A DNA stretch of 64,000 nucleotides from Tautonia marina (GTDB taxonomy: Bacteria; Planctomycetota; Planctomycetia; Isosphaerales; Isosphaeraceae): assembly GCF_009177065.1 (NCBI RefSeq), contig NZ_WEZF01000013.1:124001-188000 (forward strand), read 5' to 3'. Shown in pieces: positions 1 to 64,000 of the stretch (its first letter is position 1; each line of letters starts with the position of its first letter). Under the pieces are notes generated by a model, which searched no databases, had not been told where the DNA came from, and worked only from the letters and a program-made list of their open reading frames with translations. The position numbers and the translations under genes were made by a program.

Positions 1-359
1 GTGCCGGGAATCCCCTTGGCGATGACGGCGATCACCTGATCGGGCTGGTCGCCGTGTTTCCAATCATCGTCGGTCAGGTCGCCGGGGCCCGGCCCCGAAA
101 GCCCCTGAGCGATCGGCCCGTCTCCCCGCCCCGAGTTGCCGTGGCAGGACGAGCACCGCGACTCGAACAGCCGCTTCCCCTCGGCCACCACCCCTTCGGT
201 CGATCCTCCTCCACCTCCCGGCCCCGGCGGCATCAGCGATCGCCCCGCGATTGCCGCCACCACCAGCACCGCCACCACGGCCCCGGCAATCAGGAACCCT
301 CGCCCCCCCGCCGCAGAACCACCGCCCGGCATCGCATCAAGATCGTCGTCCACAATCAT
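1..359 (-). CDS. c-type cytochrome, membrane-anchored (3' end outside window)
   Basis: This reading frame enters from the left edge, so only about 119 N-terminal residues are visible. After a short acidic start (MIVDDDLDAMPGG) there is one hydrophobic helix, roughly residues 22-40 (FLIAGAVVAVLVVAAIAG). A Gly/Pro linker follows, then a class I cytochrome c start: EGKRLFESRCSSCHGN, with the CxxCH heme-attachment motif. The downstream GDGPIA and PGPGDLTDDDW stretches are typical of cytochromes c associated with respiratory or cytochrome oxidase modules. Inference: a periplasm-facing electron carrier tethered by its N-terminal helix. It lies about 60 bp downstream of the small Sm-like gene on the same strand, so the two may be cotranscribed. 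The partner complex would lie outside the window, and the axial Met ligand cannot be seen. Confidence 0.8.
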   Translation of the reverse strand, partial: MIVDDDLDAMPGGGSAAGGRGFLIAGAVVAVLVVAAIAGRSLMPPGPGGGGGSTEGVVAEGKRLFESRCSSCHGNSGRGDGPIAQGLSGPGPGDLTDDDWKHGDQPDQVIAVIAKGIPG

Positions 360-419
360 CTCCTCAGTCGTGAAATCGAACACACGTACACGCGATCGTG
401 TTTCAGCACAACCCCGCCG

Positions 420-701
420 TCATGCTTCGGAAACATCTTCCAGCAAGGTCAGGGCCACCACTTCATCGAGGCGGATCAGGACCCGAGCCCGGTTGCGGCG
501 GATGCCGAGCCGGGCGGTGTCGACGACGTAGATCTCGCGGGTCGATCGGCCGTCGCGGAGGTCGTGCAGGTCGGCGTCGCGGAGGTCGAGGAAGGCGGAG
601 TCGGCCTCGGCCAGGGTGCCGATGCAGACGAACGGCGAGGTCAGATCCACGACGACCGGGCGGCCGAGGTAATCGTCGAGCAAGGCAGAGCGGTCGGTCA
701 T
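420..701 (-). CDS. small LSm/Sm-like fold protein, conserved hypothetical
   Basis: A 93-residue cytoplasmic protein without signal peptide or membrane helix. The core LGRPVVVDL..FVCIGTL..ADSAFLDLRDADLHD resembles the Sm1-type strand order of small beta-barrel (LSm-like) proteins, in which a conserved G-x-L precedes an acidic strand pair. The second half (IYVVDTARLGIRRNRARVLI) carries a basic patch. This fold assignment comes from pattern only and is tentative. The start is the ATG preceded by AAGGA at about 8 nt. It sits just upstream of the cytochrome c gene on the same strand, and the promoter is probably shared with, or opposed to, the divergent secreted CxxCH gene across a 186-bp gap. The function is unknown. 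Confidence 0.7.
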   Translation of the reverse strand: MTDRSALLDDYLGRPVVVDLTSPFVCIGTLAEADSAFLDLRDADLHDLRDGRSTREIYVVDTARLGIRRNRARVLIRLDEVVALTLLEDVSEA

Positions 702-887
702 GGCGCGGGTCCTTCGGGCAGTCGATCGCGGTGGTCAGGGGGTTTGGTTGGCCTCGGAACGCGTCCGGCACGCAGGGGCGGTCCCGAGCCCTTGGAATCG
801 GCCGGATCGGCCCGTCGAGGGCGGGGTCCGGAACTGGGCTCGGCTCGCCTTGACGGATTTTAAGGGGGACGATAGGGTCCGGCCACC

Positions 888-2792
888 ATGTCCAACCATA
901 TCTCCTCCATCGTCGTCGGCCTGGGCGTCGCCGTGTCCGCGTTACCGATCGTGGCCGTGGCCGGGCCCCCGCCCGTCCCCTCGGCCGCGCAATCGGTCTC
1001 GGACGACGGCCTGCCCGCCGACCTGGCGCCGGCCGAGGGATCGCTCGCGGCGCCTCCGTCGTCCCTGGCTTCGCCCGAGGGGGAGGCCACGGCACCGTCT
1101 CGGACGGTGCTTCTGATGAAAGACGGCAACGTCAAGATCTTCGATGGACCCGCCACCGAGGATCGTCTCGACCACATTATTACCCTCGACATCGGCCAGA
1201 TCCGCATTCCGAAGGCCGAGGTCGAGCAACGCCTCGGTTCGCTCCGCGAGGCGTACGAGTACCAGCGCGACCACCTGCCCGACCGCGACCCGGACGAGAA
1301 CCTTCGTCTGGCTCGCTGGTGTCTGACCCACGGCATGCAGGCCGAGGCCGCCGAGCAGCTCCAGGCCCTGCTTACGTGGAGCCCCGACGACGTCACGGCC
1401 AAGAACATGCTTCGCAACCTGAGCATTGCCAGCCGCGACCAGGGGGCCCGCGATTCGGGGGTCGTCCGCACCGGAGCCAACGCCGGCCGGGGCGGTAACG
1501 AGCCGAGAGAGCTGGATGTCTCGGTCCTTGGGCAGCTTCGGGCCTTCAAGGGGCGGATTCCTCCTCCGGTCGTCTTCGACCTGCCCGAGCCGCTCGCCGT
1601 GCGCCGCTTCCAGGAGTACGGGCAGACGGTCCACCGCGTGCTTCAGGTCCGTTGCGCGAGCTGTCACGATGAAACCTCCGATCGCAACTTCCGGCTCATC
1701 CGGGCCCGCGATCCGAAGGACCTGACCAACGCGATGCTCGTTCGCACAAACCTTGACGCGACGCTCGGCCTGATCGACCGAACGAATCCGGGGCACAGCT
1801 TGCTGTTGATCAACGCGATCATGCCGCACGGCCCGGACCAGAAGGCAATCCTCACCAACCCGAACTCGCCCGAGTACCGGGCCATGTGGAGCTGGGTCGA
1901 ATCGCTCCGGCGAGACGCGACCCAGACCGCCCAGGCCGAGGCCCCCGCCCCCGACTCCCAGCTCGTTCCGACCGCCGCCCCCTCGCCGGCCGGATACCCG
2001 CAAGGCTACGGCCAGGGACAGGGACAGGTCATGCAGGCCAATCCCGGCTTCGGCGGCGGCTTTGCCACACAACGAAGCGGCCAGGTTCCGCCTCAGCAGG
2101 CGCCCTCTGCCGCACAGGCACCAGGCCCCTACCCGATTCCCGGAGCCCCGGGGACGACGCCGTACCCGAACGCCATCAATCAGCAGATCCAGATGGATGC
2201 CGTTCACCCGTCGGCCCCTGAGGATCTGAACTTCCAGACCGTCTCCCCCCTGCTCGGCTCGCCCGACTCGGCCTCGTTGATGATCAACGGCCGAACGGTG
2301 CAACCGCCCTCGGCCAGGCCGACCGCGCCGGCTCCCGGCACGATCGGTCCCGGAGGAGCAGCGGCCATCCCGCCTCCCGGAATCGTTCCGCCGGGTGGCG
2401 TGATGCCCCCGAATGCGGTCGGCAATTCGGGAATCACGCCCCCTCCCGGGTTCGTCTTGCCGCAGGGAGTCACAATTCCCGGCGTCAACGGCCCGGGGAC
2501 GACGACGGTCCCACCGGGGGCCTCGCGCGCGGCCCCGGCTCCCGGATCCGCTCCGGCTCCGGGAGGCGCCACGCCGGACGGAACCGTCACAACGCTGCCG
2601 GACGGGACACAGATCATCACGCAGGCCGACGGCTCGAAGATGATGCGTCTGCCCGACGGTGAGCTGGCCCCGATCATGGACAAGGCCGCCATCAACAACG
2701 CGTCGGGGGCCTCCCGAGGCGACTCGTCGTTGCAAATCGACCCTGCCCTGCTGGAGCGTCTCCAGCGGCGGCGGATGGGGAACGCCCCTTGA
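888..2792 (+). CDS. secreted planctomycete CxxCH protein with proline-rich tail
   Basis: 634 residues. The N-terminus is a signal peptide (hydrophobic to about residue 25, VAVAG). A conserved region at about 65-180 carries LARWCLTHGMQAEAAEQL, a TPR-like helix pair seen in many planctomycete secreted proteins. Residues 256-260 are CASCH, a single heme c attachment site, followed by a segment (RTNPGHSLLLINAIMPHG) like the cytochrome-like domains of planctomycete surface proteins. From about residue 350 the chain is low-complexity Pro/Gly/Ala/Gln and probably unstructured. Inference: an exported heme-binding protein; substrate and partner are unknown. No Shine-Dalgarno sits at normal distance from this ATG. 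A TTGACG-N17-TAGGGT promoter-like pair ends 10 nt before it, so a near-leaderless transcript is possible. A strong hairpin follows the stop. Confidence 0.85.
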   Translation: MSNHISSIVVGLGVAVSALPIVAVAGPPPVPSAAQSVSDDGLPADLAPAEGSLAAPPSSLASPEGEATAPSRTVLLMKDGNVKIFDGPATEDRLDHIITLDIGQIRIPKAEVEQRLGSLREAYEYQRDHLPDRDPDENLRLARWCLTHGMQAEAAEQLQALLTWSPDDVTAKNMLRNLSIASRDQGARDSGVVRTGANAGRGGNEPRELDVSVLGQLRAFKGRIPPPVVFDLPEPLAVRRFQEYGQTVHRVLQVRCASCHDETSDRNFRLIRARDPKDLTNAMLVRTNLDATLGLIDRTNPGHSLLLINAIMPHGPDQKAILTNPNSPEYRAMWSWVESLRRDATQTAQAEAPAPDSQLVPTAAPSPAGYPQGYGQGQGQVMQANPGFGGGFATQRSGQVPPQQAPSAAQAPGPYPIPGAPGTTPYPNAINQQIQMDAVHPSAPEDLNFQTVSPLLGSPDSASLMINGRTVQPPSARPTAPAPGTIGPGGAAAIPPPGIVPPGGVMPPNAVGNSGITPPPGFVLPQGVTIPGVNGPGTTTVPPGASRAAPAPGSAPAPGGATPDGTVTTLPDGTQIITQADGSKMMRLPDGELAPIMDKAAINNASGASRGDSSLQIDPALLERLQRRRMGNAP

Positions 2793-2831
2793 TTCCCTGC
2801 TGATCGTCCGGACGCCCGATTCACGAGCCAA

Positions 2832-2863
2832 GGGCCTGCCCTCCGAAGTCGGAAGGCAGGCCC
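2832..2863. terminator. bidirectional hairpin between convergent genes
   Basis: A perfect 9-bp stem GGGCCTGCC/GGCAGGCCC with a 14-nt loop lies between the stop codons of the convergent CxxCH protein and the small membrane protein. No T tract follows on either strand, so this is a structural inference. Confidence 0.6.
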
Positions 2864-2901
2864 TCAACCCATTAACACACAAGCACGTTTCGCCATTACG
2901 A

Positions 2902-3582
2902 TCAACCGAGAACCCACCGAGCGATGACGGCTCCGGCCGCCCCGGCCGAGGCGAGGGCGACGACCCGGAGGCGAGGGGTGTAGTAGCCTCGGGTTGCCTC
3001 GTCGGCCCGGATGTAGAGGGCGAGGATCGCCAGGCAGGTCAGGACGAAGCCGACGAGCCCACCGAGCAGGGTCAGGCGACGGACACCGACCTCGCGTCGG
3101 TAGACGTCGAGGAACGCCTCGCGATGGTCGGGGGAAAGCTCGGCCCGCACGGCGGCGACGTGGAGGACCTGGGGCAAGGCCGCCTCGGGATCGCCGGCCA
3201 GACTGAGGCCGAGGCGGTCGAGGTCGAGCACGATCGGCTCGACGTGCTGGTCGAGGATCAGGGCGTCCACCTGCTCCTCGGGCAAAGGCCAACCCTCGGG
3301 GATGTCGGGGGCAAGCCATTCGGCCACGGTCTGTTCGAGCAGGGTTCGGGCATCGCTCAGGGCGCGTTCCTCGCTGTACGAGCGGCGCCCCTTGGCCACG
3401 ATCAGGCCGCCGTCGGGCTCGAAGTCGCCCCGAGGGGTGACGGCCCCTTCGGAGAGATCGGCAAACCAGGAGGGGAGCGACACCGGCCGCACCTCGGCGC
3501 CAGGGGAGGGCCGGTCGGCCGAAGCCGGCAAGCCCGCGGCGAGGCCGAGGGCCAGGGCAATGCTCAGGGCGATCCGGTTCAT
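2902..3582 (-). CDS. secreted/membrane hypothetical protein, third gene of FHA-kinase unit
   Basis: 226 residues from the chosen ATG, which opens a clear signal peptide (MNRIALSIALALGLAAGLPASA). An upstream in-frame ATG would add about 108 residues before the signal peptide and was rejected. The mature part (about 30-165) is soluble and acidic, with no recognised domain. Two hydrophobic helices follow at the C-terminus (LLGGLVGFVLTCLAILALYI and VALASAGAAGAVIARWVL), so most of the protein is predicted outside the cytoplasm with the tail in the membrane. It lies 187 bp downstream of the membrane kinase gene on the same strand, suggesting a role linked to that kinase, for example as sensor or target. 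That is inference only. Confidence 0.75.
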   Translation of the reverse strand: MNRIALSIALALGLAAGLPASADRPSPGAEVRPVSLPSWFADLSEGAVTPRGDFEPDGGLIVAKGRRSYSEERALSDARTLLEQTVAEWLAPDIPEGWPLPEEQVDALILDQHVEPIVLDLDRLGLSLAGDPEAALPQVLHVAAVRAELSPDHREAFLDVYRREVGVRRLTLLGGLVGFVLTCLAILALYIRADEATRGYYTPRLRVVALASAGAAGAVIARWVLG

Positions 3583-3769
3583 CGTGAGACGGTCCTTACC
3601 TGTGCCGAAGGCGAGGGGCCGCGCTGGTCCCCAGCGTCGACTCGCCCCGGCCGAGAGGGCGGAGCAGTCCGCCCAGGTGATCATTCGCTCAGAAAGAAAT
3701 TCGCTTTCGAACGGCCAAGCTTGAGTCAAATCGGTCGATCGGGTGCGAATCGGCGGCCGGGAGAGGAGG

Positions 3770-5833
3770 TCAGGCCCGTCGGGCCGCGACGAACTGGGAG
3801 TAGCGGGCCGCCTCCTCGCTGCGGGGGCTGACCAGTTGCAGCACGATGGTGATGAGCATGACCGAGGCGACCCCCATCGCCACCGGAGCCGGCACGACCT
3901 GGGCAACGATGAACCCGAGCAAGCCGGTCCAGATCACCGGCCAGACCCGGAGCCGCCGGCGACGGTCGCGGGCGACCAGCTTCGACCACGGGCCGAGCGC
4001 GAAGACCAGGCCGAAGTAGAACAAGGGGCCGATGGCGGCGACCCGGGTCGCCGCCAGGCCGGTCAGGCCGGTCCAGAGGTCAACCGGGTCGCTCTCGGCG
4101 AATCGAACGAAGTTCCTGGGCAGGTCGAGGTTGGTCCAGTCGACGGCCGTCATCAGGACGGCGCCGACGGCCATGCCGATGGCCCCGAGCGTGAAACGAC
4201 GAGTGGCCGGGTCGATCGCTCGGCCTTCCCAGAACTTCGTCGGGATCAGCAAGCTCCAGGCGCCGAGCAACGAGGCCCCGACCAGAACCCCGGTTTGCCC
4301 GGCCAGGGTCGCGCCGTCCTTGCCGTCACTCATCAGGGCGACCAGGGGGATCGCCAGCAACAGGCAGACCGGCGCGGTGACGAGCATCGAGGTGGCGGCC
4401 TCGGCCACCCGGATCCGGGGGCTCGGCAAGGCGGGCGGCGTGATCGGGGTCGGCGTCGCCTGGCGACGGGCCATTGCCGGGTTTGACCGGGCGGGTCGAT
4501 CGCTCGGCCGTCTCGAAGCCAATCGGGAGGCCGGGGCCGGGGTCCGGCGGGCCTGGCGGCCAAACCGGGGGCGGAACCAGCCTCGACCGCGAAGCGGCCG
4601 GGGGGGCATCGTGTTCGGGCCGATGTAGAGGACCGAGTCTTCCTCGCCGATGTGCAGGACGTCCTCCTGCTCGCGCGGGGCCTGCGGATCGGGAGTGGGA
4701 ACCGGGACCGGTTCGGCCACGGGAATCGGCCCGGCGGGGCTCGATTTCCCCTCGCCGATGAAGCGCATGTCGGGGGCTTTCGGCGCGTCTTCGGGGACGA
4801 GCAGCTCGACGGCGTTCTGGGGTCGTCGGGTCGGGTCCTTGGCCAGGGCTCTCGTGACGATCGAGTGGTAAGGTTCGGGCAAGGGGGAGAGGTCGGGCCG
4901 GGAGGTCAGGTGCTTCATCAGGACTTCGTGGGGCGTCTCGCCGTCGAACGGGACGCGGCCGGTGAGCATCTCGAAGATGATGATGCCGATGGCGTAGATG
5001 TCGATCGGCTTCTGGTACTTGCCGGTCGAGATCTCGGGGGCCATGTAGTGGCAGGTGCCGACGCTGGCCGAGTGCCCGGCCTCGGCGGTGTTGGCGATGA
5101 ACTTCGAGAGGCCGTAGTCGCCGATCTTCACGACCCCCTCTTCGAGGAACAGGTTGGCCGGCTTGAGGTCTCGGTGGACGATGCCGTGGTCGTGCAGGTA
5201 CGAGACGCCGTCGACCAAGCCCTTGAGCCACATCCGGGCCTCGTGGATGGGAAGGCCGTCGGGATGCTGTTCGAGGATCTGGGCGAGGCTCGGGCCAGGG
5301 ACGTATTCCATGACGACGAAGGTGTCACCCTCGTCGGTGGTCTTCATGTCGAAGATGGTGATCAGGTGAGGGCTTTTGAGGTTCATGCACTGCTGGACAC
5401 CGCGTTTCTCGATCTCGACGTTGCGCAGCAGGAGCTTCAGGGCGACATCCTTGCCGGCGTCGGAGACGGCGTAGTAGACCTCGCCGAAGCCGCCTCGGCC
5501 GATGGCGCGCTTGATGGTGTAGCCGTCGAGCGGTCGGTCGCCCGAGCCGAAGAAGTAGCGTTCGCTCAGCCGGCCGTTCGATTGGGGGGAGCGATCGCGA
5601 TCGGGCATCGGAGGGGGCTCCACGGCGAGAGGCTCCGACCCGTCGGCATTCGGCCGAGGGACGTAGGCCGGCGTGTGGGCGATCGTCTCGGCCAGCGGCT
5701 CGCCGGATTTGGGTCGGGCCAGGGGGTTCATCGGAAAGAGACTCCGTCGGCGAGAGTTCGAATCGGGCTCAGCCGGTCGTGGTCGTGATTGCAGGGGCTT
5801 GGGCTTCGGGGCGATCAGGGGAGGCCCCATCAT
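3770..5833 (-). CDS. membrane Ser/Thr protein kinase (PknB/Hanks type)
   Basis: 687 residues. A Pro-rich N-terminal region of about 100 residues precedes a complete Hanks-type kinase domain at about 104-345: glycine loop GRGGFGEV (112-119), ATP-binding Lys133, catalytic loop HRDLKPAN (Asp222), metal-binding DYG (239-241) in place of the usual DFG, and APE (265-267). All catalytic residues are present, so activity is expected. A Pro-rich linker follows, then five or six hydrophobic helices fill about residues 455-670, anchoring it with the kinase in the cytoplasm. There is no PASTA or other extracellular sensor domain. The start is the first of two adjacent ATGs, preceded by TGGAG. The gene begins 27 bp after the FHA gene, and the FHA protein is the obvious candidate phospho-reader. 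Confidence 0.93.
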   Translation of the reverse strand: MMGPPLIAPKPKPLQSRPRPAEPDSNSRRRSLFPMNPLARPKSGEPLAETIAHTPAYVPRPNADGSEPLAVEPPPMPDRDRSPQSNGRLSERYFFGSGDRPLDGYTIKRAIGRGGFGEVYYAVSDAGKDVALKLLLRNVEIEKRGVQQCMNLKSPHLITIFDMKTTDEGDTFVVMEYVPGPSLAQILEQHPDGLPIHEARMWLKGLVDGVSYLHDHGIVHRDLKPANLFLEEGVVKIGDYGLSKFIANTAEAGHSASVGTCHYMAPEISTGKYQKPIDIYAIGIIIFEMLTGRVPFDGETPHEVLMKHLTSRPDLSPLPEPYHSIVTRALAKDPTRRPQNAVELLVPEDAPKAPDMRFIGEGKSSPAGPIPVAEPVPVPTPDPQAPREQEDVLHIGEEDSVLYIGPNTMPPRPLRGRGWFRPRFGRQARRTPAPASRLASRRPSDRPARSNPAMARRQATPTPITPPALPSPRIRVAEAATSMLVTAPVCLLLAIPLVALMSDGKDGATLAGQTGVLVGASLLGAWSLLIPTKFWEGRAIDPATRRFTLGAIGMAVGAVLMTAVDWTNLDLPRNFVRFAESDPVDLWTGLTGLAATRVAAIGPLFYFGLVFALGPWSKLVARDRRRRLRVWPVIWTGLLGFIVAQVVPAPVAMGVASVMLITIVLQLVSPRSEEAARYSQFVAARRA

Positions 5834-5860
5834 CGGACGAACTCCAGGATACCGTATGGA

Positions 5861-7381
5861 TCAGACACTCGCCGCAGTTCGGGGTTCAAGGGGTTCGAGG
5901 CTGAAGGAGAAGCCCTCTCCCTTGACGGCCGAGCTGGTGGTCAAGGGGGCTCGGGAGAGCGCCGGGGAGCCGTCCACCTCGAAGCTGCCGGGGCATCGGC
6001 ACCAGAGGGTGTCGGCCTGGCGGAACAGGACGATCGGCTGGTCGAGTTTCGGGGCGGCGATGTGGCATTGCCGGGTCGGCCCGATCAGGCAGGACTGGGC
6101 CATGAGCAAGACACCGTCGATGGCCATCGGCGGGCGATGGCGGCTCATGAGACGCAGGGTCGCGGTGGCGCTGATGGGGCTCGGCCGTCGGAATTCGAGT
6201 TCGACGTTGGCTCCGAGGCGGATCAGGTCGCCATCCCGCAAGGGAGCCGAGTCGATCGCCCGGCCGTTGACGAAGGTCGGTTGCAGGGCTCGAAGGGTGT
6301 AGTGTTCACCGTCCCGAACAACGACGGCATGGCGTCGGGCCAGGTCGGCCAGCAAGGGGAGGTCGGCGGTGCTGTCGGGCCCGGCGCGACCGATCGTGAT
6401 TTCGTCGTCGAGGCAAACCAGATAGCCGCCGATCACATCGGCCCAGAGCAAGAGCCGGCCATGAGGTCCGCCATGACGCGACGGGGTCCGCCCGGCTTCC
6501 GTGGTGGCAGTGGCCGCGGGAGCGGGACTTGCCGGCGAAGGATCGGTGAGGGTGCGATCGTCGAGGAAGCGGATCTCGGCGGTTCGGGCCCCCTTGACCG
6601 TCGAGCCGCGTTGCGGCAAGGTCGGCACGCGGGGACCGATCGCGCCGATCTGCTGCCAGGCCCGGCTGCGAGCCTGTCGGGCGGCGGGATGATCGGGGAC
6701 GGTCTGGAGCAGGTCCTCGGCGGCGGCGAGGATGGCCGGCCACTGATCGGGCGAATCGGCCAGGGTGCGGTAGAAGCGATCGGCCTTGGCCGAGGCGGCC
6801 TGCTGGCGCGTTTCCAGCTCGCGACGGTACGAGCCGAGGGCCGATCGGGCGTCGTCACCAGCCAGGTGATCGGCGCGATCGAGCAGCTCGAAGGCCAGGC
6901 CGAACTCGCCGCGACGGGCCTCGGTTCGGGCCACTTTCCAGGCCTCGGCGGCCTCTCGGAGCCGGCGGAGGGTGGGGCTGTTGAGCTTGTGATCGGCCAG
7001 GGCGGCCAGGCGCTCCACCACCCGGTCGGGGGCGCCGGTGGCCAGGTCGGTTCGCAGGTCGTCGGCCAGGCGATCGGCCAGCTTCGACCGGCGGGAGGCG
7101 AGCAGATCGGGAGCCGCGCCGAAGGATTCGGCCGAAGCGAGGTCGGCCAGAGCGCCTTCGAGGTCGTCGGCCTCGGCGCGTCGAGCGGCGCGATGGACGA
7201 GTTCTCTGGCCCACTTGCCGCGAAGCACGACGGCCTGCCGGTACTCGGCGACATCGGCCCGGGAGGCCAGCGCGAGCGCCTCGTCGAGCCGCCCGGCCCG
7301 GGCCGACTCCTCCGCCTGCTTCAAGACGACTCGCCAATGTCCCAACATGGTGGAGTTGCCGCCCTGGTTGACGTTGCCCAT
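5861..7381 (-). CDS. FHA domain protein with N-terminal helical repeats
   Basis: 506 residues, no signal peptide. The N-terminal 250 residues are Ala/Arg/Glu-rich helices resembling TPR-like or coiled repeats. An FHA domain lies at about 318-398: ITIGRAG (GR 331-332), LARRHA (348-352, where the usual phospho-contact is SRxH), and VNGRAI (NG 372-373). The C-terminal 100 residues look like a second, degenerate FHA-like or beta-rich module (CLIGPTRQCHI). FHA domains bind phosphothreonine, and with the kinase gene 27 bp downstream this is probably the kinase's cytoplasmic partner or substrate (inference). It is first in its unit, and the gene-free stretch upstream presumably carries the promoter. 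An internal ATG at residue 12 is an alternative start. Confidence 0.88.
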   Translation of the reverse strand: MGNVNQGGNSTMLGHWRVVLKQAEESARAGRLDEALALASRADVAEYRQAVVLRGKWARELVHRAARRAEADDLEGALADLASAESFGAAPDLLASRRSKLADRLADDLRTDLATGAPDRVVERLAALADHKLNSPTLRRLREAAEAWKVARTEARRGEFGLAFELLDRADHLAGDDARSALGSYRRELETRQQAASAKADRFYRTLADSPDQWPAILAAAEDLLQTVPDHPAARQARSRAWQQIGAIGPRVPTLPQRGSTVKGARTAEIRFLDDRTLTDPSPASPAPAATATTEAGRTPSRHGGPHGRLLLWADVIGGYLVCLDDEITIGRAGPDSTADLPLLADLARRHAVVVRDGEHYTLRALQPTFVNGRAIDSAPLRDGDLIRLGANVELEFRRPSPISATATLRLMSRHRPPMAIDGVLLMAQSCLIGPTRQCHIAAPKLDQPIVLFRQADTLWCRCPGSFEVDGSPALSRAPLTTSSAVKGEGFSFSLEPLEPRTAASV

Positions 7382-7971
7382 GGGGGTGTCCTGTTCGCCT
7401 GCCTCGCCCCTTTGACCAGCCCTGGCCGACCATTTGACCGATTCTGCCCTGCCCTACCCGTTGCGTCGGTCACCGAGTCGGTCGAGGGGTTGGCCTGGAT
7501 TCCGGCTCGGTCGGTTCAGGGGGGAGGAGGTCTCGATCGTCGCGTCGGCCGCCGGCCGCATGCTCGGAACACTCCACGATCCGTCATTCACGAAGGAACG
7601 TCCAGGATCGAGGACCGGGCCGAGCGGGAGGCCCGAGTGATGCCCGTGTCGGGTCGCGTCTGCTCGTGTCTCCTCGGGGGGTTATTCGTCGGCTCGACCA
7701 ATCAATTGGGAGGAATACCGAGGTTTCTCTTTGTGACATGGCCCGGATTGGACGGTCAAGAGGCCAGCCAATCGCGGGCCAGACCAGGACCGACTCGAAT
7801 CGAGGCCGAGCACGGTCGGCCGCTCTGGCCCGACAAACGGCGGAAGCCCGAGCCCGCGTCCCCATCCGGAAAGTTCCGGAGGAAACGCGGGCCGGGCCAT
7901 TGCGATCGCCGAAGCAAAGGGCCGATCCGGGCGACCCCGGATCGGCGAGCGAGCGGTCCGAGACTCAAGGC
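7382..7971. other. 590-bp intergenic region upstream of FHA-kinase unit
   Basis: No convincing gene: the short frames here lack a ribosome site and family-like sequence. It should hold the promoter of the FHA-kinase unit. It also holds the terminator hairpin of the coiled-coil gene at its right end. Confidence 0.5.
7921..7946 (-). terminator. hairpin terminator after coiled-coil gene
   Basis: A perfect 11-bp stem GCCGATCCGGG/CCCGGATCGGC with a 4-nt loop lies 26 bp past the stop codon of the minus-strand coiled-coil gene, followed on that strand by CCTTTG. Confidence 0.65.
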
Positions 7972-8784
7972 TCAGGTGGCCGGGGTCGGCTCGGGGGTCG
8001 GGGTGAGGTTCAAGCCTTCGAGGGCCGATTCGACCTCGGAGGAGATGTCCCGATCCGGGGCGACCTCAACCTTCACGCCTTGCTCGATGTATCGCCCTTC
8101 CAGCTCGGCCTTGCGGGCCATGATCTCGAGCTGCTTGTCCAGTTCGGCGATCGTCTTCTTGGCCTGGGACAAGGGGGTCGTGTCGAAGGTGAACTCGTTG
8201 CTCGCCTGCTCGGCCTTGATCTGGGCCAGGCGGCTCTCGATGGCCTCGATCTTGACCATCAGGTCCTTCTTCTGGGCGGTCATCTCGTCGAGGGCTCGCT
8301 GGATGGCGAAGGTCCGCTCGACCTTGGCCTTGAGCGTCTCTTCAAGGCTGTTGACCGTGTCCTGGGTTCGGTTGAAGGTGTCGAGGCGGCGGGCCAGGTC
8401 GGCCTTGACCTCCTCGGCGGTGTAGGTGACGCCGCTGGTCAGTTGCAGACGACCCTGATCGAGCCCCTCCTTCAGGGCGAGCATTTCCTTGCCCTGGGTC
8501 TGGAGGTTGTCCTTGGCCACCTGGATCTCTTGTTTCAGGGCGTCAACCTCGACCTGGGCACGAGCCAGCGACTCGATGCTCTCCAGAATCGCCGGCTCCA
8601 GCGCGGTGACCTGCTGGCGGGCCTCGTCAATCTTGTACTCGATGGGCACCTGCGACTGCGCCAGCGCCCGGGCCTGTTCGACGGCCGTCCGGGCATGGTA
8701 CTTCGCCGAGGTCCCGAACAGGAGCCCCAGCACCGCCACGCCCAGGCCAGCCCCGACGACCGCCTTCTTGACCGTCTTGCACAT
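7972..8784 (-). CDS. membrane-anchored coiled-coil protein, hypothetical
   Basis: 270 residues. A short basic N-terminus (MCKTVKKAV) is followed by one hydrophobic helix at about residues 8-25 (VGAGLGVAVLGLLFG). From about 35 to 235 it is almost entirely heptad-like Leu/Glu/Lys/Gln, for example LKQEIQVAKDNLQTQGKEM, predicted to be a long coiled coil. The tail is acidic and ends in a PTPEPTPAT linker. The shape (anchor plus rod) suggests an envelope spacer or a membrane-scaffolding protein, but no family with known function is recognised. It is a single-gene unit with its own terminator and an upstream gap of 260 bp. Confidence 0.8.
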   Translation of the reverse strand: MCKTVKKAVVGAGLGVAVLGLLFGTSAKYHARTAVEQARALAQSQVPIEYKIDEARQQVTALEPAILESIESLARAQVEVDALKQEIQVAKDNLQTQGKEMLALKEGLDQGRLQLTSGVTYTAEEVKADLARRLDTFNRTQDTVNSLEETLKAKVERTFAIQRALDEMTAQKKDLMVKIEAIESRLAQIKAEQASNEFTFDTTPLSQAKKTIAELDKQLEIMARKAELEGRYIEQGVKVEVAPDRDISSEVESALEGLNLTPTPEPTPAT

Positions 8785-9044
8785 CTTCGTTACTCCTCGT
8801 AGATTCCCGAAACTTCGCTTCGGCGTTCGCTCAAATGTCGAGTGATTCGGCCGTTTGGCCCGGTTGGTTCTGGCCAGGAGGCCGGATGATTCCGGGTGGA
8901 ATCGGCCGCTCTACCAGGAATTCGGGCCTCAGCTCCGATTATTCGGGAATTCCGCGCTGGAGTGCCACGATTGGGCTGAGAAGAGGATCGCTCGATCACC
9001 CTGAAGAGGGAGCGAGGCGACCAAGACAGAGATTGAGTGGAGCT

Positions 9045-10007
9045 TTACGAGGGAAGCCCCTCTCCCTCTCGCTGGTTTGATTCAGAAGGGGAGAGCCCTT
9101 CGAGCGAGGACTCGGGGTTAAGCCCGACCTCGATCAGGAGCTCTCGGGCGAACGCAAGGGCCGCGGGAGAGAGGGAGCGGTCGGCGAGCCAGGCCATGCC
9201 GGCATGGATGGCCAACGGAGGGGCGTCGAAGTGGAGGATCACGAAGTCGCCGCTGGCGATCTCGGATCGGACCATGGCCGGGTGCACCAGCGAGACGGCA
9301 TCTCCCTCGCGGATCATGGCCTTGATCATCGCGACCGAGGTGGTGTCGATCTTGCGATCGGGCCGGGCGTGTCGAGAGGAGCCGGAGTCGAGCCAGTGGC
9401 GGATCGAGGGGGGGATCGGGGGGCCGATGAGCGGATAGTCCTTCAGGGCCGATCGCTCGGGCGACTTCAGGGCGCTCAGCGGATGATCGGCGCGGCAGAC
9501 CCAGATCCCTTCCTGGGGGGGGAACTCGATGATCCGGAATTCTTTCTGATCCCGGAGGTGCTCGACATTGGCAACGAACAGGTCGATCTGCATGCGACGG
9601 AGCATTTCCGGCAGGAGGTGCCAGTGTTCGACATGGAGGGTCAGGCGGAGCTGGGGGAAACGCCGCATGACCCGGCCGACCACCGGGCCGAGCCAGACGT
9701 CGGACACATACGAACCGGCACCAAGCGACAGTTCCCCGTCTTCGAGATCCACATATTTCCTAATTGCCCGAGTCATCCCATCGATGGTCGTGATCACGTC
9801 CTGGGATGACCGGGCCACCAGCTCGCCGAAGACGGTCGGGACGACGGTTTTGCCGTGCCGGTCGAACAGGCTGACCCCCAGTTCGCGCTCGAGCTGCTGG
9901 ATGCTTTTCGACAGGGCGGGTTGGGTCAGTTGCAGCCGTTCGGCCGCCCGGTGGTAATTCCCCACCTCGACGAGGGTCAGCACATGGCGGAGCTGCCGCA
10001 ATTCCAA
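9045..10007 (-). CDS. LysR-type transcriptional regulator (TTG start)
   Basis: 320 residues from a TTG start. The protein opens ELRQLRHVLTLVEVGNYHRAAERLQLTQPALSKSI in pieces matching the classic LysR winged helix-turn-helix (about residues 1-60). Reading the frame further upstream gives about 97 residues with no family character, so the upstream ATG was rejected. GAGGG sits about 8 nt before the TTG. Residues 90-300 form the periplasmic-binding-protein-like effector domain (LSLGAGSYVSDVWLGPVV, HPLSAL, GDAVSLVH). LysR proteins usually regulate a divergent neighbour and themselves. Here the divergent gene is the SnoaL-like secreted protein across 241 bp, the best candidate target. The effector is unknown. 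Confidence 0.9.
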   Translation of the reverse strand: MELRQLRHVLTLVEVGNYHRAAERLQLTQPALSKSIQQLERELGVSLFDRHGKTVVPTVFGELVARSSQDVITTIDGMTRAIRKYVDLEDGELSLGAGSYVSDVWLGPVVGRVMRRFPQLRLTLHVEHWHLLPEMLRRMQIDLFVANVEHLRDQKEFRIIEFPPQEGIWVCRADHPLSALKSPERSALKDYPLIGPPIPPSIRHWLDSGSSRHARPDRKIDTTSVAMIKAMIREGDAVSLVHPAMVRSEIASGDFVILHFDAPPLAIHAGMAWLADRSLSPAALAFARELLIEVGLNPESSLEGLSPSESNQREGEGLPS

Positions 10008-10248
10008 GCCGGTACCCTCGGTTATTGGATCGATAAATTGGAGAAATCCGGATGCAGGCTTCTTGTGTCGAAGAGATCCCGGACGTATGACTGATCGTAG
10101 CAATCCGCAAATGCGACCACCAGCGATCACGTCGGTCTGGTTTCCGAATCCACGCTGAAATTCACCTGATCTATCGAGGCGACGGGCCTCCCGAGCGAGG
10201 CACCCCGGGTCGATCGGATCGCGTGCATCGAGCGCACCGAGGAATCTC

Positions 10249-11148
10249 ATGAAATCGTTGAAGAGTGTGTTCGTTGTTGGGGTGGCCACCCTGGTCATCG
10301 GGGGAGGTGCCCCGGTTGCGGCGCCTCCCTCGGGAGACGACGATCACGCCGCCGTTCGGGCCGTAATGGAGTCGTTCGTCACGGCGTTCAATGCCGCGGA
10401 TCCGAAGGCCCTGGCCGGCCACTGGACCGCCCAGGGAGAGTACATCGACGAAGAAGGGGCGACGATCCGAGGGCGCGAGGCCCTGGAGGAGGGGTTCACC
10501 GCCTTCTTCGAAGGTGCTCCCAAGGCCCAGGCCGAGGTGAAGTCGGACGCATTGCGGTTCCTCTCCCCGAACCTCGCCGTGGACGAGGGGCGGGTGACGG
10601 TCCGGTTCGAGGATGCTCGCGGGACGACCCGGGCCTTCTACACCGCCCTGCTCGCCCGAGAGGAAGACCAGTGGCGTCTGGCATCGCTCCACGAGATGAC
10701 CGACACGGGGCCATCGCTTGAGGCCCTCGACTGGCTGGTCGGGGAGTGGAAGTCGACCGACCCGGCGGGCACCGAGATCGCCACGCGATATTCCTGGAAC
10801 GCGACCAAGACGTTTCTGACCGGTCATTTCACGATCGAATTCGGCGATCGGACTCTGGACGGTGTGCAGGTCATCGGGATCGATCCGGCGACCGGCGGCA
10901 TTCGCTCCTGGACCTTCGAAGCCGAAGGCGGGATCGGTGAGGCCGACTGGGAGCAGGACGATCCGGACCATTGGGTCTTCGTGGCCGAGGCGACCCTTGC
11001 CGACGGGGCCAGCTTGACGGCGACGAACATCCTCCGCCGGATCGACGAAAACACCTTCACGCTCCAGTCCGTCAACCGCGCAATCGACGAGCAGGAATTG
11101 CCTGATATGCCGCCGGTCAGGGTCTCTCGCGTGACCCCGGAGCCGTGA
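10249..11148 (+). CDS. secreted SnoaL/DUF4440-like protein (SgcJ/EcaC type)
   Basis: 299 residues with a signal peptide (about 1-24, ending APVAAP). Residues 30-150 match the SnoaL-like/NTF2 fold of the SgcJ/EcaC group: a helix AVRAVMESFVTAFNAADPKALAGHW, then strands with GREALEEGF and RTTRAFYTALLAREEDQWRL in pieces. The second half (about 160-295) is a beta-rich domain (ALDWLVGEWKS, GVQVIGIDPATGGIRSW) of the type often fused to SnoaL domains in planctomycete and acidobacterial proteins. NTF2 folds may be enzymes or binding scaffolds, so no reaction is assigned. It is transcribed away from the LysR gene, which may control it. Confidence 0.82.
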   Translation: MKSLKSVFVVGVATLVIGGGAPVAAPPSGDDDHAAVRAVMESFVTAFNAADPKALAGHWTAQGEYIDEEGATIRGREALEEGFTAFFEGAPKAQAEVKSDALRFLSPNLAVDEGRVTVRFEDARGTTRAFYTALLAREEDQWRLASLHEMTDTGPSLEALDWLVGEWKSTDPAGTEIATRYSWNATKTFLTGHFTIEFGDRTLDGVQVIGIDPATGGIRSWTFEAEGGIGEADWEQDDPDHWVFVAEATLADGASLTATNILRRIDENTFTLQSVNRAIDEQELPDMPPVRVSRVTPEP

Positions 11149-11215
11149 TCCGTTCCGCCAGAATCCCTTCGACGCTGATCAACTCCGACACACCACGCAC
11201 CAGGAGCGGGCCATC

Positions 11216-12850
11216 ATGAGACGACTCATCTCAAGACTCTCTGTGATCACACTCTGCCTTCTGTTCGTGACCGCCGAGGTCCAGGCCCAACGCGGACGCG
11301 GAGGCGGCGGGGCGCGGGGCGGAGGCGGCGGGGCGCGGGGCGGAGGCGGGGGCATGTCCCAGCGCGGCGGGGGCGGCTTCAGCGGCGGCGGGATGCAACA
11401 GCGCGGCGGGGGCGGCTTCAGCGGCGGCGGGATGCAACAGCGCGGCGGGGGCGGCTTCAGCGGAGGGGGCATGTCCCAGCGCGGCATGCCCCAGGGCGGC
11501 GGATACGGCGGCGGGATGCAACAGCGCGGCGAATATGGCGGCGGGATGCAACAGCGCGGAGGCTTCGGCGGCGGCCTGCCGACCACCAGCCAGCCGGTCA
11601 GTCGAGGAACGGCCGCGGCCGGACCGTTCGGCGGATCGGGCACGGGACAGAGAACCTCTCGCAGCGCGACCGGCCCTGGAGGCGGGCAGTTCCAGGCGGG
11701 TTCGGGCTCGGGCAGCTACACCACGAACCGAGGCGGCACGATTGATTACGGTGGCGCCGGTGCCGCCGGGACGGGACCTGGCGGCGTCTCAGCGGGGCGA
11801 GGTGCTTACGGCATCCAGGGGACCACGGCCGGAGGTCGAGACTACACGAACTATGGCCGGGTCGGCGGGGTCTCCGGCCCTGGCGGGAATACGGTTGCCG
11901 GCCGTTCGAGCGTCGGGTCAGTGACCGGAGATCGAGGGACCGCCTACGGAGCCTCACGAGGAGTTGCTGGTGTCGGCCCCGAGGGAGCGTTTGGCGGAAC
12001 GCAGCGCGCCGGAGTCGCCAGCGGAGAGCGGGGTACCATCGCCTCGGGAAGCCGCGCCGGATTTGCGACCGGCCCCGAGGGGACGATCGCGGGAGGGTCT
12101 CGGGGGGCCATCGCGGGCAACGAGTACGGGGCCGTCGGCCGATCGCGAGGCACCTTCTATGCGTCGTCCGGAGACCTGGCGGCGCGGGGTGACTATGCTC
12201 GGCGGGCCTATGTGGGAGCCCCTTACTTCACGCCGAACTGGATGGTCGGGTATCCCAACGCCTGGATCGCCCCGGCCACGATGGCAACCGCGGCCGCGCT
12301 GAACTGGGCTACCCTGGCCAACTACTGCGGCTACCCGGCCCAGCCGGCCTACTACGACTATGGCGGCAATGTCGTCTACCAGGGCGACGCGATGTACATC
12401 GACGGCAACGTCGCCGGCACTCCCGAGCAGTATGCCGATCAGGCATCGCAACTGGCCGCAAGCGGCGGCGAGGCTCCGGCCGATCCCAACGCCGATTGGC
12501 AACTGATCGGCGTGTTCGGCATCGCCCCGCCCGATGACACTCCTCCCAACGAATTCTTCCAGCTTGCCATCAATCCGCAAGGAGTCTTGCGGGGCAACTA
12601 CTACAACTCCAGCAACGATACGGTGATTCCCATCGCCGGCGCGGTCGACAACACCACGTATCGCGCGGCCTGGTCGATCGGAGATCAACCAGTGCCTGTC
12701 TTTGACGTCGGAATCGCCAATCTGACCAAGGACGAAACCACCATGCTGATCCACGACCAGGAGGCCCAGCCGATCCAGGTCACGCTGGTCCGCATGCCAC
12801 CGTCCTCGCCGGGAAATGCGCCGCAAGGGGGAGCCCCGCCCACCCCCTAA
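11216..12850 (+). CDS. secreted Gly/Arg-rich repeat protein, planctomycete hypothetical
   Basis: 544 residues. Signal peptide to about residue 25 (LLFVTAEVQAQ). Residues 26-120 are Gly/Arg/Gln-rich with a tandem 13-residue unit (MQQRGGGGFSGGG) repeated three times plus a partial copy. Residues 150-330 continue as irregular RGT..G..G-type Gly/Ala/Ser repeats, probably disordered. The C-terminal 200 residues are folded: an aromatic-rich stretch (GYPNAWIAPATMATAAALNW) and a beta-rich domain with GVFGIAPPDDTPPNEFFQLAIN. The latter resembles the nonspecific domain at the end of many planctomycete surface proteins. Likely a surface or matrix component. Start is the ATG preceded by AGGAG. Confidence 0.78.
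   Translation: MRRLISRLSVITLCLLFVTAEVQAQRGRGGGGARGGGGGARGGGGGMSQRGGGGFSGGGMQQRGGGGFSGGGMQQRGGGGFSGGGMSQRGMPQGGGYGGGMQQRGEYGGGMQQRGGFGGGLPTTSQPVSRGTAAAGPFGGSGTGQRTSRSATGPGGGQFQAGSGSGSYTTNRGGTIDYGGAGAAGTGPGGVSAGRGAYGIQGTTAGGRDYTNYGRVGGVSGPGGNTVAGRSSVGSVTGDRGTAYGASRGVAGVGPEGAFGGTQRAGVASGERGTIASGSRAGFATGPEGTIAGGSRGAIAGNEYGAVGRSRGTFYASSGDLAARGDYARRAYVGAPYFTPNWMVGYPNAWIAPATMATAAALNWATLANYCGYPAQPAYYDYGGNVVYQGDAMYIDGNVAGTPEQYADQASQLAASGGEAPADPNADWQLIGVFGIAPPDDTPPNEFFQLAINPQGVLRGNYYNSSNDTVIPIAGAVDNTTYRAAWSIGDQPVPVFDVGIANLTKDETTMLIHDQEAQPIQVTLVRMPPSSPGNAPQGGAPPTP
11354..11470 (+). repeat. three tandem 39-bp coding repeats
   Basis: Three adjacent 39-bp units, each beginning ATGTCC or ATGCAA and encoding M(S/Q)QRGGGGFSGGG, in frame inside the Gly-rich protein. 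A fourth partial copy follows, then degenerate GGM-QQRG units. The near identity at DNA level suggests recent expansion. Confidence 0.85.
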
Positions 12851-13063
12851 TCCCCCGAGCAAGGGGCCAAAACATAACCAGATCAATTGACCAGAGAAAT
12901 CATACACTGCCCCCATCACAATCCCGTATGATGGCGGAACCGAGATTCCGAACGGTCTGGCCCGAGGTCGGGTTGACCGTTGAGAATCGAGCGTCGAGAC
13001 GACCGAAGCGGCTGAGGCGTGGAGCCTGAGCGGTTTATTGTTCTGACAGAGAGGATCGTCATT

Positions 13064-14152
13064 ATGAATTCTGATTTACGAAGGCTCGCTCTTGCCGGGT
13101 TGATGAGCCTGATGACAGCTTCGTTCGCCCATGCCCAGTACGGCATGTACGGGTGGAATGGCTGGGGGTCGACCACGGTCGGGGGCGACCGGGCCCGCGG
13201 GATGGGTGCCTATGCCGCCGGTGCGGGCATCTACAACGAGCAGACCGCCGAGGCCCGCGCGATCAACACCCAGACAAATATGAACCTCAATGAATATCTC
13301 TACGAATCGGAACAGATCCACGAACAGCAATATTACCAGAAGATGGCCGGACGGGAGGCCCGCACGAGGGAGGCCGGCCGTGAGATCCAGGATCGACACC
13401 TGAACAATCCGACGCCGGCGGACATCACAAGCGGCGACGCGGTGAACGCGCTCTATCGATGGCTCTCGAACCCGAAGATCCCCTACGACCTCATGCACAG
13501 CGCCGGTGCCGACCTGACCCTGAGCGGCGACGAGGTGCGGAAGATCCCCCTGAACTCGGCCGCACAGGGGGTCGTGGTTTCCATCGCTCGGCTGGCGGGT
13601 GAGGATCAATGGCCGGGGGTTCTCCGAGGAGAGCCCTTCGATACGCTCCGGAAGCAATACGCCGCGCTGGTCGAAGAGCTCCGAGAGCGTCCCGACGGGG
13701 AACCGGTCCCGGACGAGGCCTTCGATCAGGCCATCACCCTGCTCGAACGGATGCGATCGGCCGCAAGGTCTCAGCTCAAGGGTCCTGATTTCGCCGCCGC
13801 GGAACGCTACCTGAAAGCGCATGTGGGCCTGCTCCAGATGACCCGCAAGCTCGACTTCCGGGACCAGCTTGAACGTGCTCGGGACGTGAAGGAAGTCCCG
13901 CTGACGAATGCGCTGACCTTCTTGCAGGTGCACAACCTTCAGTTCGGCAAGGCGGAAGGACCGGAGGAACAGGCCCTCTACCTCAACTCCCTCTACCCGA
14001 AGCTGGCCGAGATGCGGAACCGCATCCTGTCCATGGCCGGCGGCCCCCCCCCGGTGCCTCAGACCGACCCCTCGCAGGGCGCTCCCACGGCGATGTTCGG
14101 GAACATGCCCTGGGAGCAGATGACCGGCAAGGGGCAACCGGCCTCGCGGTAA
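13064..14152 (+). CDS. secreted planctomycete hypothetical protein
   Basis: 362 residues from the ATG that has GAGAGGA about 9 nt upstream; an earlier in-frame ATG would put 15 extra residues before the signal peptide. The signal peptide is MNSDLRRLALAGLMSLMTASFAHA, followed by a QYGMYGWNGWGS aromatic stretch and then a long helical region with NTQTNMNLNEYLYES and QQYYQKMAGREARTREAG. The middle part (YRWLSNPKIPYD, GADLTLSGDEVRKIPL) recurs in planctomycete paralogues of unknown function. No catalytic motif is visible. It follows the Gly-rich surface protein after a 213-bp gap and ends in a convergent terminator. Confidence 0.78.
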   Translation: MNSDLRRLALAGLMSLMTASFAHAQYGMYGWNGWGSTTVGGDRARGMGAYAAGAGIYNEQTAEARAINTQTNMNLNEYLYESEQIHEQQYYQKMAGREARTREAGREIQDRHLNNPTPADITSGDAVNALYRWLSNPKIPYDLMHSAGADLTLSGDEVRKIPLNSAAQGVVVSIARLAGEDQWPGVLRGEPFDTLRKQYAALVEELRERPDGEPVPDEAFDQAITLLERMRSAARSQLKGPDFAAAERYLKAHVGLLQMTRKLDFRDQLERARDVKEVPLTNALTFLQVHNLQFGKAEGPEEQALYLNSLYPKLAEMRNRILSMAGGPPPVPQTDPSQGAPTAMFGNMPWEQMTGKGQPASR

Positions 14153-14181
14153 CTCGTCACGGAATGCTCCCGATCGGCGGT

Positions 14182-14207
14182 CGACACGCGCACCTCGGCG
14201 CGTGTCG
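14182..14207. terminator. bidirectional hairpin
   Basis: A perfect 10-bp stem CGACACGCGC/GCGCGTGTCG with a 6-nt loop lies between the convergent hypothetical protein and aldehyde dehydrogenase genes. Confidence 0.7.
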
Positions 14208-14225
14208 GCTGTCGCGGTGTCAGCC

Positions 14226-15746
14226 TCACGGGGCGATCGGGAACTGGACCCCCTGGGCCAGGGGAAGGGACGAGCCGGAATTGACGGTGCAGGTCTGGCG
14301 GCGCATGTAGGCTTTCCAGGAGTCGGAGCCGGCCTCGCGACCGCCGCCGGTGGCCTTCTCGCCGCCGAAGGCTCCGCCGATCTCGGCGCCGGAGGTGCCG
14401 ATGTTGACGTTGGCGATGCCGCAATCGGAGCCCTTGGCCGAGAGGAATCGTTCGGCCTCGCGCAAATCGTCGGTGAAGATGGCCGACGAAAGCCCCTCGG
14501 CCACGGAATTGTGCAAGGCGATGGCTTCGTCAAGATCGGCGTAGGTCATCACATAAAGGATTGGGGCAAAGGTTTCCTGACGGACGATCGGCATGTCGGC
14601 CCTGGCCCGAATCAGGGTCGGCTCGACGAAGAAGCCGGGGCGATCGACACGGCGGCCTCCGCAAATGACCTCCCCCCCTTGAGCCTCCGCGGCCTCGACG
14701 GCGCGGAGCATGGCCGCGACGGCCGCCTCGCTGATGAGCGGCCCAACCAGGACCCCTTCGTCCCAGGGGTTGCCGATCGGGAACGACCGATAGGCCGCCG
14801 CCAGCCGATCGACGAAGCCCTCAGCGATCGACTCGTGAATGATCAACCGTCTGAGGGTGGTGCAGCGCTGTCCTGCCGTGCCGACAGCGGCGAAGGCGAC
14901 CGCCCGAAGGGCCAGGTCGAGGTTCGCTCGGGGGGTGACGATGATCCCGTTGTTGCCACCCAGTTCCAGCAGGCTCCGGCCAAGGCGACCCGCAATCCTC
15001 GGCGCAATCGCCTTGCCCATCGCCACGCTGCCCGTGGCCGAAACGAGGGGCAATCGCTCATCGTCGGCCATCCGAGCGCCCAACTCGGCACCACCGACGG
15101 CAAGGTTGAACACACCGTCATACTCAGTCTTGCTGAGAATCTGATTGACCAGATGTTGCACAGCGAGGCTGGTCAAGGGGGCCTGCGGCGACGGCTTCCA
15201 GATCATACTGTTGCCGCAAACGGCCGCGATCATTGCATTCCAGGCCCAGACGGCGACCGGAAAGTTAAAGGCGGTGATAATGCCCACCGGCCCGAGGGGA
15301 AGCCATTGCTCGAACATCCGATGGTCGGGACGTTCGGTGGCAATCGTCAATCCGTAGAGCTGCCGGGAAAGACCGACGGCAAAGTCGGCCATGTCGATCA
15401 TCTCCTGGACCTCGCCCAGGCCTTCGGATCGAACCTTGCCCACCTCAAGGCTGACAAGCAGGCCGAGATCGTCCTTATGCTCGCGCAAGGCGTTGCCGAT
15501 CAGCCGGACGATCTCACCGCGATGCGGCGGCGGTACGGTTCGCCAGCGTCGGAAGGCATCGAGCGAACGATCGACGGCGCGGTCGTAATCGGCGATCGAG
15601 GCCCCGACGATTGAGGCAATCGGCTCGCCGGTGCTCGGGTTGATTGAGGGAATCAGTTCCCCTCCAGGCTGATCGATCCACGATCCCGCCCAGACGCCGG
15701 AATGACCATCGTGAATGCCGAGCCGTCGCAAGAGGTCCTCGATCAT
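14226..15746 (-). CDS. aldehyde dehydrogenase, ALDH7 (alpha-aminoadipic semialdehyde dehydrogenase-like)
   Basis: 506 residues. Full NAD(P)-dependent aldehyde dehydrogenase fold: AFNFPVAVWAWN and WKPSPQAPLTS in the cofactor domain, general base Glu261 in LELGGNN, and catalytic Cys295 in GTAGQRCTT. The ending IGTSGAEIGGAFGGEK with GREAGSDSWKAYMRRQTCT matches the ALDH7 (antiquitin) family, whose best-known reaction oxidises alpha-aminoadipic semialdehyde in lysine breakdown. Substrate is therefore probable rather than proven, since no lysine-catabolic neighbours are present. The start chosen has GGAG 9 nt upstream; two other in-frame ATGs lie 12 and 39 nt earlier. It is monocistronic or heads leftward from the Uma2 gene, which stops 66 bp upstream. 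Confidence 0.93.
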   Translation of the reverse strand: MIEDLLRRLGIHDGHSGVWAGSWIDQPGGELIPSINPSTGEPIASIVGASIADYDRAVDRSLDAFRRWRTVPPPHRGEIVRLIGNALREHKDDLGLLVSLEVGKVRSEGLGEVQEMIDMADFAVGLSRQLYGLTIATERPDHRMFEQWLPLGPVGIITAFNFPVAVWAWNAMIAAVCGNSMIWKPSPQAPLTSLAVQHLVNQILSKTEYDGVFNLAVGGAELGARMADDERLPLVSATGSVAMGKAIAPRIAGRLGRSLLELGGNNGIIVTPRANLDLALRAVAFAAVGTAGQRCTTLRRLIIHESIAEGFVDRLAAAYRSFPIGNPWDEGVLVGPLISEAAVAAMLRAVEAAEAQGGEVICGGRRVDRPGFFVEPTLIRARADMPIVRQETFAPILYVMTYADLDEAIALHNSVAEGLSSAIFTDDLREAERFLSAKGSDCGIANVNIGTSGAEIGGAFGGEKATGGGREAGSDSWKAYMRRQTCTVNSGSSLPLAQGVQFPIAP

Positions 15747-15812
15747 GGCGGGGCGCTCCATTCGTTGTCGGATCATCCGGGGCAAGGGTGAGCAACCGAC
15801 GACCTTCTGAGT

Positions 15813-16394
15813 TCACGCATTCGCATCGCCGAACAGTTCGAGCACCGAGAGGGAAAAGCCGGGGAGCAGATCACCGCCGTCGAGCGATTCGCCGAGGGAT
15901 CGAATTGTCACCGAAGTAGGAGAGGTGAACACGTAAACGCGGTTGACTCCCGGCACGACGAGCCAGACCTGGCGAGTGCCGGCTCGGAAGTAGTCCTCGA
16001 CGGCGCGGAGGTCGTCGGCTGTCTTGTTGCTCGGACTGATGACCTCAATCGCCAGATCGGGCACGACCTCCCAGGCGGCGGCCCGGGGAACGGGTCGAGC
16101 CTTGGGCCAGCGATCAAACGAGATGAAGGCCAGGTCTGGACGTCGGTCGAGGCGCCGCTCGGCATCGAGCCGAAACAGGAGCTCGCTGGCAACGCGGCCC
16201 TGTTCGACCACCTGTGAGTTTGTGACCAACCCGCGAAACAAGACGGAGGCAACCCAGGCTTCAAACGCTCCCATCGGCGGCTTCTCCACAATCTGCTCAT
16301 CGATCACCTCGTAAAGCCCTTCGGGCTCATCTCGTAAGAGATCGGCCTCGGTGGTCGAGCGGCTCAGGACCGTGGTTTCGGTGGCGGTCGCCAT
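15813..16394 (-). CDS. Uma2 family protein (DUF820, restriction-endonuclease-like fold)
   Basis: 193 residues from MATATET, an ATG with CCGGAG upstream. The Uma2/DUF820 pattern is complete: YEVIDEQIVEKPPMG at the N-terminus, RRPDLAFISFDRW (PD of the PD-(D/E)xK-like core), VVPDLAIEVISPSNK (ExxSPS), DDLRAVEDYFRAGTRQVWLV and the C-terminal SLGESLDGGDLLPGFSLSV. Uma2 proteins are greatly expanded in cyanobacteria and planctomycetes. They are assumed to be nucleases of the PD-(D/E)xK fold, but the biological role is unknown. It is divergent from a second Uma2 gene across 236 bp. Confidence 0.88.
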   Translation of the reverse strand: MATATETTVLSRSTTEADLLRDEPEGLYEVIDEQIVEKPPMGAFEAWVASVLFRGLVTNSQVVEQGRVASELLFRLDAERRLDRRPDLAFISFDRWPKARPVPRAAAWEVVPDLAIEVISPSNKTADDLRAVEDYFRAGTRQVWLVVPGVNRVYVFTSPTSVTIRSLGESLDGGDLLPGFSLSVLELFGDANA

Positions 16395-16630
16395 GGTCGG
16401 GCTCCGGTGGGGACACGGGAAGACTGGGAACGGAAGAACGCCGGTCGAAGCCGAGGGAGCGATCGGGCAATTCGATGCCATTGTAACCGAATCGGTCACG
16501 CATCAAGGCGGGTGGTCCGACCGGTCCGGGTGCGATACACTCGAACGTGATGGGTCAACAGGTCGAAGGTTCGGACCGATCACCACAGAACGCTCGACCC
16601 GCCTCGCGAGGCATCGAAGGACAGGCCGCC

Positions 16631-17227
16631 ATGCCGACGACCGCTTCGGTCACCACCTCCGCCGAGCCGCCATTGCAGCCGATCACCGTGGCGATGTTCC
16701 GCGCGATGGTGCGCTCGGGGATCATCGGCGAGAAGGAACCGGTTTACCTCTGGAAAGGGAGGCTCGCCCGGCGGATGGCCCCGAACCGCCCACATTCGAT
16801 CACCGTCGATCGCTCACGGAGAGCCCTGGAATCGGTGATCCCGCCCGGGCTTCACGTCCAGCAGGAACAGCCCGTGGCGATGCGTACCGAGCACAGTACG
16901 CCCGAGCCCGACCTGGCCGTCCTTCGGGGTCGACCGGAGGATTACCCCGACAACTTCCCGACGACGGCCGACCTGGTCCTGGTGGTCGAAGTCGCCGATT
17001 CGTCGATCGCACTGGACCGGGACCAGGCTGACGACTTCGCTCGCGAAGGGGTTCAAGCGTACTGGATCGTTGACCTGAAGGGTCGGCGGATCGAGGCGCA
17101 TGACATCCCGAACCACGGAACTTATCAACGAACATCGGTCTATTCCGAATCGGACGACATCCCCGTCGTCATAGACGGCCGAGAGGTCGGACGCCTTCGC
17201 GTGCTCGACCTGTTACCTCCCCGTTGA
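16631..17227 (+). CDS. Uma2 family protein (DUF820)
   Basis: 198 residues from MPTTASV; an ATG 84 nt earlier is possible but gives unrelated sequence. Uma2 elements: MVRSGIIGEKEPVYLWKG, RPHSITVDRSRRALE, STPEPDLAVLRG (PD motif), LVLVVEVADSSIALDRDQ (ExxDSS, the alternate form of ExxSPS), and FAREGVQAYWIVDLKGRRIE. The match is clear although the sequence differs strongly from the divergent Uma2 gene next door, so this is not a recent duplication. Function as for the family: putative nuclease, role unknown. Confidence 0.86.
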   Translation: MPTTASVTTSAEPPLQPITVAMFRAMVRSGIIGEKEPVYLWKGRLARRMAPNRPHSITVDRSRRALESVIPPGLHVQQEQPVAMRTEHSTPEPDLAVLRGRPEDYPDNFPTTADLVLVVEVADSSIALDRDQADDFAREGVQAYWIVDLKGRRIEAHDIPNHGTYQRTSVYSESDDIPVVIDGREVGRLRVLDLLPPR

Positions 17228-17287
17228 TCGCTCACCGACCCGAACCAACCGCCCGACGGACCACCATTGAACCGGAGCCGGAGATTG

Positions 17288-20200
17288 ATGCGACTGCTCG
17301 CGACCGCCGCGGCCCTTGTCCTGGGGGTGCTTCTCGCACCGGGGGCCGGAATGGCCCAGGACCTTGTCGCCGAGACCGACCCGAAGACGCCCGAGGAGGA
17401 ACGCCAGGCATTGCGCTTGCCTCCGGGGTTCGAGATTCAGCTCGTCGCGTCGGAACCTGATATCTACAAGCCCATGAATCTCGCCTTCGACGAGCAAGGG
17501 CGGCTCTGGGTGACCTCGTCGATCGAGTATCCCTTCCCTCCCGAGGATGGGGCCCCCGGACGTGATCGCGTGACGATTTTGAGCGACTTCGGCCCCGATG
17601 GCCGGGCGCGGTCGGTCACGCAATTCGCCGAAGACCTGACCATCCCGATCGGCCTCTTGCCGCTGTCGTCGAACGAGGCCCTGGTTCACAGCATCCCGCA
17701 CATCCTCCGCCTGACGGACACGGATGGCGACGGCAAGGCCGATGAGCGCGAAGTCGTCTTGCGCGAGTATGGGTTTCAGGATACGCACGGCATGACCAAC
17801 GCGTTTACCCTCGGGTTCGACGGCTGGATCTACGCCTGCCACGGCTTCTCGAATACCTCGACCGTCGAGGCGAAGGACGGCGAAGAAATCACGATGCAGT
17901 CGGGCAACACCTACCGGTTCCGCCCTGATGGCTCGGCGATTGAGCAGTGGACCTGGGGCCAGGTCAACCCGTTCGGACTGGCGCTTGATCCGCTCGGGAA
18001 CCTCTGGTCGTGCGACTGCCACACATTGCCCATCTACCACCTCTTGCGGGGGGCCTATTATCCGAGCTTCGGCAAGCCGCACGACGGCCTCGGCTTTGGC
18101 CCGGCGGTGATGGAACACTTGCACGGATCAACAGGCATTGCGGGGATTTCGTACTACGAGGCCGACCACTTTCCCGAAGAATGGCGCGGCACGATCTTTG
18201 TCGGCAACCCGGTGACGGCTCGGGTCAACCACGACCGCATCTCATGGGCCGGTTCCAGCCCGACAGCCATCGAGCAGCCGGACTTCATCATCAGCGATGA
18301 CCCGTGGTTCCGGCCGGTCGATATCGAGCTTGGACCCGACGGCGCACTTTACATTGCCGACTTCTACAATCGAATCATCGGCCATTATGAAGTGCCGTTG
18401 ACCCATCCCGGCCGCGACCGGGACCGAGGGAGAATCTGGCGCGTCGTCTACGTCGGCGGGGACGGATCGAACCCGCCGCCGACCATGCCCCGAGCCGACT
18501 GGGGAGCGGCGAGCGTGGCCGACCTGATCGACGACCTAAGCCATCCCAATCTGACCGTCCGCCTGCGGGCCACGGACGAACTGGCCAGTCGGCCCGACGC
18601 CGAAGCGATCGTTCCGGCCTTGCTCGCGGCTGTGACTGACGCGACATCGTCCGAACGGCGAGTGCATGCTCTCTGGGCACTCGATCGTCGCGGGGCCTTG
18701 CCGGAGGATCGGCTCGCGGCGGCCCTGGCCGACGAGGACCGCGCCGTCCGGACGCACGCCGTGAAAATCCTGGCCGAGCGATCGGCGTGGGACGATGCCC
18801 AGGGTGCCGCGGTTCGTAACCGCCTGGGTGATTCCGACCCGTTCGTCCGCCGCGCCGCGGCCGACGCAATGGGACGGCATCCGGCCCCGTCGCAGATCGC
18901 TCCTCTGCTGGATGCCTGGAGCGCGGCCGATCCAGACGACACGCACCTGGTCCACGTCGTCCGGATGGCCTTGCGTGATCAGCTCCGATCGGCCGACGCC
19001 TGGGCCCGCCTTCCCAATCCCTTGACGGAGGCAGACCGATCGAAAATTGCCGAGATGTCGCTCGGTGTCCCAACGGTTGAAGCCGCGTCGTTCCTGCTCG
19101 ATCACCTGCGAGCGAACCCGGAGGCGGTTGGCGATGCATCACGATTCGTCGAGCATATCGCCCGCTATGGCGAGGAATCGTCGCAGGCGGATGCGAGAGA
19201 GTTTGCCCGGTCGGCCTCGGAAGGGGATCTGCGGCAGAGCCTCGCCCTGTTGCGAGCGATTCACCGAGGCGTACAGGCACGCGGCAATCGGCTCGACGAC
19301 GCGTCACGATCCTGGGCGGAGGAGGTGGCCGGGGCCTTGCTGGCATCGAGCGAGGACCGCGACCGGCTCGACGGAATCGAGGTGACGGGCACGCTCCGCC
19401 TCGGTGCGAAGGCCGGAACGCTCGAATCGATGTTGCTCGATCGGAACACCGCCGAACCGCTGCGGCTGGCAGCGATCGACGCAAGAGCATCGATGGATCC
19501 GGCCGGAGCGGTCGAGCCGCTGGCCACGCTGCTCGAAGCGGTCGATGACGCTCCTTCGATCCGAGACCGGGCCGCCGAGGCGCTCGGCCGTACGGGACGC
19601 CCCGACGCAGACGCGGTGTTGCTGGAGGTGCTGGCAATCGCGCCAAGCCGCCTGCAACGGACGATCGCCGTCACCCTCTCGGCCACTCAGACCGGGGCCG
19701 AGGCGTTGCTCAAGAGCGTCGAGGAGGGCCGCGCCCCCGCGGAGTTGCTGCGCGAACCGCCGGTACAGATCCGGATGACCAACGCGGGAGTCGAGGCGAT
19801 GGCTTCGCGGATCGAGGCCCTGACCGCCGGCTTGCCACCGGCAGACGAGGGGCTCAGGAAGTTCATTGATGAACGATTAACGCGATTTTCCTCTCTGAAA
19901 TCGATGCCCGACGCCGAGGCCGGCCGCGCGGTCTTTACCGAATACTGCGCGGGGTGCCACAAGATCGGCAGCGACGGGGCCGAGGTTGGACCGCAGCTCG
20001 ATGGTGTGGGTATCCGGGGGCCGCTCCGCGTGCTGGAAGACATCCTGAACCCAAACCTGAATGTTGATCAGGCGTTTCGCACCACCACGCTTGGCCTGAG
20101 CGATGGCCGGGTCTTGACGGGCCTCTTGCTGGCCGAGGAAGGGGACGTCCTGGTTCTGGCCGATGCCGAGGGGAAATCCCAGCGCATTCCGGCCGATGAG

Positions 20201-20323
20201 GTTGAGGAGCGGCTCACCTCGTCCCTCTCTCCCATGCCCGCGAACTTCGGTGAACGGATTCCGGAGGAGGAGTTTCACCAGCTGATCGCCTACCTGCTCT
20301 CGCAGCGAACCAAGGAAGACTGA
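17288..20323 (+). CDS. PVC-type heme-binding CxxCH protein (dehydrogenase-like propeller, HEAT repeats, cytochrome c)
   Basis: 1011 residues. Signal peptide to about residue 24. Residues 35-400 are the membrane-bound-dehydrogenase-type beta-propeller of planctomycetes: LPPGFEIQLVASEPD, KPMNLAFDEQGRLWVTSS, DTDGDGKADE, HGMTNAFTLGFDGWIY and ELGPDGALYIADFYNRIIGH. Residues 410-840 are HEAT-like helical repeats. The C-terminus is a cytochrome c domain with CAGCH at 887-891, HKIGSDGAEVGPQLDG, and then the conserved LEDILNPNLNVDQAF and ADEVEERLTSSLSPMP. Inference: a periplasmic redox enzyme of unknown substrate, often in planctomycete carbohydrate-related loci. I chose the ATG at a GGAG-preceded start; a TTG seven codons earlier is an alternative. 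Confidence 0.92.
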   Translation: MRLLATAAALVLGVLLAPGAGMAQDLVAETDPKTPEEERQALRLPPGFEIQLVASEPDIYKPMNLAFDEQGRLWVTSSIEYPFPPEDGAPGRDRVTILSDFGPDGRARSVTQFAEDLTIPIGLLPLSSNEALVHSIPHILRLTDTDGDGKADEREVVLREYGFQDTHGMTNAFTLGFDGWIYACHGFSNTSTVEAKDGEEITMQSGNTYRFRPDGSAIEQWTWGQVNPFGLALDPLGNLWSCDCHTLPIYHLLRGAYYPSFGKPHDGLGFGPAVMEHLHGSTGIAGISYYEADHFPEEWRGTIFVGNPVTARVNHDRISWAGSSPTAIEQPDFIISDDPWFRPVDIELGPDGALYIADFYNRIIGHYEVPLTHPGRDRDRGRIWRVVYVGGDGSNPPPTMPRADWGAASVADLIDDLSHPNLTVRLRATDELASRPDAEAIVPALLAAVTDATSSERRVHALWALDRRGALPEDRLAAALADEDRAVRTHAVKILAERSAWDDAQGAAVRNRLGDSDPFVRRAAADAMGRHPAPSQIAPLLDAWSAADPDDTHLVHVVRMALRDQLRSADAWARLPNPLTEADRSKIAEMSLGVPTVEAASFLLDHLRANPEAVGDASRFVEHIARYGEESSQADAREFARSASEGDLRQSLALLRAIHRGVQARGNRLDDASRSWAEEVAGALLASSEDRDRLDGIEVTGTLRLGAKAGTLESMLLDRNTAEPLRLAAIDARASMDPAGAVEPLATLLEAVDDAPSIRDRAAEALGRTGRPDADAVLLEVLAIAPSRLQRTIAVTLSATQTGAEALLKSVEEGRAPAELLREPPVQIRMTNAGVEAMASRIEALTAGLPPADEGLRKFIDERLTRFSSLKSMPDAEAGRAVFTEYCAGCHKIGSDGAEVGPQLDGVGIRGPLRVLEDILNPNLNVDQAFRTTTLGLSDGRVLTGLLLAEEGDVLVLADAEGKSQRIPADEVEERLTSSLSPMPANFGERIPEEEFHQLIAYLLSQRTKED

Positions 20324-20341
20324 GACGAGATGCTCTGTCCC

Positions 20342-20365
20342 GCCCCGGACGATCGGGGTCGGGGC
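20342..20365 (+). terminator. hairpin after PVC heme protein
   Basis: GCCCCG/CGGGGC stem around a 12-nt loop starts 18 bp past the stop codon, with no T tract. Confidence 0.4.
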
Positions 20366-20467
20366 AAACCTCATTGGGTGAGAGCGCAGGGATCATGAGC
20401 CACGGATGAAACACAGATGAAACACCGATAACTACGAGAACAGAGAGAAGAGACAGGGAGAAGACGC

Positions 20468-21871
20468 ATGCGGTTGGCCCAACGAATGACGGCGGGAGCG
20501 GTGCTGATGGTGGCGGCGATGGCCGCGAACGCGATCGCGCGGGAGGAACCGGAATCTTTGAAGAAGGCGGAAGGATACCGGGGGATCTGGTATTTCAACC
20601 AACCGTCGAACGACGAGTACCGATACAAGTATAGCGGCGGATTTGCCACCTATCCGCAGCAACATCTCCCGATCGCGCTTTATGCGGAAGAAGTGGACAC
20701 AACCTTTTTCGTCTTCGGTGGTCGTCCGGCGGAAGAAAACCGGCTCCTTATCATGGTCGGCGCGTATGATCATGCAAGCGGAACGGTGCCGAAGCCGACG
20801 ATTCTGCTCGACAAGAAGACGACGGATGCCCACGACAACCCCGTTCTCAGTCTCGACGACGAGGGGCATTTGTGGGTCTTTTCAAACGCGCACGGCACGG
20901 GAAGGCCGGCGTTCGTGCATCGGAGCGTCAGGCCCTTCGACATCGACGCCTTCGAACTTGTGAGCGAGACAAACTTCTCGTACGGTCAGCCCTGGTTTCT
21001 GGGCAAGGACAAGGGCTTCCTGTTTCTTCACACGCGGTATCAAGGTGGCCGACGCATCCTGCACTGGATGACAAGCCCCGACGGCCGGGAGTGGTCGGAA
21101 CCTCAGCGGCTCGCAGCCATGGCCAAGGGGCACTATCAGGTGAGCTGGAAGCACGGCAAGACCGTTGGCACCGCCTTCAACTACCACCCCGAACCCGTGG
21201 GCCTGAACGCTCGCACAAATCTCTATTACGTCCAAACCGACGACGCCGGCACCACCTGGACCACCGTGGATGGTTCCCCCGTCGAATTGCCGCTGATCGA
21301 CCGCGATCATCCTGCCCTGGTGCATGATTATGAAGCCGAAGGATTGCTCGTTTATTTAAAGGACCTCCAATTCGATGCTGACGGCCACCCGATCCTCCTC
21401 TACCTGACAACACTCGGCTACGAGTCGGGCCCCGACAACGGCCCGAGGACCTGGCAAACGGCGCGCTGGACGGGATCGGATTGGGAGATCCGGCCGGTCA
21501 CGACCTCCGATCACAACTACGACTTCGGTTCGCTCTACGTCGAGGCCGACGGCACCTGGCGGCTCATTGCCCCGACCGACCCCGGCCCTCAGCCCTTCGG
21601 CACGGGGGGCGAGATCGTCATGTGGACGAGTCACGACCAGGGAGCGAACTGGAATCGGGCCAAGACCCTGACGAGCGAAAGCGCATACAATCACACGTAT
21701 GTGCGTCGTCCGTTGAATGCCCATGCGGATTTTTACGGCCTCTGGGCCGACGGCAGCGCGTGGGAGCCGTCTCCCTCATCGCTCTACTTTACCGACCGGG
21801 ACGGCTCGCACGTTTGGCGATTACCGGAGGTGATCGAGGGGGATCGAGCCCGTCCTGAAGTGGTGCGCTGA
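20468..21871 (+). CDS. BNR-4 repeat secreted protein, possible polysaccharide lyase
   Basis: 467 residues with a signal peptide (to about residue 24, ANAIAREE). The mature protein is a beta-propeller of BNR-4 type: GYRGIWYFNQPSNDEYRYKYSGG, a HDNPVLSLDDEGHLWVFSN blade, FSYGQPWFLGKDKGFLFLHTRY, WMTSPDGREWSEPQRLAAMAKGHYQVSW split over a further blade, and DDAGTTWTT. BNR-4 propellers include ulvan and related polysaccharide lyases, so an extracellular sugar-polymer function is plausible, but the catalytic residues cannot be assigned by eye. It follows the PVC heme protein by 144 bp in the same direction. Confidence 0.82.
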   Translation: MRLAQRMTAGAVLMVAAMAANAIAREEPESLKKAEGYRGIWYFNQPSNDEYRYKYSGGFATYPQQHLPIALYAEEVDTTFFVFGGRPAEENRLLIMVGAYDHASGTVPKPTILLDKKTTDAHDNPVLSLDDEGHLWVFSNAHGTGRPAFVHRSVRPFDIDAFELVSETNFSYGQPWFLGKDKGFLFLHTRYQGGRRILHWMTSPDGREWSEPQRLAAMAKGHYQVSWKHGKTVGTAFNYHPEPVGLNARTNLYYVQTDDAGTTWTTVDGSPVELPLIDRDHPALVHDYEAEGLLVYLKDLQFDADGHPILLYLTTLGYESGPDNGPRTWQTARWTGSDWEIRPVTTSDHNYDFGSLYVEADGTWRLIAPTDPGPQPFGTGGEIVMWTSHDQGANWNRAKTLTSESAYNHTYVRRPLNAHADFYGLWADGSAWEPSPSSLYFTDRDGSHVWRLPEVIEGDRARPEVVR

Positions 21872-21890
21872 GCAACGTCAGGCCAAGCTC

Positions 21891-21914
21891 CAGGGGCCGA
21901 CCGAACGGCCCCTG
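21891..21914. terminator. bidirectional hairpin
   Basis: A perfect 9-bp stem CAGGGGCCG/CGGCCCCTG with a 6-nt loop lies between the convergent BNR-4 and ABM monooxygenase genes. Confidence 0.7.
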
Positions 21915-21922
21915 ACCAGGCT

Positions 21923-22213
21923 TTACACGTCGAGCGGCTCGTAAAGCTCGGGAGTGCGGCTTTCGAGCAGGGGGATCAGGCCGTTGGCGACGTACTGGGC
22001 GAAGTGGGGGGCGGCGCGGTGGGCGTCGAGGGCGGCCTGGTCGTCGTACTGTTCGTAGAGGAAGAAGCGGCGAGGGTCGGTCGTCGATCGGTGGACGAGG
22101 TACATCCGGCAGCCCGGCTCGGCGCGGGTGGCGGGAATGAGGTCGCGGAAGAAGGCGATGGCGTCTTGCTCGCGGCCCTCCTTGACGACGTAGGTCACGG
22201 CGACGCAGATCAT
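21923..22213 (-). CDS. antibiotic biosynthesis monooxygenase (ABM) domain protein
   Basis: 96 residues, a complete ABM ferredoxin-like fold: VAVTYVVKEGREQDAIAFF, TRAEPGCRMYLVHRS, RFFLYEQYDDQAALDAH and PHFAQYV. Family members such as YgiN and LsrG act as small cofactor-free oxygenases or isomerases on quinones or signalling molecules. The specific substrate here cannot be inferred. It lies downstream of ilvC on the same strand, with a hairpin between them, so the two may be separate transcripts. GGAGAG precedes the ATG. Confidence 0.85.
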   Translation of the reverse strand: MICVAVTYVVKEGREQDAIAFFRDLIPATRAEPGCRMYLVHRSTTDPRRFFLYEQYDDQAALDAHRAAPHFAQYVANGLIPLLESRTPELYEPLDV

Positions 22214-22246
22214 CGGCACGCGCTCTCCTTGGGTGAAAGCACCGCG

Positions 22247-22283
22247 GCGCCGCCCTGCCTGGATTCGATCGGGAGGGCGGCGC
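22247..22283 (-). terminator. hairpin terminator after ilvC
   Basis: A perfect 10-bp stem GCGCCGCCCT/AGGGCGGCGC with a 17-nt loop lies 20 bp past the ilvC stop codon and upstream of the ABM gene start. Confidence 0.6.
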
Positions 22284-22302
22284 GAGCGGTTCAAATCCGA
22301 AC

Positions 22303-23307
22303 TCAGACGGACTTCGAGTCGATCCAGGTCATCAGGCTGCGGAGGCGCTTGCCGACCTCCTCGACCGGGTGCTCGCGTTCGACGCGGCGGGTGGCCTTGA
22401 AGCCGGGCTGACCGGCTCGGTTCTCCAAGATCCACTCGCGGGCAAACTGGCCGGTCTGGATCTCGTGGAGAATCTTCTTCATCTCCTTGCGGGTCTCCTC
22501 GGTGATGATCCGGGGGCCCCGGGTGTAGTCGCCGTACTCGGCGGTGTTGGAGATGCTGTAGCGCATGTAGTTCAGGCCGCCCTGGTACATCAGGTCGACG
22601 ATGAGCTTCAGCTCGTGCAGGCACTCGAAGTAGGCGCTTTCGGGCTGGTAGCCGGCCTCGACGAGCGTTTCGAAGCCCATCTTCACCAGGGCGGAGACAC
22701 CGCCGCAAAGCACCACCTGTTCACCGAACAGGTCAGTCTCGGTCTCCTCGGCGAAGGTGGTTTCCAGCACGCCGCCGCGGGTGCCGCCGATTCCCTTGGC
22801 GTAGGCCAGGGCCAGGGCCTTCCCTTGCTCGGAGCAGCCGTCGCCGGTGGCGATCAGGCAGGGGACGCCGCCCCCTTTCTCGAACTCGCTGCGGACCAGG
22901 TGGCCGGGGCCTTTCGGGGCGACCAGGGCGCTATCGACGCCCGAAGGAGGCTCGACCTGGCCGAAGTGGATGTTAAAGCCGTGCGAGCAGAGCAAGAGGT
23001 TGCCCGGCTTGAGGTTCCCCTTGATGTCGCGGTTGTAGACGTCGGCCTGGACCTCGTCGGGCAGGAGGATGTTGACGAGGTCGCCGGCCTCGGCGGCCTC
23101 GGCGGCCGAGACGGGCTTGAAGCCGTGCTCGACGGCCAGCTCGTAGTTCTTCGAGCCGGGGCGCTGGCCGACGACGACGGTGCAGCCCGAGTCCCTCAGG
23201 TTCTGGGCGTGGGCGTGCCCCTGGCTGCCGTAGCCGATAATGCTGATCGTCTTGCCTTTGAGCAAACCAAGGTCGGCGTCCTGGTCGTAATACATCGTCG
23301 CCGGCAT
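22303..23307 (-). CDS. ilvC: ketol-acid reductoisomerase, class I
   Basis: 334 residues, normal length for the short class I enzyme. It converts acetolactate or acetohydroxybutyrate to the dihydroxy acid in valine, leucine and isoleucine synthesis (NADPH, Mg2+). Visible motifs: Rossmann [17 protein letters not shown]; cofactor loop GQRPGSKN with Arg and Ser expected to contact the NADPH phosphate; [29 protein letters not shown]; metal-ligand helix [10 protein letters not shown]; and [15 protein letters not shown]-like helix with SNTAEYGDY. The start MPATMYYD is the family-typical beginning. In many bacteria ilvC directly follows ilvBN. Here ilvN lies 3.6 kb upstream on the same strand with a CRTAC1 gene and gene remnants between. 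Confidence 0.97.
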
Positions 23308-23636
23308 GGGCGGGTGTCCTTCTCTCTCAGTCGGAGTCTGGCAGCGGTTGCACGAAACGGTGGGATGCGGTCGCGATGGTGTTCATCAGTTGGTCGCGCG
23401 CGGTCGAAGACCCGCCCGCGCGGCCGCGCGACCTTTGGGAGATTGTCTTACCATAAGAGCGGGTCCGATCGCCAGATGGGTCATCCGCCGGGGGGAAGAT
23501 CGACCGACATCCTGACCCTCCAGGCGCCGGGAAGGCTTGCATCCCGGTCAGCGACTCGACGAAGCCCCCGCCGCCTTGAGTCACGCGACAGCCTTCGACA
23601 GGCGGGGACCGGGACAACACCGGGGTGTCCCAGTCG
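23308..23636. other. intergenic region upstream of ilvC
   Basis: No credible gene. It must contain the ilvC promoter and leader. A GC-rich GCGCGCGGTC..GCGCGGCCGCGCG stretch could fold, but no known leader peptide or riboswitch pattern was recognised. Confidence 0.4.
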
Positions 23637-23882
23637 TCAGGGCAGCCCCCCCGCCACCTCGGTGCGCCAGAGGAACACGGAACCGTCGTGAACGGTGCAG
23701 GTTAAGGCAGAGCCGTCCTGAGAGAAGGCCAGGCCGTTGATCAGATCGGAGGGGCCGTCGAGGGTGAGCAGCCCCTGGCCGGTAAGGGGGTCCCAGAGAC
23801 GGACGGTGCGCGAGGTGCCGGCGGCGGCGGCGAGGGAGCCATCGGGAGAGCAGGCGACGGCGCGGAGTTCGCCGTCGGCAGT
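23637..23882 (-). pseudogene. C-terminal remnant of a WD40 repeat protein
   Basis: The frame encodes about 80 residues that are typical last WD40 blades: DGELRAVACSPDGSLAAAAG, then RTVRLWDPLTGQGLLTLDGP, LINGLAFSQDGSALT and DGSVFLWRTE, ending in a stop. Upstream of the first blade the sequence abruptly stops resembling WD40. No start codon with a ribosome site or earlier blades exist. A full protein would need at least seven blades. The break coincides with the 5' end of the oppositely oriented PEP-CTERM remnant. Confidence 0.6.
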
Positions 23883-24176
23883 ATGGTCGATTCGCTCAAC
23901 CGCACCCTCGGCTTCGCCTACCTCGGCGGCCGCGTCACGACCTTCGGCGTCTCGAATCCCGGCGGGGGTCTCTTCGACACCTACGCCCTGGGGGTCAACG
24001 ACTTCGGCAAAATCGTCGGCTTCTCCTTCGACGAGAATGGCAGGCAGCATGGTTTCACCGCCCAGTTCATCCCCGAGCCGTCGAGCCTCGCCCTGGCGGG
24101 CATGGGCGGACTGGGGATGATCGGCCTGGCGGTGCGGAGGCGACGGTCGGCGTTGAAGAGGTCGGCGACGGCGTGA
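23883..24176 (+). pseudogene. C-terminal remnant of a HAF-repeat PEP-CTERM protein
   Basis: A 97-residue frame with one HAF-type repeat (LGFAYLGGRVTTFGVSNPGG..TYALGVNDFGKIVGFSFDENG..HGF). It ends in a PEP-CTERM sorting signal: PEPSSLALAGMGGLG, a hydrophobic helix, then RRRRSALKR. Such proteins normally have a signal peptide and several HAF repeats; both are missing here. The frame begins where the WD40 remnant on the other strand ends, so the piece looks like a rearrangement leftover, not a functional gene. An ATG is present but without a clear ribosome site. Confidence 0.6.
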
Positions 24177-24195
24177 TCGGCTGACGATCGCGGGA

Positions 24196-24223
24196 GCCGG
24201 CCGCCGGAATCGGGGCGGCTGGC
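24196..24223. terminator. hairpin between CRTAC1-like gene and remnants
   Basis: GCCGGCCGCC/GGCGGCTGGC stem with one mismatch and an 8-nt loop lies downstream of both the plus-strand PEP-CTERM remnant and the minus-strand CRTAC1-like gene. Confidence 0.45.
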
Positions 24224-24412
24224 CCGTCTTCGACAGACCTCCGACGCGACGACGATCGATGAGCCATGCCCCGACCCAGCGACGGGCCGGCAAGCACGGC
24301 CGGTTCGCCAGGGGAGAGCAGGCCACGGCTCGACATCTCCCGGCCGGGGCTCGTCGTCGACGTGGCCGAGGCGCTGGAGGCTCGCCGCTGAAGGAGAGGA
24401 GCGGCGACCCGA

Positions 24413-26842
24413 TCAGCCGGCCGGCTCGATGATCTCGACGGCCTGGTCCATCGGCACGTCTTGAACAATCTGGTCGGCAGCATCGAGCGCCGGCCACCGG
24501 ATCGTGACGGACTCGATCCCCGAGGCGTGGCCGAGGCCGATCGTCTGGCTCAGGGCGTTGCCGCCGAAGCTGGTTCCGCCGGAAACGAGACGGTGCAGCC
24601 ACCGGGTCGAGCCGTCGGGGTCGCGCAGGGTGATCGTGATGCGTGCACCGAGGGCCGAGCGGTTCGATCGGGTGCCGATCAGCGTGAGCGTCAGCCAGTG
24701 ATGGTCGTGTCCGGGGTTCTGGAAGAGGGCGTTGTAGGAGCGGTCTCCCGGCACTGCGCCACCGAGTTGGACAAAGAGATCGGCGGCACCGTCGTCATTG
24801 AAATCGGCGATCGACACCCCATGCCCTTTTTGCAAGTGGCCGGTGCCGCTGGAGGCGGTTGCGTCAACAAACCGGCGGCCGGCATCGTTGCGCAGGAGGA
24901 CGTTGGGCATCAGGTACGAATAGCCGGGGCGTCCGGTGGCGAGGTAAAGGTCGATCCAGCCATCGCCGTCGAGATCTCCGAAATTCGATCCCATCGGCAG
25001 GAAGACGCGACCAAGACCCATCGCGGGGGCGACATTGGTGAACGTGCCGTCGCCCAGGTTTCGATAGAGCCGGAGTGACGGGGGACCGCTCTGCTCCGCC
25101 AGAAACAGGTCGTAGGGACCGGGATTGTGAACCGATCGCTCCTGAGAGGTCGCCGGACCCTCGACCTGATCGAGCACGAAGCCGAGCAGATCGGCTGAGT
25201 AGTCGGTGACGAACAGATCGAGCCGGCCGTCGTTGTCGCAATCGAACCAGCCGCACGAGAAGCTGTCGATTGGCCCGAGCACACCAGCCTGGGGGGCGAT
25301 GTCCTCGAAGGTTCCGTCGCCGAGGTTCCGGTAGAGCCGGTTCGGGGCGGCCATGTTGGACACGTAGAGATCAGGCCATCCGTCGTTGTCGACGTCTCCC
25401 CAGCTCGCCCCCTTGGCGTATCGAGCGTTGGCAACGCCGGCCTCGGCGGTGACATCGGTGAACGAGCCATCGCCGCGATTGCGGTAGAGCCGGCAGAGGC
25501 GCTGATGGTCGTCGCCGCGAAGGGCGTCGGGATCGAGGAATAACCGGGAGGCGTCGAGATCGCCGCCGCGTGCTTCGCCGCAGACGAACAGATCGAGGTG
25601 CCCATCGCGGTCGAAGTCTCCCCACGCGGCCGATTGACTGGCGATCGGTTGGGTGAGGCCGGCCCGAGCGGTCACGTCTTCGAACCGCTCGCCGCCGAGG
25701 TTGCGGAGCAAGGTCATCGGCGCCGGATTTTCCCAGCCTCCTCGCACGAGCAAAACATCAAGATGCCCGTCGTTGTCGAAATCGGCATGCGCACAATTGA
25801 CCGCAAGCACATGCGAATCGAGCCCGAACCGAGACGAGGCATCGGAGAAGGTGCCGTCTCCGTTGTTCAGGAACAGGCGGGGTCCAAGATCGGTTTCGTA
25901 GCTCGTCCAGAACAGGTCGGGCAGGCCGTCTCGGTCGAAGTCGTCGAAAACGCTGCCGCCGGCCATGTCCGGTCCAGCCGAGAGCAACCCGGCGGCCTCG
26001 GAGACATTCGAGAACCGGGAAAGCGTTCGGTCGTCGTCTCGGCTCGGAAGGGGCAAGACGCGGGCCGACTCACCCGCCGAGGTTCGGCCGAGCAGGTCGA
26101 GGGCCAGTTGCAAGCCCCAGTGCATCGCCAGGTCATCCGGCCGCTGGCGAAGGTACTCCGAAAGCCGATCGGCCGCCTCGCTTGCCCCGTCGGGCAGAAT
26201 GTGAACGGCCCCCGGCGCGATCGGCCAGAGGCAGGTCGAGGGGCCGACGCAGCCGATGCAGTTCTCCGTCTCTCCTCGACGCAGGGCCGCCACCCCTCGA
26301 AGGGCCAGGAGGTTCTGCCTCAAGCCGACGGGCACGAGCGGATTGTCGGCCGACCTTGCAGCGCGATCGAGCCATGCCTCGGCCTCATCGAAGGCTCCTT
26401 CGTAGAGGAACAGAACCGCGATGTCGCGTTCGATCGTCGCGCGCAGTTGCGGAGCGTCGAGACTCTGCGGATCGATCGCCGCGCGTTGCTCCTGAAGCGC
26501 CGCAATCCCCCGGCGGTTCCTCCCCCGGATCGACGCCACCACCTGCTCCAGGTTACCCCGATCCGCCACCGGTCCGCTGAACCGGGTCGCGAGGGTAAAG
26601 CCGCTCTCGTCGATCGGCTCCGTCCCGTAGGGAGGGATGGTCAGATACCGTTCGGCCGCCGAAAGTGCCGGAGCATTGGCCCCGCCTCTGGAGACGGCAG
26701 GGCTGGGATCGGGAACCGGAACGTCGACCGGCACGGGGTCTCGTGAACATCCAGAGGACGGAACCAGGGTCAGGCCCGTCAGCACAATCGGGATCGAGAA
26801 CGAGCCGACCCCGAGTGATTTCCGAAAGAGTGTGGTCGACAC
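24413..26842 (-). CDS. CRTAC1-family FG-GAP/UnbV-ASPIC domain protein
   Basis: 809 residues from a GTG with GGGAG about 8 nt upstream. The N-terminus is export-like (basic FRK, hydrophobic stretch, then PSSGC at Cys32), perhaps a lipoprotein with an imperfect lipobox. Residues 55-270 are TPR-like helices. From about 275 there are FG-GAP/VCBS repeats with calcium-binding DxDxDGxxD loops: DFDRDGLPDLFW, DFDNDGHLDVLL, DVDNDGWPDLYV, DCDNDGRLDLFV and DLDGDGWIDLYL. The C-terminus is UnbV/ASPIC (NRSALGARITITL, SGGTSFGGNALSQTIGLG, VTIRWP). Probably an extracellular or periplasmic calcium-binding propeller; function unknown. It starts 64 bp after ilvN and may be cotranscribed with it. Confidence 0.9.
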   Translation of the reverse strand: MSTTLFRKSLGVGSFSIPIVLTGLTLVPSSGCSRDPVPVDVPVPDPSPAVSRGGANAPALSAAERYLTIPPYGTEPIDESGFTLATRFSGPVADRGNLEQVVASIRGRNRRGIAALQEQRAAIDPQSLDAPQLRATIERDIAVLFLYEGAFDEAEAWLDRAARSADNPLVPVGLRQNLLALRGVAALRRGETENCIGCVGPSTCLWPIAPGAVHILPDGASEAADRLSEYLRQRPDDLAMHWGLQLALDLLGRTSAGESARVLPLPSRDDDRTLSRFSNVSEAAGLLSAGPDMAGGSVFDDFDRDGLPDLFWTSYETDLGPRLFLNNGDGTFSDASSRFGLDSHVLAVNCAHADFDNDGHLDVLLVRGGWENPAPMTLLRNLGGERFEDVTARAGLTQPIASQSAAWGDFDRDGHLDLFVCGEARGGDLDASRLFLDPDALRGDDHQRLCRLYRNRGDGSFTDVTAEAGVANARYAKGASWGDVDNDGWPDLYVSNMAAPNRLYRNLGDGTFEDIAPQAGVLGPIDSFSCGWFDCDNDGRLDLFVTDYSADLLGFVLDQVEGPATSQERSVHNPGPYDLFLAEQSGPPSLRLYRNLGDGTFTNVAPAMGLGRVFLPMGSNFGDLDGDGWIDLYLATGRPGYSYLMPNVLLRNDAGRRFVDATASSGTGHLQKGHGVSIADFNDDGAADLFVQLGGAVPGDRSYNALFQNPGHDHHWLTLTLIGTRSNRSALGARITITLRDPDGSTRWLHRLVSGGTSFGGNALSQTIGLGHASGIESVTIRWPALDAADQIVQDVPMDQAVEIIEPAG

Positions 26843-26906
26843 GGCGCATCTCCCATCTCCAGAATCTCCTCGGGAACGGACTCAGCGGACTCGGGCTCGG
26901 CAAGGC

Positions 26907-27500
26907 TCAGAGCTGCGAGTGACCGACGACTTCTTCGGGCTCGTCGTCCGCATCGACCACCTCGCCGGGGGCGGTGCGCACGGGACGGCTGGAGCGGACC
27001 AGGGCAATACGGCCGGTCCGGGCCAGTTCCCGGATGCCGTAGGGGCGCATCAGCTCGATAAACGCCTCGACCTTCGACTCCTGGCCACTGACTTCGATGA
27101 TCAGGTGCTCGGGGCTGACATCGACGATCCGGCCTCGGAAGTCCTGCACCAGGCCGCGCAGCTCGGCCCGACGCTCGGGAGAGGCATCGACCTTAATGAG
27201 CATCAGGTCGCGCTCGACGAACGCCTCTCGGGAAATGTCGATGACCTTGACAACCGTGACGATCTTCTCCAGCTGCTTGCGAACCTGCTCCAGCTGGCTA
27301 TCGTCGCCGATGACGACGAAGGTGATCCGGGAAAGGTTCGGGTCCTCGGTCTCTCCCACGGCCAGGCTGTCGATGTTGTAGCCTCGCGAGGCGAGCATGC
27401 CGGAAATGTGGGACAGGACTCCCGGCTGATTCTGCACCAAGGCGCTGAGCACGTGGCGATGGCGGTGGCGGTCGCGGGCCGGGCGGTTCGTCTCGGACAT
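26907..27500 (-). CDS. ilvN: acetolactate synthase small (regulatory) subunit
   Basis: 197 residues. The N-terminal ACT domain (about 16-90) is clear: HVLSALVQNQPGVLSHISGM, then ASRGYNIDSLAVGETEDPNLSR and the EQVRKQLEKIVTVVKVIDI helix. The C-terminal domain has ERDLMLIKVDAS and GRIVDVSPEHLIIEVSG with PYGIRELARTGRIALVR. The subunit binds valine and activates or feedback-inhibits the catalytic IlvB/IlvI subunit, which is not in this window. It is the first gene of a minus-strand series (ilvN, CRTAC1-like, remnants, ilvC). The acidic tail after residue 175 is not part of the usual family. Confidence 0.96.
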   Translation of the reverse strand: MSETNRPARDRHRHRHVLSALVQNQPGVLSHISGMLASRGYNIDSLAVGETEDPNLSRITFVVIGDDSQLEQVRKQLEKIVTVVKVIDISREAFVERDLMLIKVDASPERRAELRGLVQDFRGRIVDVSPEHLIIEVSGQESKVEAFIELMRPYGIRELARTGRIALVRSSRPVRTAPGEVVDADDEPEEVVGHSQL

Positions 27501-28043
27501 CGATTCCTCTTCGAATAAGTCGGGTGCGGTCGGTCCCGCGCAGGACGGCGATCCGGCCGGGAGGCCACAGCCCTCTCGGCTCGCCGAGTCGCCGGCCTCG
27601 GGCCGTCATCGCGGTTGATGGCTCGATTGAATGACCAGTCTACGGGGCCGCTTCCCGGCCTCGCAAGGCCGAGCGTCGCGCCCCCACCTCTCGACACCCC
27701 GGGACCGCTCGCGGTTCGTCCCGATCGAAGGCGCCGGGCCGCCTCCGTCCCGCGATCGCCCGGCAGGCTCGCAATCTGAAGGCAGGACGCGACAAGGCCC
27801 GGGGCTCAGGCCTGTTTCAGGCGCCAAAACCCCGATCACACGCCTCCGACACCCCCTCTCGCAACGAACGGAGCAGGGCCGAAAAATTCCAGAAATAAAA
27901 TTTTATCCCATTTCATTTCGAAGACTTACGAAAAACACGACTTGGAAGAAACGGCCCGCCAGACGGTTGAGTGGGTAGGAGTCCCGGGACGATGAACCAC
28001 GCGGTTCAGCCCAGGGCTCCCCACGGAACGGAGCCCATTTCCG
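27501..28043. other. 543-bp divergent intergenic region
   Basis: No gene was found. It should hold the ilvN promoter on one side and the promoter of the basic secreted protein on the other. Near its right side is an AT-rich block, unusual for this genome, containing the perfect palindrome ATAAAATTTTAT, a possible promoter or operator element for the rightward gene. Confidence 0.4.
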
Positions 28044-28355
28044 ATGATTCTCCCGACTCTGAACACGACCCTTCGGGTCCTGGCGTTGGCGACGGTTGTT
28101 GCCTTCATGGCCCCCAGCCCGGCCCAGGCCGGAGGGTTCGCGAGCCAGGTTGCCAAGAAGGTTGAGAAGAATGCCCGCAAGAGCATTGCGGCGGGCGAGA
28201 AGCGCTTCCGCAAGGGGGCTGCCAAGGCCGAGACCCGGGTCCGGAAAGGCGCGGCCAAGGCCGAGACCCGGGTCCGGAAAGGTGCGGCCAAGGCCGAGAA
28301 GCGTCTTCGGAAGGCATGGGAGGGCAAGCTTCGCCGCCCTATTTGCCGTTTCTAA
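28044..28355 (+). CDS. small secreted basic protein with RKGAAKAE repeats
   Basis: 103 residues. Signal peptide about 1-29 (RVLALATVVAFMAPSPAQA). The mature part is very basic: KKVEKNARKSIAAGEKRF, then three tandem 11-residue units RKGAAKAETRV, RKGAAKAETRV and RKGAAKAEKRL. Composition resembles the Lys/Ala-rich tails of histone H1-like proteins, but with a signal peptide the product should leave the cytoplasm and could bind anionic polymers such as extracellular DNA, polysaccharide or phospholipid. That is inference. The gene is followed by a very strong terminator, so it is its own transcription unit. Confidence 0.65.
   Translation: MILPTLNTTLRVLALATVVAFMAPSPAQAGGFASQVAKKVEKNARKSIAAGEKRFRKGAAKAETRVRKGAAKAETRVRKGAAKAEKRLRKAWEGKLRRPICRF
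28209..28307 (+). repeat. three tandem 33-bp coding repeats
   Basis: Three adjacent 33-bp units encode RKGAAKAE(T/K)R(V/L). The first two are nearly identical in DNA, the third diverges at its end. All are in frame in the basic secreted protein. Confidence 0.85.
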
Positions 28356-28405
28356 GTTTCGATCGGCCCACGCCGCCGCCGTGGCGACGGTGATGGGCCG
28401 GGAGT

Positions 28406-28435
28406 CGATGGAGAGGCCTGCGGGCCTCTCCATCG
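28406..28435 (+). terminator. strong hairpin terminator
   Basis: A perfect 13-bp stem (CGATGGAGAGGCC with its complement) and a 4-nt TGCG loop lie about 50 bp after the small basic protein. No T tract follows. Confidence 0.7.
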
Positions 28436-28583
28436 GCCGTCCGCAACGGACGCGAGACACCGCGGCCCGGGCATTCCATCGCCAACCGGCTGAATCCCCC
28501 CACGAGGCCGCCCCGGACACCACGAAGCATTCGCTCGATCCCGAACCCGACCGCACCCGGATCTTAACACGAAAGGACGATCG

Positions 28584-29063
28584 ATGATCATTTCGTTCCC
28601 GAATGTGCCCGCCCAGGTGATGGTGATCGCCTCGCTGCTCACGGGAGCAGTGGCCGCGCCGCCGAGCGACCTCCGCTTCGACCCCGACGCCCGAGATGTC
28701 GAGGTGCTGATCGCGATCCACGACCTGCATGATCGCGCCGACGACGGGGCGACACTGCTCGCGTGGTCGGTGCTGCATGAGTTCCTCACCGCCCTCCCGA
28801 AGGCGAGGGCGCCGGGAGAGGCGGTTTCGGAAGAAACCATCGCCACGCTGACGCAGAAGACGATCGAGATCGGCGAGGACGACTGGAATTCCCTCGACGA
28901 GAAGGTCGGCGCGATCACGAACCTCAAGCGGGCCTCGCTGCTGAAGGCGGCCTCGCTGTGCCATGAACGGTACACGAAGCACCGGAAATCGGCAGATGCG
29001 AGGCGATTCTGGGGAGGGCTCAAGGAGCGGTACGAGCAGATGGCGAATCGACTCCCCAGGTAA
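28584..29063 (+). CDS. small secreted hypothetical protein
   Basis: 159 residues. A hydrophobic N-terminus (VPAQVMVIASLLTGAVAAPP) looks like a signal peptide. The rest is helical and charged (DVEVLIAIHDLHDRADDG, LLAWSVLHEFLTALPKA, LDEKVGAITNLKRASLLKAASLCHERY in pieces), with a single Cys in the mature part. No family is recognised. GAAAGGA lies a few bases before the ATG. It stands alone between two hairpins, in a block of four genes that lack recognisable orthologues outside planctomycetes (judged by eye). Confidence 0.7.
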   Translation: MIISFPNVPAQVMVIASLLTGAVAAPPSDLRFDPDARDVEVLIAIHDLHDRADDGATLLAWSVLHEFLTALPKARAPGEAVSEETIATLTQKTIEIGEDDWNSLDEKVGAITNLKRASLLKAASLCHERYTKHRKSADARRFWGGLKERYEQMANRLPR

Positions 29064-29187
29064 GCCCTCCGAGCCCCGACCGGCCGTCCACGCGCCGTGA
29101 TCCGGGGTATGGCAATCTCGGGCGAGTGGTCGCCCAACGACGCGGGGTCCGGGACGCTCGGACCTCGCCAACCTTGGCAGGTGTGGG

Positions 29188-29227
29188 GTCCCCGGGAAGG
29201 TTCAGGAAACCGAACGTGCCCGGGGAC
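29188..29227 (+). terminator. hairpin after secreted hypothetical gene
   Basis: A perfect 9-bp outer stem GTCCCCGGG/CCCGGGGAC encloses a smaller GGTT/AACC stem. It lies between the small secreted protein and the zinc-ribbon gene. Confidence 0.55.
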
Positions 29228-29361
29228 TCGACAACTCAGCTCGCCCGTGCAATCAGCCCCGGATAGGCGCTCCAGGGGATTCGAGCCTGGACATACGATT
29301 CCGCTTCAGGATAAACATACACTTGGCGCATTCGCGCCGATTCGAACCGAGGAAACTGCAC

Positions 29362-30288
29362 ATGAACCACTGGCCATGCGAATGCGGCGGTAGGTTTTCC
29401 TTCGACCCTCCCATGGTCCACGGCAAGACGGCCTTCTGCAAGAAATGCAGACGCGTCTACGAACTCCAGGAGATCGCCGACGATCTGATCCGCGTCCAGC
29501 AGCTCTACTGGGACCCCGGCCGGGATCCGAGCCGGAAGGAGGCCGCGAAGGGGGACACGAAGGGCGGGGGCCCGGTGCCCGGCTCTCCCCCGTCCACCGG
29601 CAGCCCTCGCCTCCGCCGGTTCGCGGGGCTGGCCGCGTTCGGGATCGTCGTCGCGGCCTTGATGCTCGGCTTCGGCCGGAACGCCCCGGCCCCCTTCGTG
29701 CTCGAGAACGAGTTCGGCGACGAGGTCGAGATGCTCGCCGAGGGCCGGGATGTCTATGTCTTCACCATCGCGAGCTGGTGCGGCGGGAGCCGGTTGTTCG
29801 TCGAGACCGTCCTGCTGCCCGTCTCTCGGGAGATCGGGTCCGGCGCGGATCGCCCGCTGATCTGCCTCGTCTTCAGCGATGACGAATGGCCCAGTGCCGA
29901 GCGTTTCTTGTCGACCCAGGAACAGGTCGACCGGGCGAGGGCGTCGGCCAGGTCCGTCGATCCCGGCCTGGGCGAACGGTTCTACGACCCGAGGTGGGTC
30001 GTCGAGCACGTCGTCAACAGCGACATGCTCCTCTGCCGATTCAAGACCTGGAACGACCAGGACGCACAGCCAGGGGCCTATCCCCTCTTCTACTCGGCGG
30101 AAGACGCCTCCTGGAAGGACATCGTCCACGAGGATATGTTCTACCCCGACATCCAGGAACTCGTCGACCGATACGACCCGGAGGCGCTCGGCCGATTCGC
30201 GCGTGAGCTCGCCCGAAAGCAACGCTCGCAGGAGCTCCGGCTTCGCGAAGAATTCGATCGAGATCCCTTCTTCAATGGGTTCATGTAA
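29362..30288 (+). CDS. zinc-ribbon/TM protein with degenerate thioredoxin-like domain
   Basis: 308 residues from an ATG with GAGGA at 8 nt; an earlier in-frame start adds 13 residues of no character. Residues 6-29 form a likely zinc ribbon (C6xC8 and C26xxC29). A linker of about 50 residues leads to one membrane helix at 86-105 (FAGLAAFGIVVAALMLGFG). The outer domain begins NAPAPFVLENEFGDEVEM and continues VYVFTIASWCGGSRLFVETVLLPVSREI, like a thioredoxin fold, but the CxxC is reduced to WCGGS (one Cys, 140). The topology puts the ribbon in the cytoplasm and the Trx-like domain outside. It ends 64 bp before the sigma-like gene, probably one operon. The function is unknown. Confidence 0.75.
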   Translation: MNHWPCECGGRFSFDPPMVHGKTAFCKKCRRVYELQEIADDLIRVQQLYWDPGRDPSRKEAAKGDTKGGGPVPGSPPSTGSPRLRRFAGLAAFGIVVAALMLGFGRNAPAPFVLENEFGDEVEMLAEGRDVYVFTIASWCGGSRLFVETVLLPVSREIGSGADRPLICLVFSDDEWPSAERFLSTQEQVDRARASARSVDPGLGERFYDPRWVVEHVVNSDMLLCRFKTWNDQDAQPGAYPLFYSAEDASWKDIVHEDMFYPDIQELVDRYDPEALGRFARELARKQRSQELRLREEFDRDPFFNGFM

Positions 30289-30352
30289 CTTCAACCGATT
30301 TCCTTGCCCACCCGGTCCCGCCCGATCCCATTGAGAATTGCGAGGTGCCCCG

Positions 30353-31093
30353 ATGGTTGGAATTCAGTTCAAGCGGCCGGCGCTGGCCCTCTGGATCCTG
30401 CTTCTCGTCCCGGTGGCCTCCCCCTTCCTCGTCTCTGCCGACGATCGGAGGGGATACGACTACGGCGAGCCGGGGCTGGACGACTCCATCCTCGGCAGGC
30501 TCGAAGCGTCGTATCCCGGGGACGCGCAGCTGTTCAAGATCCAGGACCCCGGGCTGTATGCCTCGATCGTCCACCACACGGCCAAGAAATTCCTCAGCAC
30601 CCGTTACCGCCTCGACGCGGCGACGACCGCGGACATCGCCCAGGAGATCGTCACGAAGCATCTCCAGAACGACCTCTCGGAGAAATGTTCGACGCACAAG
30701 GAATTGATCACTTACATCAAAGCCGCCTGTCATTTCGAGAAGATCAATCTCGGCCGGAAACCGAGGCATTCCAGGGAAGTGCCCCTTGATCCCTCATCGA
30801 TCAACGACTCGATCGCGGGGGAACACGCCCAGACGCACGAGAAACGACTCGTCGATAGAGACATCCTGGAAACGCTCATCAGGCTCTCGAAGCTCAACGC
30901 GAACGAAAAGAAGGTCGTTCGCCTGTGTTATCTCAAGGAAATGACAGACAAGGAAGCATCAAAGAAGATCAATTTGAGTGGCGAGCGTGTGCGTCAGATC
31001 CGCCACGATGCGCTGCGCAAGCTCGAGGCAACGGCCCATTCCATGGGGTTGCAGTACGGCGTTGAACCAGAGGAATTGTTCCTGTGCTGGTGA
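30353..31093 (+). CDS. sigma-70-like protein with N-terminal signal/anchor helix
   Basis: 246 residues from ATG with GAGG at 7 nt (a TTG five codons earlier is possible). Residues 9-29 form a hydrophobic helix with a cleavage-like VSA-DD end. Then come ECF sigma features: region 2 at about 66-135 (LYASIVHHTAKKFLSTRYRL, AATTADIAQEIVTKHLQ, ELITYIKAACHFEK) and region 4 at about 176-226 (LSKLNANEKKVVRLCYLKEM, TDKEASKKINLSGERVRQIRHDA). The helix-turn-helix is intact. No ATG allows a soluble form that keeps region 2; the only in-frame GTG after the helix start lacks a ribosome site. A sigma factor with an export signal is unexpected, because the DNA-binding part would lie outside the cytoplasm. The upstream gene is also a membrane protein. 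Confidence 0.75.
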   Translation: MVGIQFKRPALALWILLLVPVASPFLVSADDRRGYDYGEPGLDDSILGRLEASYPGDAQLFKIQDPGLYASIVHHTAKKFLSTRYRLDAATTADIAQEIVTKHLQNDLSEKCSTHKELITYIKAACHFEKINLGRKPRHSREVPLDPSSINDSIAGEHAQTHEKRLVDRDILETLIRLSKLNANEKKVVRLCYLKEMTDKEASKKINLSGERVRQIRHDALRKLEATAHSMGLQYGVEPEELFLCW

Positions 31094-31545
31094 TGCTCGG
31101 CAGGCGGCTCAAGGGATGATCACCGGCCACGAGATCGGATCAATCAAAGGTGATTGGGTGCGGAGTCCCCTCCGGAAACGGCGGCGCGGCCGCCCGCTCC
31201 GGGCCGGCCTGGACCCCTTCCCGAAGGATGCCCGCCGGGCGTAGAATGCTCCGTGCGGCCGCGACGGCTCCCCAACGGTCGGGCCGAGGTGACCCGGAGC
31301 GGCCTTCGGAAGCGGGAGGGGAGCCCCCCCGGCACCGTTGCGGGCCCCGCGGCATCGCACTAAGATAGACCACCCCACACCGGCGCGAATCGAGGCGAAG
31401 GGACATCTCCGTGACGGCCGGGAATCGACCGCGATCACCCCGTTTCGCGGCCGTCCCGGCACCGGACGCGAGCCTCGTCGCGTCGGAGCGTCCACACCGA
31501 GACTGACCCACCCCGTGGCGTCGCGTGAAGGATGGCTCTGGCATC
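31094..31545. other. 452-bp intergenic region upstream of ABC exporter
   Basis: No gene or known RNA family was recognised. Several GC-rich inverted stretches occur, and a TAGAAT hexamer could be a -10 element for the exporter unit, without a convincing -35. Confidence 0.35.
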
Positions 31546-32274
31546 ATGACCACGCCCGTGATGATCGAGGCCCGAGGCCTCACCAAGCAGTTCGGTTCGT
31601 TCCTGGCGATCCGCGACGTGAGCTTCCAGGTTCCGAGCGGACAGGTCGTCGCCTTCCTCGGCCCCAACGGCGCAGGCAAGACGACGACGATGCGGCTCCT
31701 GACCGGCTTCATCGCCCCAACGCACGGCCAGGCATTCATCGCCGGGATCGACGTGCAGCAGGACCGGATCACAGCCGCCGAGCGGCTCGGCTACCTGCCC
31801 GAGAACGGACCGCTTTACCCCGACATGACCCCCATGGCGATCCTCGAATTCTTCGGCCGGGCCCGAGGCATGGGCTCGTCGGCCCTGAAGGATCGGATCG
31901 AGACGGTCGTCGGGCTTTGTTCCCTGTCGACGGTCGCCTACAAGCCGATCGCCAAGCTCTCCAAAGGCTACCGCCAGCGCGTCTCGATGGCCCAGGCGAT
32001 CCTGCACGACCCAGACGTCTTGATCCTCGACGAGCCGACCTCCGGCCTCGACCCGAACCAGATCAAGGGGGTCCGCCAGTTGATCCGAGACCTCGGCCGA
32101 TCGAAGACAATCCTCGTCTCGACCCACATCCTCCAGGAAGTCGAGCCGGTCGCCGACCGCGTCCTGTTCATCCACGACGGCCGCCTCGTCTTCGACGGCG
32201 CTCCAGCCGAAATGCGGGCCGGAGTGGCCTCGCTGGAGGAGAAGTTCTACCAGCTCACCGCCTCTCCCGCCTGA
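31546..32274 (+). CDS. ABC transporter ATP-binding protein (ABC-2/GldA-like)
   Basis: 242 residues. Complete ABC ATPase: Walker A GPNGAGKTT, Q-loop region YLPENGPLY, signature LSKGYRQR (SKGYRQ variant of LSGGQ typical of GldA/NatA-like ATPases), Walker B VLILDEPTSGLDP and switch STHILQEVE. It energises the permease-GldG protein encoded 175 bp downstream. This class moves unknown substrates. In Flavobacterium the homologous GldA/F/G set is needed for gliding, but planctomycetes lack that machinery as far as is known. Start at ATG; a GTG seven codons earlier is an alternative. Confidence 0.93.
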   Translation: MTTPVMIEARGLTKQFGSFLAIRDVSFQVPSGQVVAFLGPNGAGKTTTMRLLTGFIAPTHGQAFIAGIDVQQDRITAAERLGYLPENGPLYPDMTPMAILEFFGRARGMGSSALKDRIETVVGLCSLSTVAYKPIAKLSKGYRQRVSMAQAILHDPDVLILDEPTSGLDPNQIKGVRQLIRDLGRSKTILVSTHILQEVEPVADRVLFIHDGRLVFDGAPAEMRAGVASLEEKFYQLTASPA

Positions 32275-32345
32275 GCCCGATTCTCAGAGGCCCTCGAAAT
32301 GGCCAAACCGGCTCGGACTCAACCACCAATCGATTCCTGGCAGTG

Positions 32346-32380
32346 GGGGTGGCAGAGGTCTCGATGAGCCCAGCCACCCC
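32346..32380. repeat. hairpin in ATPase-permease gap, possible dispersed repeat
   Basis: An 8-bp inverted repeat GGGGTGGC/GCCACCCC around a 19-nt loop lies between two genes expected to be cotranscribed. It may be a REP-like element or an RNA-processing hairpin. Confidence 0.4.
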
Positions 32381-32449
32381 GACGTTGGTCTGAACCAGAC
32401 AATCCCACGGACACAATCCTGCAATCTTGATTCAAAAGGGACCGCAACG

Positions 32450-35197
32450 GTGACGACGATCCAGAACGAATCAACCCGGACGACCGCCCCCGAGCGGCCG
32501 GCGGGGGCCAGTGCCCTGGCCTTGCCTCGGCCGTTCGTGGTGGGAGCCGTCTGCCGGCGCGACCTGGCCCGCTACTTCACCAACGTGGCCGGCTATGTGT
32601 TCATCGTCCTGTTCATTGTCACAAGCTCGGTGGCTGCCTTCTGGCCCGAGGCCTTCTTCGCCAACAACCTGGCAACCCTCGGCCAGCTGAACGAGCTGAT
32701 GCCGTACTTGCTCCTGCTGTTTATCCCGGCGATCACCATGAGCGTCTGGGCCGACGAGCGGCGGCAAGGAACCGAGGAGCTCCTGCTCACCCTTCCGGCC
32801 CGAGACCTGGAGGTCGTGCTCGGCAAGTACCTCGCCGCGCTCGGCATTTACACCGCCGCGCTCGGCTTTCTGGCCTTTGGGCTGACGGTCGTGCTCGCCT
32901 GGCTCGGTCGGCCGGACCTGGGAGTCCTGCTCGCCACCTTCGTCGGCTACTGGCTGATGGGAGGGATGCTTCTGGCGGTCGGGATGGTCGCGTCGTTGCT
33001 CTCGGGCAATGTGACGGTGGCCTTCATCCTGGGGGCGCTTTTCTGCGCCGTGCCGGTGTTTGCCGACCTGCTCGGCGGGCTCTCGGGAGCGGGAGCGGCC
33101 CGGGTGATCGAGTCGGCCTCGGCCCCGTCGCAGTTCCGCGAGTTCGGCCGGGGCGTCGTGCCCTTCTCGGGCGTGCTCTACTTCGTCGGCCTTGCCGCGG
33201 CAATGCTTTATGTGAACGTCGCCCTCGTCGGCCGTCGTCACTGGGCCGGTGGTGAGCGCAGCGCGGGGCTGTGGGGACACGCGTTGGTCCGTATCGTCTC
33301 GGTGGTGGTCGTGGTCTTGAGCCTTCAAACCCTCGTCGCCCGAGCCGGCTGGCGGCCCGACCTCAGCGCCGAACGGCTCAACACCCTTTCGCGCGAATCG
33401 CGCCAGTTGCTCCGCGAGATCCCGAGCGATCGCCCCGTCTTCATCGAGGCCTTTTTCAGCCCCGAGGTGCCCCGAGACTACGTCGAGGCCAAGCAGAACC
33501 TGATTGGTTTGCTCAAGGAGTTCGCCGCGATCGGCGGCAGCAAGATCCAGCTGAACCTGATCGAGACCGAACGCTACGGCGAGGAAGCCCGACGCGCCGA
33601 GCAACAGTACGGCATCGTCCCCCGCCGCGTCATCACCATCAGCGCTGCGAGGCAAGGGTTTGATGAGATCCTCATGGGAGTCGCCTTCACCAGTGGCCCC
33701 GAACAGGTGGTCATCCCCTTCTTCGACCGCGGCCTGCCGGTCGAGTACGAGCTGACGCGGTCGATCCGCACGGTGGCCGGGGCCGACCGCAAAAAGGTCG
33801 GCATCCTCGACACCGACGCCGGCCTGCTCGGCAGCTTCGATTTCCGCTCGATGGCCTCGAACCGCGAGTGGCAGGTCGTCACCGAGCTTCGGAAGCAGTA
33901 CGAGGTAACCAGCGTTCCGGCCGATGCACCGATCCCGACCGACCTCGACGCCCTGCTCGTCCCGCAGCCGTCGAGCCTGACCGAGCCGCAGGTCGCCAAC
34001 CTCGTCTCCTACGTCGAATCGGGCGGGCCGACCCTGTTGTTCATGGACCCTCTGCCCCAGTTCGACCGCTCGCCGCAGATGTCCCTCGCCCCCACACAGC
34101 CGAAGGAGCAGCCCGGAGGCATGTTCGGCGGCGGCCAGCCGCCCGAGCCGAAGGGGGATCTGACCCCCCTTCTCGATCGCCTCGGCATCGACTGGCCGCA
34201 GACCGAGATCGTCTGGAACCCGTACAACCCGCACCCGAGATTCACGGAGCTGCCCCCCGAGTACGTGTTCATCACGCCCTCCAGCGGCGCGGCCGACGCC
34301 TTCAACCCGGACGAGCCGATCGCCTCAGGCTTGCAAGAGCTGATCGTCCTGTTCGGCGGCTACGTTCTGCCCCGGAGCGGAGCCGAAACCGACTTCACCC
34401 CGTTGCTTCGGACGAACGACGAGGGGGGGATCGCCCCCTTCGACAGCCTGGTCAGCCCCAGCTTCTTCGGCATGGGGATTGATCCCGACCGCGCCACCCG
34501 CCTGGCCACGAACCGCGCCTATACCCTGGCCGCCCGCCTTGAAGGCAAAGGACGGAGCGAAGGCGAAGGCGAAGGTGACGAGCCTGAGGGCAGCGTCAAC
34601 GCGATCGTCGTCATGGACCTCGACCTGATTTCCGACGCCTTCTTCCAGCTCCGCCAGGCTGGGTCGGAGGACCTGGAGTTCGACAACGTGGCCTTCGTGC
34701 TCAACTGTGTGGACACCCTGGTGGGTGATGACTCATTCATCGACCTGCGCAAGCAACGCCGACGCCATCGGACCCTCACGCGGCTTGAGGCCGCCGACCG
34801 CGCCTTCGAGGCCGATCGCCTGGCCCAGGAGCGCGAGGCCGAAGACGAGGCCGACGATCAGCTTGAGGCCGCTCGCGCTCGGATGAACGAGAAAATCGAT
34901 GCGATCGATGCCAACACCGAGCTGGACGACCGTACCAAGCAGGTCATGCTTGCCCAGGTCCGCGAGGTCGAGCAACGCCGCCTGAACGTGGCCGAGGCGA
35001 ACATCGAGGACGCCAAGCTCCGCAAGATCGAGGACAGCATTTCCGCCAAGGAGACGCAGCTCCGCGCCATCCGAGGCCAGGTCCGCATGGCCGCCGCCCT
35101 CGTCCCCGCCCTGCCCGCGCTGGCCCTTGGCATCGCCGTCGCCATCATCCGTTCCCGCCGCGAGAACCGCGGCGCCAACCCGAACCGATTGGCATGA
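32450..35197 (+). CDS. ABC-2 permease fused to GldG-like auxiliary domain
   Basis: 915 residues from GTG with AAGGG upstream. Residues about 25-275 are an ABC-2 permease with six hydrophobic helices (VAGYVFIVLFIVTSSVAAFW, LMPYLLLLFIPAITMSVWA, the DERRQGTEELLLTLP loop shared with GldF, VVLGKYLAALGIYTAALGF). After a further helix (about 285-300) comes the GldG-type DUF7088 segment (LSRESRQLLREI, PVFIEAFFS) and the ABC_transp_aux domain (VPRRVITISAARQGFDEILMG, VGILDTDAGLLG, ALLVPQPSSLTEPQVANLVSYVESGG). A coiled coil (about 775-870) and a last helix end the protein. In Bacteroidetes GldF and GldG are separate; here they are one chain. Confidence 0.92.
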   Translation: MTTIQNESTRTTAPERPAGASALALPRPFVVGAVCRRDLARYFTNVAGYVFIVLFIVTSSVAAFWPEAFFANNLATLGQLNELMPYLLLLFIPAITMSVWADERRQGTEELLLTLPARDLEVVLGKYLAALGIYTAALGFLAFGLTVVLAWLGRPDLGVLLATFVGYWLMGGMLLAVGMVASLLSGNVTVAFILGALFCAVPVFADLLGGLSGAGAARVIESASAPSQFREFGRGVVPFSGVLYFVGLAAAMLYVNVALVGRRHWAGGERSAGLWGHALVRIVSVVVVVLSLQTLVARAGWRPDLSAERLNTLSRESRQLLREIPSDRPVFIEAFFSPEVPRDYVEAKQNLIGLLKEFAAIGGSKIQLNLIETERYGEEARRAEQQYGIVPRRVITISAARQGFDEILMGVAFTSGPEQVVIPFFDRGLPVEYELTRSIRTVAGADRKKVGILDTDAGLLGSFDFRSMASNREWQVVTELRKQYEVTSVPADAPIPTDLDALLVPQPSSLTEPQVANLVSYVESGGPTLLFMDPLPQFDRSPQMSLAPTQPKEQPGGMFGGGQPPEPKGDLTPLLDRLGIDWPQTEIVWNPYNPHPRFTELPPEYVFITPSSGAADAFNPDEPIASGLQELIVLFGGYVLPRSGAETDFTPLLRTNDEGGIAPFDSLVSPSFFGMGIDPDRATRLATNRAYTLAARLEGKGRSEGEGEGDEPEGSVNAIVVMDLDLISDAFFQLRQAGSEDLEFDNVAFVLNCVDTLVGDDSFIDLRKQRRRHRTLTRLEAADRAFEADRLAQEREAEDEADDQLEAARARMNEKIDAIDANTELDDRTKQVMLAQVREVEQRRLNVAEANIEDAKLRKIEDSISAKETQLRAIRGQVRMAAALVPALPALALGIAVAIIRSRRENRGANPNRLA

Positions 35198-35213
35198 TCG
35201 CAGTCGGCAATAC

Positions 35214-35305
35214 GCGGTAGGCAGCAGGCAGGAAGACGCCGGAGATCGGAAACTGCTTTCTGTCTTCTTCTGACTTCCCTCTGCCTACTGCCCGCTGCCT
35301 ACCGC
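35214..35305. repeat. 92-bp imperfect inverted-repeat element (REP/MITE-like)
   Basis: Terminal arms of 18 bp, GCGGTAGGCAGCAGGCAG and CTGCCCGCTGCCTACCGC, match as reverse complements at 17 of 18 positions. An inner GAAGAC/GTCTTC pair extends the fold. It fills most of the gap between the GldG-fusion gene and the DUF4340 gene. There is no coding potential. Confidence 0.7.
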
Positions 35306-35329
35306 CTACTCCCATAAAGAGCCACCACC

Positions 35330-36886
35330 ATGAACGAAACCGCCAAGACGCTCGCATTCGCCGGTGTCGCCCTGGTGACGCTGGCCGCCGCCTCGCTGGC
35401 CACCTGGCTGCCCGACTGGCGAAGCCCGGGGGCCGGATTCGACGATCAGGGGGAAGCCTTCTTCCCCGCCTTTGCCGAAGCGGTCGACGCCGACCCACTC
35501 GCCGCCAAGGTGCTGGAGGTCGTCTCCTACGACGAGGACACCGCCGAGGTCCGTCCCTTCCAGGTCGAGTTCCGCGACGGCGAGTGGACGATTCCCTCGC
35601 ACCACGACTACCCCGCCGACGCCCAGGACCGCATGGCCCGCCTCGCCGCTCAGGTGGCCGACCTGACCAAGGAGGCCATTCGATCCGACCGCGCCAGCGA
35701 TCACGAAGAACTCGGCGTCATCGACCCGATGGATGAGAAAATCACCAGCCTCAAGGGCCGAGGCACGCGGATCACCCTCCGCGGCGCTCCCGGAGGCGAG
35801 GCCCTGGCCGACCTCATCCTCGGCCGCCCCATCCCCGACCGCGAAGGGCTCCGCTACGTCCGCATCCCCGGCAAGAACCGGGTATATTCGGCCGCCGTCG
35901 ATCTCGACCTCACCACCCGGTTCGCTGATTGGATCGACACCGATTTGCTTGATGCCTCCGCCCCGCAGACCCGCCTGATCTCCTACGACACCCGCAAGGT
36001 CAACCCCGACGAACGCACCGCCGACGGCGCGTTCGTCGTTCGACCCGGCGACCCGCTCGTCATCGCCCGCAACGACGCGAACGAGTGGACCATCGAGGGC
36101 CTTGGCCCCGACCAGGAGGTTGACTCCAGCAAGGTCGGCGACCTGATCCAGGCGGTCGATGCCTTGAAGATCGTCGGCGTTCGTCCCTTGCCCTCGGCCC
36201 GCAACGCCATCCTCCGATCGCTCGTGAGCAAGGGGTTCTACCCGACCCAGCAAGGCGACCTCCTCTCGAACGAGGGGAGCCTGACGGTGGCCAACGACGA
36301 AGGGATCGTCACCACCCTCCGCTTCGGCGAGATCACCCTCGCCACCGGCGACGAGCTCACCGCCGGCGTTGGCGAAGATCAGGACGCCTCGGCCGAGGAC
36401 GAATCCGCCGACGCATCCACCGATGACGAATCTTCGGAATCCGGTCAAACCGAAGGGCGCTACCTCATCGTCTCCGTCGCCTTCGATGAAACCTACCTCG
36501 CCGAGGAGGACGATGCCGACACGACCGGCACCCTTCCCGACGACGTCTTTGCCCGAGCCCCCGACGACCCCGCCCGCATCGAGGCCGAGGCGAAACTTGC
36601 CGCCGAGGCCGAACGCAAGCAGCAGGCCCGCGACCAACGCATCAAGGAAAGCCAGGAAACGGTCGCCGAGCTGAACCGCCAGTTCGCCAACTGGTACTAC
36701 GTCGTCCCCGGTGACGACTTCCGCAAGATCGCCCTCGATCGTGACGCCTTCCTCAAGGCCGCCGGCGAGCCCGACGCCGCCGACGCCGCCGCGCCCCCTC
36801 CCTCGTTCGGCCCCGGCGGTTTCCCCCCCGGCGGTGGCCTGCCCCCCGGCCTGAACCTTCCCGGCCTTGGCGGCCCGCAAGGGTGA
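35330..36886 (+). CDS. DUF4340 domain protein, exporter-associated
   Basis: 518 residues. One N-terminal membrane helix (AFAGVALVTLAAASLATWLP) and then a large soluble domain with DUF4340 features (FRDGEWTIPSHHDYPADAQDRM split over one segment, HEELGVIDP, GRPIPDREGLRYVRIPGKNRVYSAAVD, RFADWIDTDLL). A strongly acidic stretch follows at about 345-370 (DASAEDESADASTDDESSES). The end is Pro/Gly-rich (FGPGGFPPGGGLPPGLN), probably disordered. DUF4340 genes commonly follow gldG-like genes, so this is a likely envelope partner of the exporter. The intergenic inverted repeat precedes it; the promoter could be separate. Confidence 0.9.
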   Translation: MNETAKTLAFAGVALVTLAAASLATWLPDWRSPGAGFDDQGEAFFPAFAEAVDADPLAAKVLEVVSYDEDTAEVRPFQVEFRDGEWTIPSHHDYPADAQDRMARLAAQVADLTKEAIRSDRASDHEELGVIDPMDEKITSLKGRGTRITLRGAPGGEALADLILGRPIPDREGLRYVRIPGKNRVYSAAVDLDLTTRFADWIDTDLLDASAPQTRLISYDTRKVNPDERTADGAFVVRPGDPLVIARNDANEWTIEGLGPDQEVDSSKVGDLIQAVDALKIVGVRPLPSARNAILRSLVSKGFYPTQQGDLLSNEGSLTVANDEGIVTTLRFGEITLATGDELTAGVGEDQDASAEDESADASTDDESSESGQTEGRYLIVSVAFDETYLAEEDDADTTGTLPDDVFARAPDDPARIEAEAKLAAEAERKQQARDQRIKESQETVAELNRQFANWYYVVPGDDFRKIALDRDAFLKAAGEPDAADAAAPPPSFGPGGFPPGGGLPPGLNLPGLGGPQG

Positions 36887-36937
36887 CCCGGACCGGACCA
36901 GAACCGTTCGAAAGCGACCTTTCGCGTCGGAGGATCG

Positions 36938-39787
36938 ATGACTCCCCCGCTCGTTCCCTCCGACGCCCGAACCGATCGCATCATGCGGCTGCGAGGCGTC
37001 CGGGTCCACAACCTCAAGGGGGTGGACCTCGACCTGCCCCGCAACGAGCTGATCGTCTTCACCGGCGTCAGCGGATCGGGAAAAAGTTCGCTCGCATTTG
37101 ACACCATTTATGCGGAAGGCCAGCGGCGCTACGTTGAGACCTTCTCCCCCTACGCCCGGCAGTTTCTGGAAACGCTCGACACGCCCGAGGCCGACCGGAT
37201 CGAGGGGCTGCCCCCCGCCATTGCCGTCTCCCAGCGGCAGGGAAGGCGATCGAGCCGAAGTACCGTCGGCTCGGTCACTGAGATCCATGATTATCTGGCG
37301 ATCCTTTATGCAAGGCTCGGTCGGGTCCTCTGCATGAATTGCGGGCTGGAGGTCCGACCGGCCGACGCGGAAGCGGTGGTCGCCGCCATCGAGGAGCTGC
37401 CCGACGGGAGTCGCTACCAGATCGGCTTCCCGCTGGAAATCCGGCCCGACACCGACCGCGCCGCCCTGGCGGCCTTGCTGCGCGAGGATGGGTTCCTCCG
37501 TGTCCGCGTCGGCGATCGGGTCGAGACGATCGAGGACAGCCCCATCCCCGAACCGGTCGGCGAGGCTTCAGTCGATGTCATCGTCGATCGTCTCGTCCGG
37601 GGCCGAGAGGACTCGGGACGTCGAGGAGACTCGATCGAAACCGCCTTCGATCGCGGCCTCGGGCGCTGTCGGGTGATCGCCGAGGACCACGTTCGGACCT
37701 TCTATCGCGGCTGGCGGTGTTCCGGTTGCGGCACCGATCACCTGGCCCCCGAGCCCCGATTGTTCCGCCCGAACAGCCCGATCGGCGCCTGTCCGTCGTG
37801 CCAGGGGTTCGGCCGGGTGATCGACCTCGACCTGGACCGAATCGTCCCCGACCGTTCGAAGTCGATCGAGGACGGGGCGATCGCTCCCTGGACGACGCCG
37901 AACTACCGGGAACATCTGGACAACCTACTGCGCGTTGCTCCGACGCTGGGCATCCCAACGGATCGGCCGTTCAAGTTCCTGGAGCCGGAGCAGGTCCGAT
38001 TGATCGTCGAGGGGGCTTCCCGGCTGGGCTTCGCCGGGCTCCGCCGCTTCTTCGATGCTCTGGAGCGGAAGACGTACAAGATGCATATTCGCGTCTTCCT
38101 CAGTCGATGGCGCGGCTACCGCTCCTGCCCTGATTGCGGCGGGGCTCGCCTTCGGCCCGAGGCATTGGCGGTGAAGGTGGCCGGGCTCGATATCGCGAGC
38201 CTCTCGGCCTTGCCAATTGGCGAGGCCCGAGCGGTGATCGACACCTTCGCCTCGACCAAAGCCGGGGCCGGCTCGATCGCCCGCCGCGCCATCGAACCGG
38301 TTCGGGCGAGGCTCGGTTACCTCGGTCGCATCGGCCTCGATTACCTGACGCTCGACCGCCAGGCGCGGACCCTCTCCGGAGGAGAAACGCGACGGGTTGC
38401 CCTCACAAGGGCCCTGGGATCGGGACTGGTCAATACCCTGTACGTCCTCGATGAGCCGTCGATCGGCCTGCACCCGAGCGACATCGACCGGCTCGTCTCG
38501 ACCCTGCTCGATCTCCGAGACCGGGGGAATGCCGTCGTCGTGGTCGAACATGACGAAGCGATCATGCGATCCGCCGACCGGATCGTCGATGTCGGCCCCG
38601 GAGCGGGGGCAATGGGAGGCCGCATCCTCTACGAGGGCCCCCCCGACGGCCTGGCCGCCGCCCCCGAGTCGGCCACCGGAGCCTTCCTCGCCCGCCGGCG
38701 CCGGGTCGTGCCACCCGCTCGGCGTCGGGAGCCGACGAAGGACAAAGCCCTGACCCTTAAGGGGGCGACTGGAAACAATCTCAAGGATCTCGATATCTCG
38801 TTTCCGCTCGGCCTGATCTGCGTGGTGACGGGGGTGAGCGGGTCGGGCAAGAGTACGCTGGTCGACCGCACGCTTTACCCCGCCCTGCTCCGCCGCCTGA
38901 AGGGAGAGCATGAGCCGGGTGAGCCATTCCGCGAACTGCTCGGCACCGGGTCGATCGACGATGTGGTCCTCGTCGATCAATCCCCGATTGGCCGATCGGC
39001 CCGGTCGAACCCGGCGACGTACGTCAAGGCGTTCGACGAGATTCGCAAGACCTTCGCCGCCACGCACGAGGCCAAGCTGCGCAACTACGGCCCCAGCCGA
39101 TTCAGCTTCAACGTGGCCGGCGGGCGGTGCGAGGCGTGCGAGGGGAACGGCTACCAGATCATCGACATGCAGTTTCTCTCCGATGTCATGGTCCGCTGTC
39201 CCGAATGCCACGGCACCCGGTTCCGGTCGGAGACGCTGGAGGTCACCTACCGGGGGAAGTCGATCGCCGAGGTGCTCGATCTGACCGTTCGCGAGGCGTT
39301 CGCCTTCTTCAAGAACCGGCCCAAGGTCCAGGCAAAACTGCGACCGTTGATGGGTGTCGGGCTCGATTACCTCCGCCTCGGCCAGCCGGCCTCGACCCTC
39401 TCCGGCGGTGAGGCCCAGCGCCTGAAGCTGGCGTCGTACCTCCCGACCTCGGCCGCTTCGGCCGCGACGCGGTCGGCCCTGCCGTCGTCTCTCTTGCTGC
39501 TTGATGAGCCGACAACGGGCCTGCATCCCTCGGATGTCCTGACGTTGATTGATTGCCTGAACACGCTGGCGGATCTCGGGCATTCGTTGATTCTCGTCGA
39601 GCACAACCCCGAGCTGATGCTCTGTGCCGACTGGATCATCGACCTCGGCCCCGGCGCCGGAGACGCCGGCGGCCGGATCGTCGCCGAGGGTCCTCCCGAG
39701 ACGATCGCCCAGGCCGACACCCCCACCGGCCGCGTCCTCGCCGCCGCCCTTGCCGCCGCGGCAGGGGAAACGGATCATGAGGTGTGA
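36938..39787 (+). CDS. uvrA: excinuclease ABC subunit A (UvrA)
   Basis: 949 residues. Damage-recognition ATPase of nucleotide excision repair. First Walker A GVSGSGKSS (43-50), UvrB-binding region at about 125-240 (LPDGSRYQIGFPLEI, DVIVDRLVRG), first zinc module CSGCG..CPSC, signature LSGGETRRVAL, Walker B VLDEPSIGLHP; second Walker A 632-640, second zinc module CEACEGNG..CPECHG, signature LSGGEAQRLKL, Walker B LLDEPTTGLHP. Both NBDs look active. Several family blocks deviate from the standard housekeeping form, for example SPIGRSARSNPATYVKAFDEIR (normally SPIGRTPRSNPATYTG) and AVSQRQGRRSSRSTVGS. It may therefore be a UvrA paralogue. GGAGG precedes the ATG. It lies 51 bp after the DUF4340 gene, so cotranscription with the exporter is possible. 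Confidence 0.93.
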   Translation: MTPPLVPSDARTDRIMRLRGVRVHNLKGVDLDLPRNELIVFTGVSGSGKSSLAFDTIYAEGQRRYVETFSPYARQFLETLDTPEADRIEGLPPAIAVSQRQGRRSSRSTVGSVTEIHDYLAILYARLGRVLCMNCGLEVRPADAEAVVAAIEELPDGSRYQIGFPLEIRPDTDRAALAALLREDGFLRVRVGDRVETIEDSPIPEPVGEASVDVIVDRLVRGREDSGRRGDSIETAFDRGLGRCRVIAEDHVRTFYRGWRCSGCGTDHLAPEPRLFRPNSPIGACPSCQGFGRVIDLDLDRIVPDRSKSIEDGAIAPWTTPNYREHLDNLLRVAPTLGIPTDRPFKFLEPEQVRLIVEGASRLGFAGLRRFFDALERKTYKMHIRVFLSRWRGYRSCPDCGGARLRPEALAVKVAGLDIASLSALPIGEARAVIDTFASTKAGAGSIARRAIEPVRARLGYLGRIGLDYLTLDRQARTLSGGETRRVALTRALGSGLVNTLYVLDEPSIGLHPSDIDRLVSTLLDLRDRGNAVVVVEHDEAIMRSADRIVDVGPGAGAMGGRILYEGPPDGLAAAPESATGAFLARRRRVVPPARRREPTKDKALTLKGATGNNLKDLDISFPLGLICVVTGVSGSGKSTLVDRTLYPALLRRLKGEHEPGEPFRELLGTGSIDDVVLVDQSPIGRSARSNPATYVKAFDEIRKTFAATHEAKLRNYGPSRFSFNVAGGRCEACEGNGYQIIDMQFLSDVMVRCPECHGTRFRSETLEVTYRGKSIAEVLDLTVREAFAFFKNRPKVQAKLRPLMGVGLDYLRLGQPASTLSGGEAQRLKLASYLPTSAASAATRSALPSSLLLLDEPTTGLHPSDVLTLIDCLNTLADLGHSLILVEHNPELMLCADWIIDLGPGAGDAGGRIVAEGPPETIAQADTPTGRVLAAALAAAAGETDHEV

Positions 39788-39824
39788 GACCGATGAAACG
39801 CTCCATCGGATTGGGGAGCACACC

Positions 39825-39950
39825 ATGTCGGCCCAAGATGAGGCTGCCGCCATCGAGTTCCAGCGTTTGGGGCAAACGCCCATCGCAATGGCCAGGGATG
39901 CGACCCTGGTCAGGCGGAATCTGGGAAACTTCGCCAGGATCCCCGGATGA
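39825..39950 (+). CDS. possible 41-residue small protein
   Basis: A short frame MSAQDEAAAIEFQRLGQTPI... with GGGGAG about 6 nt before the ATG, located just after uvrA. The composition is protein-like, but it is so short that chance is a real option. No family is recognised. Confidence 0.25.
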   Translation: MSAQDEAAAIEFQRLGQTPIAMARDATLVRRNLGNFARIPG

Positions 39951-40023
39951 AGTGCCGAGGACTGGACGAGCGATGCGGAGCCATCGGAGCCGGAAATACG
40001 AACATCCTGATCGGAGAACATGA

Positions 40024-41205
40024 ATGATTGCCATAATAACGCTGCTTTCGGTGACGGTGACAATGGTCGGAACGAGCCTTCCAGAGCAGGTGACAGAAGG
40101 CCAGCGGGTTACCGTCGCCGATGTCGGAGACCTGCGCAGGGTTCTGGGATCGGCACGGCCGGGGATGACGATCGCCCTGGAGCCAGGGGTGTACGAGGGG
40201 GGGACCTTCGTGCGCGACCTGATCGGTGAGCCGGGAAGGCCGATCGTCATCACGGCGGCCGACCCCGATCGGCCTCCGGTGATCCGGGGGGGCGGCTCCG
40301 CGTTTCAACTGAGCGGCCCGGCCCATGTGGAACTGCGGGATCTGGTGCTTGAAGGGGCGACCGGCAACGGCCTGAACATCGACGACGGCGGATCGGCCGA
40401 GGGATCGGCGCATCATATCGTCTTGCGTCGATTGGTCGTGCGAGACGTGAGGCCTGACGGAAATCGAGACGGAATCAAGCTCTCGGGCGTCGATGCGTTC
40501 CGGGTCGAAGATTGCACCATCGAGCGCTGGGGGTCGGGCGGGTCGGGCATCGACATGGTCGGATGCCACGACGGCGAGATCGTCGGCTGCGTCTTCCGGG
40601 ACGGAGGTGGTCGAGGGGGAAACGGGGTGCAAGGCAAGGGAGGGACCGCCCGAGTCGCGGTCAAGCGATGCCGATTCGAGCAGGCGGGCGACCGCGCCCT
40701 GAACCTCGGCGGCAGCACCGGAACGCCGTTCTTCCGGCCGCTCGATCCGGGGTACGAGGCGAAAGACCTGCTGGTCGAGGACTGCGTCGTGATCGGCGGT
40801 CAGGCGGGTGTGGCGTTCGTTGGGGTCGATGGAGCGACCGTCCGGCACTGCGTCTTCTACCGGCCGGGTCGGTTCGGCCTGCGGATCCTGCAAGAGACCG
40901 TGGGGCCGAACTTCGTCCCAAGCCGCAATGGGCAATTTGTTGACAATATCGTCGCGTACCGATCGGACGAAATGGTCTCACCCATCAACATCGGTCCAAA
41001 CACAGCGCCCGAGACCTTCACACTGGCCCGGAACGTCTGGTACTGCCTCGATGCTCCGGAACAGAGTCCGAGGCTCGATCTGCCGGAAGAAGGAGGCCGA
41101 TCGGGCGTCGATCCCGGCTTCGTCGATCCCGAAGGGGGGGATTTCCGACTCCGCCCGGGGAGCCCCGCCCGACCCGCGGGCCCCCGGGAAGCGGGGCGAG
41201 ATTGA
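40024..41205 (+). CDS. secreted right-handed parallel beta-helix protein
   Basis: 393 residues. Weak signal peptide (MIAIITLLSVTVTMVG). The body shows parallel beta-helix coils: GDLRRVLGSARPGMTIALEPGVYEGG, GEPGRPIVITAADPDRPPVIRGG in pieces, HVELRDLVLEGATGNGLNI, HHIVLRRLVVRDVRPDG, GIKLSGVDAFRVEDCTIERW, GIDMVGCHDGEIVGCVF and DLLVEDCVVIGG. The opening pattern is that of pectate lyase/polysaccharide-lyase-6-like planctomycete proteins, but catalytic residues cannot be assigned by eye. Likely exported and acting on polysaccharides (inference). The C-terminus (FVDPEGGDFRLRPGSPA) is a typical end of such proteins. Start overlaps an out-of-frame ATG four bases earlier. Confidence 0.82.
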   Translation: MIAIITLLSVTVTMVGTSLPEQVTEGQRVTVADVGDLRRVLGSARPGMTIALEPGVYEGGTFVRDLIGEPGRPIVITAADPDRPPVIRGGGSAFQLSGPAHVELRDLVLEGATGNGLNIDDGGSAEGSAHHIVLRRLVVRDVRPDGNRDGIKLSGVDAFRVEDCTIERWGSGGSGIDMVGCHDGEIVGCVFRDGGGRGGNGVQGKGGTARVAVKRCRFEQAGDRALNLGGSTGTPFFRPLDPGYEAKDLLVEDCVVIGGQAGVAFVGVDGATVRHCVFYRPGRFGLRILQETVGPNFVPSRNGQFVDNIVAYRSDEMVSPINIGPNTAPETFTLARNVWYCLDAPEQSPRLDLPEEGGRSGVDPGFVDPEGGDFRLRPGSPARPAGPREAGRD

Positions 41206-41403
41206 GGCCGATCCCCCTCGCGGGGGCTTCGGGGAATCGCGCACGGTGACGAAATGGGGCGGATTGTCAAAGAGCAAGAGGGACCGGGCCTTCGTGGTTC
41301 ATCCAGCGATAGGAACGGTTTTCACCCACGTTCCGGAGTTATAGTCGGGGGGCTGGGACGATGCGTCGGTGTTGGCTCCAAACGCGAGGACCCCTCTCCC
41401 CGG

Positions 41404-41429
41404 CCCTCTCCCCGCCCGCGGGGAGAGGG
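41404..41429. terminator. hairpin, bidirectional terminator / common repeat
   Basis: A perfect 11-bp stem CCCTCTCCCCG/CGGGGAGAGGG with a 4-nt loop lies between the convergent beta-helix and sialidase genes. A second CCCCTCTCCCC copy just upstream offers an alternative longer fold. CCCTCTCCCC/GGGGAGAGGG hairpins are dispersed in many bacterial genomes, so it may also be a repeat copy. Confidence 0.6.
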
Positions 41430-41475
41430 GGTCGGAACCGTTCGGCAAGAGACGCTGAGGGACGCTTCATGGAGG

Positions 41476-42564
41476 TCATTGCTCCTGACCGAGAACCCAG
41501 GATTCATCAAAGATGGCGTGATTGACGACGGAGCGGCGGTCGGAGGTGAAGACGACGTGGATGCGACCGTCGCGGGCCTGGAAGGCGATCGGGTAGCCGT
41601 AGTCGCGGTCGCCATCGGCCAGGATGCGGCGGTGGGGGTATGAGGCGTCGTGGTCGGTCGAGAGGGCGACGGCCAGTGGGGTGCGGCGGGTCATGCTGTC
41701 ATTGTAGACGAGCAAGAGGTTGCCGCTCTGAAGCTTCAACAGGTCGACGGCGGCGTTGGGGTTCGGGAAGGCGGAGTTCAGCCCTTCGGTCCAGGTCTGG
41801 CCACGGTCGTCCGACTCGGCGCGGATGATGTAGCCGTCGGTGGTGGGTCCGTAGTCGCCGCCGCGTCGGCAGTAGGCGACGATCCGGCCGTCGGGCAGTT
41901 GCACGGGGGCGGGTTGCAGGTTCCCGCGGGCCGACCGGATGCGGCCCAGCTCCTGCCAGCCGGCGAAGGGGTCGGCCGGGTCGAAGCGGTAGAAGACCGA
42001 GCAGGTGTCGGGGCCGACCGATTCGGTGTCCTCGCCCGTCTCGAAGTAGGCGGGCAAGAGGTACGAGCCGTCGTCGAGAACGATCGGCCGGTTGCGGACC
42101 ATCATGCCGGCCTCGGTGGCGAGGATTGAGGCGTCGGACCAGGTCTGTGCGCCGTCTCGGGACACCTTGAACTGGATGCGGGAGCTGGACCAGGTGTCGC
42201 CGAACCGGACAACGTAAAAGAGCCAGACGAGGCCGTCGGGAGCCTGCCAGATCACGCCGTTGCCGGCCGATCGGAGGGGGTCCTTGGCGATGACCTCGGG
42301 GAAGGTCCAGGCGTCGGTCCCTTTGGCCAGGCGAGATCCGTAGACGGCCGTATCCGTCGCGTACTCGCCCGCGCCGCCGTAGTAGACGAGGTACAGGTCG
42401 CCATTGGCCAGCTCGTCCATGCAGGCGGGATGCTTGTAAGGGCCGGTCTCGATTTCCGGTCCGAAGATGCGGCGGATCGTGAGCGATCCATCGGCCGGGG
42501 CTTCGGTCTGGGGAGGGGCAGCGGCGAGCACGGCGAGGCCGGCGGCGAGCGTGAGGATCAACAT
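41476..42564 (-). CDS. secreted sialidase/neuraminidase-like BNR protein
   Basis: 362 residues from MLILTLAAGLAVLAAAPP, a signal peptide; the frame upstream of this ATG reads as unrelated sequence and was rejected. Propeller blades: GPYKHPACMDELANGDLYLVYYGG, GVIWQAPDGLVWLFYVVRFGDTW, Asp-boxes SRDGAQTWSD and SDDRGQTWTEG, NRPIVLDDGSYLLPAYFETG, and NPNAAVDLLKLQSGNLLLVYND. This matches exo-alpha-sialidase-like (BNR_2) proteins common in planctomycetes, many of which may act on sugars other than sialic acid. Catalytic Arg triad and Tyr are not assigned. Probably periplasmic or extracellular. Confidence 0.88.
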   Translation of the reverse strand: MLILTLAAGLAVLAAAPPQTEAPADGSLTIRRIFGPEIETGPYKHPACMDELANGDLYLVYYGGAGEYATDTAVYGSRLAKGTDAWTFPEVIAKDPLRSAGNGVIWQAPDGLVWLFYVVRFGDTWSSSRIQFKVSRDGAQTWSDASILATEAGMMVRNRPIVLDDGSYLLPAYFETGEDTESVGPDTCSVFYRFDPADPFAGWQELGRIRSARGNLQPAPVQLPDGRIVAYCRRGGDYGPTTDGYIIRAESDDRGQTWTEGLNSAFPNPNAAVDLLKLQSGNLLLVYNDSMTRRTPLAVALSTDHDASYPHRRILADGDRDYGYPIAFQARDGRIHVVFTSDRRSVVNHAIFDESWVLGQEQ

Positions 42565-42779
42565 GGGTGCGCAGTCCTGGAGTCGAGAGAACGGTCCTGG
42601 AATGGGGTCGGATCGAGAGCGGAGCAAAGCGAGGCGAAGCGAGGCGGATGGGATCACGGGGTCGTGGGCGACCCGGCCCGGAGTGGGAATTACCCTATCG
42701 CTCGGCGCGGCGTTCGACAACGACCTCGTCGAGCCTCACCGGGACGGCCCGAGCGTCGTCGAGCCCGGCGGCTCGGGTC

Positions 42780-43254
42780 GGTGCGCGCGCCGGTGCGCTC
42801 CTGGGTGCGCCTCGGACAGGGGAGGGAGGATCGACGTAACCTCTTTTTGGATTTAACAGTTGAAGCCATGAGCCGGATTTCGTTTCGGCAACGGACCTCG
42901 TCGGTTTCTTGGGCCGGCGCCCCGGACTCGGACGGCAAGGGCGAGGAGGGTGCGCCCTCGGGTGCGCCGGGCGGTGCGCCTTCGGGTGCGCCACCGTGCC
43001 GGCCTCGGAACACCCCAAAGAGAATACCGCAACCCAATACACAACAATTAGTTGCAGCAAATGACACCGAGAGCGAGGGGGGGCTGTCTGGGTTCGTTTC
43101 GAGAAGGAGGACGCAGGAGAGGCGGAGGCGAATCGAGCCGGGGAAGGAACTGGAAGGAATCGTTTCTCGAAGGGGGACGGCCGAGGTCCCATCGGGCCGC
43201 GCGGTGCGGTCGGGTGCGCGGGGCGGTGCGCCTCGGGTGCGCCAGTCGGTGCGC
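42780..43254 (+). repeat. three clusters of GGTGCGC with about 12-bp spacing
   Basis: GGTGCGC occurs in three groups. Group one has three copies exactly 12 bp apart (from 42780), group two has four copies exactly 12 bp apart (from 42949), and group three has five copies at spacings of 10, 12, 11 and 12 (from 43203, first copy GGTGCGG). The bases between copies vary (CTCG, GGGC, TTCG). The groups are separated by 138 and 211 bp of unrelated sequence. No protein explains this phasing. Confidence 0.8.
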
Positions 43255-43680
43255 TGAAGGGGAAGAACGGAACGTCTTTCATGACAGGAGCATCGGGAAA
43301 TTCAGGACGTTTGTTTCGAGACTTTCTTCGGTGTGGAGAGCGGTCAGGGTGGGAAAGGCGAGGACCAATAACAACCAACCAAGCACTGAATCAATTTGGG
43401 GGAATGACGGGGTTCAGCCATCTCAGACGACGAGCCGAGGATCGGGGAAGGACGCCATAACAAGAGAATCGTGAGAAGGGGGAGGGGCAGTCACAAAAAC
43501 CGATTGAGGAAGGCGGATTCTCGACGGGGAGGGTCAGGAAAGCGGGGAGTGAGGAGAAGGGGAAGGGCGGCGGTCTCGCGGTCGGTCGGTGGCCACTGCG
43601 TCGCAGGCGCACGGCGCCTCCGGCGGCTCGAAACCGAGAAGCAATCGAGTTGCCGAGGCATCGGGAGGAGGTCACGGGTC

Positions 43681-43714
43681 GGGGAAACGCCTTGAGGGAG
43701 GCAGGCGTTTCCCC
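43681..43714 (-). terminator. hairpin terminator after TlpA-like gene
   Basis: A perfect 12-bp stem GGGGAAACGCCT/AGGCGTTTCCCC with a 10-nt loop lies 23 bp past the stop codon of the minus-strand TlpA-like gene. Confidence 0.7.
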
Positions 43715-43737
43715 GAAAGACGGGAACGGGAGCGGCG

Positions 43738-44994
43738 TCAGGGGGCAGGGGCGGGAGCGGGGGCGATGGGGCGGCCGTCGAGCAGGGTGTCGAGCTGGGT
43801 GGTGAGCGTGTCGAGCACGGCGTCGCCGGTGCCGAGGTGGACGGCCTGAACGGTGCCGTCCCTGGCGATGAGGACGAGGGTCGGGATCGAGGTCACGCCG
43901 TAGGCGTCGGTGGCTCGGCCGTCGGGGTCGAGGGGAACGGCCAGATCGAGTTCCAGGGCGTCGAGGGTGCGGCGGATCTCGTCGGGCTCCTCGCCGACAT
44001 TGATGGCGTCGCAGACAACCCCGCGCTCACGGTACGGTTTCAAAGCGGTCGAAAGGCGAGGGAGCAGGTCGAGGCAAGGATTGGCCCAGCTCGCCCAGAA
44101 GCAGAGGACGACGACATCGCGATTGGCGTGGAAGGCCAGGTTCGTCTTGCTCCCGTCGAGGCGGTTGAGGTCGAGCTCGGGGGCAGGGCCACCGATCAGG
44201 GTGCCGGTTGCGCCGTTGGCGAGGGCGGAGTAGATGTCCTCGACCTCCTTTGCATCGTCGGGCAATTCCAGGGCGAATGCCTCGTCGGGGATCGGCCCGC
44301 CGAGGGTCCAGTCGAAGGTGGCGGTGGTGATGAGCCGGTCGGCGCGGTCTTCTCCCGAGGGGACGGTGAGGATGCGGACGAGCTTCCGGGGCAAAGGCTC
44401 GGCGTCGGGTCCGATCCAGAGTTCCTCCTCGTCCCCTCGCCAACTCAAGGAGTAGCGATCGAGCGTCTGGCCCTCGACCTCCTCGGTCCCGAGGAAGGCG
44501 CCGTCGGTCGCGTGAGACTGGACGAGATCGACGAGGTCGGGACGCATGAGGGTGTCAATGAGCGATCCGCTGATGCTGATGGCGACGATCGGGTTCCGTT
44601 CCAGGGCCGCGGCGGGGTCGTTGAGCTGTTCGGCCTGCGAGTAGAGGGCCCTGGCGGTGTAGAAGGTGGTGGCGGTCTGGCCGTCGCCGACGACGATCAA
44701 GCTCGGCTCGGGACGGTCGCCGGGGCGGACCTCAATCCGGAAGTGGCCGGGGCGCTGCACCTGGAGCCGGTAGAGGTTGGTGCCGGCCTGGTCGTCGTCG
44801 CGAGGCCCTTCGACCTTCCAGTCGAGCCGCACGGTCAGGTCGAACGCCTCCAGCCCGGCGAGGTATTCGACGAGCCGTTCGTAGGCCGCGATCAGTTTCG
44901 GGTCGTTGGCGCCGGGAGCCGGCGGAGCGTCTTCCTGAACAGGGGTCGTGGGAACCGCCAGCGCCAGGAGGAGCGTCGGGACGATCGAAAGCAT
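43738..44994 (-). CDS. secreted DUF2092-type/TlpA-like protein, active-site Cys lost
   Basis: 418 residues from MLSIVPTLLLALAVP, a signal peptide; the ATG 13 codons earlier was rejected. Residues 30-250 resemble the DUF2092 lipoprotein-like fold (VEYLAGLEAFDLTVRLDWKVEG, RPGHFRIEVRP, GQTATTFYTARALYSQ, DRYSLSWRGDEEELWIG). Residues 265-410 are a thioredoxin/TlpA domain: GGPAPELDLNRLDG, VVVLCFWASWANPCLDLLPRL, cis-Pro loop YGVTSIPTLVLIARDG. The usual WCxxC is WANPC (303-307), so only the second cysteine remains, and disulfide exchange is unlikely. It ends in a Pro/Ala tail. Likely a periplasmic binding or structural protein. Confidence 0.88.
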   Translation of the reverse strand: MLSIVPTLLLALAVPTTPVQEDAPPAPGANDPKLIAAYERLVEYLAGLEAFDLTVRLDWKVEGPRDDDQAGTNLYRLQVQRPGHFRIEVRPGDRPEPSLIVVGDGQTATTFYTARALYSQAEQLNDPAAALERNPIVAISISGSLIDTLMRPDLVDLVQSHATDGAFLGTEEVEGQTLDRYSLSWRGDEEELWIGPDAEPLPRKLVRILTVPSGEDRADRLITTATFDWTLGGPIPDEAFALELPDDAKEVEDIYSALANGATGTLIGGPAPELDLNRLDGSKTNLAFHANRDVVVLCFWASWANPCLDLLPRLSTALKPYRERGVVCDAINVGEEPDEIRRTLDALELDLAVPLDPDGRATDAYGVTSIPTLVLIARDGTVQAVHLGTGDAVLDTLTTQLDTLLDGRPIAPAPAPAP

Positions 44995-45038
44995 GGAAAG
45001 GTGATCCTCTGAACGCGTTTCGGGTCGTGTCAACTTCG

Positions 45039-46367
45039 TCAGTACGGAGACGGATACGGAGCCGAACCGGACACCACGTTGCGGGCCTCGTTGATGAGGT
45101 CTCGGATGCGAAGGAGCCGCGCGTTGTTGGGGCCGATCTGCCCCCGGCCGACGCGGAGGGTTCGATCGACCAGGCGCTGCACAATCGCCTCGGCCTCGGC
45201 CTGCTGGCGTCCGACCGAGGGGTTCCAGCCGCCGGCCGAAAGCCCCTGGCGGAGCCCGATCAGGGCGTTGCGCAGCTCTTGCGCGTCGCGGTGGAAGCGA
45301 GGACCTTCGGGGATGACCGAAAGGTTGGGACGAATGCCGAGAAGATAGACATCCACTTCTCGGATCGCCTCGTCGATCAAGGGGACCGCCTGGGCGGTGG
45401 GGGGAAGCACTCCCCCGCCGCCGCCGAGGCCGGGAAACCCGGGCCAGGGAAGCTGATCGTAGCCGGGGGGATCGATGAGGACCGGCTGATTCGGGTCGAT
45501 GATGAAATCACCGCCCAGGCCGAGCAACCGGCTGAGCTCGTCGATCCCGCGCTCGACGTCGTTCCAGGATCGGGCGATCCCGCGAGGGGGTCGGGCCCCT
45601 TGAAGCACGGCTCCGGTGCGGCGGGCCTGGTTGCGAATCGGCTGAAGGATGGGGCCGAGCTGCGAAACCAGGAGCTGCCGACGCGCCAGATCGTTCACGC
45701 GAGCGAGGCCGGAAGCCATGCCATCGAGATCTCGAAGAACTCCATCGTAGGGGGGGAACTGGCCGACCTCTCGGTCGATCCGGTTTTGAAGGACCTGGAT
45801 GCTGGCCAGAGTTTGCTCAGAGACCTCGGCCACGCGGCGCCAGTCGTATCCGGGAGCCGAGGGGGGAACCGTCGGTGGGCGGCCGGGGGGAGGAGGAATC
45901 GGCGGGCGGCCGGGGGGTCGGCCGATCGGAGGGCGGCCCGAGCCCTGCGACTCCTGGCGCAGCTGAGAGACGATCCGATCCATCCGGCGGGCCGAGTCGA
46001 GGGCCCTCGGCGCGGTGCCGGGAGGACGATTCAGCTCGCGCTGGACCTCGGCCAGCGAGCGTTCGACAGCGTCGAGGGCCCGGAGCCGACGGTCCTCATC
46101 GGCGTGGCGCTGGCGGACCTCCTGCTGGTAGCTTTGGGCGGCCCCGAACAGGGCATTGCCGCGGATTTCGAGGTTGCGTCCCTGGCGGGTGCCCGCCAGC
46201 TCGTCGCGGACCTCCCAGAGAAACCGCTCGGACTCGGCCACGAGCTGATCGGCCAGCACGCTGGTCGCGCTGCCCCGGCCGAAGGGTGCCTGAGCCTTCG
46301 CCCCGACCTCCAGCCCCCTCCCCAACGTCAGCACCGCAACCGCCACCACGACGCAGGATCGGCACAT
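45039..46367 (-). CDS. secreted planctomycete hypothetical protein with Pro-rich hinge
   Basis: 442 residues from MCRSCVVVAVAVLTL, which is signal-like and preceded by AGGGGA; an ATG 19 codons earlier was rejected. Two helical halves flank a Pro/Gly hinge at about 145-175 (RPPIGRPPGRPPIPPPPG). The N-terminal half has ADQLVAESERFLWEVRDEL and SYQQEVRQRHADEDRRLRAL. The C-terminal half has LARRQLLVSQLGPILQPI and DEAIREVDVYLLGIRPN. No enzyme motif is visible. It starts 94 bp downstream of the small membrane gene and ends 44 bp before the TlpA-like gene start, so the three may form one unit. Confidence 0.75.
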   Translation of the reverse strand: MCRSCVVVAVAVLTLGRGLEVGAKAQAPFGRGSATSVLADQLVAESERFLWEVRDELAGTRQGRNLEIRGNALFGAAQSYQQEVRQRHADEDRRLRALDAVERSLAEVQRELNRPPGTAPRALDSARRMDRIVSQLRQESQGSGRPPIGRPPGRPPIPPPPGRPPTVPPSAPGYDWRRVAEVSEQTLASIQVLQNRIDREVGQFPPYDGVLRDLDGMASGLARVNDLARRQLLVSQLGPILQPIRNQARRTGAVLQGARPPRGIARSWNDVERGIDELSRLLGLGGDFIIDPNQPVLIDPPGYDQLPWPGFPGLGGGGGVLPPTAQAVPLIDEAIREVDVYLLGIRPNLSVIPEGPRFHRDAQELRNALIGLRQGLSAGGWNPSVGRQQAEAEAIVQRLVDRTLRVGRGQIGPNNARLLRIRDLINEARNVVSGSAPYPSPY

Positions 46368-46461
46368 CGGAATCCCCTGTTGATGGAAGATGCCTCCGAG
46401 ATCGCCTTCCGTGGACGCGGCCATCCTCGACCAACTCGGGGATCAGGGCCGGATCAGAGTG

Positions 46462-46935
46462 TTACGAAAACCAAGGGAGCAAATAGCGGACCAGCAACGC
46501 GGGCGGTTGCTTCGGCAAGATGAGCAAGAGGCCGAGCGCGATGCAGGTCATTTGAGTCAGCACGGCGAGCCAGACGATCCCGAGACTGACGGTTCGGGCC
46601 TCTCCCGATCGTCGCTGCCGACGGCGACGGCGAGGACCGCCAGGCCGGAGCAAGCTCCGGGCCCGGTGAATATAGGCGTTCCCGAGCGCGAAGTGAACCA
46701 GGGCGCAGCAGAGCACACTGAACAGCAGGAAGACGCTTCCGGCATGCTGCGCGACCCCTTCGCCGCCGCGGAGGTCCTGAAAGGCGAGGGCGGCAAAGGC
46801 CACGAGCGTGGCATTGTCGGACCCTCTCAGGATCTCCTCGTTGCCGAAGAGAAGCAATTCCTGAGTGACCCCGTCCTCGGGAGTCGCCGACGATGGCGGA
46901 GTCGTCTGATCCTCGGGAGGCGGGGAACTGGTCAT
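46462..46935 (-). CDS. small membrane protein, hypothetical
   Basis: 157 residues from MTSSPPPEDQ with AGGGAA upstream; an ATG eight codons earlier is possible. After a Pro/Thr/Ser-rich N-terminal 30 residues there are two hydrophobic helices, SVFLLFSVLCCALVHFALG at about residues 75-95 and SLGIVWLAVLTQMTCIALGLLLIL near 120-145. They are separated by a very basic loop RPGGPRRRRRQRRSG. The basic loop should be cytoplasmic, putting both termini outside (positive-inside rule). No family function. It leads the TlpA-like group on the minus strand. Confidence 0.72.
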   Translation of the reverse strand: MTSSPPPEDQTTPPSSATPEDGVTQELLLFGNEEILRGSDNATLVAFAALAFQDLRGGEGVAQHAGSVFLLFSVLCCALVHFALGNAYIHRARSLLRPGGPRRRRRQRRSGEARTVSLGIVWLAVLTQMTCIALGLLLILPKQPPALLVRYLLPWFS

Positions 46936-47093
46936 GATTCCCTGGGTTCCACGAATCAAATAAAAGGCCGCTCAAGGAAAGCGACTCGGGGCCGCCGCGG
47001 CCGGAGAAGGGCCGGGGGAAGTGTGGCCGCACGGGACCATCAATTCAAGGGGTCTTGAGAGTCAACAGGTCAGAATCCTCGGGCCGACGATGC

Positions 47094-49289
47094 TCAGAAC
47101 CGGGCCGATCGAACCGAGGCCGACCTGAGCGACTTGCGAATGCGAGTTCCTCCCCGGCGCACGGTCAAGGCGGCCACGATCAGCACGGTGGCCCGCATGG
47201 CCTTCGATCCCGAATCGGCGTCAGAGTCCTCGGCGGCCCCGGTCGATGAGGCCGCATCGGCCGCCGCCGCATCGGCCCCCTCGGCACTGGCAAGGACGAC
47301 GCTCGACGGAGCGGTTGGCGCGTCGGAATCGGCTACGGCGTCGACGGTGGAGGGGGATCCCGGAGCCGAAACGATGTCCTCGGAACCGAGTTCCGCATCG
47401 GCCTGGGCCTCGGCCGCGGCCACCTCGGACGAATCGGGAGCCGCAGCGGCAGGCGGAGGGGCGGGCGAAGGCTCCTCGGCCGAGGCGATCGGCACGGGAG
47501 CCTCGCCCACGGCCGGGGAGAACGATCTCGGGGCCGGGTCGGGAGCATCCTGGCCAATCAGAATCGCGATGGGAGCGGCCTCGGGCGGCGGAATCGCCGG
47601 GGCCGGGGCTCCGGGATCGCTCGGCGATCCGAGCAGGGTCTCGACCGTCGGCTCGACCGAGCGAGCCGGCAGCAGGGCCTCGGCCAGCTGCTGGGCGGCG
47701 GAGGGGGGGGCGGCCACCGGCTCGGGATCGAATCGGAAGGTGGGAAGCGAAGGAGGCTTGGGGGGCTCGACCGTCACCGGCACGGCCAGCACGGCCGCCG
47801 CGTCCCGATCATCGACCACCGAGACCGTGACGAAGAAGGACCCTATGCGATCATAATGATACGTGGCGTCGACCGACGTGGAGCCGGGAGGCAGGACGAG
47901 CCGAGAAGGCTCGCCGATTCCCCAGTCGATTGCGACCGCGAGCGGGTCGAGGCTCCCCGGATCGGCGATCTCGGCGGTGATCGTGAGCGCGTCTCCCAGC
48001 GTGACGGTGCCGGGAACGCGGACCTGGCGAAGCTCGGGAGGGGCGTTGCGCACCCGGACCAGGGCCGAGGCGGCGGCCTGGTCCGTTCCATCGTGCAGGC
48101 GAACCGTGATGGTGTAGTCGCCATCCTGAAGGTAGCGATGAGACCGATTTGGCAACAGGCCGGGCTGATCGACCTCGAACGCTTCGATGGCCGAACCGTC
48201 TCCCCAATCGACCTCGACCGCCCAGCGATCCTCGGCGCCCGGGTCATCGAACGCTCCGACGGCGAGAATGGTTTCGCGGCCTTCGATGGTGTCCTGGGTT
48301 GCGGGGAGCGTGACCGAGGGGGCACGGTTGCGGACAACGAGGGACCGATCGGCCTCGTCGAAGGCTCCCAGCTCATCCTCGACCCGCACCGCGAGGCGAA
48401 CATCGCCCTCCTGGGGAACGGTCAGCCAGGCCTGGCCGGGCTCGTCGGACGGCTCGATCCGGCCGTCTCCCTCCAGGGAGAAGGCGAAGGAGAGCGCATC
48501 GTTCGCATCGGGATCTGAGGCGACGACGATCACCCGAACCGGCTGACCCTCAACGATCGGTTCCTCGAACTCAATCGACGTGATGCGGGGCGCCTGATTT
48601 TGGGGTTCGGGGGGCAGGTCGACGTCGATCAGGCCGGCGTCGATCCCGACCGTGAAGTCGAAGTAATTGTCGATCGGATCGTCGTCGAGGAGTTGCACGG
48701 CGACCTGGCCGGTGTCCCGAATCGTGTCGAGGACGAGGCGAAGAACCTCGGGATCGGTCACGTGGAAAAAGCCGGTGTCGACCCGATCGTTTCGGAATCC
48801 CCCTTCAAGGTTTTTGGAAAGGATGACCGTTCCCAAGGAGTTGGTTTCGACCGTTGTGACCTGGTCGAACCGGCCGACGGGAATACCGTTGAGCAGGAGG
48901 GTGTTGTCTTCTCGGTCGAAATCGCCGGGGCCGGTGTCGCCGTCGTCGACGGTCAGGCGAACGCTCAGCTCGGCCAGGGAACTGCCAAGGGCATCGACCA
49001 CCGCCGGGGAGAAGCCGGATCGCACGCCGATCGTGCCCGGATTGCCGCGGAACTCGGCCGGTTCTCCCCGGGAAAAGTTTCCGACGAACAGATCGCTGGC
49101 CCGGATCTGGGAGACGACGCGCCGCCCGTTCGTCCCGATCAGATCGATCACGACCCCGCCGACCGGCGAAACCCCTTCGGGCAGCAGGCCGCCTTGTGTG
49201 GGCGACGTCAGGGTGAACGTCGTCAACAAGGCCCGCGGTTCGAGCCGTTGCAGCTCGGGCCGGAGGTGGAAGGATCGGGAGCGTTGCAT
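47094..49289 (-). CDS. LEPR-XLL surface protein with PKD/cadherin-like repeats
   Basis: 731 residues from MQRSRSFHLRPEL, matching the usual planctomycete start RPELQRLEPRALLT (LEPR-XLL motif at about 14-21), thought to mark a special export route. Three further in-frame ATGs upstream are possible. Residues 30-230 form a beta-sandwich region (PVGGVVIDLIGTNG). Residues 235-530 are three or four Ig/PKD-like repeats: VIVVASDPDANDALSFAFSLEG, VEVDWGDGSAIEAF with the classic WGDG, DGDYTITVRLHDG, VAIDWGIGEP and YDRIGSFFVTVSVVDD. The last 180 residues are Ala/Ser/Pro/Glu-rich, disordered, ending in a weak hydrophobic stretch with Arg. Likely a cell-surface adhesin or matrix protein. Confidence 0.85.
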   Translation of the reverse strand: MQRSRSFHLRPELQRLEPRALLTTFTLTSPTQGGLLPEGVSPVGGVVIDLIGTNGRRVVSQIRASDLFVGNFSRGEPAEFRGNPGTIGVRSGFSPAVVDALGSSLAELSVRLTVDDGDTGPGDFDREDNTLLLNGIPVGRFDQVTTVETNSLGTVILSKNLEGGFRNDRVDTGFFHVTDPEVLRLVLDTIRDTGQVAVQLLDDDPIDNYFDFTVGIDAGLIDVDLPPEPQNQAPRITSIEFEEPIVEGQPVRVIVVASDPDANDALSFAFSLEGDGRIEPSDEPGQAWLTVPQEGDVRLAVRVEDELGAFDEADRSLVVRNRAPSVTLPATQDTIEGRETILAVGAFDDPGAEDRWAVEVDWGDGSAIEAFEVDQPGLLPNRSHRYLQDGDYTITVRLHDGTDQAAASALVRVRNAPPELRQVRVPGTVTLGDALTITAEIADPGSLDPLAVAIDWGIGEPSRLVLPPGSTSVDATYHYDRIGSFFVTVSVVDDRDAAAVLAVPVTVEPPKPPSLPTFRFDPEPVAAPPSAAQQLAEALLPARSVEPTVETLLGSPSDPGAPAPAIPPPEAAPIAILIGQDAPDPAPRSFSPAVGEAPVPIASAEEPSPAPPPAAAAPDSSEVAAAEAQADAELGSEDIVSAPGSPSTVDAVADSDAPTAPSSVVLASAEGADAAAADAASSTGAAEDSDADSGSKAMRATVLIVAALTVRRGGTRIRKSLRSASVRSARF

Positions 49290-49712
49290 GGCAGAAACAA
49301 ACGGCAAAATGAGCATCGCAAGGTTCGATTCATTACTCTCTAGGAATTCCATTCTACCCGCCGGGAGCCCATTCGGCGACCTTCCAGACACGACTTTCCC
49401 GACGACGCCCCGTGGCGCGATCGGGAACACGGTCGCCTGCCTGAGAACGATTTTTCAAAGCATCCTCTTTCAAGGGTGCAGTCAACGGTCTAAAATTCAG
49501 GAGTGTGATTGATTCCTCGCGACGGGGAATCCGCACCGATTGCGCCATGTCGGCCCTGCTCCGCGACGGTTCGCGGATCGGGGCCGTTTGTGTTTGTGGG
49601 TCCGAATCACGACTCGGATCGCTGCCCCGCCGGCGTGTGCGTCGCGCTGCCGAGGCCACCGGGAGACCTCCTTCGAGCGGCCTGCCAGACGAGACGACCA
49701 GGAGCGATCATC
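49290..49712. other. 423-bp divergent intergenic region
   Basis: No separate gene. It should contain the promoters of the LEPR-XLL gene and the patatin-like gene. A promoter-like pair lies near its middle-right (annotated separately). Confidence 0.4.
49468..49496 (+). promoter_or_regulatory. candidate sigma-70-type promoter for patatin-like gene
   Basis: TTTCAA, a 17-bp spacer, then TAAAAT, in an AT-rich patch. It would give a leader of about 210 nt. This is pattern matching only. Confidence 0.3.
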
Positions 49713-52700
49713 ATGCGTTCCCATTCTCAAGCGTTCGGACTCGATGAGGTGATCCGGCGGGAGCAGGCCGAGGTGCTGAACCGTCGGCGAGCCGCCGGCT
49801 TGATCCGGGGCGAGGACCCTTCGGACGATGTCTCCCGGACCCTGGTCGGCCTGTCGTTCTCGGGCGGGGGGATTCGATCGGCCAGCTTCAACCTCGGGCT
49901 CTTGCAGGCACTTTATCGTCACGGATTGATGCGGTCGATCGACCTGCTGTCGAGTGTCTCCGGGGGGTCGTACGTCTCGGCCCGCCTGATCTCGGAGGTG
50001 ACCCATCCGGAAACTCGGCTCGACTGGGAAGGCAACGGCACCGATCACCACGCCTTGCCGGGGCCAGGCACGGAGGTTGAGACGCCGAGGGAGGGGGCCG
50101 GGACTGCGCCGTCGGCGGCTCCATTGAACGCCAACGTGACCGCCCCGGAGCACCAGTCCCGAGGCCGGGGCCGCCGGAGGCGATCGGCGGGGGTCGAGCA
50201 CGATCATGAGCACGAGCACGAATCAGGCCAGCCGTCGTCTTCCGAGGTTCCGGCGTCGAGCACCTTCGCGCTGGCGGCCGACCCGACGGGCAGGCAGTCT
50301 CCCGAGGTGCTGGAGATGATTCGAGGCGGGCGGTACCTGCGTCACGAGACCTTGGCGGGCCTAAACCGATGGCTGATCGGGATTGTGTTAATTACGGCGG
50401 TGACGTTCAGCGGTGTCCTCTGCGTGGCCTCACTCTCGGCGTTTCTGTTCCGATTGCTTGATGATTACCTGATGGTTGACTGGCTTTATGTGCTTGGCTT
50501 CCCGAGTGACGTGCATCGCGCCTTGTTTCCGGCGTGCGTGGTGTTTGTCGGCTGGCTGTTCGTCTGGGCGATCGGCTACTGGCGACGGGGAGAGCGCGTG
50601 ACCGGGCTCGCGGCTCGGCCCTTGCTGGTGCTGACGATCGTCTCGTTCCTGCTGGCGATCTCGGCCCTGCTGGGAACCGGCGACATCGACATCAACTACC
50701 TGCGGAGCCTGTTCGGCATTCAGCCGCCAGAGCAGGAAATCAACCGGATGCAAGGCTGGCTCCAGTACCTCTTGCCGGTCTTGCTGGTGATCTTGCTCTT
50801 GCCCTACCTACGCCCTCGGGAACTGATTCGGAGCGGTACCCATCCGAGGAACCTGGCCGAAAGCTGGGTCTTTGCCATCGCCAGCCGGGCGCTGCTGTAT
50901 GGCATTCCGTTGCTGATTTTCGCCTTCATGGCACGTGAGAATCTGTCGAAGTTTAACGAATCGCGTCTCAACCGCGTTGCTTACCTGCACGATATCCGGC
51001 TTCCGGCGCAATCGGACCTGATCTGGATGGATTTCAAGGACTGGCGAACGGCCTGGCGGTCTCTCGAAGCCGAGGCAAAGGCGGCCGAGGCCAGGCAGGA
51101 GAGCGAGTCGTCGCCGCCCATCGACTCGCGTCGCCAGTTGAGCCGTCGGCTCTGGCAGACGGCCAGCAGGCCGATTGATCGGGAGGAGCTTCAGACCTTG
51201 CTCGGTCCTCAACATCTGGCGGTGATCGACCGCGACCGCCGGGCGGGGAAACTGGCCTGGCCGGCGACGCTGCTGGAAGTGGCCGTGCACTGCGAGGAAG
51301 AGAACGCCCGCCTGGTGCGCGAGCTGTCGTTTCCCAAACGCTGGCTCTTGCTCATCGGCCTGCCGGTCGAGTCGCGCAACGCCCTGACCGATCATCACAG
51401 CTATCGGGTCGCCTCGCGATTGCTGGGCGAGGAGGTCTGCCGCCTCTTGAACCATGAGGTGCTTCGCGATCCGGGGCTGTTTCAGGATGCTCCGTCGTTG
51501 AAGGTAATCACGGTGCGCGACCCTGATCGGGCCTCGGAACTGGAACTGCTGATCGCCCCGTCGTCTCCGGCGGCCACGACCCTGGCCACCCCGTTTGCCC
51601 AGACCCTGGAAACCCTTCGAGACGAAGGTGCAGACCTTCAGGCAATGGCACAGGCGGAACAACTGGAAGACAGCTACACGGACTGGACCGCGTTGCGATC
51701 GCGGCTCATCCAGGTGGTGTCGAGCGATGCGAACCAGGGGATTCCGGGCCGGAAGGCTCGGGAATCGGCGCTGCGGACCTTGCTCGACAGCGAGAGCGCC
51801 AAGACCGTGCGGCGTCGGGAAGGGGCCGAGGCGGGGGCCTCGGGCCTTGTGACCAACGCGACGGACACGATCAACGCGATGATCGCCCAGCTTCCGCCGG
51901 ACCTTCGGACCCTCGACGCCGAGCTGACCTCGTTGAATCGAGGATTGCTCCAGACGGTGTATGCCGACCTCATGAAAGATCGGAACACGATTTTCGCCTA
52001 CAACGTGCAGCCGGCCGACCAGCGCATGAGGCTCTCGTGGTTTGTCTGGGCGCTGGGGCTCTTTCTCGTTTCGGCGTTGCTCGTGAACCTCAATGCCACC
52101 TCAATGCACGGCTACTACCGCGATGAGCTGGCGTCGATGTGGATTCGAAAGCACCCCGGCGAAGGCTCGACGATTCCTCTCGTGCGGATCGAATCGACGA
52201 ACAAAGGGGCCCCCTACCCGATCTTCGGCGCGACGTATAGCCAGCTTCGCAGCGACCAGACCCGGGCGAAGTCTCCGGAAGATACGTTCATCTTTTCCCC
52301 TCGCTTCTGCGGATCGCTCCGGACGGGGTTCGCCGCCACCGAGGACTATCAGGGAGGCCGGTTCGACCTGGCCAATGCGATGGCCATCTCGGGAGCGGCG
52401 CTAAGCCCGTCGTACCCGAACAACCCGCTCGTCGCCGTCTTGCTGCTGTTGACCAACATGAGGCTCGGCCAGTGGGTGCCGAATCCCGGCTATCGGGGGT
52501 TGCCGCTGCCGCTACATCACCTGTCTGAGCGGCTTCCGGCGTCGCCTCTTCGCTTGCTGATGGACACCTTCTCGAAGCCCGACCTGCGGTACCATTGCTT
52601 TGTGGCTGATGGCGGTTATGTCGAGAATCTCGGGATGGAACAATTGCTGTTGCGACGATGCCGCCTGATCATCGCCTCGGACGTTTCCAGCGACCCGTTC

Positions 52701-53378
52701 TGCCTGTTTGGCCAGTTCATGGAGGTCGTTCGGCGGGTCCGAACCGAGCACGGAATCGTGATCCGAGGGCTCGACGATGATCCGATCACCCCCGATCCCG
52801 AGGGGATTCGCTGCCTCGTCCCCGACCGATCGGTGCAACTGGCCAGCACAGAGGGAACGATCCGACACTACGCCCACTCGCATTTCGCCGTGGCCGAGAT
52901 CCTCTACCCTCCAGACGACTCATCAGACGATTCCGAGCCGATGACCGGATGGCTCATTCTGGTCAAGCCGTCGTTCACCCTGGACGAGGGGACCGAGCTG
53001 CTCAGCTTCTGGGCCGAACATCCCGAGTTTCCGAACGATCCGACGACCGACCAGTTCTACGCCGCCGACAAGTTCGAAGCCTACCGGATGCTCGGCTTCC
53101 ACATCGGCGAACGGCTCGCCCAGGCCCTCGACGGCGACCCGTTCGAGCTTCCCGCCGGCGCTCAGGCCCTGCTGCGGACGATCCGGGCCGAGCTGCTCTC
53201 CCACTGGTCCGACCCGAGCCGGCCGCCGGCCCCCGAACCGTCGCCGAGGCGGTCTCGTCGTCGAGCGTCGTCTCACAAACCCATCAACGGCGAGCATCCG
53301 GCCGACCTCGACGAGGAAACGGAGCCCGCTCCGCCCCGATCGCGTCGATCCCCCTCCTCGCACCATCCGGCACACTGA
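49713..53378 (+). CDS. large membrane patatin-like phospholipase
   Basis: 1221 residues from ATG with GGAG upstream; a frame extension of 68 codons lacks character. Patatin elements: oxyanion loop FSGGGIRSASFNLGLLQAL (GGGIRS 51-56), nucleophile Ser83 in SSVSGGS, and the dyad Asp (about 966) in VADGGYVENLGMEQL. Between Ser and Asp lie about 880 residues with six hydrophobic helices (near 220-250, 270-290, 303-325, 351-367, 393-407, 773-793) and a helical region. Most patatins have 150-250 residues there. A Pro/Arg-rich low-complexity tail ends the protein. Likely a membrane-embedded lipid hydrolase (inference); substrate unknown. Both catalytic residues are present. Confidence 0.88.
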   Translation: MRSHSQAFGLDEVIRREQAEVLNRRRAAGLIRGEDPSDDVSRTLVGLSFSGGGIRSASFNLGLLQALYRHGLMRSIDLLSSVSGGSYVSARLISEVTHPETRLDWEGNGTDHHALPGPGTEVETPREGAGTAPSAAPLNANVTAPEHQSRGRGRRRRSAGVEHDHEHEHESGQPSSSEVPASSTFALAADPTGRQSPEVLEMIRGGRYLRHETLAGLNRWLIGIVLITAVTFSGVLCVASLSAFLFRLLDDYLMVDWLYVLGFPSDVHRALFPACVVFVGWLFVWAIGYWRRGERVTGLAARPLLVLTIVSFLLAISALLGTGDIDINYLRSLFGIQPPEQEINRMQGWLQYLLPVLLVILLLPYLRPRELIRSGTHPRNLAESWVFAIASRALLYGIPLLIFAFMARENLSKFNESRLNRVAYLHDIRLPAQSDLIWMDFKDWRTAWRSLEAEAKAAEARQESESSPPIDSRRQLSRRLWQTASRPIDREELQTLLGPQHLAVIDRDRRAGKLAWPATLLEVAVHCEEENARLVRELSFPKRWLLLIGLPVESRNALTDHHSYRVASRLLGEEVCRLLNHEVLRDPGLFQDAPSLKVITVRDPDRASELELLIAPSSPAATTLATPFAQTLETLRDEGADLQAMAQAEQLEDSYTDWTALRSRLIQVVSSDANQGIPGRKARESALRTLLDSESAKTVRRREGAEAGASGLVTNATDTINAMIAQLPPDLRTLDAELTSLNRGLLQTVYADLMKDRNTIFAYNVQPADQRMRLSWFVWALGLFLVSALLVNLNATSMHGYYRDELASMWIRKHPGEGSTIPLVRIESTNKGAPYPIFGATYSQLRSDQTRAKSPEDTFIFSPRFCGSLRTGFAATEDYQGGRFDLANAMAISGAALSPSYPNNPLVAVLLLLTNMRLGQWVPNPGYRGLPLPLHHLSERLPASPLRLLMDTFSKPDLRYHCFVADGGYVENLGMEQLLLRRCRLIIASDVSSDPFCLFGQFMEVVRRVRTEHGIVIRGLDDDPITPDPEGIRCLVPDRSVQLASTEGTIRHYAHSHFAVAEILYPPDDSSDDSEPMTGWLILVKPSFTLDEGTELLSFWAEHPEFPNDPTTDQFYAADKFEAYRMLGFHIGERLAQALDGDPFELPAGAQALLRTIRAELLSHWSDPSRPPAPEPSPRRSRRRASSHKPINGEHPADLDEETEPAPPRSRRSPSSHHPAH

Positions 53379-53419
53379 CCGGTCGTTGCCGGGAAGCAGG
53401 CATGCCGAGCGGAACCCGA

Positions 53420-53455
53420 GCCCCCTCTGGAGCCCATCCGGGTTCCAGAGGGGGC
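53420..53455. terminator. bidirectional hairpin terminator
   Basis: A perfect 12-bp stem GCCCCCTCTGGA/TCCAGAGGGGGC with a 12-nt loop lies between the convergent patatin-like and FAD oxidoreductase genes. Confidence 0.75.
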
Positions 53456-53490
53456 AGATGACCGCGACGACCGAACCCATCAACACAGGA

Positions 53491-55566
53491 TCACTTCGGG
53501 AGAAACTGCACGGCGTCGAGAATGACGTGACCGTTGGTCCCCTCGGTCCGGATCTCAACACTCGATTCGCCGTCGAATCGAAAGATGCCGAGCGATTGGA
53601 ACGGGCCGGGGCCGGAGGGGGATTGCCGCTGATTGATCGTCAATGCGGTGTGCCCGTTGGCGTGGTGAATGACGATCGGAACATTCGTGGCTCGGTTTGA
53701 GGTCGGCGCGTAGGCTAATCGGACCTCGTACGATCCCGGTTCGAGGGTCGCGCGGTAGGTGGCGGCCTTGTCCCCTTTCTGCTCGTTGCCGTCGTGCCGG
53801 TAGCCAAGATCGACGAACGGCCGGACCACCGAGCTGATCCCCCAGTTGCCGACCAGTTCGGCCTGCTCGTCGTCGATGACGATCCCGTCAAGTTCGGACG
53901 ACTCAAACGAGACGTTCGGGCGGTTCGAGGTCGAGTCGGGCAGGTCGAGCACCTGGCCGTCTTCGACCAGGCGGTTGAGAAGCGCCTCGGTCGGGATGTC
54001 CTGAACGGAGGTCTCGTGATCGATCGCCAGGACCGCCCCGGTGGCGGCCGACTGGCCGAGGATCATGAAGACCGGCTCCATCCGAATCGACCCGTAGGCA
54101 ATGTGCGACGAGGAGAGACAGACCGGCACGACGAGGTTGGCGCACTCGGTTTCCTTCGGCACGAGGGCCCGGTAGCTGATCTGGTAAGGACCGCCGGGGC
54201 TGATCTGAATGTCCCCCTCGTTCCGGGCGTGGCCATTTTCATCGACATAACGCTGAACGTTATGGCTGTCCATGTTGTACGAGCCCATGCCGACGGAGTC
54301 GGGCGTTGCGTCGATCCCTCGCAGGTGCCGCTCGGTCATGACGAAGTCGGAGACCATCCGGCGGGCTTCCCGCACATAGATCTGATGCGGCCAGTGGCCG
54401 TTGTCGGTGAATTCGTCGCGGGAGAGGCCGTAGCTGGCGGCCTTCGAGCGGATATCGTCGGGGATGTCGGGATCGTTGGCGAGGAAGTACATCAGGCCTT
54501 TTTGATACTGCTCGTGCTCGGCGATGATCTCCCGACGGCGCTCGTACGAGGCTTCGGGATAGTCGTAGTTCATGCCGATGTTGTCGGTCGAGAAGGCGCC
54601 GTGGTTGTTGGTGTCGGTCTTGTGGTTCGGAATCGGGTCGAACTTGTTGAAGACCCCCTTGAAGCCGCCTTGCAGGTAGCGGCGGAGCAGCTCGTACTGA
54701 TTCGGGTCGTAGCCTTCGGGTTTTTCAAAAGGGACGCGGTTCTCGGGGTGATCGGTCAGGCACATCCGGAAGCAATAGGCCTGGAGGCGGTGGTCACCTT
54801 CGCCATCGGTGCCGGGGTCCTCGTCGTGGATGAGAGGGAGCAAGCCGCTGGAGGGGTCGCCGGGCACTACGTACGGATCGACCGGGAAATCGAACTGGTG
54901 GCTGACAGCCCGTTTCTTCTGGACGCCGTTGAGGGTTTCGCCGTACTGGGCGTTCGATTCGCGGCCGACCGTGTAGGAGACACCGGCGGCGGCCATCAGG
55001 TCTCCTTCATACGAGGCGTCGATGAACATGGTGCCGTGAAAGGTCCGGCCGTCCAGGGTCGTGATGCTGAGAATGCGGTTGCCGTCTTTCTCGACGCCGC
55101 CGTCGCGGTCGAGCCAGGCGTCTCGGACGACCGGGATCTCATGCTCGGCGACGAGGTCCTCGAAGACCGCTTCGGCAATGTGGGGCTCGAAGATCCACAT
55201 GGTCCGATTCTCGCCGTCGATGGCGGGGGTCCCCTGCCCCTTGTTGCCGTAGTCGTCGCGCGACTGCCAGCGCCAGGCGTCGGGTTCCTGGTACTTTTGC
55301 CAGACGCGGTGGTAGAACTCTCGGGAGAGGCCGCCGATGCCGTCCTTGCGACCGCTATCGGTCCAGCCGAGGCCGCCGCTGGAGAGGCCGCCGAGGTGAA
55401 CATCGGGCGAGACGACCACGACGGACTTGCCCATGCGGTCGGCCTGCACCGCCGCGGCGATGCCCGCCGACGTGCCGCCGTAGACAACGACGTCGAATGG
55501 CTCGGACGGCTCGATCGAGGAGAGAGGGGTTGAGGACACGGCAGCGATCAGGAGCAGGAACGTCAT
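53491..55566 (-). CDS. secreted FAD-dependent oxidoreductase with golvesin-like tail
   Basis: 691 residues from the ATG opening a signal peptide (MTFLLLIAAVSSTPLSS); an earlier ATG adds 40 residues of no character. Residues 23-60 are the FAD Rossmann segment VVVYGGTSAGIAAAVQADRMGKSVVVVS, followed by LGGLSSGGLGWTD as in the FAD_oxidored family (PF12831). Further blocks are MFIDASYEGDLMAAAGVSYTVGRE, YRLCLTDHPENRVPF-like, HVVQRYVDENGHARNEGDIQ and the FAD-binding end LVVPVCLSSSHIAYGSIRMEPV. The C-terminal 140 residues are a golvesin/xanthan-lyase-like beta domain (YEVRLAYAPTSNRATNVPIVI, ILDAVQFLPK). Oxidises an unknown substrate, plausibly in polysaccharide breakdown. Periplasmic FAD enzymes of this group are frequent in planctomycetes. 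Confidence 0.9.
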   Translation of the reverse strand: MTFLLLIAAVSSTPLSSIEPSEPFDVVVYGGTSAGIAAAVQADRMGKSVVVVSPDVHLGGLSSGGLGWTDSGRKDGIGGLSREFYHRVWQKYQEPDAWRWQSRDDYGNKGQGTPAIDGENRTMWIFEPHIAEAVFEDLVAEHEIPVVRDAWLDRDGGVEKDGNRILSITTLDGRTFHGTMFIDASYEGDLMAAAGVSYTVGRESNAQYGETLNGVQKKRAVSHQFDFPVDPYVVPGDPSSGLLPLIHDEDPGTDGEGDHRLQAYCFRMCLTDHPENRVPFEKPEGYDPNQYELLRRYLQGGFKGVFNKFDPIPNHKTDTNNHGAFSTDNIGMNYDYPEASYERRREIIAEHEQYQKGLMYFLANDPDIPDDIRSKAASYGLSRDEFTDNGHWPHQIYVREARRMVSDFVMTERHLRGIDATPDSVGMGSYNMDSHNVQRYVDENGHARNEGDIQISPGGPYQISYRALVPKETECANLVVPVCLSSSHIAYGSIRMEPVFMILGQSAATGAVLAIDHETSVQDIPTEALLNRLVEDGQVLDLPDSTSNRPNVSFESSELDGIVIDDEQAELVGNWGISSVVRPFVDLGYRHDGNEQKGDKAATYRATLEPGSYEVRLAYAPTSNRATNVPIVIHHANGHTALTINQRQSPSGPGPFQSLGIFRFDGESSVEIRTEGTNGHVILDAVQFLPK

Positions 55567-55813
55567 CACACTCACCCAAGGCCAGGAGAAATAAAAGGGC
55601 GCACGGCGAAACGACCCCAAGAATCGATCCGTCGAAGGCCGGCGTCTTGGTCTCTCATTGAACCATCCGAGGCCGCTTTGAGCCACCGATTCCCTGGTGC
55701 TCCTGACCCAACAGGGCGAAACGATGACCTAAACTTCTCCGACAGTCGGTGTCTCGACGGTCCTCCATCGGCCGGGATGTTCGATCAGGAACGTTGAAAG
55801 CGATGACGATGCG

Positions 55814-56257
55814 ATGAATCCCCTTCGGACTCTCCTCGGTTTTCCGTCGAAGAACAGCCAGCGATGCCGGCCGGAAGGTCGCAACCGCAGGCAATCGATC
55901 CGCTATGCGTCCGAGGTGCCGATCGAGCTGGGCTGGTGGGAGGAGGACGAGTTCCGGTCGATCGACGGAACCCTTCTCGATATTTCCCACGGTGGGGCCG
56001 CGGTGGTGCTGGCTCCCGAGTCAATCCTTCCCGAAGGAAACGTCCATCTGCGGCTCGCCGACATCTCGGAAAGCGCCTGGGTTGCGGTCGAGATCCGGGC
56101 CGTCCGGCCATTGAAGCAGGGGGCGAAGGTTGCTCACCTGCAATTCGACGGCGGCTGTTCCTATGCCTTTTTCCGAAAGGCACTGCCCGCGACCCACCTC
56201 GACAGCATGGGAGCCAGTTATGCCTCGGGAGAATTCGACACGCGATCCTGGCGGTGA
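55814..56257 (+). CDS. PilZ domain protein (c-di-GMP binding candidate)
   Basis: 147 residues. PilZ features are present: RxxxR at residues 26-30 (RQSIR), then DISHGG (56-61), the D/NxSxxG motif, within strands VPIELGWWEEDEF, GTLLDISHGGAAVVL and VHLRLADISESAWVAVEIRAVRP. The combination is the one used by c-di-GMP receptors. With both motifs intact, binding is likely. No other domain and no membrane helix, so it is a single-domain adaptor. The output partner is not indicated by the neighbours. The start ATG has CGATGACGATGCG upstream with only a weak ribosome site. Confidence 0.85.
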   Translation: MNPLRTLLGFPSKNSQRCRPEGRNRRQSIRYASEVPIELGWWEEDEFRSIDGTLLDISHGGAAVVLAPESILPEGNVHLRLADISESAWVAVEIRAVRPLKQGAKVAHLQFDGGCSYAFFRKALPATHLDSMGASYASGEFDTRSWR

Positions 56258-56328
56258 GCCGACGTTCCCGCCCCGATCGCCGATGCCCGGGGCCCGGGCA
56301 CCGGCTTCCGTCCGGAGGGGAGGTCGGA

Positions 56329-58923
56329 TCAGTTGGCCTTCGTCGGCAAGGGGGCCTCGAGGGTGTCGCCGTTGGGGGTGAAGCCATCGTCCCCGAAGTC
56401 GAGGAAAATCGGGTTGGAGACGGCGATCGGCCGATCGTCGGCATGACCGCCCTCCCCGAAGACGGCGCCGAGCGTCGAGTGTTCGCCGATGGTGGCGACG
56501 ATCACATGCGTATCGGCCTCGATCGCGAGCGGAATCTCCCGATCGAATTTCACCGAGCCGTCGTCGCCGAAGGCGTCGGGAGTGTCGGCCCGGGTGAAGT
56601 TCAACGCCTCCGACGCCCGGCCGTTGAGGAAGACCTGGACGCGGTCGATGTCGAACCAGTTCGGGCACTGGACCCGAACGTGGAGCGTGGCCGAGCCTCC
56701 GGAAGCCTTCAGGTCGCCTCCAGGGATCGCCTCGGCCCCGTTGGAACGGATGGCAACGTCAAGGAACGGGCCGTTGGTCATGATCACCTGGCCGGATTCG
56801 GCGGCGCGGACCATGTCGGCGACGTCGATTTCTTTCGGGTCGTCGGTCGGGCTCTTGAGGTAGTTCCGCAGCCATCCGGAGCCGTGGAGATTGTAGTGGG
56901 CGTCGGTATTGACGACGCCGGGGAAGCGGTGCCCCTGGTTGATCATCTGCATCCAGTTGACAATCGTATTGTTATACGATCGTCCATTGCGCTCGATCCG
57001 GGCCGGCTCGAAGATGAAGTGCGGCGGGTGGACCTCGATGACGTCGATATGGCCGAACATCCCCCGGAACCCTTGATCGGGCTCGCCGTCGCCGTTGCGG
57101 TCGTAGAAGACGTGGCCGAGGTCCGGGTGGTTCAACTGGATCAGCTTGTCGCTGTAGCCGTCCCAGAGGGCCAGGCGCTCGATCTGCATCTCGGGATCGA
57201 GATCTCTCATCGGGGCGCCGCCGTCTTGAACGTGCTCACGAAGCACGAGCGGGAAGGCGTTCTGGTGGTTAACGTCGCCGGGAATGCTCGTCAGCTCGAT
57301 CCCGGTACAGGTGGCCATCAGGTGCTCGGCCCCGAGGGATTGCAGGTGCGGCACGTAGGTCGAGAGGCGATTGTGCTCGGTGCAAGGGGCGAACTCGACG
57401 TGCTCGCAAAGCAGGTTGAGCACCCGGCCGAGCTGGCTCGACGAGTTGTCGCCCGAGGGGGTCGAGTGGCTGTGGAAGTCGGAGCTGACCCAGCCGGTCG
57501 TATCGACCGATCGCTTCAACGAGGCGGCGAGAGTCGTCTCCTCCCCCCGATCGACGGTCAACTCGGTGAACACCGCGTCATATTCCGGCCCGTAGCTGAC
57601 GATCACGTCGTACGAGCCGGGCTTCAGCGGGACCGAGAAGGTGCCGTTCTGGGAGTAGTAGAGGTTGCCGACGGCGTGCGTTCCGGTATCGGGTCCGAAG
57701 TCGGGGCTCGGGGTCCCGTCCTTGCCGACGAATTGAACCTTGCAGGGAATCGGCTCGCCCTGTTCGCTCGTGATCGTGGCCGCGACCCGGCCCGGCTGGG
57801 GCAACGTGGCGAGGTAACGCCTGGGGCCTTGCTCGGTTAGCTCGGTCGTCTGATCTCCCCACGGCGCAACCACCTCGACCTGGTAATCCGACCCGTTGTC
57901 GGGCACTCGGGCCGTCAACCGGCCTTCGGCGTCGGTTCGACCGTGGCCAAACAACTCCCCGTCCAGTTCCAGCGTGACATCGGCCCCGGCCACCGGAGCC
58001 CCCGAGGAGTCCCGGACCGTCAACGAGGCGGGCACCAGCCGATCGCCGCCGATCGCCGCCGCTTTGACGCCGAACAGGTCGCTCGCCGGGAAGAACCGCC
58101 GCGACACCGAGAGCTGTTCGCCGGGCTTCAAGATCACGGCCTCCGGGGCGGCGATCACGTAGCGGAGGGTCGAGAGATGCCCCCGAGTCTCGGCGTCAAT
58201 GACCAGACGGGCGCTCGAGCCCGATGCCTCGGCCTGGCCCACCTGGACCCCGTAGGCCTGGCCGAAGTGGCGATCCTCGACCCAGAAGAGGGAGGCTCGG
58301 CCGTTGGCGGCCTTCTCAAACGTTCGCTCGGCCCGCAAGACGTCGGCCGGATCAATCGTCAGGTCGCGGCCGGTGTCGTTCGTCCAGGTCGTCTCGATGG
58401 TGATGGCGTCGGCGTCGTCGGCCAGGGTGTAGCGCAACTCGACCAGGGGGCGGTCGGGCCTCGGCTTCGACAGGAGTTTCAGGGTGATCGACCGGGCGCG
58501 GACGAACATCGATGGCCTCGCCTGGTTCGTGCCGTCCACCTCGTTCCGCTCGACGTCGAAGATCTCGGGCTGATCGACCTCAACGCCGGCAAACTGGAAG
58601 TCGTTCGTCGGTGAGGCCGCGAAGAGGACCTGAAGCTGGTCGCCCCCCCCTTCGTCTCGCCTCGCCAGGTCAATGATCATGCCGCCGACGTCGCGGACCA
58701 TCATGTTCGCGTTCCGCATCCGGACCGGCCGGGCGATCACGGCCACAACCCGATCGTTACGCAACACGAAGTCGCCGTAGATGGCGTCGGCCTCCTTACC
58801 CGTCGGAGCGTACGCATCCCAGGTCTGAGGAGAGAGGGTGACCAGGTCGGTCCCCCTCGCCTCCGGGGCCAGCATTGCCAGCAAGAGGCCGGCAACGCAT
58901 CCGTTGCGAAGCAAGATTCTCAT
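56329..58923 (-). CDS. CehA/McbA-family metallohydrolase, secreted (PHP-like)
   Basis: 864 residues from ATG (a 21-codon upstream extension was rejected), with a signal peptide (VAGLLLAMLAPEARG). Residues 25-300 form a beta-rich domain (TWDAYAPTGKEADAIYGDFVLRN). Residues 300-460 hold two carboxypeptidase-regulatory-like Ig modules (LTVRDSSGAPVAGADVTLEL, YDVIVSYGPEYDA). The catalytic PHP-like domain at about 465-680 has metal ligands DFHSHSTPSGDN (HxH), PCTEHNRLSTY, IQLNHPDLG and VVNTDAHYNLHGSG. The C-terminal beta domain follows. CehA-family enzymes hydrolyse phosphoesters or carbamates, but the substrate here is unknown. Confidence 0.88.
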   Translation of the reverse strand: MRILLRNGCVAGLLLAMLAPEARGTDLVTLSPQTWDAYAPTGKEADAIYGDFVLRNDRVVAVIARPVRMRNANMMVRDVGGMIIDLARRDEGGGDQLQVLFAASPTNDFQFAGVEVDQPEIFDVERNEVDGTNQARPSMFVRARSITLKLLSKPRPDRPLVELRYTLADDADAITIETTWTNDTGRDLTIDPADVLRAERTFEKAANGRASLFWVEDRHFGQAYGVQVGQAEASGSSARLVIDAETRGHLSTLRYVIAAPEAVILKPGEQLSVSRRFFPASDLFGVKAAAIGGDRLVPASLTVRDSSGAPVAGADVTLELDGELFGHGRTDAEGRLTARVPDNGSDYQVEVVAPWGDQTTELTEQGPRRYLATLPQPGRVAATITSEQGEPIPCKVQFVGKDGTPSPDFGPDTGTHAVGNLYYSQNGTFSVPLKPGSYDVIVSYGPEYDAVFTELTVDRGEETTLAASLKRSVDTTGWVSSDFHSHSTPSGDNSSSQLGRVLNLLCEHVEFAPCTEHNRLSTYVPHLQSLGAEHLMATCTGIELTSIPGDVNHQNAFPLVLREHVQDGGAPMRDLDPEMQIERLALWDGYSDKLIQLNHPDLGHVFYDRNGDGEPDQGFRGMFGHIDVIEVHPPHFIFEPARIERNGRSYNNTIVNWMQMINQGHRFPGVVNTDAHYNLHGSGWLRNYLKSPTDDPKEIDVADMVRAAESGQVIMTNGPFLDVAIRSNGAEAIPGGDLKASGGSATLHVRVQCPNWFDIDRVQVFLNGRASEALNFTRADTPDAFGDDGSVKFDREIPLAIEADTHVIVATIGEHSTLGAVFGEGGHADDRPIAVSNPIFLDFGDDGFTPNGDTLEAPLPTKAN

Positions 58924-59076
58924 GGTATCGTCATCCCTGGAAACTCGAATTGGAAGGCACGGGGAAGGCCTCTGAGCCGGACTCATTGAACGCCCCCATC
59001 CCCCCGATCGCTAGCACTTTCTCCGACGTTCTCACCGGTTTCATGAGACATTCATCCCGACGCCAAACCGGGATCT

Positions 59077-59105
59077 TGCATATCCCGATCAAGAAAGGAT
59101 AGATT
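59077..59105 (+). promoter_or_regulatory. candidate promoter for SLC13 transporter gene
   Basis: TTGCAT, a 17-bp spacer and TAGATT, close to the sigma-70 consensus, with an expected start about 45 nt before the coding sequence. A CGGGAT-N7-ATCCCG inverted repeat overlaps its -35, so an operator is possible. Confidence 0.4.
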
Positions 59106-59154
59106 AGCTCTCCGTTCCGATCCCTCCCTCTTGGTCTTCTGAGCCCGAGCCGTG

Positions 59155-61134
59155 ATGGTGCGTATCTGCTGGCTGATGCTGGTGCTGGTCATTGGCGGCG
59201 GAACCGTGGTGCTGGCCGGGCCGGCTGACGATCCGACAGCCGTTGGGGACGGTCCGATCGTGGAGAGCCCCCCCGAAAGGGCCGAGGCCGAGGCCGGGGA
59301 TCTTGGGGGCGAGGTCGAGGCCGAGGCGAAGCGGCCGCCGCTCGGTTTCGACGCCTGGTTGACGCTGGGGCTGACGGCGCTCGTGCTGCTGACCTTGGTC
59401 CGAGACTGGGCGCCGCCGGACGTCGTCTTCCTCGGGGCGGCGGTCTTGCTGGCCCTGTTCGGGGTCCTGGAGCCGAGCGAGGCGTTCAGCGGGTTTTCGA
59501 ATCCGGGGGTCTTGACCGTCGCCGGGATGTTCGTGGTGGCGGCCGGCCTGCGGGAGACGGGGGTCCTCGACGTGATCGGCGATCGCTTGCTCGGCCGGGT
59601 CGGGACGTCCGAAGGGGCCCGGGCGAAGCTGGCGGCCCTGGTCGTGCCGAGTTCGGCGGTGATCAACAACACGCCGATCGTGGCGATGCTCTTACCGGTG
59701 GTCGTCGACTGGTGCCGTCGGCAGCGGGTGGCGCCGTCTTCGGTCCTGATGCACCTGTCGTTCCTCTCGATCCTCGGCGGCTGCTGCACGTTGATCGGCA
59801 CGAGCACGAACCTGGTGGTGCACGGCCTCTTGCTCAAGCAAGACGACCCGAACTTGCCGGGCCTCGGGTTCCTGGAACTCGGCTGGGCGGGGATTCCGTG
59901 CGCAATGGTCGGGGTGGCGTATCTGCTGTTCATCGCTCCTCGCCTGACCCCGAAGCGCAAGGATGTGTTGCAACAGCTCAGCGAGGCGAGGCGAGAGTAC
60001 CTCTCGGAACTGATGGTCGCCCCCGGCTGCAAGCTGGTGGGCAAGACGGTCGAGGAGGCCGGCTTGCGGCACCTGCCGGGCCTGTTCCTCATCGAGATCG
60101 ACCGCGACGGCGAGGCGATCGGCCCGGTCGAGCCCGATGTGGAGCTGCACGCCGGCGACCGCCTGATCTTCACCGGAGACGTTTCGACCATCACCGAGCT
60201 GGAAAAGGTCCCCGGCCTGATGCCCGCGGCGCAGCCCGAGTACGAGATCACGGCCGGATCGGGCGTCGATCGGCCCGGCCACCGGCTCTGCGAGGCGGTC
60301 CTTAGCTCCGCCTCTCCGCTGGTCAACCGGAGCGTCCGAGAAGCCGGATTCCGGGGGATGTACGATGCGGCCGTCGTCGCCGTCCACCGCAACGGCGAAC
60401 GCCTGGCGGGGAAGGTCGGCGATATCGTCCTGCGCCCCGGAGACACCCTCTTGCTCCAGGTCGGCCCCGACTTCAGCCGGGCCTTCCGAGACCACCGGGA
60501 CTTCTACCTCATCTCCGAGGTCGAAGGGTCGACCAGCCCCCGGCACCTCCGCGCCCCGGTCGCGGCCATTCTGACCGCCTTGATGGTTCTGGCGATCGCC
60601 TCGAACCTGGTCGAGCCGGCCGTGGCGGCCCTGCTCGCCGGGGGGTTGATGGTCGCCACCCGATGCCTCGGCCGACCCGAGGCCCTGCGGTCGGTCGAGT
60701 GGCCCGTCTTGCTGGCGATCGCTTCCTCGCTCGGCCTGGCCGCGGCGATGGACAAGACCGGAGCCGCCGCCGCCGGGGCCGAGCTGCTCGTCGCCGTCAC
60801 CCGATCCCTCGGACCGATTGCCGCCCTGGCGGCGCTTTATCTCGGCACGATGCTCCTGAACGAACTGGTCACCAACAACGCCGCCGCGGCCCTCTCCTTC
60901 CCGCTGGCCCTCGAAACCGCCCGGACCCTCGGCGCCGAGTCCCGCCCCTTCATCATCGCCATCACCCTGGCCGCCTCGTTCGCCTTTGCCTCTCCGATCG
61001 GCTACCAGACCCACATGATGGTCTACGGCCCCGGCGGCTACCGCTACGGCGACTTCCTCCGCGTGGGCCTGCCGTTGAACCTGTTGCTCTGGGTGACGGC
61101 GATCATCATCGTCCCCATCATCTGGCCACTCTGA
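59155..61134 (+). CDS. SLC13/DASS-type transporter with two RCK_C (TrkA-C) domains
   Basis: 659 residues; a GTG one codon earlier may be the true start. After a signal-like segment and an acidic linker, residues 65-265 hold membrane helices with the SLC13 SNT-like motif SSAVINNTPIVAMLLPVV and the TLIGTSTNLVVHG repeat. Residues 282-345 and 377-437 are two RCK_C regulatory domains (GCKLVGKTVEEAGLRHLPGLFLIEI; GDRLIFTGD; LVNRSVREAGF; GDTLLLQVG). The second membrane half (about 460-655) repeats the motif pair with LNELVTNNAAAALSFPLA and ASPIGYQTHMMVYG. Such RCK-containing members (SdcS/YfbS-like) transport sulfate, other anions or dicarboxylates with Na+; the substrate is not resolved. Confidence 0.92.
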   Translation: MVRICWLMLVLVIGGGTVVLAGPADDPTAVGDGPIVESPPERAEAEAGDLGGEVEAEAKRPPLGFDAWLTLGLTALVLLTLVRDWAPPDVVFLGAAVLLALFGVLEPSEAFSGFSNPGVLTVAGMFVVAAGLRETGVLDVIGDRLLGRVGTSEGARAKLAALVVPSSAVINNTPIVAMLLPVVVDWCRRQRVAPSSVLMHLSFLSILGGCCTLIGTSTNLVVHGLLLKQDDPNLPGLGFLELGWAGIPCAMVGVAYLLFIAPRLTPKRKDVLQQLSEARREYLSELMVAPGCKLVGKTVEEAGLRHLPGLFLIEIDRDGEAIGPVEPDVELHAGDRLIFTGDVSTITELEKVPGLMPAAQPEYEITAGSGVDRPGHRLCEAVLSSASPLVNRSVREAGFRGMYDAAVVAVHRNGERLAGKVGDIVLRPGDTLLLQVGPDFSRAFRDHRDFYLISEVEGSTSPRHLRAPVAAILTALMVLAIASNLVEPAVAALLAGGLMVATRCLGRPEALRSVEWPVLLAIASSLGLAAAMDKTGAAAAGAELLVAVTRSLGPIAALAALYLGTMLLNELVTNNAAAALSFPLALETARTLGAESRPFIIAITLAASFAFASPIGYQTHMMVYGPGGYRYGDFLRVGLPLNLLLWVTAIIIVPIIWPL

Positions 61135-61453
61135 GTGGGGATCGGCCGCTGGTTCCCCTTCAAGGCTCCCTCCGGGTTGAGCCTGGCTGGAATCGATCGG
61201 AGATGAGCCTCGGCGGGGTTTCGTAAGCTACGATTCGGGCGGACGTCAGCAATCGAGCGCCTGAAGAAGTGCCGTACCCGAAGTCGAGGCGGATCAGGGA
61301 ATTGGTGAAGGCTGCCCCTGTTGTTCAGGCCGAATGTCCGAGAAGATGTTCCCACCCACCACTCGATGCTCGGCTCATGAACGCATTCTGATTACAACAC
61401 GCGATCAACCTTCAGAGTTTCCATCCTGATTCTTGATAAGGGGTCTCACGACG
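61135..61453. other. 319-bp intergenic region
   Basis: No gene, RNA or repeat was recognised. It lies between two plus-strand genes and presumably holds the promoter of the LEPR-XLL protein. Confidence 0.35.
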
Positions 61454-64000
61454 ATGTCCAGGCCTTCCCGATCACGATCCATCGGCCGCCATCGCCCGAA
61501 GCACATCGAGCGAACCCGCCTCCAGCTCGAACCGCTCGAGCCCCGAACCATGCTTTCGGCCGATCTGCCGATGCCGGTGGCCGTGTCGGGAGCGGTGGGA
61601 GCCGAGGTCCTGGCCCTGGAGATTGCGTCTCCCTCCGCCTCGGCGCACGAGCGATTCGTGAACCGGATCGCCACGGCCCTGGTCGATCAGCCGCTGGCCG
61701 ATGCCGTACAGGACCGGCTGGTCGGCTGGCTCGATCGGGGCATGTCCCGGGAGCGAGCGGCGGCGATGGTCTTGCAGTCAGAACCGGCTCGCCGAGTGGA
61801 AATTCTCAACACGTATGAGAAACTTCTCCACCGTGAACCAACCGCCGGCGAGTTTCAGTTCCACCTGAGCGAGACGGCCAGGGGTGCCGACCAGCTCGCC
61901 GTGATCTGGCGGGTGATCGGCTCGGCCGAATATTTCCAGAACCGCGGAGGAGGCACACACGAGGGGTACCTCAACGCGATGGCCGACGACCTCTGGCAGC
62001 GGAGCCCGACCGAGACCGAAACCGCCCGATGGGTTGGTGCGCTTGACCGGGGGGTTCCCCGCTCGCGTGTCGTGGCCGACCTGCTGAGGAGCCCGTCGTA
62101 TCGGGAAGCAACGGCGGTCCGGATCGCCTCGATCGCCACCCCCGGCCGCGTGGACGAGCAACTCGCCGCCCGTGTTTCGACTGCTTGGCAAGGGCCCCGG
62201 GCCTTGACCCGGGCCAAGGCCCTGATGCTTGGGTCCGCCCCCTACCTGGATTCGATCCTCGCCACTCCGTCCCTCCCGCCAGTCTCCTCATTGCCCGAGT
62301 CCGAACTCGCCTCCCCGCCGCCGGTCGGTTATCCGTTTACCCCTGAGTTCAGCCTGTTGACGAACTGGAACCCGATTGCTCCGGGGGGCGTCGACCTGTT
62401 CTCGCTCGCCTCCTTCGGAGCCTCGCCGGACGGAAACTACTGGGTCGGCACCATCGCGTCGGGCCTGTTCGCATACGATCCGGTGACGATGATCTCGACC
62501 AGCGTCTGGAGCGGCGCAGCCAACTCGATCGCGCCCATCTCGAACACCGAGGCCTGGCTGATCGGTTCGGATCAATGGCAGGAAGGGCCGCTGTTCATCG
62601 CCTCGATCACCAGCTCGGGCACGCTCTCGACCGTCGCCGACCTGCCGGGGGGTGACTCGCCGTCTCAGATCGGCGCCTCGGCCGATGGCATCGTTTGGGT
62701 CCTGGGAGGTTCGGGGACGGCCTACTCGTATCAAGAGGCATCCGACTCGTGGTCGGTCATTCCCAATAACGGATTCTCGATCAAGCAACTCGGAATCGGT
62801 TCGGCGTCGAACATCTGGGCGATCGGCAGCGATGCTCAAGGAAGCGCGGTCTTGCTCTCGTGGTCGTCGGGCGGGGGCTGGGCTGTTGATTCCGAGTTCA
62901 GCGGCACCACTCCTACCGAGGTGTCGGCGGCGGCCGACGGCTCGGTCTGGGTCGTGGCCGATTCCGTACTCTTCCTTCGTCCTCCGGGAGGATCGTGGGC
63001 TGCCGTCACGAAGCAGACCCCGCCGGGCATGTTCTTCGGCATCGCGGCCAACGACCGAAACCGCGTGCTGGCCTCCTTCGACTCGGCGCAGGTGCTTCAG
63101 GTCCTCTCCTTTGGCCTGCTCGACCGGCCGGCCACCCCGTTTCCCGAGGTGACCGATCAGTGGGACGCCGGATACGCCGCCATCAACGCCGGCCTCGGTA
63201 TCGTCGCGCCGGGCGGTGTCCGGGCGCTTTACAACGACGCAATCGCCACACTGAGCGGTTATCTCAACAAGATTGAGTCTACCTTGCCCGGTCAGGAGAT
63301 CCCGCGACCGCCCGATGTGTCCCCGACCAACTGGGATGCCATCAAGAGCCAGCTCATCAATGAACTGAACGACGTGATGGGCGTCAACAACCTGTACACG
63401 CAGCTCACGACCCTCAATTCGGACATCGGCACGGTCACGAACGACCGGCTTGTCGCCGCCGGAACCCTCGTCGCTCTGACCCAGAGCGAGCAGCAGAACG
63501 ACACCGCCTCGCTCGCGATTGTCGGCGTGTTCGAGGCTGCCCTTGCGGCCATGGCAGCAGCTTTCAGTGGCGGAGCGGCCATTGGCGCCGCGGCCATCGC
63601 CTCGGGGATCGACAACCTCATCGGCGACCTGACCAATCAGCCGAACCCCGGCCCCGATACGAAGCTCGAAGAAACGTATGCGGCGCTCTTGACCACCCTC
63701 GGAAACCTCTTCACGGACAATGTGAAAACCTTCGCTCAGCAGCAAACGACCATCGTCGGTGATTACGGGATGCTCTCGACCCTCGGTACGGCCATCTCCT
63801 CCGGGCTCTGGGACTGGGAAGACGTCACCACCAGCGCGATCGAGCAGGCCACGTCCAACAGCTACGACCTGTTCTTCTATCAGACGCTAATGCCGATCAA
63901 GTGGCAGATTGTCTACATGGAAGATTACATTTGTGATCTCTATGTCTGCAATCAGCTCAAACCGCCGACCTATGATCTTTACGAGGTTGTTCTCCAGCAA
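61454..64000 (+). CDS. LEPR-XLL protein with DUF4214 and propeller domains (3' end outside window)
   Basis: 849 codons are visible to the right edge, with no stop. The start MSRPSRSRSIGRHRPK leads to LQLEPLEPRTMLSA, the planctomycete LEPR-XLL motif (residues about 26-35). Residues 75-215 match DUF4214-type helical modules: ILNTYEKLLHREPTAGEFQFH, VIGSAEYFQN and WVGALDRGVPRSRVVADLLRS. Residues 265-560 are a tectonin-like beta-propeller (GASPDGNYWVGTIASGLFAYDP, GASADGIVWVLGGSG, AAADGSVWVVADSV). After about residue 600 the chain is helical with a Gly/Ala-rich stretch (AALAAMAAAFSGGAAIGAAA). DUF4214 domains are found in surface-layer-associated enzymes. Likely a large surface protein. Confidence 0.85.
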   Translation, partial: MSRPSRSRSIGRHRPKHIERTRLQLEPLEPRTMLSADLPMPVAVSGAVGAEVLALEIASPSASAHERFVNRIATALVDQPLADAVQDRLVGWLDRGMSRERAAAMVLQSEPARRVEILNTYEKLLHREPTAGEFQFHLSETARGADQLAVIWRVIGSAEYFQNRGGGTHEGYLNAMADDLWQRSPTETETARWVGALDRGVPRSRVVADLLRSPSYREATAVRIASIATPGRVDEQLAARVSTAWQGPRALTRAKALMLGSAPYLDSILATPSLPPVSSLPESELASPPPVGYPFTPEFSLLTNWNPIAPGGVDLFSLASFGASPDGNYWVGTIASGLFAYDPVTMISTSVWSGAANSIAPISNTEAWLIGSDQWQEGPLFIASITSSGTLSTVADLPGGDSPSQIGASADGIVWVLGGSGTAYSYQEASDSWSVIPNNGFSIKQLGIGSASNIWAIGSDAQGSAVLLSWSSGGGWAVDSEFSGTTPTEVSAAADGSVWVVADSVLFLRPPGGSWAAVTKQTPPGMFFGIAANDRNRVLASFDSAQVLQVLSFGLLDRPATPFPEVTDQWDAGYAAINAGLGIVAPGGVRALYNDAIATLSGYLNKIESTLPGQEIPRPPDVSPTNWDAIKSQLINELNDVMGVNNLYTQLTTLNSDIGTVTNDRLVAAGTLVALTQSEQQNDTASLAIVGVFEAALAAMAAAFSGGAAIGAAAIASGIDNLIGDLTNQPNPGPDTKLEETYAALLTTLGNLFTDNVKTFAQQQTTIVGDYGMLSTLGTAISSGLWDWEDVTTSAIEQATSNSYDLFFYQTLMPIKWQIVYMEDYICDLYVCNQLKPPTYDLYEVVLQQ

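Follow-up and report, generated by a model that had tools for sequence, protein, structure and literature searches.

The extra segment and its genes

In the window (the whole 64,000-bp stretch of Tautonia marina DNA that was analyzed), a segment of about 3.7 kb, 27733–31471, lies between the ilvN gene on the minus strand and an ABC ATPase gene on the plus strand. Genome comparison revealed no counterpart of it at this place in two other genomes of the genus, G003 and G002, where the distance from ilvN to the ABC ATPase gene is 0.7 and 0.3 kb, respectively, versus 3.9 and 3.8 kb here. G003 retains a 42-base match near 27637–27678, and the alignment with G002 reaches 27732. A third genome of the same genus (G001) is uninformative on the empty site: its ABC gene was found, and ilvN was unmatched in the 11.5 kb taken. 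The downstream gene at 32450–35197 was matched in all 45 genomes of the bacterial family (97% in G003). When the segment itself was used in a DNA search, matches elsewhere did not exceed 55 bases, and 11 of the 45 genomes, its own included, contained any (best six or fewer candidates per genome). A mobile element was considered and rejected: the repeats found in 27300–31700 (two direct ones, both short, and an inverted pair) do not lie at the edges of the segment; the check for an integrase covered the seven proteins scanned against Pfam.

Four genes, starting at 28044, 28584, 29362 and 30353, are located in this segment on the plus strand. By eye, each of their products has a signal-like N-terminus or, in the case of 29362, an internal membrane helix. 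The first gene (28044–28355), taken like the second from the ORF list and scanned against Pfam, encodes a 103-aa protein with a signal-like N-terminus, recognized by eye, that ends in AQA and is followed by Lys/Ala/Arg repeats. These repeats resemble a histone H1 tail. The second gene (28584–29063) encodes a 159-aa protein with a hydrophobic N-terminus, signal-like by eye, that is not preceded by a basic residue. Judged by eye, the product of the third gene (29362–30288) has a zinc ribbon at the N-terminus, a single hydrophobic helix farther inside and a part resembling thioredoxin (SWCGGS, GAYPLFY). The first-pass annotation had proposed this membrane zinc-ribbon gene as a regulator of its sigma-like neighbor. 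The proposal gained nothing from our searches: no Pfam or NCBIfam family, and hence no recognized anti-sigma domain, was found at E ≤ 1 (the protein was scanned from 29365, one codon past the ATG at 29362), and the protein matched itself alone among the 45 family genomes. An anti-sigma role is thus unsupported.

The fourth gene (30353–31093) is the subject of this work. It encodes a protein of 246 aa in which a signal-peptide-like N-terminus precedes a sigma2–sigma4-like domain, as judged from the ORF list, Pfam, TIGR02937 and a structural model.

The sigma-like ORF: domain, start and N-terminal segment

Residues 178–224 of the product are matched by PF04545 (Pfam, E = 3.8e-13), and TIGR02937 covers residues 71–225 with 48.8 bits (cut-off 42.9). 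The ECF-like sigma regions with a helix-turn-helix described at first pass are thus borne out by these two families, while Sigma70_r2 was absent among the Pfam matches at E ≤ 1; region 2 is therefore assigned from TIGR02937 and a low-confidence model. According to the same two sources the protein combines sigma2 and sigma4 and lacks sigma3, which is the sequence layout of an ECF (group 4) sigma factor.

The AlphaFold2 model, computed from a single sequence, is of low overall quality (pLDDT 57.9), sigma4 being its better part. Sigma2-like helices occupy residues 66–134 (30548–30754, plus strand; pLDDT about 60–76 in blocks 61–130), and sigma4-like helices with the helix-turn-helix occupy residues 169–230 (30857–31042, plus strand). 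The first-ranked Foldseek match of the model, and the sole one below 0.001, was the ECF sigma chain 6dv9_F, sigma L (E = 9.7e-4). Nearly all VIA rows were sigma factors as well (SigR region 4: Z 9.8, rmsd 1.9, 65 aligned), and at least two of the fifty were other DNA-binding proteins (1xsv, 1s7o). Sequence matches in the PDB were sigma factors, all of them weak (best E = 0.0038). The closest matches from other genomes, of which the best has E = 3.4e-8 at residues 131–226, resemble, by eye, primary- or FliA-type sigmas.

An ortholog of the ORF was found in none of the collections. The search of 45 family genomes at 1e-6 returned the ORF itself alone, as did that of 397 genomes of the class at 1e-8 (best six or fewer candidates per genome); among 392 genomes of the phylum at 1e-7 (best seven or fewer candidates per genome), the ORF and a primary-type sigma, L021, matched at residues 131–226, were returned. 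Searches of genome contigs, viral contigs, and plasmids and phages with tblastn likewise revealed no ortholog. At the relaxed level of 1e-3, 33 of 40 relatives matched the ORF, the best E besides its own being 9.8e-7, and those that were read are ordinary sigmas. We tentatively consider the ORF, as part of the explanation preferred below, to be a real, lineage-specific gene that is a singleton in the collections searched.

The frame opens after a stop codon at 30332–30334 and contains the in-frame starts TTG 30338, ATG 30353 and GTG 30413. The ATG is preceded, at a distance of 5 nt, by the ribosome-binding-like site GAGGTG (30342–30347, a 6-base match), in agreement with the first-pass view that the best ribosome site places the helix in the protein. 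It had also been stated that a soluble form with region 2 cannot start at any ATG, and this is correct; however, a non-ATG start exists, since GTG 30413–30415 (codon 21) is the sole other in-frame start between the ATG and region 2, and the next one is a TTG at codon 118. Initiation at the GTG would remove most of the helix.

The N-terminus begins with MVGIQFKR, continues with a hydrophobic run (approximately residues 10–29) up to FLVSA, and is followed by DDRR. The most hydrophobic 19-residue stretch, LALWILLLVPVASPFLVSA, has a Kyte-Doolittle value of 2.23, versus a maximum of 0.17 past residue 40, so that the hydrophobic helix after the KR pair and its VSA-DD end, both seen at first pass, were confirmed. 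Codons 1–29 (30353–30439, plus strand) thus encode an n-region with K7 and R8, a hydrophobic segment and a V-S-A|D-D border, i.e., the sequence features of a Sec signal with a signal peptidase I site (cleavage rule applied by eye). Under a first-order Markov null derived from the window, none of 20,000 open 40-residue N-termini reached 2.2. Counted over all six frames and with real genes included, 1,958 starts in the window have 60 open codons after them, and 32 of these reached this value; for ATG starts alone the count was 10 of 585. Among the 60 frames of the genome that match TIGR02937, the ORF itself counted, it ranks first in the hydrophobicity of the segment ahead of the sigma domain (15-residue hydropathy 2.39), followed by L090 (1.93) and L049 (1.73).

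These data bear on a misplaced start, with which the gene would encode an ordinary soluble ECF-type sigma read from GTG 30413, the hydrophobic stretch being upstream DNA or part of a minor product. The position of this GTG is suitable for that, and weak ribosome sites are common among the other sigma frames of the genome (some of these rows were strand-misread). However, the site upstream of the GTG matches the anti-Shine-Dalgarno sequence in 3 bases against 6 at the ATG; GC3 is already 0.9 in 30383–30442, a stretch of 20 codons only that includes codons ahead of the GTG; and so hydrophobic an extension would rarely arise by chance, as the above counts indicate. Conservation of the same layout in another family (see below) weakens this account in general, although less so for the ORF itself. 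We consider a misplaced start improbable.

It can also be supposed that a foreign sigma domain became fused, through an insertion, to a signal peptide of local origin, giving a chance fusion or a decaying orphan with no maintained function. The failure of all searches to find an ortholog is in line with this, as are the lack of the segment at this place in two relatives and the short matches elsewhere in the family. The composition of the gene also changes: GC3 is 0.88 in codons 1–110 versus 0.71 in codons 111–246 (Fisher p = 0.001), and GC is 0.645 versus 0.534, the cut at codon 110/111 having been picked after the profile was known. This shift, however, sits within region 2, away from the border between helix and domain. 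The frame, moreover, reads through with no frameshift or stop, its helix-turn-helix is intact, its GC3 bias is in frame and its ribosome site is good, and the independent family described below shows that such a layout can be useful. A fusion of this kind is therefore hardly the probable origin of the gene. It should be mentioned that both GC and GC3 fall towards the 3' end of the sigma gene, over 30683–31093.

A conserved family of helix-bearing sigma-like proteins

The same genome encodes another sigma-like protein, L090 (G000:C23:7282–7959), which belongs to a widespread family. In this family an N-terminal basic stretch is followed by a hydrophobic helix and a sigma2–sigma4-like domain. 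L090 was matched at E ≤ 1e-6 in all 45 genomes of the bacterial family, and the match spanned the helix in 44 of them (E = 8.6e-55 or better); the only genome with no helix-spanning match is 64% complete. A hydrophobic stretch was present in all 30 N-termini inspected from these 44 genomes, with 19-residue hydropathy of 1.24–1.72.

In total, 78 loci of the L090 family (L139–L216) were found in named records, those of Tautonia, Singulisphaera, Aquisphaera, Paludisphaera, Limnoglobus and Gemmata and many MAGs among them; the named strains include Singulisphaera acidiphila DSM 18658, Tautonia sociabilis, Limnoglobus roseus and Gemmata sp. IIL30. One locus (L187), cut by a contig end, was excluded from the counts, and the remaining 77 are mutually related and not independent. 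All 77 contain a hydrophobic stretch ahead of region 2 (15-residue hydropathy at least 1.51, median 1.93; the level of 1.5 was fixed after the values were known). The 12 residues flanking the helix carry a net positive charge before it in 75 of the 77 loci and after it in 10. An A-x-A motif near or after the helix was detected in 69 of 77 loci, which is weak evidence as the stretch is alanine-rich. With a wider L090 profile, 102 of 248 genomes of the class gave a match at 1e-12, paralogs counted. An earlier profile, A1, built on an alignment of 25 of the 30 fetched loci, had returned its own genome only from 343 genomes of the phylum (best eight candidates per genome scored), and we treated this result as a false negative.

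For the profile, the 78 loci were reduced at 85% identity to 61, and for A2 to 60. Two cysteines (L090 positions 56 and 73) are invariant in all 61 aligned helix-form rows. Since the loci were picked by the patterns CW[RK]NA[RH]LD and RVSDEKYK, conservation of these motifs is partly due to selection; neither of the invariant cysteines is included in the patterns. The DNA-recognition helix is also kept almost unchanged, part of this being biased by the scan pattern RVSDEKYK. Library matches of the family were limited to the general TIGR02937 (60 of 60 aligned members) and sigma region 4, PF04545 (54 of 60, at 1e-3).

The AlphaFold model of a Tautonia member (pLDDT 83) retrieved almost only rows of sigma-factor or transcription-complex structures. 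In this model the hydrophobic stretch, which is of low confidence, continues into the first sigma2 helix at residues 28–63 (L139:5082–5189), and thus it could be a structural helix. If such a continuous helix were a membrane anchor, it would join the sigma domain rigidly. When the ORFs of five reference loci (7 kb; the family itself and overlapping frames set aside) were compared with 57 loci, no neighbor was common to more than 20 of them, and no anti-sigma factor or protease was recognized by eye.

The ORF of the window was tested as a member of the L090 family and rejected: it scored 12.9 bits, 13th of the 60 sigma frames, with hhalign probabilities of 11 and 20. The YC...DC cysteine pair is missing in it, its only cysteines being at positions 112, 126, 192 and 245.

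A paralog of L090 (L086, L221–L240) co-occurs in the same genomes, and 21 of its 43 rows were inspected. In none of the 21 does hydropathy reach 1.5 within the 60 residues that precede region 2 (median 0.69); for the whole N-terminal part the median is 1.37 and three of 21 reach 1.5. A motif Y.P.[VIL]E.[LMI]E..R[LF][LF] following basic residues was revealed in all 21 paralogs and in none of the 78 helix-form loci; it also reads as Y.P.xE.LEALRLLSG. This motif is similar to RRLxxExLExRxLLA, a planctomycete cell-surface export motif (PMC8567305), except that the arginine is usually one place later. PF07595 was not listed at E ≤ 10 for any of the eight paralogs scanned against Pfam; in the genome it gave 18 weak matches at E ≤ 1, none above the cut-off. 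The best of them, at 61517–61564 (plus strand), lies in a 919-aa open frame of the window (22.2 against a cut-off of 25.5 bits). The first L090 cysteine is replaced by leucine in 21 of 21 paralogs, and the second is kept in 14. Given the three sequences that reach 1.5 and the export-like motif in all 21, we dropped the paralog as a clean cytoplasmic control. As a lead, the paralog may be exported too, by a signal different from that of the helix form, if the resemblance of the motifs is meaningful; our weighing of the explanations given below was left as it stood.

Possible location of the sigma fold and comparison with known systems

Sigma factors are generally taken as cytoplasmic. The first-pass annotation had offered three explanations of a sigma-like protein with an N-terminal helix, namely a tethered sigma, a repurposed fold and a misplaced start. 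The layout of the L090 family makes a tethered or an exported fold a serious option, and the choice among the three has been partly narrowed. Because this family is independent of the ORF, is widely conserved and has the same layout, we consider it most probable that the helix is part of the ORF product, and since the design recurs in Planctomycetota an error of the start is unlikely. The combination of a helix and a sigma domain thus looks real. As the ORF falls outside the L090 family and has no cysteine pair, the support from that family is by analogy.

The reading that we prefer, if tentatively and at somewhat less than even chance, is that the product is Sec-targeted and its sigma fold lies beyond the cytoplasmic membrane, either free or attached to it. 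The basic residues before the helix and the zero net charge after it suggest that the N-terminus would remain in the cytoplasm, with the sigma fold across the membrane. The signal-peptide-like segment would send the protein to the Sec pathway, and the exported sigma2–sigma4 fold would either be freed by cleavage after VSA or be kept by a signal anchor. Transcription initiation would be impossible there, and the fold would have taken on another role, of which the binding of nucleic acids or proteins in the envelope is the most plausible, acting beside the three other exported- or membrane-looking products of the segment. The presence of the 28044–28355 protein beside an exported-looking protein with a helix-turn-helix hints at binding of nucleic acids in the envelope.

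In the L090 family, the association of the cysteine pair with the helix form would fit a disulphide bond in an oxidizing compartment. The near-unchanged DNA-recognition helix of this family, as expected of a working sigma, argues against export, and so does the continuity of the hydrophobic stretch with the first sigma2 helix in the model of the Tautonia member. A more general proposal, according to which Planctomycetes export sigma folds, in one or more conserved families (there perhaps with a disulphide lock) and separately in this orphan, and use them to bind nucleic acid or envelope partners outside the cytoplasm, is conceivable, and we regard it as more doubtful than not.

Alternatively, the protein could be a tethered dormant sigma, with the helix oriented N-out/C-in and the sigma domain kept in the cytoplasm until a membrane protease frees it in response to a signal, as in the case of pro-sigmaK. 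There are precedents for such release: pro-sigmaK is cleaved inside the membrane within its N-terminal pro-sequence (PMC11486902), and Prc and RseP process the ECF sigma IutY, whose membrane extension is C-terminal (PMC8999054). The helix-turn-helix and the sigma domain of the ORF look intact, as would be required, and the residues FLVS, close to where the helix ends, are reminiscent of the cleavage region of pro-sigmaK (PMC11486902), a weak resemblance noticed post hoc. However, the charges of the ORF (K7 R8 before the helix; DDRR, net 0, after it) fit an N-in/C-out signal, the predominantly positive charge before the helix in the L090 family points in the same direction, and VSA|DD resembles a signal-peptidase site. 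A tethered sigma is therefore rather unlikely, although it is the strongest of the alternatives to export.

Whether the sigma fold is exported, as we prefer to think, or tethered, the occurrence of the L090 family and of an unrelated ORF in one genome would imply that a sigma is kept at the membrane in a novel manner or that a sigma fold is used outside it. We found no description of a sigma factor carrying a signal peptide in the open-access literature. It is suggestive only that sigma factors of Tuwongella immobilis were recovered in detergent fractions in a proteome study (PMC8567305). HasS is termed in passing a membrane-bound sigma factor; it inhibits the sigma HasI (PMC3621798) and on this ground we read it as an anti-sigma.

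Comparison with related and known systems revealed that: (i) the ORF and the L090 family share the basic stretch, the hydrophobic helix, the sigma2–sigma4-like domain and the host genome, whereas they are unrelated beyond the sigma fold, and the invariant cysteines, the RVSDEKYK motif (partly selected by the scan) and the conservation are confined to L090; (ii) with group 4 (ECF) sigmas, as defined by TIGR02937, the ORF shares its two-domain organization, but it adds the signal-peptide-like segment and its region 4 fits PF04545 best; (iii) with Bacillus pro-sigmaK, the substrate of SpoIVFB, it shares an N-terminal membrane-inserting segment on a sigma factor, whereas pro-sigmaK has a cytoplasmic sigma domain and an N-terminus on the opposite side of the membrane (PMC11486902), the opposite of what the charges of the ORF predict.

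Membrane extensions have been described in several ECF sigmas. They are C-terminal in IutY and in ECF48, ECF52 and ECF53, and N-terminal, with three to four helices and DUF2275, in some ECF36 (PMC8999054). According to the passages on these groups, such extensions consist of fused parts of the anti-sigma type that are C-terminal or comprise several helices (PMC8999054), while the ORF has one N-terminal signal-like helix. Closer in origin are planctomycete ECFs of the former groups ECF87–89, which bear N-terminal extensions with a regulatory role yet to be understood (PMC8103513). They share with the ORF both the phylum and the N-terminal extension, and in the passages dealing with them the extensions are not called signal peptides (PMC8103513). 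The L090 family may already be classified among these N-terminally extended ECFs, and a helix of the kind described here could explain some of the extensions of planctomycete ECF sigmas (PMC8103513).
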